NCBI GenBank assembly: GCA_022763365.1
Contig: JALEGN010000003.1
Coordinates: forward strand, 1 to 32,210
Source: Minisyncoccota bacterium
GTDB taxonomy: Bacteria > Patescibacteriota > Minisyncoccia > Phycocordibacterales > UBA1006
Direction of reading: 5' to 3'
DNA: 32,210 nt
The notes under the pieces are model-generated. The model had not been told where the DNA came from. It saw only the letters and a list, made by a program, of their open reading frames with translations, and did no database searches. Within the stretch, counting starts at the first letter, position 1; each line of letters starts with the position of its first letter. The position numbers were made by a program, and so were the translations under genes. Positions 1-32,210 of this stretch are shown one piece after another.

Positions 1-354
1 CTGGTTGATTTGTTTAATTTTGCAAATCTACTCAATGATAACGGCGGAGTAGTTGCCACAAAACCTTTTCTTAATCTCAATATATTTAAAACAAAAGAGA
101 TTGAAAATGAAGAGAAAATGTGCAACGACATTAATTCACATTTATCTAAATTGAATCGTGATCCGTATTCGATGAACAGAGCTAAAGAGAAATTACCTTC
201 TACCGTAAACAATGTTTATGTTGGTGGTGTACACGGTTTCTTTACTCATCCAGTGAGCTTTTGGTTAAATAAAAAACCTGAACCTGTATTGGAAAAATGG
301 GTAAAGAATTTTGTAAGTAGCCACACAAATGGAATAATGAAAGCATTGTCGTAG
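1..354 (+). CDS. 3' part of a CDS truncated by the window start; unknown function
   Basis: Frame 1 is open from base 1 (LVDLFNFANLLNDNGG...) to a TAG at 352-354. The ORF-track start at 10 is an internal TTG. Confidence 0.6.
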   Translation: MVDLFNFANLLNDNGGVVATKPFLNLNIFKTKEIENEEKMCNDINSHLSKLNRDPYSMNRAKEKLPSTVNNVYVGGVHGFFTHPVSFWLNKKPEPVLEKWVKNFVSSHTNGIMKALS

Positions 355-372
355 TTCTAAAAACAAAACTAT

Positions 373-399
373 AAAAACCATGTATCTTACATGGTTTTT
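373..399 (+). terminator. Intrinsic terminator
   Basis: AAAAACCATGTA-TCT-TACATGGTTTTT perfect hairpin with T-tract. Confidence 0.8.
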
Positions 400-401
400 G
401 T

Positions 402-407
402 TATACT
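402..407 (+). promoter_or_regulatory. Extended -10 promoter (TGtTATACT) for holB-like gene, leaderless spacing
   Basis: TATACT at 402-407 with TG upstream; ATG at 414 (6-nt gap). Confidence 0.65.
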
Positions 408-413
408 TAATCT

Positions 414-1076
414 ATGAATCAACTCCAACAATTTACAGGTCTTCCATATTCTCATCATGCCTATGGTTTTGAAATCAGTGTTTTTAATTACGAGGAATTT
501 TTAGAAACTCTACCTAAAGAAGAATTTTCATACATTGTTCATAAACAATACGACATGCTGAAGATTGCTGACGCACGTGAGATAAAATCATTACAGTCAG
601 AAAAAACGGATAAGGCATCGTTATTTATTTTGGAATTTTCTTTGGTTAATCAGGAGGCGCAGAATGCTTTGTTAAAAGTACTTGAAGAGCCAACTCAAAA
701 TACCTATTTTATCTTGGTTTTTCCAGAGCGTACTAAATTATTAAAAACACTTCAATCACGATTACAGATAATTACGATAGATAGTAAACATAAGGATATT
801 GAAACCTTTGTAGATGTGAGTGAGTTTATACAGATGTCATTACAAGATCGTTTTAGCTTAATCAAAGAAAAAACTGATAAGAAAAAAGACACTGCTATAA
901 CTAAAACCGAGGCATTACAATTCTTGAACCAGCTTGAATTGTATGCGTCAAAGCAAGAAATAAAAAACCGGAAACTTCTTGAAGCTATTATTTTAGGGCG
1001 TGAATCATTAGATAAAAACGGTGCTTCGATAAAAATGATTTTAGATATGATTGCAATGCATATTAAAAAGAAATAG
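414..1076 (+). CDS. holB: DNA polymerase III delta'-like / clamp-loader AAA protein lacking an obvious Walker A
   Basis: Motif NQEAQNALLKVLEEPTQNTYFILVFPERTKLLKTLQSR, typical of delta'/DnaX-like clamp loaders. Confidence 0.7.
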   Translation: MNQLQQFTGLPYSHHAYGFEISVFNYEEFLETLPKEEFSYIVHKQYDMLKIADAREIKSLQSEKTDKASLFILEFSLVNQEAQNALLKVLEEPTQNTYFILVFPERTKLLKTLQSRLQIITIDSKHKDIETFVDVSEFIQMSLQDRFSLIKEKTDKKKDTAITKTEALQFLNQLELYASKQEIKNRKLLEAIILGRESLDKNGASIKMILDMIAMHIKKK

Positions 1077-1092
1077 GGAACTATTTCTTTTT
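1065..1092 (+). terminator. Intrinsic terminator whose 5' arm encodes the upstream KKK-stop
   Basis: AAAAAGAAATAG-GGAA-CTATTTCTTTTT. Confidence 0.8.
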
Positions 1093-1119
1093 TAGTTTTC
1101 ATTGTTATACTTTGAATAT

Positions 1120-1671
1120 ATGTTTGATTTTACAAAAGCAAAAGAAGGGTTCTCTGATGCAGAGAATTTTTTGAAACAAGAATATTTACAAATCTCAACA
1201 GGACGAGCTAATCCTGCATTATTGGACGGTGTGAATGTTGAATCATATGGTTCATTTCAACCAATTAAAAATATTGCATCAATTAACCTTGAAGATGCTC
1301 GGACGATGAAGGTTTCTCCATGGGACAAAGGACAAATCAAAGATATTGAAAAGGCTATTGTTGATTCAAATCTTCCTTTTTCTCTATCGGTTGATGATTC
1401 AGGAGTACGCGTGCATATTCCACAAATGACAGAAGAATCTAAAACAAAAATTCTTCGTCTCGTGAAAGATAAATTAGAAGACGCACGTATCCGCGTTCGT
1501 AATGTTCGCCAAGATGTTATGAAGCTGATTGACGCTGGAGAATCAAATGGTGATTATTCAGAAGATGCAAAAAATAACTACAAAGATGATCTTCAGAAAA
1601 TGGTAGATACTGCAAATAAAAACCTGGAAGATATTTATGCAAACAAAGAAAAAGACATTATGTCTGTATAA
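1120..1671 (+). CDS. frr: Ribosome recycling factor
   Basis: MFDFTKAKEGFSDAENFLKQEYLQISTGRANPALLDGVNV... Start moved from 1102 to the ATG at 1120 because 1102 lies next to the -10 (TGtTATACT, hexamer 1106-1111). Confidence 0.95.
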   Translation: MFDFTKAKEGFSDAENFLKQEYLQISTGRANPALLDGVNVESYGSFQPIKNIASINLEDARTMKVSPWDKGQIKDIEKAIVDSNLPFSLSVDDSGVRVHIPQMTEESKTKILRLVKDKLEDARIRVRNVRQDVMKLIDAGESNGDYSEDAKNNYKDDLQKMVDTANKNLEDIYANKEKDIMSV

Positions 1672-1677
1672 TTCATT

Positions 1678-2781
1678 ATGAATATTTTATTATTTATTAT
1701 TGTATTAGGTGTTCTGGTCTTTGTTCATGAACTAGGACACTTTCTTTTTGCAAAACTTTTTAATATCCGCGTAGATGAATTTGGATTTGGCTACCCACCA
1801 AAAATGTTCAAAATGTTTAGATGGAAGGGAACTGATTTCACCATGAATTGGATTCCTTTTGGGGGATTTGTAAAAATTTTCGGCGAAGCTGATGATGGAG
1901 AAGAACTAAGCGAAGAGGACAAACAAGTTTCTTTGGTCCATAAACCACGTTGGCAACAGTTTCTGGTGATGTTTGGAGGAATTTTATTTAATGTTATTTT
2001 TGCTTGGATATTATTTTCAGCCATTTATATGTCAGGTGTAACAGCGCCTATTGAAAGTGCCCCAGATAATTATTCTTTTGAAGAAACACGCCTTGTTGTA
2101 AGTGGTGTCATGCAAGATTCGCCAGCTGATTTAGCTAGGTTGATTCCGGGTGATGAAGTTAAGGAGCTTTTTAATGATACTGGAGAGCAAATTACCATAA
2201 CTAATGAAACTATTACCGAAGTTTCTGAATTTATTAACCTTCAGGGAGAATTAGGTGGAGATGTAGGATTTATCGTTTTGCGTAATGATGACCAGCTAGA
2301 AATCATAGAAATAAGTCCTGAAGAAGGTCTTATTGAAGGAAAGTATGGTGTAGGTATTGGACTTGAGCGAGTTGGAGAATTACAACTGCCGTTTCACCAA
2401 GCCTTAGTCTATGGAGCAAAAAATACCTGGAATTTTACGGTTGCTATAACTCAAGGTTTTGGACAACTTATAACAGGTCAAATTTCTGCTGACAACGTTT
2501 CGGGACCTGTTGGTATTGTAAAACAAATAGGTGACGCTAGTGCTGTTGGTATTTCATATCTTATTGGATTTACTGCACTGCTATCACTCAACCTTGCGGT
2601 GCTAAACCTGATTCCGTTTCCGGCACTTGATGGTGGTCGGATATTGATTATTCTTATCGAATCAATTATAGGGCGTCGATTGAATCCTAATATTGTAAAT
2701 TGGGTGAACGTTATTGGATTCTTTATCTTAATTGCATTAATGTTACTAGTAACAGCTAATGATATTATTAAGCTATTTTAA
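1678..2781 (+). CDS. rseP: RseP-like site-2 metalloprotease with PDZ-like region
   Basis: HELGH zinc motif near the N-terminus, conserved FGGILFN segment, C-terminal NLIPFPALDGGR motif. Confidence 0.93.
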   Translation: MNILLFIIVLGVLVFVHELGHFLFAKLFNIRVDEFGFGYPPKMFKMFRWKGTDFTMNWIPFGGFVKIFGEADDGEELSEEDKQVSLVHKPRWQQFLVMFGGILFNVIFAWILFSAIYMSGVTAPIESAPDNYSFEETRLVVSGVMQDSPADLARLIPGDEVKELFNDTGEQITITNETITEVSEFINLQGELGGDVGFIVLRNDDQLEIIEISPEEGLIEGKYGVGIGLERVGELQLPFHQALVYGAKNTWNFTVAITQGFGQLITGQISADNVSGPVGIVKQIGDASAVGISYLIGFTALLSLNLAVLNLIPFPALDGGRILIILIESIIGRRLNPNIVNWVNVIGFFILIALMLLVTANDIIKLF

Positions 2782-2807
2782 AAAACACTTTGTTAAAAGT
2801 GTTTTTT
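2780..2807 (+). terminator. Intrinsic terminator after rseP
   Basis: AAAAAACACTT ... AAGTGTTTTTT. Confidence 0.8.
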
Positions 2808-2828
2808 GTTTTCTGGTATACTATTTTC

Positions 2829-3485
2829 ATGAAAAAGAAAAAAGGATTCACATTGATTGAGCTACTCGTTGTTGTGGCAATTATAGGGGTGCTCTCAACA
2901 ATTGGTGTTAGTTCATATCGTCGTGCTGTTTTCAAGGCACAAGCCGCACATATTATTAATACAATAACATTAGTTGAAGAAGTGTTTATTATAAGAATGT
3001 TAGATGATAATAGAGTAACTTGGTGGCACGAAGATGACTTTCCTTCAACAACATCTTGGGCGGCATATCTTGAAAATCTTATAAATGACGAAGAGTTGAT
3101 TGATGAATTCTTACCATTAGCACCAGATTTACCTGGTTCTGAGGCAGGTAACTTTGAGTATGCTTATGACAATGACGGGGATACATTCGTTAACCCAACA
3201 AATCCTTCTGTATGTACAACTTGGTCAAACCCTAGTCCATGGTCTAGTTGGAACTCACTAGCTGGACCTAATATTGTTATTCATCCAGATGAAATTCCTG
3301 GTTCTGACAGGTATTGGGATTTATTTAATTATTTAGACGAATATATAGATAATGGTGATGGTCCATATTGTGGAAGAATGCGTGCTGATGCCAGAACTGA
3401 TGGTGGTAGTACAGCAAATAGACATCGTTATATGAGGTATGCTTTTGACTATAACCAGGTTTACGGTGATTTAGTAGGCGAATAA
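2829..3485 (+). CDS. Type IV prepilin-like protein (N-methylation motif)
   Basis: MKKKKGFTLIELLVVVAIIGVLSTIGVSSYRRA class III prepilin signal. Start set at 2829, not 2790, because TATACT is at 2817-2822. Confidence 0.9.
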   Translation: MKKKKGFTLIELLVVVAIIGVLSTIGVSSYRRAVFKAQAAHIINTITLVEEVFIIRMLDDNRVTWWHEDDFPSTTSWAAYLENLINDEELIDEFLPLAPDLPGSEAGNFEYAYDNDGDTFVNPTNPSVCTTWSNPSPWSSWNSLAGPNIVIHPDEIPGSDRYWDLFNYLDEYIDNGDGPYCGRMRADARTDGGSTANRHRYMRYAFDYNQVYGDLVGE

Positions 3486-3507
3486 AAGACCTTTAGGTCT
3501 TTTTTTT
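3484..3507 (+). terminator. Intrinsic terminator after prepilin
   Basis: AAAAGACC-TTTA-GGTCTTTTTTTT. Confidence 0.8.
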
Positions 3508-3520
3508 ATATACTAAAGAT

Positions 3521-4975
3521 ATGAAATTACATGCATTATTAAAAAATATTGAGGTACTACAAACAATTGGCGAAACTGATAAGAAGATAACAGTGTTGAG
3601 CCAAGATACTCGTGATTCAGATATGACAAATGGACTGTATTTCGCAGTAAAGGGTACGCAGGTAGATGGTCATGATTTTATTGATAATGCGATTGAAAAA
3701 GGCGCTATTGCTATTATTTGCGAAGATGTACCTGAAGATATTCATGATAGCGTGACATATATCAAAGTGACATCAGTTCAGCCAATCGTAGGTGCTATCG
3801 CATCGGTATTTTATGGAAATCCTTCAGAGAAAGTAAAAATTATTGCAGTTACTGGTACTAATGGAAAAACGAGCGTCGCGACATTTATGTCGCAAGCTTT
3901 GCAGAATTTAGGAGCAGCAACACTTCTTTTATCAACCGCAGGTGATTATTATGTTGGGTCAAAAGTTGATATTCATCGCAAGGCACCATCATCTCTTGAA
4001 ACTATTGAGCTTCATAGGGTTTTGAAATTTTATGCTGATATCGGCATGAAATATTGTTGCCTTGAGGCTACGTCTATTGGGCTTGACCAACATCGTTTAG
4101 CTGGACTTGATATTGATATTGCGATGTTTACAAATTTGGCAGATGATCACTTGGATTATCACGGCACCATGAATAAGTATGCAGAAGCTAAAAAGAAACT
4201 GTTCGATAATTTGAAAGAATCAGCCCTTGCTATTACTTATAATGATGATCAATATGGATCGTTTATGGTTTCCGATACGACGGCTATAGTAAAAAGTATT
4301 GGGCGAGGTATTGATAGTGATTATCAGATTGCTGTTATGAAATCATCACTTTCTGGTTTAGAAATAGCTATAAATGAATACAATATAAAGGTTCCCGTGG
4401 TTGGGGATTTTAATGCGATTAATATTGCATTGGTTTTTGCTGCCTTATTACAATCATCATATGAACCAAAAAAGGTTATTAAATCATTGAGTCAAATACA
4501 AGGAGTCCCTGGGCGAATGCAAATGGTAGCAAATGATAAAAAAATACTTGCTATTGTTGACTATGCTCACAGTAGTGACGCTTTGGTGAACGTATTAAAC
4601 ACCTTAAAAAACATCCCACATAAAAATATTATTACTGTAATTGGTTGTGGTGGTGATCGTGACCGTAGCAAACGTGCACCCATGGCACAGGTGAGTCAGC
4701 AAAATAGTGAAATGGTTATTTATACCAGTGATAATCCACGAACCGAATCCTTGCAGCAAATATTTGATGATATGAAACAAGGTGTAGATATTAATAATGA
4801 TAATTATGTATTTTTAGAATCACGAGAAGAGGCCATCGCTAAGGCGGTTGAGCTTGCTAACAAAGAAGATATTATTCTTGTGGCAGGAAAAGGTCATGAA
4901 GATTACCAAATCATTGGTACAACTAAAACACATTTTGATGACGTTGAAATTCTTGAGAAATATTTGACCAAATAG
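3521..4975 (+). CDS. murE: UDP-N-acetylmuramoyl-tripeptide synthetase MurE (likely meso-DAP-adding)
   Basis: VTGTNGKTSVA P-loop; SQDTRDSDMTNGLYFAVKG N-terminus; DNPRTE motif typical of meso-DAP-adding MurE. Confidence 0.93.
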   Translation: MKLHALLKNIEVLQTIGETDKKITVLSQDTRDSDMTNGLYFAVKGTQVDGHDFIDNAIEKGAIAIICEDVPEDIHDSVTYIKVTSVQPIVGAIASVFYGNPSEKVKIIAVTGTNGKTSVATFMSQALQNLGAATLLLSTAGDYYVGSKVDIHRKAPSSLETIELHRVLKFYADIGMKYCCLEATSIGLDQHRLAGLDIDIAMFTNLADDHLDYHGTMNKYAEAKKKLFDNLKESALAITYNDDQYGSFMVSDTTAIVKSIGRGIDSDYQIAVMKSSLSGLEIAINEYNIKVPVVGDFNAINIALVFAALLQSSYEPKKVIKSLSQIQGVPGRMQMVANDKKILAIVDYAHSSDALVNVLNTLKNIPHKNIITVIGCGGDRDRSKRAPMAQVSQQNSEMVIYTSDNPRTESLQQIFDDMKQGVDINNDNYVFLESREEAIAKAVELANKEDIILVAGKGHEDYQIIGTTKTHFDDVEILEKYLTK

Positions 4976-5003
4976 TTTTTAATAATATTATTAAATACTG
5001 AAC

Positions 5004-5345
5004 ATGAAACATAATTTTGAACAAATGCATACACAGGAGACTGAACCAACATCAGCTGAACAAGTAATTTTTGAGGAACTCCAAGAAATTGCTCGAGCAA
5101 ATTTTTCTGAAGGTGCTGCTATGCGCGAAGATGGAGAAGCTTTAACTACCTTCATCACGAGCGGAAGAGCTAAAATTACAGAATTTCTTCAAAAGAAAAA
5201 AGCTGAAGAAACTGTAGGTATGTCAGAGGAAGAGAAGGAGCTTTATGATCAAAAACAAAAAGATATTCTTTTGAAATTTGAGTATCTTTTCTTGTACCCT
5301 GATACTGAAGCAACATTCAACGAAATAAAAGAATCTTCATTCTAG
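5004..5345 (+). CDS. Small conserved-looking hypothetical protein
   Basis: Intact 113-aa ORF between murE and murC with its own terminator. Confidence 0.6.
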   Translation: MKHNFEQMHTQETEPTSAEQVIFEELQEIARANFSEGAAMREDGEALTTFITSGRAKITEFLQKKKAEETVGMSEEEKELYDQKQKDILLKFEYLFLYPDTEATFNEIKESSF

Positions 5346-5358
5346 AAGATTCTTTTTT
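5327..5358. terminator. Hairpin terminator at a convergent gene pair (probably bidirectional)
   Basis: AAAAGAATCTTC-ATTCTA-GAAGATTCTTTTTT; 5' arm lies within the last codons (KESSF-stop) of the upstream gene. Confidence 0.8.
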
Positions 5359-5363
5359 GATTC

Positions 5364-6671
5364 CTATATTTCTTTGAGTGCATGACTGTATTTCCAAATA
5401 TCACCAGCTCCAGCTGATATGACAAGATAGTCGTTTGAATAGTGCATTGACTCAAACAACCTTACAAAATTCTTAGGTTCTGGAACTGAGATAAGTTCAA
5501 CGTTTGAGGTATTAATATATTGTTCAAGGAGAAAGTTTTCTTGAGGTATCTCTGGTTCACGAGCTCTGTAGGTTGGGAAGAGATAAAGGATATCCACGAC
5601 TTCAAGTGCTTTTCCAAAAGCTTCTTTAAAGTCACGTGTTCTCGAATATAAGTGAGGTTCAAACAACATAATGATTTTCTTTTCAGGATAATAATCTCGA
5701 AGTCCTGAAATAAGATATTCTAACCCCTCAGGATTATGAGCATAATCATCGAATAATTGAATACCATTTTTTGTCATTCCAACGTGCTCCATACGACGTT
5801 TAGCTCCCTGAAAATGCTTTTTAAGGTAGTCTTTAGCAGATTCAATATTGAGGTTTAAAGCTTCAATAACACCTAAGGTTGCCGCAGCATTTTGTACATT
5901 ATGATTACCTGGAATAGAGAGTTCAATACCCTCATGAATATATTTTCCATAATCAATAATATTCATTCCTAGCGACTCGGCTTTTTCAATAATCTCTTTC
6001 AGATTTGTTAAAGAGCTATCACAAACTAAAGTACCTGAACCTTTTGTATTGTCTACAAATTTTATAAAGGTTTCTTTGATATGTTCAATATCTTTGAAAT
6101 AATCGAGGTGGTCTTCAGTGACATTGGTAACAACTAAAACATCATGATGAATATTCAAAAATGATTCTTTATATTCACAGGCTTCGGTGACAAAGTACTC
6201 TGAATTTCCAGGAATAAAATTACTATTCCATTTCTGGAGTAGGGCTCCTACAATACCTGTTGGGTCTTCACCAAGATGCTTCATGACCTCGATAATCATT
6301 GAGGTAGTAGTTGTTTTTCCATTCGTACCTGAAATAGCAATAGTTGTTTTATCAGAACTGACTTTCCCAAGCATTTCCGGGTAGGAGAGTAGGGGAATAC
6401 CAAGTTCAGTCCCGCGCATATATTCAGGGTCATGTTCAGGAACCGCTGGAGAATAAATCACAATATCGGTGTCTTTAGAAATTCGCTCTTCTGCGACCCC
6501 TTCCCAAAAATCAACATCATAGTTATCTACTAAATCATCAGTAATATACGATGAGTTTCTATCTGATCCTGACACTGCAATACCTTTATGGAGAAGATAT
6601 TTTGCCATCGCTGACATACCAACACCACCAATACCAATAAAATGAGCTTTGTGAATATTTTCTAAATTCAT
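5364..6671 (-). CDS. murC: UDP-N-acetylmuramate--L-alanine ligase MurC
   Basis: HFIGIGGVGMSAMAKYL, ISGTNGKTTTTSM, DDYAHNPEGL; TATACT 6 nt upstream of the ATG on the minus strand (AGTATA 6678-6683). Confidence 0.95.
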   Translation of the reverse strand: MNLENIHKAHFIGIGGVGMSAMAKYLLHKGIAVSGSDRNSSYITDDLVDNYDVDFWEGVAEERISKDTDIVIYSPAVPEHDPEYMRGTELGIPLLSYPEMLGKVSSDKTTIAISGTNGKTTTTSMIIEVMKHLGEDPTGIVGALLQKWNSNFIPGNSEYFVTEACEYKESFLNIHHDVLVVTNVTEDHLDYFKDIEHIKETFIKFVDNTKGSGTLVCDSSLTNLKEIIEKAESLGMNIIDYGKYIHEGIELSIPGNHNVQNAAATLGVIEALNLNIESAKDYLKKHFQGAKRRMEHVGMTKNGIQLFDDYAHNPEGLEYLISGLRDYYPEKKIIMLFEPHLYSRTRDFKEAFGKALEVVDILYLFPTYRAREPEIPQENFLLEQYINTSNVELISVPEPKNFVRLFESMHYSNDYLVISAGAGDIWKYSHALKEI

Positions 6672-6697
6672 AATTCTAGTATACGCCTTTTATACAT

Positions 6698-6733
6698 AAA
6701 AAAAATCCCTCATTATTTTTTGAGGAATTTTTT
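6698..6733 (-). terminator. Intrinsic terminator of murD overlapping its last codons
   Basis: Minus strand AAAAAATTCCTCA-loop-TGAGGGATTTTTTTT; 5' arm encodes KKFL of KKFLKK-stop. Confidence 0.75.
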
Positions 6734-8089
6734 AACCTGTTTAATATACTGATCACCGCGTTCATATTCGTTATTAAATACACCAAATGATGCAGCGCCA
6801 GGCGAGAGAATAACAATAGAACCAGGTTCAGCATGCGATAGGGCAATATTAAAGGCGGTTTTCATACTAAGGGTTTCGGTAAATTTCTCAAAACGAGAAG
6901 GAAAACAATCACGTAATTTATCTGTCGCACCACCTGAGAAGAGTAATGTGAAATGAATATTTCGCGCGACATATTTTGCCATTTTTTGATAATGGAATTC
7001 TTTGTCAGCTCCACCTCCGATCAAGATAATATCGCGCTCAGGATATTTTTTCTTTAATGATTGAAGTGACTTTACGGTTGATTCAGGGGTTGTGGAATTA
7101 TTGTCATTGAAAAACAAGATATTATTTTTCGACGTTCCAATGTGTTGAAAACGTCCCTCAACGCCCTTAAACTCAGTTAAGGCTGTTTTTATTGTTGATT
7201 GCGGAATCCCTAATTCTTTACCTACCGTATAGGCTTGAGCAATATTTTTTTCATTGTGTTTACCAAAAATAGTATATTCCCAGGATTTTGGTAGATGCTT
7301 AAATCTTGAAATATGCTTTTTAGATTTAATATTTTTTTGTTTATAGTATTTCTTAATAGCTTTTGCTGAGCCACTGGTTAATATAAGAATATCTTCTTCA
7401 TTTTGATATTTAAAGATTGCTGATTTATCTTTGAAATATTTTCTCATTGAACCTTGGTAATAATTCAAATGATCTTCAAAAAAATTTGTAAAGACTGCAA
7501 CATTTGGAGAACGTTTTACTTTATGAAGACCTTGGAGTTGCCATGAATCTAATTCGGCTAAAATTATGTCTCCAGATTTAACTTTTTTAAGTAATGGCAA
7601 ATTCGCAACACCGCGTACATTTCCAGCAATATGATAGGGAAGACCTGAAGCCTCTAAAATAGACTGAATGAGTCCGGTGGTCGTTGATTTACCTTTTGAC
7701 CCAGTAATTCCAATAACGGTCACTTCTATACCTTCTTGAGCCAAAATATCCATAACTAAACCAAAAGACATATGGACTGGAATATTTTCACTTTCAGCGG
7801 TATCAATATATTTATTTTCAAGAGGAACACCTGAGCCTTTAATGATCATATCGCGACCTCTAAAATCTCCAATACTGTGTTTATTTAATGTGTAGCTAAT
7901 ATTTTTATAACGCTTTAACTGTCGTAGTGATTTTTTTAGTTTTTCTTCTGATTTTAAATCAGTCGCAATAATATCAGCTCCACAAGAGGCCAAGAATTTA
8001 ATGTCACCAACTCCACGACCCAAAAGACCGATTCCCATGACGGTAATCTTTTTGTCCTTAAAGTATTTTGTGTACCAGGACGTACTCAT
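6713..8089 (-). CDS. murD: UDP-N-acetylmuramoylalanine--D-glutamate ligase MurD
   Basis: ITGSKGKSTTTGLI, NVAVFTNFFEDHLNYYQGS, SPGAASFGVFNNEYERGDQY. Start set at 8089 (MSTSWYTKYFKDKKITVMG), 7 nt after a minus-strand TATACT, rather than ORF-track 8152. Confidence 0.93.
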   Translation of the reverse strand: MSTSWYTKYFKDKKITVMGIGLLGRGVGDIKFLASCGADIIATDLKSEEKLKKSLRQLKRYKNISYTLNKHSIGDFRGRDMIIKGSGVPLENKYIDTAESENIPVHMSFGLVMDILAQEGIEVTVIGITGSKGKSTTTGLIQSILEASGLPYHIAGNVRGVANLPLLKKVKSGDIILAELDSWQLQGLHKVKRSPNVAVFTNFFEDHLNYYQGSMRKYFKDKSAIFKYQNEEDILILTSGSAKAIKKYYKQKNIKSKKHISRFKHLPKSWEYTIFGKHNEKNIAQAYTVGKELGIPQSTIKTALTEFKGVEGRFQHIGTSKNNILFFNDNNSTTPESTVKSLQSLKKKYPERDIILIGGGADKEFHYQKMAKYVARNIHFTLLFSGGATDKLRDCFPSRFEKFTETLSMKTAFNIALSHAEPGSIVILSPGAASFGVFNNEYERGDQYIKQVKKFLKK

Positions 8090-8174
8090 AATTTTTAGTA
8101 TACCTATCTTGTAAAAAATATAAAGTACCATCAAGTATACTTTGAACAGCATGTTTTTAACGTATACTAAGAGT

Positions 8175-9476
8175 ATGACGATTGCTGAAATTCATAAAAA
8201 ATTCCTTGAATGTTCGCAAGAAATTTCAACTGATACACGAACCATGATCCCTGGTGCTATGTTTTTTGCATGGAAAGGAGAGGTGGTTGACGGAAATGAT
8301 TATGTCGCGATGGCTCTAGAAAAAGGCGCCAAATGGGTTATTTGTGATGACATCGAAGCTGCTGAATTAAACGATCGATGTATTTTAGTTTCAGATACTA
8401 TTGAAACTCTACAAGCTCTTGCCAGATATCATAGGCAACAGTTTGATATTCCAGTTATTGCTATTGGCGGGAGCAATGGAAAAACGACGACTAAAGAATT
8501 ACTTGCTCAGATTTTAAAGCAACAAAAAGATACTGTGGCTTCGTTTGGTAGCTTGAATAATCACACAGGTGTACCTTTAACCCTATTACGTATCAATCCT
8601 TATACTGATATAGCCGTTCTTGAAATGGGAGCTAATCATATTGGCGAGATTGCGGAGCTATGTGCTATTGCTGAGCCAACTCATGGACTCATAACAAATA
8701 TTGGACGTGATCATATTGGTTTATTTGGTGGTATTGATGGGGTTTTAGAAGCTAATTTAGAACTATATACGTATCTCAAAAATAATAATGGGTTTATTTT
8801 TATGAATAAAAATGACGATTTATTAATGAAACATATACCAGAAGATAATTATCTATGTTATGGCGTTAGTCTTGAGGGTGAAAACGGTATTAAGAGTCTT
8901 CATACATCACCTTATATTTCAGGAGCATGGAAGAATCACACAATTACAACAAAGTTGACAGGTGAATATAATTTAGAAAATATAATCGCAGCTATTTCAG
9001 TTGCAAAATATCTTGATATTCAAGATGAATCTGTAATAAAAGCTATTGAGGAATATAATCCTAACAACAATCGCTCTACCATTTTGAAAACAGAAAATAA
9101 TATTATCATTAAAGATTACTATAATGCTAATCGAACTAGTATGGAGTTAGCTATAGATAATTTAGTAACGGTTACTAGAAATAATGAAGGATTTTCATCA
9201 GTGGCTATTTTAGGAGATATGTTGGAACTTGGGGAATTTAGTGATGGCGAACATCAAGCCGTTTTAAAATATGCTGAAGATAAAGGAATTGAAAATATTA
9301 TTCTCATTGGTCCTGATTTTAAGAAACTAGATGCTTCAGAAAATATTATTCAATACGAAAATGTTGATACTGCAATACTTGGTTTAAAGGAGCAAGTATT
9401 TAAAAATACCTGTATATTATTTAAGGCTTCAAATGGAACTAATTTGAATAAATTATTTGAATCACGAAATTGGTAG
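8175..9476 (+). CDS. murF: UDP-N-acetylmuramoyl-tripeptide--D-Ala-D-Ala ligase MurF
   Basis: STDTRTMIPGAMFFAWKGEVVDGNDY, GSNGKTTTKELL, KDYYNANRTSMELAI. Start at ATG 8175, 6 nt after TATACT 8163-8168. Confidence 0.93.
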   Translation: MTIAEIHKKFLECSQEISTDTRTMIPGAMFFAWKGEVVDGNDYVAMALEKGAKWVICDDIEAAELNDRCILVSDTIETLQALARYHRQQFDIPVIAIGGSNGKTTTKELLAQILKQQKDTVASFGSLNNHTGVPLTLLRINPYTDIAVLEMGANHIGEIAELCAIAEPTHGLITNIGRDHIGLFGGIDGVLEANLELYTYLKNNNGFIFMNKNDDLLMKHIPEDNYLCYGVSLEGENGIKSLHTSPYISGAWKNHTITTKLTGEYNLENIIAAISVAKYLDIQDESVIKAIEEYNPNNNRSTILKTENNIIIKDYYNANRTSMELAIDNLVTVTRNNEGFSSVAILGDMLELGEFSDGEHQAVLKYAEDKGIENIILIGPDFKKLDASENIIQYENVDTAILGLKEQVFKNTCILFKASNGTNLNKLFESRNW

Positions 9477-9477
9477 T

Positions 9478-10347
9478 ATGAAAATTGCAATAATAACAGG
9501 TGGTAATGAATACGAAAGAGTAACTTCATTAAAATCTTCAGAATACATAGAATCTAGGATTAATTTTGCGGAAATATCGAGATTCTTGTACCCAGAAGAT
9601 TTTGAACTATTTTTAAAACAAATGAATTCTTTTGATTTAGTTATACCTGTCATTCATGGACACCCTGCAGAAGACGGTTATTTACAAGCTATTTTTGAAA
9701 AAAATAATATTGGGTATCTATTTTCAAATAGTCATGTCAGTAAAAATTGTTTCAATAAAACTAATGCAAAGGAATATATATCAAAAATAGATTGTGGTAT
9801 TCCAAAAACATTTTTAATGAAAGATGGTGATTTAAAATTTCCTCTTATCGCTAAGCCCCAAGAAAATGGTTCTTCAGTTGGTATTTATTTTATTGAAAAA
9901 TATGAAGATTTAATAAAACTCAATTTACCAGATGACTATCTTCTAGAGGAGTATGTAAGAGGTACAGAATATACAGTTGGAGTATTAGATTTTAATAACA
10001 AAATATTTGCTCTTCCAATTATGGAGGTACGGAAAAAAGGAGCTATTTTTAACGAAAGGGAGAAAACGACAAGTCTTTCAAAAGATATAGAAGTATTTCC
10101 TGAAAACCTTAATCAAAATTTAAGGATAAAATTAAAAAAAATTGCACGTGATATACATAGTGAATTTGGTATTAAGAATTTTTCACGAACTGATTTTATT
10201 GTGACAGACAATCAAGAAATTTATTTTATAGAAGTAAATACAATTCCAGGATGTTCAGAAAATTCATTTATCCCAAAAATGATTGAAAAAGAGGATTTAG
10301 ATTTTAAAGATATACTTAGATATTGGATTAAAAAAGAACTTCGCTAA
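9478..10347 (+). CDS. ddl: D-alanine--D-alanine ligase
   Basis: ATP-grasp layout: PVIHGHPAEDGYLQA, IAKPQENGSSVGI, YFIEVNTIPGCSENSFIPKM. ATG at 9478 directly follows the murF stop. Confidence 0.92.
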   Translation: MKIAIITGGNEYERVTSLKSSEYIESRINFAEISRFLYPEDFELFLKQMNSFDLVIPVIHGHPAEDGYLQAIFEKNNIGYLFSNSHVSKNCFNKTNAKEYISKIDCGIPKTFLMKDGDLKFPLIAKPQENGSSVGIYFIEKYEDLIKLNLPDDYLLEEYVRGTEYTVGVLDFNNKIFALPIMEVRKKGAIFNEREKTTSLSKDIEVFPENLNQNLRIKLKKIARDIHSEFGIKNFSRTDFIVTDNQEIYFIEVNTIPGCSENSFIPKMIEKEDLDFKDILRYWIKKELR

Positions 10348-10358
10348 GTTCTTTTTTT
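10330..10358 (+). terminator. Intrinsic terminator overlapping 3' end of ddl
   Basis: AAAAAAGAACTT-CGC-TAAGTTCTTTTTTT; 5' arm encodes KKEL of KKELR-stop. Confidence 0.85.
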
Positions 10359-10377
10359 CGTTATACTAGAATTAATT

Positions 10378-11601
10378 ATGACTCAAGAAGAGTATAAAAA
10401 AATAGAACTTCCTAAAAAACCAGGTGTATATTTTTTCAAAAAAGATGAAGAGATTTTATACATTGGTAAGGCAACGAATTTAGCACATCGAACCAGTAGT
10501 TATTTTCAAAAAAATCTTATGGAGACTCGTGGCCCCTTAATTGTAAAAATGGTTGAGGAAATTAATACGGTTGAATGGACTGAGACTGATTCGGCTCTGG
10601 AAGCCCTGATTTTGGAATCATATTTGATTAAACAGCATCAACCAGCCTACAATACCCGTGAAAAAGACAATCGTAGTTATAACTATGTGGTGATTACTAA
10701 TGAGCTGGCGCCAAGAGTTTTTACCATGCGTCAACGTGCACTCCGTATCATCGAAGGAAAACAAGATGATTCACTACTTCATGTTTTTGGACCATTTCCT
10801 GACATGGATCAATTGAAAACAGCACTTCGAATTATTAGAAAAATTTTTCCATTTCATGGGAAAAAGACTATCCATCGTAATAACATTGAATTTTATCGTC
10901 AATTAGGATTAGTTCCTGGGTCAATGGATGATGAAGCGCGTGATGTGTATATGGAAAATATTAATTACATTGCGATGTTCTTTAAGGGGAAAAAGCAGTC
11001 ACTGATTAAGAAACTGGAAAAAGATATGATGAAATATGCCAAGAATCTTGAGTTTGAACGCGCAAATGTATTGAAAAAACAGATCTACGCATTGAATCAT
11101 ATTAGAGATATGGCATTGCTGAAACATAATTTTGAATCATCAGGTTATGTCACCAATTTTAGAATGGAAGCATACGATATTGCCCATATTCAAGGTGATG
11201 CCATGGTAGGAGTTATGGTGGTATATTCAGGTGCATCAATAGATAACAGTGAACATCGTGTATTCAATATTAATTCTGTTGATAGAGCAAACGATACCGC
11301 AGCGTTGTACGAGGTTATTACAAGGCGCCTTAAGCATAGTGAATGGCCATATCCTCAAATCATCGTAGTTGATGGTGCCATAGCTCAAAAACGAGTTATT
11401 GAAAAAGCGCTCCGTGAAAAGAATCTTTCTATTCCCGTAATGGCGGTGGTTAAGGATGATCGTCATAAGGCACGAGAAATTCTTGGCCAAAAGAAAATTT
11501 CAGAAAAATACCATAAAGAAATCGTTGCTATTAATGTTGAATCTCATAGGTTCGCCTTAAAACAGCACACCAAAAAGCGAGAAAAACAATTCTTATCCTA
11601 A
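10378..11601 (+). CDS. uvrC: Short UvrC-like excinuclease subunit (GIY-YIG, UVR and RNase H-like regions, no C-terminal HhH)
   Basis: PKKPGVYFFKKDEEILYIGKATNLAHRTSSYF, UVR-like KDMMKYAKNLEFERANVLKKQI, YDIAHIQGDAMVGVMVVYSGA and IIVVDGAIAQKR; ends at KQHTKKREKQFLS. Confidence 0.9.
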   Translation: MTQEEYKKIELPKKPGVYFFKKDEEILYIGKATNLAHRTSSYFQKNLMETRGPLIVKMVEEINTVEWTETDSALEALILESYLIKQHQPAYNTREKDNRSYNYVVITNELAPRVFTMRQRALRIIEGKQDDSLLHVFGPFPDMDQLKTALRIIRKIFPFHGKKTIHRNNIEFYRQLGLVPGSMDDEARDVYMENINYIAMFFKGKKQSLIKKLEKDMMKYAKNLEFERANVLKKQIYALNHIRDMALLKHNFESSGYVTNFRMEAYDIAHIQGDAMVGVMVVYSGASIDNSEHRVFNINSVDRANDTAALYEVITRRLKHSEWPYPQIIVVDGAIAQKRVIEKALREKNLSIPVMAVVKDDRHKAREILGQKKISEKYHKEIVAINVESHRFALKQHTKKREKQFLS

Positions 11602-11606
11602 CGACT

Positions 11607-11635
11607 TGCACATTTTAGGTAATTGCATATAATAG
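11607..11635 (+). promoter_or_regulatory. Strong -35/-10 promoter for tRNA-Ala
   Basis: TTGCAC, 16-nt spacer, TATAAT upstream of the tRNA. Confidence 0.75.
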
Positions 11636-11651
11636 CTCTCAGTTGTTCTTT

Positions 11652-11689
11652 AGATAACCAAAGGTTGTTATCTTTTTGAAGACAACCTT
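11652..11689 (+). promoter_or_regulatory. Two mutually exclusive hairpins in the tRNA-Ala 5' leader (possible attenuator)
   Basis: Hairpin 1: AGATAAC...GTTATCT followed by T's (11652-11677). Hairpin 2: AAGGTTGT (11661-11668) with ACAACCTT (11682-11689). They share bases 11661-11673. Confidence 0.5.
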
Positions 11690-11692
11690 GCT

Positions 11693-11766
11693 GGGCCTGT
11701 AGCTCATCTGGCTAGAGCGCGTCACTTGCACTGACGAGGTGGCAGGTTCGAGTCCTGTCAGGTCCA
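11693..11766 (+). tRNA. tRNA-Ala (anticodon UGC)
   Basis: Cloverleaf: acceptor GGGCCTG/CAGGTCC with G3:U70 identity pair, D arm GCTC/GAGC, anticodon loop CTTGCAC, T arm GGTTCGAGTCC; no encoded CCA. Confidence 0.95.
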
Positions 11767-11769
11767 CAT

Positions 11770-11800
11770 AAAAAGTCTCAGATTCATTCTGAGACTTTTT
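11770..11800 (+). terminator. Intrinsic terminator after tRNA-Ala
   Basis: AAAAAGTCTCAG-ATTCATT-CTGAGACTTTTT. Confidence 0.85.
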
Positions 11801-11845
11801 GTATTTTCAAATTAAAAACTCTCTTCATAAAGAAGAGAGTATAAA

Positions 11846-12472
11846 TTATTTAATTCTGAAAGAGTAACCTGCTCCAATGAAAAATTTATCATCAATAAGT
11901 CCCCCGTGTAGATCTATTTGGCTATTATCTGTTAACCTGAGTGTTGCTCCTGCATTATGGTTTAAATTTTCACCAAAATATTGTTGTGTTTCTGCAAACA
12001 AACCTATTTTTTCAGTTAATGAGTAGCAAAGTATATAAATACTATAGATATCAATATCTTTACCTAAATTAAGAGTAAAGGAAAAGGGTGTATTGATAAA
12101 ATTTTGTGTTACAGAAATTCTATAATCACTGACCATAACTTCTGAGTTAAAATCAAAGGTTGATACAAAAGCTACTCCTGGAACCCATTCTTTATCTTCT
12201 AAGAGAATCAATTTTATGCCGGCATTAGGTAGTCCGCTTTCCCAACTAGTAAATGAACGAAGTTCTATTCTTTTTGCTACTGAGTAACGGAAAAAGGTGC
12301 CAAACTCTACTCCATTAGATTCAGTAAGGGTTAGGCCATTTTCAAATTGAAGAAAATTTTGATCTATTATGCTATATGATTCAGCAAAAGTAGGTCGCTG
12401 AGGATCAATTTGGCTGAAAACAGAAATAGTACTTAAAAGTAAAAGTAAAAGAAAAATGAGTATTTTTTTCAT
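11846..12472 (-). CDS. Signal-peptide-bearing, probable outer-membrane beta-barrel protein (Bacteroidota-like)
   Basis: MKKILIFLLLLLLSTISVFSQ signal peptide, then alternating short beta-strand-like segments ending AGYSFRIK. Confidence 0.6.
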   Translation of the reverse strand: MKKILIFLLLLLLSTISVFSQIDPQRPTFAESYSIIDQNFLQFENGLTLTESNGVEFGTFFRYSVAKRIELRSFTSWESGLPNAGIKLILLEDKEWVPGVAFVSTFDFNSEVMVSDYRISVTQNFINTPFSFTLNLGKDIDIYSIYILCYSLTEKIGLFAETQQYFGENLNHNAGATLRLTDNSQIDLHGGLIDDKFFIGAGYSFRIK

Positions 12473-12613
12473 TATATTTAAATTTAAATTATTCAGATTA
12501 AATTTATCATTTTTTTATAAAAAGTCAAATTTTAATTAAATCAAGTATTAAATTATTGACAAATTAATATAAAATAGTATTATATTTTTGAAAAACCTTT
12601 AAAATAAATTTTC

Positions 12614-14110
12614 ATGAAATACGTATTCACACAATGGTGGATTTATCCTGTACTATTTTTGATAATTGTTGCTATGTATGACATTTTTCAAAAAAAACAC
12701 ACTATTTGGAGAAAGTTCCCAATAATCGGCCATTTCAGAAATTTTTTTGAAACAATTGGACCTGAGTTAAGACAATATCTTTTCTCAGGAGATCAAGAAG
12801 AACAACCCTTTAATCGAAACGAAAGAAGGGCTATATATTCTGCTTCAAAAAAACAAAATGAAAATTTTGGTTTTGGTACAACCCAAGATCAAAATATTGC
12901 TGGACATATCATTATAAAACAGTCCAATTTCCCTGTCTTAAATGAAAAGTCATACGTCTTCTCAAAAGATGATCCTACAATAATTCCATGTGCAAAGGTA
13001 CTAGGAGAGTGGCGTGATAGAGAAAAAAAATTCAGGCCACAGTCTGTTATTAATATTTCTGCTATGTCATACGGATCTTTAGGTAAAAAGGCTATTGAAG
13101 CTCTTAATAAGGGAGCAGAATCAGTAAATTGTTTGCATAATACTGGTGAAGGAGGGGTGAGCCCACACCACCTTCATGGGGGAGATCTGATTTGGCAGTT
13201 AGGCACTGGATATTTCGGAGCACGAAATACTGATGGCAGTTTGAATATAAAGAAATTGGTAGAAAAATGTAATCAACACGATGCTATTAAAGCAATTGAG
13301 ATTAAACTTTCTCAGGGTGCCAAACCTGGTAAGGGTGGAATTTTACCAGGTAAAAAGGTCACTCAAGAAATTGCTGAAATCAGAGGGATACCAGTTGGTG
13401 AAACTTGTCTATCTCCCAATGCTCATTCTGCATTTTCAAATATTTCTGAAATGATAGATATTATTGAAGAAATAGCTGAAAAGACTGGATTACCAGTTGG
13501 TATTAAAAGTGCTGTTGGAAAAACAGAGTTTTGGTATGAGTTAGCTGTAGAAATGAAAAGGAGAAACCAGGGACCAGATTTTATCTCTATTGATGGGGGT
13601 GAAGGTGGGACCGGCGCTGCCCCCTTGTCATTTTCTGACCACGTATCGGTACCGTTTAGAACGGGCATACGAGAAGTGTATGGGATTTTCCAAGAAGTAG
13701 ACTTACATAGATCTGTTGTATGGATAGGTTCTGGTAAACTTGGCTTTCCCGAACAAGCAATCTATGCTCTTGCAATGGGCTGTGATATGGTCCAAATTGC
13801 ACGAGAAGCAATGCTGTCAATCGGTTGTATCCAAGCTCAGAAATGTCATAATGGCCAATGCCCAGTGAACATTGCTTCACATAAGGGTCAATGGCTGGTT
13901 GATGCTGAACATAAAGCGTGGAGATTTTCGAATTATATTCGTAGTTTTAGGAAAAATCTTTTAGCTCTTAGTAATGCATCTGGGTATGAGCATCCTTGTC
14001 AGTTTACAACACAGGATATACTTATTGCTCAAGGAGGTGATAAATTTACCACTCTCTGCGACCATTTCGATAATTTTCGAACAGATGTACCTGAAGTTTT
14101 CTGGAATTAA
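12614..14110 (+). CDS. FMN-binding glutamate synthase-family protein (GltS/GltB2-like domain)
   Basis: NISAMSYGSLGKKAIEALNKGA, NTGEGGVSPHH, IEIKLSQGAKPGKGGILPGKKV, ISIDGGEGGTGAAPLSF, QAQKCHNGQCPVNIASH; N-terminal TM segment. Confidence 0.88.
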   Translation: MKYVFTQWWIYPVLFLIIVAMYDIFQKKHTIWRKFPIIGHFRNFFETIGPELRQYLFSGDQEEQPFNRNERRAIYSASKKQNENFGFGTTQDQNIAGHIIIKQSNFPVLNEKSYVFSKDDPTIIPCAKVLGEWRDREKKFRPQSVINISAMSYGSLGKKAIEALNKGAESVNCLHNTGEGGVSPHHLHGGDLIWQLGTGYFGARNTDGSLNIKKLVEKCNQHDAIKAIEIKLSQGAKPGKGGILPGKKVTQEIAEIRGIPVGETCLSPNAHSAFSNISEMIDIIEEIAEKTGLPVGIKSAVGKTEFWYELAVEMKRRNQGPDFISIDGGEGGTGAAPLSFSDHVSVPFRTGIREVYGIFQEVDLHRSVVWIGSGKLGFPEQAIYALAMGCDMVQIAREAMLSIGCIQAQKCHNGQCPVNIASHKGQWLVDAEHKAWRFSNYIRSFRKNLLALSNASGYEHPCQFTTQDILIAQGGDKFTTLCDHFDNFRTDVPEVFWN

Positions 14111-14129
14111 GAATTATACAATTAAATGA

Positions 14130-14154
14130 AACCTCACATTATGTGAGGTTTTTT
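14130..14154. terminator. Shared hairpin terminator between convergent genes
   Basis: AACCTCACAT-T-ATGTGAGGTTTTTT; minus-strand 5' arm lies in the last codons of the methyltransferase. Confidence 0.8.
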
Positions 14155-14885
14155 AATATTAAAACTCGGTCTTTTTTATATTGATCTTCAAGATACGAAT
14201 GATTCCATTGATTATTATCAATAAGATATTCATCAATAAGATCAGTTTGCCAAGGATCAAATTCAATCCATATCTCTCCACCATCTTTTATATATTCAGC
14301 ACCTATATTAATTAATTCATATACAAATTTTAATCCTTGCTGATCAGCAAATAAAGCATGGTCATCTTCGTTATATAATACTGAATCTTGTACTTGAGAT
14401 ACTTTGTTTCGGTCTAAGTATGGCGGGTTCGCCAAAATAAAATCATATTTTTTCTCAGGAATATTCGAAAAAACATCTGATTGAAAAACGTTTCCTTTAG
14501 TTATTTTATTAATTCCTTTGTTTTTATTAATTTGTAATATATTCTTTGCATCAATTTCAGCGAAATCTACTTCTGCATTAAGGTGTTTTGAAACTGCAAT
14601 TCCAATACAGCCTGATCCAGAAAAAAGATCTAATATTTTAAGGTTTCTTTTCTTCTTATTTTGTTTGATAAATATATTAACCCAATATTCTGTCTCAGCA
14701 CGTGGAATTAAAGGACGATACTCTAAATCAATGTGACAATCTAGGAATTCAATATTTCCAATAAGGTAAGCTACCGGCATACCATTATCTATTTCATTAC
14801 ATTCTCGATAATATTCATCGTTTTTATTACCATGATATTTTTCATCAAGAAGCCATTTCTTCTCCTGCTCGTTAATAGAGTTCAT
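14139..14885 (-). CDS. prmC: PrmC/HemK-like glutamine N5-methyltransferase
   Basis: GMPVAYLIGNIEFLDCHIDLEYRPLIPRAETEYW and ILANPPYLDRN; minus-strand TGtTATACT 7 nt before the ATG. Confidence 0.85.
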   Translation of the reverse strand: MNSINEQEKKWLLDEKYHGNKNDEYYRECNEIDNGMPVAYLIGNIEFLDCHIDLEYRPLIPRAETEYWVNIFIKQNKKKRNLKILDLFSGSGCIGIAVSKHLNAEVDFAEIDAKNILQINKNKGINKITKGNVFQSDVFSNIPEKKYDFILANPPYLDRNKVSQVQDSVLYNEDDHALFADQQGLKFVYELINIGAEYIKDGGEIWIEFDPWQTDLIDEYLIDNNQWNHSYLEDQYKKDRVLILKNLT

Positions 14886-14953
14886 TACTAGAAGTATAAC
14901 AATAGTTATCTAATTTTCTATACAATTTTGTTAATCTACGTATACTTCTTATT

Positions 14954-15733
14954 ATGAAAACAAAAGGAGACTCTTTTTATATTTATGGAAAAAAACCTGT
15001 TGAAGAACAACTTATGCGTAATCCTGAAAATGTGATGCGTGTTTTTGTGTCTGATAAGATGGCAGCAAAACAAGGTGGATTTCAAGAATTAAAAAACTTT
15101 GCCAAAGAAAATCGAATTCCAATTAACCCAGTAACGAAAACAAAAATTCAAGACTATGTTGGTGATGTAAATGATCAAGGAGTTGTCGCATTATTACGGC
15201 GTCCTGAATATGTTGAGTTTGATGAATGGTTTAATGGCATTGATATGGAATCAATGCCGTGCGTATTAGTTCTTGATCATATTGAAGATACGCATAATTT
15301 TGGAGCTATTCTAAGGACAGCAGCTGCAGTAGGTATCACGGGTGTTATTGTCTCAAAAGACCGACAGGCGCCAGTAAATGGAACCGTCTACAAAACCTCA
15401 GCTGGAGCCTTAACACATGTACCAATCGTTCGGGTCGCAAATATTAACCAAGCCATTTCTCGATTAAAAGACGCACATTTCTGGGTTTCAGCTATTGATA
15501 TGGATGAAGAGGCGAAACACCCACTTACCGTATGGACGCAAAAATTTGATAGCTCAACCGTGATAGTTATGGGTGGTGAAGGTAAGGGTGTTTCTGAAAA
15601 AGTACGAGAGAATGCAGATTTTATCGTTTCTATTCCAATGGAAAATGACGTTGAGTCATTGAATGTATCAGTTGCAGCAGCCGTTGTATTGTACGAATGG
15701 AAACGTCAAATTCAATCATTTCTTAAAAAATAA
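14954..15733 (+). CDS. rlmB: TrmH/SpoU-family rRNA 2'-O-methyltransferase (RlmB-like)
   Basis: IYGKKPVEEQL, VLDHIEDTHNFGAILRTAAAVGITGVI, VMGGEGKGVSEKV, SIPMENDVESLNVSVAAAVVLYEW. Confidence 0.93.
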   Translation: MKTKGDSFYIYGKKPVEEQLMRNPENVMRVFVSDKMAAKQGGFQELKNFAKENRIPINPVTKTKIQDYVGDVNDQGVVALLRRPEYVEFDEWFNGIDMESMPCVLVLDHIEDTHNFGAILRTAAAVGITGVIVSKDRQAPVNGTVYKTSAGALTHVPIVRVANINQAISRLKDAHFWVSAIDMDEEAKHPLTVWTQKFDSSTVIVMGGEGKGVSEKVRENADFIVSIPMENDVESLNVSVAAAVVLYEWKRQIQSFLKK

Positions 15734-15756
15734 ACCAAATGATTGGTTTATTTTTT
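15725..15756 (+). terminator. Intrinsic terminator whose 5' arm contains the rlmB KK-stop codons
   Basis: AAAAAATAAACCAA-ATGA-TTGGTTTATTTTTT. Confidence 0.85.
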
Positions 15757-15783
15757 AATAGCTCTTTATGCTACAATATCAGC

Positions 15784-16668
15784 ATGAATACTGATATTAA
15801 TTCTTTGATGACAGTGGTTGTTAATTGGTTTCAGGAAAATGCTTTATATATTGTTGCTGTTTTTGCAGTAACGTGGATTTTATCAAAATTTACAGGCTCA
15901 ATTATTCGCTCGCTTGTCCGAAAAATTGTTCCACGAGGGTCGTTTGTTTCTGCGCTCGAGGAAAAGAAACGTGAAGACACACTCATTAAAATTTTACAAA
16001 GTTTTTTTAGTCTATTTATTTGGATTGTTGCTTTTTTGGTAGCTCTCCATATTGGAGGAGTTCCTGTTGCACCATTATTAACAGGGGCAGGGATTTTAGG
16101 GGTAGCCATTGGTTTTGGTTCTCAGTCTTTAGTAAAAGATGTCATTACAGGATTATTCATCATTGCTGAAAACCAGTTTAGGATTGGAGATGTTATTTCC
16201 GTGGACGCTAATGATCATTATTATGGAACGGTTGAGGGGATGACACTTCGAGTGACAAAATTGAGACAGCTTGATGGGACCATTCATTATATTCCTAATG
16301 GTGAGATTAAAATTGCCTCAAATAAATCAAAAGATTATTCGATGGTTGATCTCAAAATTAATGTTGGTTATGACACTAAAATTGATCACGTGCAACAAAT
16401 TGTTGATACGGTAGGGGACGAGTTATATAATGATCCAGAGTTTAAACATTTGATGATTGAGGCGCCGTCATTTCTGCGTGTTGATGCTTTGTCAGATTAT
16501 GCCATTACGGTCCGTATAAATGGAAAAGTCTATCCTAAGCAACAATACGAGGTTGCTGGCGAAATGCGCAAAAGACTCAAAAAAGCCTTTGAGGCAAATG
16601 AAATTGAAATTCCTTATCCAACGCGAGTTATCCATAATGTAGAATCAAAATATGAACAAAAAAAATAA
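15784..16668 (+). CDS. mscS: MscS-family mechanosensitive channel
   Basis: GAGILGVAIGFGSQSLVKDVITGLFIIAENQFRIGDVI. Start set at 15784 (6 nt after TGcTACAAT); the ORF-track start at 15739 is the loop of the rlmB terminator. Confidence 0.92.
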   Translation: MNTDINSLMTVVVNWFQENALYIVAVFAVTWILSKFTGSIIRSLVRKIVPRGSFVSALEEKKREDTLIKILQSFFSLFIWIVAFLVALHIGGVPVAPLLTGAGILGVAIGFGSQSLVKDVITGLFIIAENQFRIGDVISVDANDHYYGTVEGMTLRVTKLRQLDGTIHYIPNGEIKIASNKSKDYSMVDLKINVGYDTKIDHVQQIVDTVGDELYNDPEFKHLMIEAPSFLRVDALSDYAITVRINGKVYPKQQYEVAGEMRKRLKKAFEANEIEIPYPTRVIHNVESKYEQKK

Positions 16669-17632
16669 CAAAAAAATAGCACTCTCTGGGGTTAAACCTA
16701 CAGGACGTCCACATATTGGAAATTATTTTGGTGCGATGAAACAATTCGTTGATATGCAAGATGATTTTGACATACATGTTTTTATTGCTGAATATCATGC
16801 TATGACAACGGTTCAGGATAAAGATGCATTAAAAGAAAGTATTTATGACCTTGTTTTAGATTATCTTGCTATTGGGCTTGATCCTGAAAAGGTAACGCTC
16901 TACCGTCAGTCAGATATTCCGGAGCTAACTGAACTCACCTGGATTTTTAATTGTTTGGTGACGGTTCCATGGCTTGAACGTGCGCATGCTTTCAAGGATA
17001 GAACAGCAAAGGGGATTGAGGCATCAGTCGGTTTGTTTGATTATCCAGTTTTGATGGCAGCAGATATCTTAATGCCGAAATCAGAAATTGTTCCTGTTGG
17101 TAAAGACCAAATTCAGCACGTTGAAATGGCTCGCGAAATTGCACGTAAATTCAATAATACTTACGGTGATACCTTCGTGGAACCACAAGAATACATTGTT
17201 GAATCAGTTGAAACAGTTCCAGGTACTGATGGACAAAAAATGTCTAAATCATATGGCAATACTATTCCACTCTTTGGTACCGACAAAGAAATTAAAAAAG
17301 CCATCATGGGTATTGTGACTGATAGTAAATTACCTGAAGAACCTAAAAATCCTGAAGAATGTAATGTCTTTGCTTTGCATACATTAATTACACCTGAACC
17401 ACAGTTATCTGAAATCAGAGAAGGTTATGAAAAGGGTGGCCTTGGGTATGGTGATTCAAAGAAATTATTGCTCGAAAATTACTTCGCTTTTATTTCATCA
17501 ATGCGTGAAAAACGAAAATATTTTGAAGAAAATCCAGGTATTGTTCGTCAGATTCTTGATGAAGGAAAAAATAACATTCAATCAAAAGTTCGACCTTTTA
17601 TGAAGGAGATACGAGAAAAAGTAGGCTTATAG
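16652..17632 (+). CDS. trpS: Tryptophanyl-tRNA synthetase
   Basis: SGVKPTGRPHIGNYFGAM (HIGN) and KMSKS (GQKMSKSYGNTI); overlaps the mscS end by 17 nt; TAGAAT at 16640-16645. Confidence 0.95.
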   Translation: MNKKNNKKIALSGVKPTGRPHIGNYFGAMKQFVDMQDDFDIHVFIAEYHAMTTVQDKDALKESIYDLVLDYLAIGLDPEKVTLYRQSDIPELTELTWIFNCLVTVPWLERAHAFKDRTAKGIEASVGLFDYPVLMAADILMPKSEIVPVGKDQIQHVEMAREIARKFNNTYGDTFVEPQEYIVESVETVPGTDGQKMSKSYGNTIPLFGTDKEIKKAIMGIVTDSKLPEEPKNPEECNVFALHTLITPEPQLSEIREGYEKGGLGYGDSKKLLLENYFAFISSMREKRKYFEENPGIVRQILDEGKNNIQSKVRPFMKEIREKVGL

Positions 17633-17644
17633 GCTACTTTTTTT
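17616..17644 (+). terminator. Intrinsic terminator overlapping 3' end of trpS
   Basis: AAAAAGTAG...CTACTTTTTTT; 5' arm encodes the end of EKVGL-stop. Confidence 0.75.
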
Positions 17645-17658
17645 GATATAATTATCTT

Positions 17659-18636
17659 ATGAAAAATATATGGCATATTAAATCTTCAGGAGGCGAAAAT
17701 ATTTCTACTTTTATTGATGAAGAAGAAGTTTTTATTGGTTTTAGTTTTTACAAAAACTTAAAAGAATTTTCTAGTAAAGATGAATTAGAAGAAAGTAATA
17801 GTTTTCAGGGAGAACCATCATACCACGCAGCTAGTATACTTTTTAGATTTGCTCATAAAATAAAAAAAGGTGATTATATCATGGTGTTTGACCCTAATTT
17901 AAGGGAGTATTATGTTGGTGAAGCCGGTGAGTACAGTTATAAAGAGAAAAATAGCGAACCTATTCATTCTATTTCTGTTTCATGGCTTAATCTTAAATCA
18001 GGTATTTCTAGGGATGACTTATCTCAGGCTCTTCAGAATGCACTAGGTAGCCCACTAACGGTTACTAAAATTAGAGAAAGTTTAAAAACGGAAATCATCG
18101 ATATAGTTAATAATAATTTTAAAATTAAAAAAGAAGATAACACACAAAACCAAGATCTTGATGTTGATGATAATATTGACGTTGAAGAATCTTCAAGAGA
18201 TAAAATTATTAAGAAAATCCTTTCAATAAGCCCTGAAAATATGGAAAAATTTATTGCCGGTGTATTTAGGGCTATGGGCTATAAAACTAAAATGAATGGA
18301 AGTTTTACTCAAGCTGATGGTGGATATGATATAGTAGCTTCACGTGATGGATTAGGTTTAGATGTTGATACGGTATTTATTGAAGTTAAACACAGGAGAG
18401 ATCAAATGACATCGTCACACATATCGACACTACGTGGTGCTCTTAACGGAAAAAGAGGGGCTTACTTTAGTTCTGGAGGCTTTTCAAAGGATGCAAGAAA
18501 CAATAACAGCCTTTCTGGTAATATTGTTTTAATTGATATGCCGTATTTAGTTGATTTAATATTTGAGCATTATTCAAACTTTGATTCAGAAACACGAAAT
18601 TTATTACCATTAAAATCTATTTATATACTTGAATAA
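17659..18636 (+). CDS. Mrr-like restriction endonuclease with N-terminal PUA/EVE-like candidate domain
   Basis: C-terminal ADGGYDIVASRDGLGLDVDTVFIEVKHRRDQ...GKRGAYFSSGGFSKDARNN matches Mrr_cat (D-x-ExK). N-terminal IWHIKSSGGENIS...KKGDYIMVFDPNLREYYVGEAGEYSY suggests a ligand-binding domain. Confidence 0.75.
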   Translation: MKNIWHIKSSGGENISTFIDEEEVFIGFSFYKNLKEFSSKDELEESNSFQGEPSYHAASILFRFAHKIKKGDYIMVFDPNLREYYVGEAGEYSYKEKNSEPIHSISVSWLNLKSGISRDDLSQALQNALGSPLTVTKIRESLKTEIIDIVNNNFKIKKEDNTQNQDLDVDDNIDVEESSRDKIIKKILSISPENMEKFIAGVFRAMGYKTKMNGSFTQADGGYDIVASRDGLGLDVDTVFIEVKHRRDQMTSSHISTLRGALNGKRGAYFSSGGFSKDARNNNSLSGNIVLIDMPYLVDLIFEHYSNFDSETRNLLPLKSIYILE

Positions 18637-18640
18637 AATT

Positions 18641-19000
18641 ATGTCAGATAAAAAACATTGGATTACAAAATTGGTACCTGCACTAGCATTTGCAGCTGGA
18701 ATTATTATTGCATCAGTTGGTGGTATTATGACCATCAGCTCTTCGTTAAAATTAGCTATGTTTGAAACGGGCCCATATTCGTATATTTCAGAAGATTCAT
18801 GTCGTTATGATTATGAAAAACCATATGTCGATAACGCTCCTGTAGAACGAAGTCCAGAAGAAACCAAAGCTTGTATTCAAGAGCGCAAACAAGAGGAAAT
18901 GGAACGTTTCCAAAAATCTCAAAAAGAAAATATCATTGATGGAGTATCAGCCTTAATTGTGGGAGGAGTTTTGTTACTCGCATTTAGACGTAGAAAATAA
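18641..19000 (+). CDS. Small protein with two TM segments, unknown function
   Basis: MSDKKHWITKLVPALAFAAGIIIASVGG... with C-terminal TM and RRRK tail. Start set at ATG 18641, not TTG 18629. Confidence 0.7.
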   Translation: MSDKKHWITKLVPALAFAAGIIIASVGGIMTISSSLKLAMFETGPYSYISEDSCRYDYEKPYVDNAPVERSPEETKACIQERKQEEMERFQKSQKENIIDGVSALIVGGVLLLAFRRRK

Positions 19001-19020
19001 CCTTTATAAGGTTTTTCTTT
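18994..19020 (+). terminator. Intrinsic terminator overlapping the stop
   Basis: AAAATAACCTT-TAT-AAGGTTTTTCTTT. Confidence 0.7.
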
Positions 19021-19036
19021 TTGATATTATAGACAT

Positions 19037-19741
19037 ATGCAGACACAAACAGAAACAATGACCTTTAATCAAGCCGAAGGACTACGATCATTTTTTGGAA
19101 AAATTTACGGGAAAATGGCAACCGGAGTACTGGTGACAGCTATCGTGGCCTTTGCGTTGGTATATACAAGTTTTGGTATTCAATTTCTTCAAACTATTTT
19201 TAGTAATAATGCATTTTATTACGGAATCGTGGGTATCCAGTTGACACTGCTGTTCGGAATTCAATGGGGAATCAATAGGCTTTCAAAACAGTGGGCAGAA
19301 TTTCTTTTCTACATCTATTCTGCAGTAACAGGAATTACCTTATCTGTTATTTTGATTAGCTATACGGGATCAACACTCATTTCTACCTTTATTGCTGCAG
19401 TAGCTATTTTTGTAGCCTTGGCAGCTGTTGGTAAAAATATGAAATACGACATGTCAGGATGGAAAGTATTCTTATTTACGGGGATGTGGGGAGTTTTCAT
19501 TGCATCAATCGCAAATATCTTCCTGGCATCAAGTCGTCTTGATTGGATAGTTACTATCGTTGCCGTAATTGTATTTGCAGGATTAACTGTGTACGATGCG
19601 CAACAATACAAACGACTATATTTAGGTAGCCAAGAAGGGCAGGATCTATCTAAAATGATTACCTTGGGAGCCTTACATATGTATATCAATTTTATTATGA
19701 TTTTTGTAAATCTTCTTAAGATTGTTGGAGGACGAGACTAA
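19037..19741 (+). CDS. Bax inhibitor-1/YccA-family membrane protein
   Basis: Seven-TM protein with GLTVYDAQQYKRL and LGALHMYINFIMIFVNLLKIVGGRD. Confidence 0.93.
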   Translation: MQTQTETMTFNQAEGLRSFFGKIYGKMATGVLVTAIVAFALVYTSFGIQFLQTIFSNNAFYYGIVGIQLTLLFGIQWGINRLSKQWAEFLFYIYSAVTGITLSVILISYTGSTLISTFIAAVAIFVALAAVGKNMKYDMSGWKVFLFTGMWGVFIASIANIFLASSRLDWIVTIVAVIVFAGLTVYDAQQYKRLYLGSQEGQDLSKMITLGALHMYINFIMIFVNLLKIVGGRD

Positions 19742-19767
19742 GTCCCGTTTTTTGTTATAGTAATACT

Positions 19768-20130
19768 ATGAAACATGACTCATTAAAAATATTTACCTTT
19801 ATGATTTTTCTCCTTCATTTAGGGGTGGTGTTTATTAATGTCATGGGCTGGTTGTTTCCAGTTTTAAGGCCTTTATATCAAATTACCCTTATCGTAACGA
19901 TTTTAAGTTGGATTACCACAACATCGTGTTTATTAACGGTATGGGAATTTAAATTACGAAAAATGATTAATCCAAAAATCGAAGCTTATGAATATCAATT
20001 CGTTGATTATTACTTGCGAAAAATATTTAAAGGAAGTGCCAGCCCAATATTTATTCATCGCGTTGGTTTATTATTTCTAGTTTTAAGCCTTGGTCTTAAT
20101 CTCATTACCTATGGAGTTGCTTTTCTGTAG
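19768..20130 (+). CDS. Small membrane protein (DUF2784-like, tentative)
   Basis: Three TM segments; TTTSCLLTVWEFKLRK resembles the CxLTxxExxLR motif. Confidence 0.5.
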   Translation: MKHDSLKIFTFMIFLLHLGVVFINVMGWLFPVLRPLYQITLIVTILSWITTTSCLLTVWEFKLRKMINPKIEAYEYQFVDYYLRKIFKGSASPIFIHRVGLLFLVLSLGLNLITYGVAFL

Positions 20131-20196
20131 GTTTTTATTTTTGGACTTTGAATATATTTATGTAATAATTAAATTTGAATTTAAATACTTTTACAT

Positions 20197-20682
20197 ATGA
20201 GTTTTAAAATATTTGGTAGGAGAAATAACTATACTATTGACTCAATGCACAAAAATTCATCTGGTTTTTTTGCTATGGAGAAATTTTTTGTTACGAGAAA
20301 AAATTTACTTATTGCTTCAGATATCCCTGTTTTTAATACAGAAGAGGAGGTCTACGAATATTACGGTGATATGACTATGGTAGCTAAAGTAAGTTGTAAT
20401 GAGAAAGGGGAGTATTATTTTGATTTCATGCATATTTTTGATCAATCTGTTCCACTTTCTGACGATATTTATGATTCTCTTGCTGTGCATGATGGTTTTA
20501 TTAGATTGTCTAATAGTCATTTTGTTGTTGAGGAAGTGGAAGATAATGAACTTGACGATGAGGCCTATGAATTAGTAACACGAGAAAATCTTGTAAAAAA
20601 AATGGAAGAAGCTGTAGCTAACGAAAATTACGAAGAGGCTGCAAAGCTAAAAAAACAAATCAACAATCTTTTTAAATTATAG
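20197..20682 (+). CDS. Acidic protein with C-terminal UVR-like motif (paralogue A)
   Basis: Tail LVKKMEEAVANENYEEAAKLKKQINNL resembles the UVR motif; AATACT 7 nt before the ATG. Confidence 0.65.
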   Translation: MSFKIFGRRNNYTIDSMHKNSSGFFAMEKFFVTRKNLLIASDIPVFNTEEEVYEYYGDMTMVAKVSCNEKGEYYFDFMHIFDQSVPLSDDIYDSLAVHDGFIRLSNSHFVVEEVEDNELDDEAYELVTRENLVKKMEEAVANENYEEAAKLKKQINNLFKL

Positions 20683-20684
20683 TT

Positions 20685-21209
20685 ATGCCAGTACATGGAA
20701 AAATTTTTAGAGTTAATCCAAACGCTACGGTTGGTGGGATGCCAGTTGGCAGCTGCGGTTACGTTTTTGCAAAAGAATTCCAATTAAGTCATAACAGACT
20801 TCTGGTTCCTCTTGATGCTGATGTATTTTTTACAATAGAAGATGCGCAAGACTGTTTTGATTATGAGATGAGTATAGGATATGTTGCCTTGTATCGAATA
20901 GACGAAGATCATGATGATGAATCATATATTATTGATTTTAATGATAATGATTCGTTTGAAAGCTATCCTCTTTTGGTTGATAAGGATGAGGATCTAGACT
21001 CTTCTGATTGCTTAATTTTTCATATTGACGAATCATTTTTCTCTTATGAAGAAGTTGATGGAGTTGAAAATTATTTAGAGGTTGTTGAAAAAAAGAAATC
21101 CTTAAAAGAACTTCTTTCTGAGGCTGTGAAAAATGAAGATTATGAAAAGGCAGCCCTGATTAGGAACCAAATACAAAAATCTAAACAGAAACAAACAAAA
21201 GGAAAATAA
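20685..21209 (+). CDS. Acidic protein with C-terminal UVR-like motif (paralogue B)
   Basis: Tail LKELLSEAVKNEDYEKAALIRNQIQK; shares central pattern NRLLVPLDADVFFTIEDA with KNLLIASDIPVFNTEEEV of paralogue A. Confidence 0.65.
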   Translation: MPVHGKIFRVNPNATVGGMPVGSCGYVFAKEFQLSHNRLLVPLDADVFFTIEDAQDCFDYEMSIGYVALYRIDEDHDDESYIIDFNDNDSFESYPLLVDKDEDLDSSDCLIFHIDESFFSYEEVDGVENYLEVVEKKKSLKELLSEAVKNEDYEKAALIRNQIQKSKQKQTKGK

Positions 21210-21222
21210 CCTTTTGTTTTTT
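21193..21222 (+). terminator. Intrinsic terminator overlapping 3' end of paralogue B
   Basis: AAACAAAAGG-AAAATAA-CCTTTTGTTTTTT; 5' arm encodes part of TKGK. Confidence 0.8.
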
Positions 21223-21228
21223 ATTTTC

Positions 21229-21256
21229 TTCACATGAAATAAAATTTTGTTACAAT
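21229..21256 (+). promoter_or_regulatory. -35/-10 promoter for T-box leader
   Basis: TTCACA, 16-nt spacer, TACAAT; predicted start near 21263. Confidence 0.55.
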
Positions 21257-21262
21257 ATTATT

Positions 21263-21430
21263 ACCTACGAAGCGCTGACAACGTGGAGGTTACAAACCCA
21301 GAGCCTCTCTGGAATAAAAAAGAGCTCTCTTTTTAGATACAAGAGGGAAGTAGGGTGGCACCGCGGTTTATATACATAATCGTCCCTGTGTATTAATAAT
21401 TTATTGTTAATACACAGAGGCGATTATTTT
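21263..21430 (+). promoter_or_regulatory. T-box leader (transcription-attenuation type, probably Asp) with very short candidate Stem I
   Basis: T-box AGGGTGGCACCGCGG at 21352-21366 with downstream CGTCCCT, followed by terminator AATCG...CTGTGTATTAA/TTAATACACAG...CGATTATTTTT (21378-21430). Only about 90 nt precede the T-box; a GAC lies in the loop of a short 5' hairpin (21263-21290). Confidence 0.88.
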
Positions 21431-21444
21431 TAATTTAAAAACTT

Positions 21445-21786
21445 ATGAAAAATTTACGAACACAAAAACTATTTACCGTTGCGTACCCCTTAACTGCATT
21501 AATTTTAGGTTTTGTTTTAGGATATGCCACAATTTTCTTCAAACCATATGTTGCAGGAATCGCTGAACTTACGAACACTGGGGTTAATTTAGAAATTGCT
21601 CTGAATGCAATCATTCATATTTCTTTAATCACATGTAGCATCTCATTTATCATAACAGTTATTAAAGATACCGTACTAGACACATCAATTAATTTTACAT
21701 TATTTGGACTGGCTTACTTGGGAAGTCTTGCGTACTTTACTATGGCTATTTATGAAGTTGTTACTAAAATTTCTCAAATCATATAA
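21445..21786 (+). CDS. Small membrane protein of unknown function, first gene under the T-box
   Basis: 113 aa with three predicted TM segments between the T-box terminator and aspS (2-nt gap). Confidence 0.75.
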   Translation: MKNLRTQKLFTVAYPLTALILGFVLGYATIFFKPYVAGIAELTNTGVNLEIALNAIIHISLITCSISFIITVIKDTVLDTSINFTLFGLAYLGSLAYFTMAIYEVVTKISQII

Positions 21787-21788
21787 TT

Positions 21789-23246
21789 ATGAAACGAACA
21801 TATATTAAAGACCTCCATAACCACAGTGGAGAAGAAATTACTATTAAAGGATGGGTTGACGTTGCTCGTGATCAAGGGAAAATGGCTTTCTTTGATTTCC
21901 GTGATGTAACCGGAAAAGTTCAAGGGGTTGTTTTTGGAAAACCTGAAGTCCTTGAGGTAGCAAAAAATCTGCGTCCAGAATGGGTTGTTGCCGTTCATGG
22001 AATTGTTAATGACCGTAATGATAAAAATGCTAAAGAATTTAAAACTATAGTTGAAGAAACGGGTGTCCGCGACTTCTTTATTAAAGATGTCGAAATAGAA
22101 ATAACTGGTTTTGAAATCCTTAACAAGGCAGAAACACCAGTTTTCGATATTACTGAATCAACAGTTGAAACAAATGAAGAAGTTCGTCTAAAAAATCGCT
22201 ATCTTGACCTGCGAACAGCTCGGATGCAAGAAAACATGAAAATGCGTCATGCAGTAGCAAAATTATGTAGGGATTACCTTGACGAAAATGGATTCTTAGA
22301 ATTAGAAACACCAATTCTGACAAAATCTACTCCTGAAGGAGCACGAGATTATGTGGTTCCGTCTCGGCTTTCTCCGCAGCATTTCTACGCACTACCTCAA
22401 TCACCACAACAATACAAACAATTATTGATGAGTTCTGGTATGGAACGATATTTCCAGTTTGCACGCTGTATGCGTGACGAGGATTTACGTGGTGACCGTC
22501 AACCAGAATTTACTCAATTAGACCTTGAAATGTCATTTGCTAGTGAAGAAGATATCATGCAAATGAACGAAGAATTGCTAATTAAAATTGTATCGGAACT
22601 CTATCCTGAAAAGCGAATCCAACAGATTCCATTTCCACGTATCCCATATGCTGAAGCTATGGAAAAATATGGAAATGACAGACCAGATATTCGGGAAGAC
22701 AAAGATGATCCAAATCTTTTGGCATTTTGCTGGATTGTTGATTTCCCATTCTTTGAAAAAACAGCAGATTCAGACGACCCTCAGGCAACAGGTGAATGGA
22801 CCTTTACCCATAACCCATTTTCTCTTTCAAAATCTGAGCATGTAGAAAATCTCAAAAACAAAGAAAATATTGGAGATATTATAGCCGCTCAATACGATAT
22901 TTGTTTAAATGGATATGAAATTGGAGGTGGATCAGTCAGAGCCCATGATCCAGAAGTCCTCAAGTCAATCCTTTCAATCCTTGGGCACAGTGATGAAAAG
23001 ATTGAAGAAAACTTCGGACATATGTTGAAGGCTCTTGGTTCAGGAACACCACCGCATGGTGGAATAGCTTGGGGATTTGATCGATTAATGATGATTCTTC
23101 AAAACGAAAAAACTATCCGTGAAGTTATTGCCTTTCCAAAAAATGGACTTGGACGTGATCCAATGATGGAGGCACCGTCAACCATTTCAGAAGATCAATT
23201 AAATGAACTTTCGCTAGAACTGAAAGAAATTAAAAAACCTGAATAA
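21789..23246 (+). CDS. aspS: Aspartyl-tRNA synthetase, bacterial type but lacking the GAD insertion
   Basis: VRLKNRYLDLRTARMQENMKMRH, YALPQSPQQYKQLLM, RYFQFARCMRDEDLRGDRQPEFTQLDLEMSF, GIAWGFDRLMMIL; KYGNDRPDIRED joins almost directly to LLAFCWIVDFPFFE. Confidence 0.95.
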   Translation: MKRTYIKDLHNHSGEEITIKGWVDVARDQGKMAFFDFRDVTGKVQGVVFGKPEVLEVAKNLRPEWVVAVHGIVNDRNDKNAKEFKTIVEETGVRDFFIKDVEIEITGFEILNKAETPVFDITESTVETNEEVRLKNRYLDLRTARMQENMKMRHAVAKLCRDYLDENGFLELETPILTKSTPEGARDYVVPSRLSPQHFYALPQSPQQYKQLLMSSGMERYFQFARCMRDEDLRGDRQPEFTQLDLEMSFASEEDIMQMNEELLIKIVSELYPEKRIQQIPFPRIPYAEAMEKYGNDRPDIREDKDDPNLLAFCWIVDFPFFEKTADSDDPQATGEWTFTHNPFSLSKSEHVENLKNKENIGDIIAAQYDICLNGYEIGGGSVRAHDPEVLKSILSILGHSDEKIEENFGHMLKALGSGTPPHGGIAWGFDRLMMILQNEKTIREVIAFPKNGLGRDPMMEAPSTISEDQLNELSLELKEIKKPE

Positions 23247-23253
23247 GGTTTTT
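23232..23253 (+). terminator. Intrinsic terminator overlapping 3' end of aspS
   Basis: AAAAAACCT-GAATA-AGGTTTTT; encodes KKPE-stop. Confidence 0.75.
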
Positions 23254-23308
23254 AGTTTGATTTATTTAAAATAAATAGTATTTTAAAAATAAACAATAAA
23301 AATTAATT

Positions 23309-24529
23309 ATGTATATACCCGAAAAAAGTATTTTAGAAAATTACGCAAGGCTTATGGTAAATTATGCCTTGAATCATGGAAATGGAATTAAATCAGGAGA
23401 AACAGTTCTCCTGAAAGGAGGTGAGGCAGTTAAACCACTTTTTTACTATATCCATAGAGAAATTATTAAGCAGGGAGGACACGTTGTTCCAATGTATATG
23501 ATGGATGATGTTGAATATAATCTGGATAAAGATTTTTTCTTGTATGCAAAAGACCACCAAATTGGAAAATTTGAATCAGAGTATTATAAGGGTATCATCA
23601 ATGAGATTGATCATTATCTTTATATTATTGGTGAAAATGATCCACAGGGATTAAAGGATATTGATCCAAAAAAAGTAACCAAACATAAATCACGCTTTGC
23701 ACCATGGTTTAAATGGCGAGAAGAAAAAGAACTTGCTGGTAAATTTTCATGGACTCTTTGTTCATATGGTACAGAGGCGATGGCACAAGAAGCCAATCTT
23801 TCTATTGAAGAATATTGGGATCAAATTGTTAATGCCTGTTATCTTCAAGAAGAAGACGTTGTTGCTAAATGGAAATCGATTAATGAACAGGTACAACATC
23901 AGGCTAAGTCTTTGAATGATATGGAAATTACAATGGTTCACATAACTGGTCCAGATATTGATTTACATATTGGATTACATCCTAAGGCGGCATGGAAAGG
24001 TGGTAGCGGAGCAAATATACCAAGTTTTGAAACATGGACTTCACCAGATTGGAGAAAAACTAATGGATGGATTAAATGTGATAACCCTTGGTACTGCGAC
24101 GGAAATAAAATTGTTGGGGTTTATCTTCGATTTAAAGATGGAGTTTTGCAAGAAGCACGAGCAGATGAAAATGATTCTTATCTTCAAGAATTTTTGACCA
24201 TAAAAAATGCTGATAAAATTGGAGAGTTTTCATTAACCGATAAAAACCTTTCAAAAATCACAAAAAGTATGGCAGATACTTTATACGATGAAAATCGTGG
24301 AGGAGATTTTGGCAATATGCATATTGCCTTAGGGGATGCTTATGCGAATTGTTATAAGGGTGACCCTTCAACTCTAAGCAAAAAAGATTTACAGGAAATG
24401 GGGTTTAATGAGGCTAATACTCATAAAGATATTGTTCTTACAAGTAATCATACTGTTACTATTACTGATTCGCTTAATAAAGAAAATATTGGAAGGGTAA
24501 TAAAAAAGGATGGAATTATCCTTATATAA
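23309..24529 (+). CDS. M29-family (aminopeptidase T/AmpS-like) metallopeptidase
   Basis: GANIPSFETWTSPDW, DTLYDENRGGDFGNMHIALGDAY and GNKIVGVYLRFKDGVL match M29 landmarks. Confidence 0.85.
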   Translation: MYIPEKSILENYARLMVNYALNHGNGIKSGETVLLKGGEAVKPLFYYIHREIIKQGGHVVPMYMMDDVEYNLDKDFFLYAKDHQIGKFESEYYKGIINEIDHYLYIIGENDPQGLKDIDPKKVTKHKSRFAPWFKWREEKELAGKFSWTLCSYGTEAMAQEANLSIEEYWDQIVNACYLQEEDVVAKWKSINEQVQHQAKSLNDMEITMVHITGPDIDLHIGLHPKAAWKGGSGANIPSFETWTSPDWRKTNGWIKCDNPWYCDGNKIVGVYLRFKDGVLQEARADENDSYLQEFLTIKNADKIGEFSLTDKNLSKITKSMADTLYDENRGGDFGNMHIALGDAYANCYKGDPSTLSKKDLQEMGFNEANTHKDIVLTSNHTVTITDSLNKENIGRVIKKDGIILI

Positions 24530-24535
24530 TAAATT

Positions 24536-24561
24536 CCGCTCTGATAGAGAGCGGTTTTTTT
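24536..24561 (+). terminator. Intrinsic terminator after the M29 peptidase
   Basis: CCGCTCT-GATAG-AGAGCGGTTTTTTT. Confidence 0.85.
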
Positions 24562-24595
24562 CTTTACCTATTAAACCTGATACAATAGTAATAGT

Positions 24596-25324
24596 ATGTC
24601 AGTTTTCACCATTGCAACTGAAAATTTTGAAGGACCTATTGATGCCTTATTAGGTCTTATAGAAAAGAAAAAGCTTCCTATTAATGATATTTCACTGGTA
24701 GAAATTGCCGATGATTATATTAATTTTGTAGCCAAAATTGATGATGTTACGCTCGCTGAGCGAACACGTTTTATTTTCGTTGCTTCAACGCTTACCTTGA
24801 TTAAATCAAAATCACTACTCCCAACACTTGATCTTACTGATGATGAAGAGGGTGATATTGAAGAATTGAAACGAAGGCTTGAGCAATTAAAAGCATACCA
24901 AGATTGTGGCCAGCATATGAAAAAATATATGCGAAATACTCCAGCCTGGTTTTATTCAAAACCCCGCAAGAAAGAAATTTCATTCAAACCACATGAAGAC
25001 CTCACCATAAATGTTTTATTAGAATCAATTCATTCAGTATTTAATGAAGTTCCTGAAGCTCCTAAGTTAAAAAAAGAGGGGAGTGTTACTATCGCAGTTC
25101 ATATCGAAGAAATGATGGACTCACTAGAAAAACGAATTAAGCAAGTTATTGAAACAGATTTCCATAGTTTTCTTGGGGATCATGTACACGCTGATATGCC
25201 GACTAAACAAGTTCGGGTATATAAAGTTGTAGGATTTTTAGCTATGCTAGAGCTCGTTAAAAATGGCGCTCTCCATGTTCTTCAAAAAAAGAACTTTAGC
25301 AATATAAATATTGAACACGTATGA
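24596..25324 (+). CDS. scpA: Segregation and condensation protein A
   Basis: FEGPIDALLGLIEKKKLPINDISLVEIADDYINF; kleisin-like C-terminus. Confidence 0.93.
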   Translation: MSVFTIATENFEGPIDALLGLIEKKKLPINDISLVEIADDYINFVAKIDDVTLAERTRFIFVASTLTLIKSKSLLPTLDLTDDEEGDIEELKRRLEQLKAYQDCGQHMKKYMRNTPAWFYSKPRKKEISFKPHEDLTINVLLESIHSVFNEVPEAPKLKKEGSVTIAVHIEEMMDSLEKRIKQVIETDFHSFLGDHVHADMPTKQVRVYKVVGFLAMLELVKNGALHVLQKKNFSNINIEHV

Positions 25325-25938
25325 AATTATTAGAACAAAAAATTGAATCATTGCTGTTTTATAAAAACGAACCAGTCAGTTTTGCATGGCTATCAAAAGT
25401 CCTAAAAACTCCTAAAGAAACTATTAAAGAGACCGTTGCTCAAATGGACTCATACTATGACAACAGAGGGATTGTTTTAGTTCAAACAAATGATGATGTA
25501 GCTTTAATGACTAGTGAATCAACCTCTGAAATTTTAGCTGAATTAACGCAAGCAAAAGAAGAAAAAGAACTCAGTAAACAAGCCTTAGAAACATTGGCAA
25601 TTATTGCCTATCGAGGAAAATCTACGAAAGCTGAAATTGATTATATCCGTGGGGTTAACTCAGTATTTATCCTACGAAATTTGCTTATTCGTGGACTGAT
25701 TACAAAGAAGCCGAATATGCTGGATAAACGTTCACCATTGTATGTTCCAACACATGATCTGCTGTCATTTTTAGGTATTAGTTCGCTTAATGAATTACCG
25801 CAATATGAAGGAGTTTCAAAGAAAATGGAAGATATCGATGAACAATATCAATCAGAACTCGATACAGATAAAGAACCAATAGTCGTAGGGAACACTCAAG
25901 AATCAGATGACGAAGAAGGCTCTGAAGAAGAACTATGA
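25321..25938 (+). CDS. scpB: Segregation and condensation protein B
   Basis: LEQKIESLLFYKNEPVSFAWLSKVL, LSKQALETLAIIAYRGKSTKAEIDYIRGVNS; ATGA overlap with scpA. Confidence 0.93.
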   Translation: MKLLEQKIESLLFYKNEPVSFAWLSKVLKTPKETIKETVAQMDSYYDNRGIVLVQTNDDVALMTSESTSEILAELTQAKEEKELSKQALETLAIIAYRGKSTKAEIDYIRGVNSVFILRNLLIRGLITKKPNMLDKRSPLYVPTHDLLSFLGISSLNELPQYEGVSKKMEDIDEQYQSELDTDKEPIVVGNTQESDDEEGSEEEL

Positions 25939-27008
25939 TTGAGACAATTTTAGTATTTAAAATACTCTTACCAACGATTGTTGCCTTTATATTAGGTATT
26001 TCATTAACGCCAATTTTTTCTCACATTTTTTATAAATATAAATTATGGAAACGATCATCTCGCACTGATCATTCAAACCAAGGAAAACTTGGTGGTATGG
26101 GAACTGAATTTGAAAAAATTCACAATATTGATGAAACAAAAACACCACGTATTGGAGGAACTATTGTATGGTTTTCAGTCGTATTGACGGTGTTCCTTTC
26201 TATTATCACCTCAAGTGTTCTCTCACAAATTGGGCTTGAGAATATTGAGTTTATTAGCCGTAATCAAACCTTGATTCCATTTCTTTCTTTACTTTTAGGT
26301 GCCTTTTTAGGGTTAATTGATGATTTGCTTCAAATTTATGGAAATCAAAAACAACTTGCTATTGGGATACCACGACGGATTAGAATAATGTTCGTACTCT
26401 TTGTAGGAGCTATCGAAGGATTATGGTTCTACTACAGGTTGGGCTATCGAAGTATCGATGTTCCATTTACTGATGTTGATATTACCTTAGGATATTTCTT
26501 TATTTTCTTTGTAATGTTTGTAGTACTTGCACTCTTTTCATCTGGGGTTATTGATGGAGTTGATGGTTTGGCTGGAGGAGTGTTTATTTCAATTTTTGCT
26601 AGCTATGGCTTTATTGGAATCATCCAAGGACAGTTTGATATTGCAACCTTTTCGTTTGTTGTTGTTGGAGCCCTATTAGCATTTCTTTGGTTTAATATTC
26701 CACCAGCACGATTCTATTTAGGAGAAACGGGTGTCCTCGGATTAACGTTATCCTTAGCCGTTATTATATTCTTAACGAATACGGTTGTTGAGTTTATTAT
26801 TATCGGATTACCATTAATTCTTACAACTGCTTCATCATTAGTGCAAATTATTTCCCGAAGATTCTTTAGTAAAAAGGTATTGAAGGTTGCACCACTCCAT
26901 CATCATCTTGAGACAATTGGTTGGTCGCGAGCAAAAATTACTATGCGTTACTGGGTATTTTCTGTTATGTGTAGTGCCTTAGGGATTATCATTGTAATTA
27001 TAGGCTAG
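25935..27008 (+). CDS. mraY: Phospho-N-acetylmuramoyl-pentapeptide-transferase MraY (divergent)
   Basis: KTPRIGGTIVW, GLIDDLLQI, GVIDGVDGLAGG, YLGETGVLGL, PLHHHLETIGWSRAKITMRYWV; ATGA overlap with scpB. Confidence 0.92.
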   Translation: MIETILVFKILLPTIVAFILGISLTPIFSHIFYKYKLWKRSSRTDHSNQGKLGGMGTEFEKIHNIDETKTPRIGGTIVWFSVVLTVFLSIITSSVLSQIGLENIEFISRNQTLIPFLSLLLGAFLGLIDDLLQIYGNQKQLAIGIPRRIRIMFVLFVGAIEGLWFYYRLGYRSIDVPFTDVDITLGYFFIFFVMFVVLALFSSGVIDGVDGLAGGVFISIFASYGFIGIIQGQFDIATFSFVVVGALLAFLWFNIPPARFYLGETGVLGLTLSLAVIIFLTNTVVEFIIIGLPLILTTASSLVQIISRRFFSKKVLKVAPLHHHLETIGWSRAKITMRYWVFSVMCSALGIIIVIIG

Positions 27009-27009
27009 T

Positions 27010-28143
27010 ATGAAACGTAGAATAAAAAAACATGGTTTCGATAAAAAATTTCTTTGGGTTACGTTTATTCTTCTAGGGGTTGGTTTAATTACCTTTATTT
27101 CGACGTCTCTTGGTATTTATACTGAAAATAAAGCTCAATTTTATGCCATGATGATACGTCATGTTGGTTTTGGTGTTGTTGGTGGTATAGGGGTAATGTT
27201 CGCAATATCACATATTCACTATTCTTTTTGGAAAAAAATGGCGCCCTATATTTTTATTGCAGGTATTATTATTACCTTACTAGTATTCACACCGCTAGGG
27301 TTCAGTCACGGTGGAGCGAGGCGATGGATATCTTTAGGTTTCATTTCGTTTCAGCCGGCTGAGTTGTTAAAATTTGCTGTTATCGTATTTCTCTCAGCTT
27401 GGTTTGCTCATTACAAAGATAAAATTACTACCTGGAAATATGGACTCTTGCCGTTTTTAGGATTTCTTGGACTTGCTTTTGTAACCTTGATTAAACAACC
27501 TGATTCAGGAACGATTGCTTTAATTGGTATCGTTGCATTTATTATTTACTGGTTACGAGGTGCGTCATGGAAACATATTTTCGCAGTGATTGCGATTGGG
27601 ACCATTTTTATAGGGACGTATATTGCGATTAATCCATATATTATCGAACGACTCAAAACCTTTGCCGATCCTAACCGTGATCCATTTGGATCTTCATACC
27701 AAATTAGGCAATCTCGGATTGCTATTGGGGCAGGCCAATTGTATGGTCGTGGCCTCGGTCAAAGCGTTCACAAATTTGGACCCTATTTACCGGAATCAAA
27801 TAGTGACTCAATTTTTGCAATTTTTGCCGAAGAATATGGATTCATTGGAGGGTTTATTTTGATAACACTCTACGGGATATTTACCTTCTTTGGCTTTAAA
27901 ATTGCCCGGCATGCACCATCTGAATTCGCGCAGAACTTAGTAGTAGGGATAATACTTCTGATTGTAATACAGGTATTCTTTAATATCGCTGCAATATCTG
28001 GACTTGTACCATTATCCGGACTACCACTTATTTTTATGAGTAATGGAGGAACAGCACTACTGGTTACCTTAGCTCAGCTTGGTATTGTATTAAATATTTC
28101 AAAATATACGTTAACGCGGAATGTACAAAAAAAGAGGGTTTAA
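27010..28143 (+). CDS. ftsW: FtsW-like SEDS peptidoglycan glycosyltransferase
   Basis: GGARRWISLGFISFQPAELLKFAVIVFLS, YQIRQSRIAIGAGQLYGRGLGQS, YLPESNSDSIFAIFAEEYGFIGG. Confidence 0.93.
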   Translation: MKRRIKKHGFDKKFLWVTFILLGVGLITFISTSLGIYTENKAQFYAMMIRHVGFGVVGGIGVMFAISHIHYSFWKKMAPYIFIAGIIITLLVFTPLGFSHGGARRWISLGFISFQPAELLKFAVIVFLSAWFAHYKDKITTWKYGLLPFLGFLGLAFVTLIKQPDSGTIALIGIVAFIIYWLRGASWKHIFAVIAIGTIFIGTYIAINPYIIERLKTFADPNRDPFGSSYQIRQSRIAIGAGQLYGRGLGQSVHKFGPYLPESNSDSIFAIFAEEYGFIGGFILITLYGIFTFFGFKIARHAPSEFAQNLVVGIILLIVIQVFFNIAAISGLVPLSGLPLIFMSNGGTALLVTLAQLGIVLNISKYTLTRNVQKKRV

Positions 28144-28154
28144 ACCTCTTTTTT
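28127..28154 (+). terminator. Intrinsic terminator overlapping 3' end of ftsW
   Basis: AAAAAAAGAGG-GTTTAAA-CCTCTTTTTT; encodes KKRV-stop. Confidence 0.85.
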
Positions 28155-28177
28155 ACTTGGTATGATATAATTCAATT

Positions 28178-29287
28178 ATGAAAATTGTATTGACAGGAGG
28201 CGGAACCGGAGGACATTTTTATCCTTTGATTGCGGTTGCCGAAGAAATGATTAACATCATTGATAATCAAAATATTGCTGATGCACGTATCTATTATTTA
28301 TCAGATAAACCCTATGATAAGAAAGCACTCTATCAAAATGGTATTAATTTTAAAAAGATAACCGCAGGAAAATTAAAAGGAATTGACGGTTATCTTAAAA
28401 TTATGATAGGAATTTTTGAGGCTATTTTAACCCTATTTTCTATTTATCCAGATGCGGTATTTTCAAAAGGTGGCTATTCTGCATTTCCAACTGTTTTTGC
28501 AGCAAAATTACTTGGTATTCCTGTAATTGTACATGAATCAGATTCAGTTCCTGGAAAGGTTAATAAATGGGCAGGGAAATTTGCCCGAGCGGTTGCAGTT
28601 TCCTATAAACAAGAAGTTGATTATTTTCCAAAAGATAAAATCATTCATACGGGTCAGCCAATACGGCACGACCTTCTTGAGCCAACGGTTGAGGGAGCGC
28701 ATGAGTTCCTTAATCTAGAGAAAGAAACTCCTGTTATTTGGATTTTAGGAGGGTCTCAGGGAGCCCAAGCCATTAACCTTGCTATGGAAGAGACCCTTGG
28801 TGAACTATTAAATGATTATCAAATTGTCCACCAGGTTGGTAAAAATAATTATGATGACATGAAAAAACTAACAGACGCAACACTGTTAGATCATGATTTT
28901 AAATATCGGTATCATATTTTTGACCACCTTAATACTTTGTCTATGAAAATGATGGCAGGTGTTTCGGATATTGTTATTTCTCGTGCAGGTTCAGCATTAT
29001 TTGAAATTGCTCATTGGGAAATCCCTGCAATTATTATTCCCCTGAAAAATTCAGCTGGAAATCATCAAATTAAAAACGCCTATAACTATGCGCGAATGGG
29101 AGGATGTATCGTTATTGAAGAAAATAATATGAGTGATCAGCTCCTTATTTTTGAAATCAAACGTATTATTCATGATGAGAAAATACGAAACAATATGAAA
29201 GCAGGGGCACAAGCCTTTGATATTGAGAATGCTTCAGAAAAAATTGCAGAAGAAATTATTGGTATCGCACTAGCGCATGAAAAATAA
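28178..29287 (+). CDS. murG: MurG N-acetylglucosaminyltransferase
   Basis: MKIVLTGGGTGGHFYPLIAVAEE, ESDSVPGKVNKW, WILGGSQGAQAIN, VISRAGSALFEIAHW. Confidence 0.96.
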   Translation: MKIVLTGGGTGGHFYPLIAVAEEMINIIDNQNIADARIYYLSDKPYDKKALYQNGINFKKITAGKLKGIDGYLKIMIGIFEAILTLFSIYPDAVFSKGGYSAFPTVFAAKLLGIPVIVHESDSVPGKVNKWAGKFARAVAVSYKQEVDYFPKDKIIHTGQPIRHDLLEPTVEGAHEFLNLEKETPVIWILGGSQGAQAINLAMEETLGELLNDYQIVHQVGKNNYDDMKKLTDATLLDHDFKYRYHIFDHLNTLSMKMMAGVSDIVISRAGSALFEIAHWEIPAIIIPLKNSAGNHQIKNAYNYARMGGCIVIEENNMSDQLLIFEIKRIIHDEKIRNNMKAGAQAFDIENASEKIAEEIIGIALAHEK

Positions 29288-29320
29288 AAAGGCTTTGTCT
29301 TTATAGATTAAGTCTTTTTT
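29286..29320 (+). terminator. Intrinsic terminator after murG
   Basis: AAAAAGGCTT...AAGTCTTTTTT, 10-bp stem with one G:U. Confidence 0.7.
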
Positions 29321-29335
29321 GATACAGTAAACATC

Positions 29336-30679
29336 ATGAATGAAAAACAAGTAGTAACACGTATGGCACCATCTCCAACAGGACGATTCCACGTTGGCGG
29401 TATTAGAACAGCCTTTTACAATTATGCCTTTGCGCGTAAACATGGTGGAAAATTTATTCTTCGTATCGAGGATACCGACAAAGAACGTAATAAAAAAGAA
29501 TACGAAGAAGAGGCTTACGAGGTCTTTAAATGGGTAGGCATGGACTACGACGAGGTCTACCGCCAATCAGAACATTTAGAACGCCATCAGGAAGTTCTAA
29601 AAACATTGATTGATTTAGGAGCCGCCTATGAAGCAGAAGGGGCTAAGGATGCAAATGGAAAGGTGATACGTTTTAAAAATCCTAACAAAGAAATTACTTT
29701 TAATGACCAAATACTTGGTGAAATTACCGTTGATACGACTGATTTAGGTGATTTTGTAATTGCTCGAAATATTGATAGTCCACTGTATCATTTGGCGGTT
29801 GTTGTCGATGACCATGACGAAGGAGTGACTCATGTTATCCGCGCGCAAGAGCACGTAGCAAATACTCCTCGGCAAATCCTCCTTCATGAAGCTCTTGATT
29901 TTGAAACACCAATTTATGCCCATGTTCCATTTATTCTAGGACCTGATGGAAAGAAGAAACTTTCAAAACGAGATGCTAATGTCGCTGCAATGGAATACAA
30001 AGAAAACGGATTTTTACCTGAGGCAATGCTGAATTTCCTATCATTTATTGGTTGGAATCCAGGGACTGAACAAGAAGTCTTTAGTAAAGATGAGCTTGTA
30101 GAAGCTTTCTCATTAGATCAAGTACAAAAAGGGCCAGGAGGCTTTAACCTTGATAAATTATCATGGCTGAATAAACAGTGGTTAAATACTCTCTCTGATG
30201 AAGGCTTTAGAAACTATATTGATCCTTTATTTGAAGAATTGCGCAAAACACCAATTTATGATGAAGAGGTAATGCAAAAAATAACTCCAATCATCCGAGA
30301 ACGTATTAGTTCATATCAGGATCTCTCATTAATGATCACCGAAGGAGAATTAGATTATTATTTTGTAAATCCAGAAATTGATACTGAGAAGGTTGTTTGG
30401 AAAAAAGGAACTAAAGAAGATGCTGCAATGCACCTAGAAAAGGTTTTAGGAATGATTATTAGCTATTCAGGAGATTGGAATAAAGATGATTTAAAATCAC
30501 ATATTTTCCCATATGCTGATGAGGTGGGTAGGGGAGATGTCCTATGGCCGCTACGGTTTTCTCTATCTGGACGAGATAAATCACCTGATCCATTTACACT
30601 CCTTGAGATTCTTGGAAAAGAAATCTCATTACAAAGAATTGGAAATAATATCGAAGCACTAAAAAAAGCCATTGCATAA
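29336..30679 (+). CDS. gltX: Glutamyl-tRNA synthetase
   Basis: RMAPSPTGRFHVGGIRTAFYNYAFA, RIEDTDKERNKKEYEE, GPDGKKKLSKRDANVAA. Confidence 0.95.
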   Translation: MNEKQVVTRMAPSPTGRFHVGGIRTAFYNYAFARKHGGKFILRIEDTDKERNKKEYEEEAYEVFKWVGMDYDEVYRQSEHLERHQEVLKTLIDLGAAYEAEGAKDANGKVIRFKNPNKEITFNDQILGEITVDTTDLGDFVIARNIDSPLYHLAVVVDDHDEGVTHVIRAQEHVANTPRQILLHEALDFETPIYAHVPFILGPDGKKKLSKRDANVAAMEYKENGFLPEAMLNFLSFIGWNPGTEQEVFSKDELVEAFSLDQVQKGPGGFNLDKLSWLNKQWLNTLSDEGFRNYIDPLFEELRKTPIYDEEVMQKITPIIRERISSYQDLSLMITEGELDYYFVNPEIDTEKVVWKKGTKEDAAMHLEKVLGMIISYSGDWNKDDLKSHIFPYADEVGRGDVLWPLRFSLSGRDKSPDPFTLLEILGKEISLQRIGNNIEALKKAIA

Positions 30680-30694
30680 GCAAGGGCTTTAAGT

Positions 30695-31201
30695 TTACAT
30701 TTTGTAATTCATGATTATCTCAGGATCCATTTTAAGATCTAATTTGAAATGATCTAATAATTTCATTATTTCATCAATTGTTGTTTTACCAGCATTTCTT
30801 AACTGAATAATATCACCAAATGACTCGAATTCCTTAAGTAAATCATAAAGTGTGTAGATGCTCACGGACTTCAAGCAATTTAATGCTCTTGAACTTAAAA
30901 ATCCTGAAACCTCAGAATCTCTTCTTAAATCCTTTTTCAAAACTAATTGTAAGGACTCAATCTCAACCTCAGTAAATTGTTTTAAAAACATATGTGATTT
31001 TGGTAAAGGTGTTTCGTTGGAAGATGTGAGAGTTCTGATGGAATTATTTAAAAGATTAATTAAATTTTGTGGTGATATATCACCACTAGCGTTTACACTT
31101 ACTTTTTCTATTCTTAATATAGTATCACCTATATCTGTAATTAGTTTATATGTCTTTTTGTCGTTTTTATCTTTTACGTAGTAGATTCTAATTTGATCCA
31201 T
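30695..31201 (-). CDS. Stand-alone RNA polymerase alpha C-terminal-domain-like protein
   Basis: FLSSRALNCLKSVSIYTLYDLLKEFESFGDIIQLRNAGKTTIDEIMKLLDHFKL matches the helical pattern of RpoA CTD, fused to a novel ~100-aa N-terminus. Confidence 0.7.
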   Translation of the reverse strand: MDQIRIYYVKDKNDKKTYKLITDIGDTILRIEKVSVNASGDISPQNLINLLNNSIRTLTSSNETPLPKSHMFLKQFTEVEIESLQLVLKKDLRRDSEVSGFLSSRALNCLKSVSIYTLYDLLKEFESFGDIIQLRNAGKTTIDEIMKLLDHFKLDLKMDPEIIMNYKM

Positions 31202-31287
31202 AATATTTTATTTAATTATTATTCTATTTTATTTAAATAAATTTATTGATATATGTCAAATATTTTCACTCAGTAATACCATCATGA

Positions 31288-31293
31288 TATAAT
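31288..31293 (+). promoter_or_regulatory. Extended -10 (TGaTATAAT) with leaderless spacing
   Basis: TATAAT 31288-31293, 6-nt gap, ATG 31300. Confidence 0.65.
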
Positions 31294-31299
31294 TTAACT

Positions 31300-32210
31300 A
31301 TGAATAAAAAATCATTAAAATTTTATATTTTTTTAGTGATAGTTGGGGTAATTATTGGTATTCAAAATACTAATGTTTCAGCGCAAAGTATTTCTGAACT
31401 TGAGCGAGAAATTGAAGCTCGCTCAGAAGAAAGAGAGAATCTAGAAAAAGAAGCTGCGCGTATACGTGAAGAATTAACAAAGGTAGGAGCTGAAAAGGGT
31501 TCTCTGACTAAAGAGTTAAACAGGATTAATGCTGAGCGAAAAGACCTTGATAACACTATCAAAAAAACACAAAATACCATTGATTCACTTGGGCTTACTA
31601 TTAATAAAAACTCTCAAGAAATCAGCCGATATAATTCTGAAATTGAGGGTTATGCTGGGACTATTGCCGGTTTATTGCGCGGTATTGATCAGTTTAATAA
31701 TCTCACTCTACTAGAAATTATAAGTTCTCAAGGGGATTTATCAGAAGTATTGATGGTTCGAGATTCATATGCGCGACTACAAACACCATTAGTTGAGCTG
31801 ACGGATGATTTAAACTCAAAGAAGCTCGCCTTACGTAAAACAAGTCTTGAGCTCGAAAAACAACAACTAGAGCTCGCTGATGAGAAGGATATCCTTGATG
31901 ATCAGCGTTCGATTGTACGAGAAAAAGAACAAGAACAAGCTGAAATTTTATCAGAGACCGAGAAAAAAGAGTCTTCTGTTCGAAATAATTTGAACTCAAC
32001 ACTTGCAACTATTGCAGCATTAGATAAAGAAATTAGAGATTTTGAGTCTAAACTCGAATTTGCCCTGAACCCTAATAGTATTCCTGAAAAAGGTTCTGCA
32101 GTATTTGATTGGCCACTTGAGTCTGTATTAATCACGCAGCGTTTTGGAAGAACCGTTTCGTCACAACGTCTGTATGTATCTGGTTCACACAGTGGTATGG
32201 ATTTTAGAGC
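31300..32210 (+). CDS. Coiled-coil M23 peptidase (EnvC-like murein hydrolase), truncated by window end
   Basis: Open from ATG 31300 to the last base: MNKKSLKFYIFLVIVGVIIGIQNTNVSAQSISELEREIEARSEER..., long coiled coil, FDWPLES...ITQRFG...HSGMDFRA M23 motif. Missed by the ORF track because it has no stop in the window. Confidence 0.88.
   Translation, partial: MNKKSLKFYIFLVIVGVIIGIQNTNVSAQSISELEREIEARSEERENLEKEAARIREELTKVGAEKGSLTKELNRINAERKDLDNTIKKTQNTIDSLGLTINKNSQEISRYNSEIEGYAGTIAGLLRGIDQFNNLTLLEIISSQGDLSEVLMVRDSYARLQTPLVELTDDLNSKKLALRKTSLELEKQQLELADEKDILDDQRSIVREKEQEQAEILSETEKKESSVRNNLNSTLATIAALDKEIRDFESKLEFALNPNSIPEKGSAVFDWPLESVLITQRFGRTVSSQRLYVSGSHSGMDFR

What the first reader, a model, noticed from the sequence alone, without database searches (positions are those of the whole stretch)
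21263..21430. T-box riboswitch with a very short Stem I in a Patescibacteria-like genome
The diagnostic AGGGTGGCACCGCGG...CGTCCCT antiterminator and an overlapping strong terminator are present. From the predicted start (~21263) only ~90 nt precede the T-box. The 5' part folds as ACCT...GCG-CTGACAA-CGT...AGGT, a ~28-nt hairpin with GAC (an Asp codon, followed by A) in the loop. Canonical transcriptional T-boxes have a long Stem I with distal elbow-binding modules. Ultrashort Stem I forms are best known from actinobacterial ileS leaders, which act on translation. A transcription-attenuating, Asp-specific, minimal form in CPR would be unusual.
Basis: partly seen in the sequence, partly recalled or inferred. 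Interest (0 to 1): 0.82.

Follow-up and report, generated by a model that had tools for sequence, protein, structure and literature searches.

The report
Stripped-down tRNA-sensing switch before aspS
In a tiny-genome Patescibacteria species, the gene for the enzyme that loads aspartate onto tRNA is preceded by a real but drastically shortened T-box RNA switch that lacks both tRNA-gripping modules described so far and still appears to work by stopping transcription; the same stripped-down design recurs across the phylum and is missed by the standard RNA-family model.

Summary
Window 21263-21431 is a T-box leader of an operon encoding a 113-aa membrane-like protein and aspartyl-tRNA synthetase. 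It has a promoter ending 6 nt before Stem I, a ~28-nt Stem I, Stem III, the antiterminator, and a -27 kcal/mol terminator that shares the antiterminator's 3' arm. Rfam's T-box model scores it 42.8 bits (cut-off 93). Stem I is a kink-turn hairpin with GAC in a 7-nt apical loop. There is no apical tRNA-elbow module (IDTM) and no Stem II S-turn or pseudoknot.

About 90 related leaders precede aspS, serS, thrS, glyS and ileS across Patescibacteria. Stem I covaries, and the loop codon matches the downstream synthetase. Promoters sit directly against Stem I (39 of 54; background 8%), and 82 of 88 leaders carry a terminator. About half the aspS leaders, and every serS leader with a resolved Stem I, lack Stem II.

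Published schemes hold that tRNA binding is reinforced by an IDTM, an S-turn or both, and that short-Stem-I T-boxes mostly act on translation and need Stem II. These leaders have neither module and look transcriptional. I read them as a new variant (a 'fifth class') of a known kind. tRNA binding and antitermination are inferred, not shown.

The parts
21229..21256 (+). Promoter TTCACA-N16-TACAAT with TG before the -10; start of transcription ~21263
   Evidence: Consensus scan 10/12; -10 at the same 6-10 nt from Stem I in most of 54 related leaders
21263..21290 (+). Ultrashort Stem I: C-stem ACC/GGU (21263-21265 with 21288-21290), kink-turn (bulge UAC 21266-21268; GA 21269-21270; GA 21286-21287), 3-bp upper stem GCG/CGU (21272-21274 with 21282-21284)
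   Evidence: Sequence; covariation in two gap-free alignments of relatives
21275..21281 (+). 7-nt apical loop CU-GAC-AA; specifier codon GAC (Asp) at 21277-21279
   Evidence: Codon at fixed loop register matches the downstream synthetase in relatives
21298..21312 (+). Small spacer hairpin CCAGAG-CCU-CUCUGG (no S-turn); comparable hairpins in only some relatives
   Evidence: Sequence; linker comparison
21320..21349 (+). Stem III: AAGAG + CUCUCUU...AAGAGGG (7 bp) + AA, matching the known RRRNG-Stem III-AA motif
   Evidence: Sequence; RF00230 alignment; motif as in PMC7778990
21352..21387 (+). Antiterminator: AGGG/CCCU helix, UGGC bulge (21356-21359) for the tRNA 3' end, upper helix GCGG/AUCGU side
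   Evidence: RF00230 alignment; compensatory helix changes AGGG/CCCU, GAGG/CCUC, AUGG/CCAU in relatives
21376..21431 (+). Intrinsic terminator (hairpin 21376-21427, then UUUUU), mutually exclusive with the antiterminator
   Evidence: -27 kcal/mol, z -10.9; such a terminator in 82 of 88 related leaders
21445..21786 (+). First gene of the operon: 113-aa hydrophobic protein, no Pfam/NCBIfam match
   Evidence: similar ORF before aspS in same-genus relative L023
21789..23246 (+). aspS, aspartate--tRNA ligase (485 aa)
   Evidence: PF00152 E 1.4e-112; NF001750 587 bits vs cut-off 443

Best explanation
This is a minimal T-box riboswitch controlling aspS by transcription attenuation. As RNA polymerase leaves the promoter, a 28-nt kink-turn hairpin forms at the very 5' end and presents GAC in a 7-nt loop (CU-GAC-AA). 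The anticodon loop of tRNA-Asp (GUC) pairs with it, probably as a loop-loop contact. If the bound tRNA is uncharged, its GCCA 3' end pairs with the UGGC bulge and stabilises the antiterminator, so aspS is transcribed. If the tRNA is charged, or none is bound, the 3' arm is captured by the -27 kcal/mol terminator and transcription stops. Shown here: architecture, covariation, codon-gene match, promoter position, terminator, and lack of the IDTM and Stem II modules. Inferred: tRNA binding, direction of the switch, and the loop-loop geometry.
For: Own T-box: RF00230 E 1.7e-8. Covariation of Stem I: 94.1% of cells paired, 44 double-changed cells against 12.0 in shuffles (0/500 reach it), covariation score 0.62 against at most 0.15 for any slid version; second set 95.8% paired, score 0.42. 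Antiterminator compensatory changes. Codon-blind hairpin search: 38 of 54 aspS leaders against 1.9% of shuffles; 33 carry an Asp/Asn codon against 0.2%. The UGGN base that pairs with the tRNA 3' end follows the gene: nearly all aspS and all serS leaders UGGC, thrS UGGA, ileS UGGU, glyS UGGA, and in the own genome tRNA-Ser ends in G73, tRNA-Thr in U73, tRNA-Ile in A73. Terminator in 82 of 88 leaders against 19% with shuffled tails; a Shine-Dalgarno-like motif near the first ATG in only 3 of 88. Promoter abuts Stem I in 39 of 54.
Against: No binding or transcription assay exists. The Stem I hairpin is thermodynamically weak by itself. Literature says transcriptional T-boxes generally need the elbow-binding module (PMC7583486) and that short Stem I T-boxes need Stem II (PMC10482949), so affinity is unexplained. 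The tRNA-Asp gene of this genome was not found, so anticodon and discriminator were not checked for Asp itself. The hairpins in the covariation sets were chosen partly for pairing, which inflates the percentage paired (the compensatory changes less so).
Confidence: 0.87

Rival explanations
1. Translational T-box: the 3' hairpin hides the ribosome binding site instead of ending transcription, as in the actinobacterial ileS leaders that share the short Stem I.
For: Short-Stem-I T-boxes described so far mostly act on translation (PMC7583486, PMC10482949).
Against: The 3' hairpin is followed by a U-tract in the window and in 82 of 88 relatives; a Shine-Dalgarno-like motif near the first ATG in only 3 of 88. 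In the window the hairpin ends 17 nt before an ATG without such a motif.
Confidence: 0.07
2. Decayed T-box: the leader descends from a full T-box, has lost function, and only the antiterminator/terminator remnant persists as a constitutive attenuator.
For: Reduced genome; Stem I energy is weak; the two known affinity modules are absent.
Against: Stem I keeps compensatory changes, the loop codon keeps matching the gene or switches between the enzyme's two tRNA substrates, and the UGGN base follows the tRNA discriminator. Decay would erase these.
Confidence: 0.04
3. The leader has a hidden longer Stem I or a diverged Stem II (the 21298-21312 hairpin) doing the classical job.
For: A 6-bp hairpin does sit between Stem I and Stem III; similar ones occur in L013, L015, L016 and L023.
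Against: An upstream terminator and adjacent promoter leave no room 5'. The hairpin has no S-turn and no IIA/B partner, is absent from L009, L010, L011 and from the serS leaders, and some leaders have only 24-26 nt between Stem I and the T-box.
Confidence: 0.05

Closest known systems
Class III T-boxes (Nocardia farcinica / Mycobacterium ileS; 'ultrashort' Stem I)
   Same: Short Stem I built on a kink-turn with the specifier in an apical loop, no elbow-binding IDTM (PMC10482949, PMC10651847).
   Different: [quoted passage not shown] Here: transcription terminator, 7-nt loop, no Stem II, specificities Asp/Asn, Ser, Thr, Gly.
Class II T-boxes (B. subtilis glyQS)
   Same: Transcriptional; no Stem II, a linker instead (PMC10482949).
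   Different: [quoted passage not shown] here there is no IDTM and Stem I is ~28 nt.
Class I T-boxes (B. subtilis tyrS), Rfam RF00230
   Same: UGGN bulge, antiterminator/terminator switch, Stem III motif, upstream of synthetase genes.
   Different: Long Stem I with IDTM and Stem II are missing; scores far under Rfam's cut-off (0 of 20 relatives reach it).
Patescibacterial aspS/ileS T-boxes that keep Stem II (e.g. L052, L151, L111)
   Same: Same kink-turn Stem I, same antiterminator and terminator.
   Different: They carry the GAA...AGUAGA S-turn strands and a IIA/B-like CCGGGU..GCCCG element; a class III aptamer joined to a transcription terminator, a likely intermediate.

Membership tests
T-box riboswitch (general) | UGGN bulge in an antiterminator of two helices | tested here: met
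   compensatory helix changes in relatives
T-box riboswitch (general) | Specifier codon matching the regulated gene | tested here: met
   GAC before aspS; codon-gene agreement in relatives
T-box riboswitch (general) | UGGN base complementary to the tRNA discriminator | tested here: inconclusive
   Met for Ser, Thr and Ile of the same genome; tRNA-Asp itself not found in the assembly
T-box riboswitch (general) | Mutually exclusive terminator or sequestrator | tested here: met
T-box riboswitch (general) | Stem III with RRRNG...AA | tested here: met
   21320-21349
T-box riboswitch (general) | Binds uncharged cognate tRNA | not testable with these tools
   needs experiment
Rfam RF00230 | Score at or above the gathering cut-off (93 bits) | tested here: not met
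   42.8 bits; 0 of 20 relatives
Class I/II T-box | Long Stem I with distal IDTM | tested here: not met
   Stem I is 28 nt and the promoter abuts it
Class III T-box | Short Stem I with kink-turn, specifier in apical loop | tested here: met
   loop is 7 nt, not the 5-6 nt described
Class III T-box | Stem II with S-turn and IIA/B pseudoknot | tested here: not met
   Absent in the window; absent in 23 of 46 aspS and 4 of 4 serS leaders compared (after hand correction of L011 and L100)
Class III T-box | Acts on translation (mostly) | tested here: not met
   Terminator with U-tract; sequence evidence only

The most novel reading that the evidence does not exclude
Patescibacteria use a fifth class of T-box with neither the elbow-binding IDTM nor Stem II. 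It recognises tRNA only through a kink-turn hairpin whose 7-nt loop (consensus Y-U-codon-A-M) mimics a tRNA anticodon loop, so that recognition is an anticodon-loop/anticodon-loop kissing contact. That contact alone would be fast and tight enough for transcription control, reaching the extreme in leaders of 84-104 nt that also lack a clear Stem III.
Probability: 0.4. Interest if true: 0.88.

Novelty: new variant of a known kind. Interest (0 to 1): 0.76.

Why it matters
Current understanding is that T-boxes need at least one of two affinity modules (IDTM or Stem II S-turn), and that transcriptional ones generally need the IDTM for speed (PMC7583486, PMC10482949). A phylum-wide set of transcriptional leaders with neither asks directly what the minimum for tRNA sensing is, and supplies natural 84-130-nt constructs to test it. 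It also adds a tRNA-responsive regulator to Patescibacteria that the standard Rfam model misses, and shows specifier switching (GAC/AAC) on an enzyme that probably charges two tRNAs.

Tried and rejected
- Rfam scan at gathering cut-off: nothing but a tRNA-Ala in the window and nothing in 20 relatives; useless for this form.
- Energy folding of Stem I: no better than shuffles, prefers CUACG/CGUGG; rejected because that helix is not conserved.
- tRNA-Asp of the own genome: two pattern searches and Infernal at E up to 10 failed. No tRNA-Met turned up either, so the assembly probably lacks a tRNA cluster.
- The same-family pattern hits L008, L017, L018/L025, L020, L026 and L028 lack a usable antiterminator 3' arm or sit inside genes; discarded.
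- Automatic Stem I calls for L007, L070, L183, L194, L201 and L228 were wrong or doubtful and were left out of counts.
- The S-turn flag for L011 is a chance AGTAGA inside a long Stem III; L100 has a variant Stem II. Corrected by hand.
- T-box literature searches with Patescibacteria or Candidate Phyla Radiation found no paper, and a looser search listed none either. Only open-access PMC is held, so absence there is not proof.

Full report
WHAT IS THERE. Window 21229-21431 holds, in order: a promoter (TTCACA-16-TACAAT with TG before the -10), a short hairpin, a spacer, Stem III, the T-box antiterminator, and an intrinsic terminator. An independent terminator of the preceding gene ends at 21219. 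Downstream are a 113-aa hydrophobic ORF without family match and aspS, called aspartate--tRNA ligase by NF001750 at 587 bits (cut-off 443). Rfam at its curated threshold sees only a tRNA-Ala in the window. Forced, RF00230 matches at 42.8 bits, E 1.7e-8, but stretches its Stem I over the promoter.

STEM I. Reading by eye and then by comparison, the 5' hairpin is not a plain stem. It is ACC-UAC-GA-A-GCG-[CUGACAA]-CGU-G-GA-GGU: a 3-bp lower stem, a 3-nt bulge, the paired GA/GA of a kink-turn, a 3-bp upper stem and a 7-nt loop with GAC. A kink-turn at the base of Stem I is a known T-box feature (PMC10651847). Energy folding does not favour it (-3.7 kcal/mol, z +0.6) and offers CUACG/CGUGG instead. 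In relatives the kink-turn hairpin covaries (95.8% paired, covariation score 0.42, 0/500 shuffles reach it), while the alternative does not hold (63% paired).

RELATIVES. Best AspRS relatives with names are Ca. Campbellbacteria/Pacebacteria/Nomurabacteria MAGs, so the host is Patescibacteria. Pattern and covariance-model searches and regional fetches gave 104 leaders in which the T-box and its 3' arm are complementary. They precede aspS (55), thrS (15), glyS (8), serS (5) and ileS (5), besides trp-type leaders. The window's own genome has three: aspS (77.8 bits), serS (83 bits, E 4e-15) and thrS (32.9 bits). The model was built from relatives that include the first two.

IS STEM I MORE THAN CHANCE? 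A search for the kink-turn hairpin blind to the codon finds it in 38 of 54 aspS leaders and 5 of 5 serS leaders, against about 2% of dinucleotide shuffles. In 33 aspS leaders the fixed loop register reads an Asp or Asn codon, against 0.2% of shuffles. In a gap-free set of 29 leaders, three of the four upper-stem pairs change on both sides (for instance CG 12, GC 11, AU 3, GU 2, UA 1), with 44 double-changed cells over the structure against 12.0 expected. Caveat: these hairpins were selected with a pairing criterion, so the percentage paired is inflated; the compensatory changes are less affected. The thrS leaders mostly use a plain hairpin GG-CUACCAA-CC with ACC. Some glyS leaders use plain hairpins with GGC, others the kink-turn form.

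RIGHT tRNA? The UGGN base follows the gene: C for nearly all aspS and all serS leaders, A for thrS and glyS, U for ileS. In the own genome tRNA-Ser(GCU) ends in G73, tRNA-Thr(UGU) in U73, tRNA-Ile(GAU) in A73, as required. tRNA-Asp could not be found in the assembly, so that check is open for Asp.

NO LONG STEM I, NO STEM II. In 39 of 54 leaders a -10 box lies 3-18 nt (mostly 6-10) before Stem I, against 7.8% for control windows, so Stem I is at the very 5' end of the RNA. Linkers between Stem I and the T-box fall into two kinds. Half of the aspS leaders (23 of 46 after hand correction), all three ileS leaders compared and none of the four serS leaders carry GGGAAGAA...AGUAGAACCC plus a CCGGGU..GCCCG element, i.e. 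Stem II with S-turn and IIA/B. The other half, including the window and all its family's aspS leaders that could be resolved, have 24-65 nt (one 128) without it. Five leaders (L004, L005, L006, L053, L097) have only 24-26 nt and no clear Stem III; L097 runs from Stem I to the end of the antiterminator in 84 nt.

TRANSCRIPTION OR TRANSLATION? A hairpin that uses the antiterminator's 3' arm and is followed by a U-rich tract is present in 82 of 88 synthetase leaders, against 19% when the tail is shuffled. A Shine-Dalgarno-like motif near the first ATG occurs in 3 of 88. The window's terminator is -27 kcal/mol, z -10.9. Transcription attenuation is therefore the best reading, by sequence only.

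HOW IT PROBABLY WORKS. The loop consensus is Y-U-codon-A-M (-2 pyrimidine 47/54, -1 U 43/54, +1 A 50/54, +2 A or C 54/54). That is the consensus of a tRNA anticodon loop (Y32-U33-NNN-R37-N38; own knowledge). I infer a loop-loop contact in which U and A beside the codon could also pair with A37 and U33 of the tRNA. Uncharged tRNA then bridges to UGGC and holds the antiterminator. The kink-turn probably aims the hairpin. None of this is shown biochemically.

SPECIFIER SWITCHING. Among aspS leaders 34 have GAC, 1 GAU and 11 AAC. None of 35 genomes checked has an AsnRS above the cut-off, and 34 of 35 have GatB. So AspRS probably makes Asp-tRNA-Asn too, and either substrate tRNA can serve as the signal.

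KNOWN OR NEW? PMC10482949 sorts T-boxes into four classes and states that codon pairing is augmented by the IDTM, by the Stem II S-turn, or by both; short-Stem-I class III needs Stem II and is mostly translational, with a 5-6-nt loop. [quoted passage not shown] TBDB (PMC7778990) searched short forms only in Actinobacteria and among truncated hits of the long model. The window's leader has neither module and a terminator. It is a T-box by its core features but belongs to none of the four classes: a new variant of a known kind. No held paper joins T-boxes with Patescibacteria, and a looser search listed none, with the limit that only open-access papers were searched.

Noticed in passing
L016, L041, L093, L095, L098, L100-L102, L150, L165, L177, L184: aspS leaders with an AAC (Asn) specifier instead of GAC; none of 35 genomes checked has a clear AsnRS and 34 have GatB, so AspRS is probably non-discriminating and either tRNA can be the signal.
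   Followed up: partly
L096, L109, L158, L163, L179, L180, L189, L192, L197, L208, L210, L212, L219, L224, L229: A second T-box form in the class: UGG (Trp) on the 3' side of an internal loop (GGxCCC...GGG-UUGGG-CC), with S-turn-like and CCUCCGUAA elements, before trpE and other genes of unclear function.
   Followed up: partly
L004, L005, L006, L053, L097: Leaders with only 24-26 nt between Stem I and the T-box and no clear Stem III, 84-104 nt in all; possibly the smallest T-boxes.
   Followed up: partly
window 21789-23246: AspRS is 485 aa and matches the bacterial 586-590-position AspRS models in two stretches, so part of the usual insert domain seems to be missing.
   Followed up: no
G000 (own genome): 29 tRNAs found but no tRNA-Asp or tRNA-Met, although the assembly is rated 99% complete; either an assembly gap or unusual genes.
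   Followed up: partly
window 20197-21209: Two adjacent ORFs (161 and 174 aa) each ending in a UVR (UvrB/UvrC) motif, apparently tandem paralogues, just upstream of the T-box.
   Followed up: no
window 21445-21786: 113-aa hydrophobic ORF between the T-box and aspS; a similar ORF precedes aspS in L023, while L010 and L011 have other small ORFs there.
   Followed up: no
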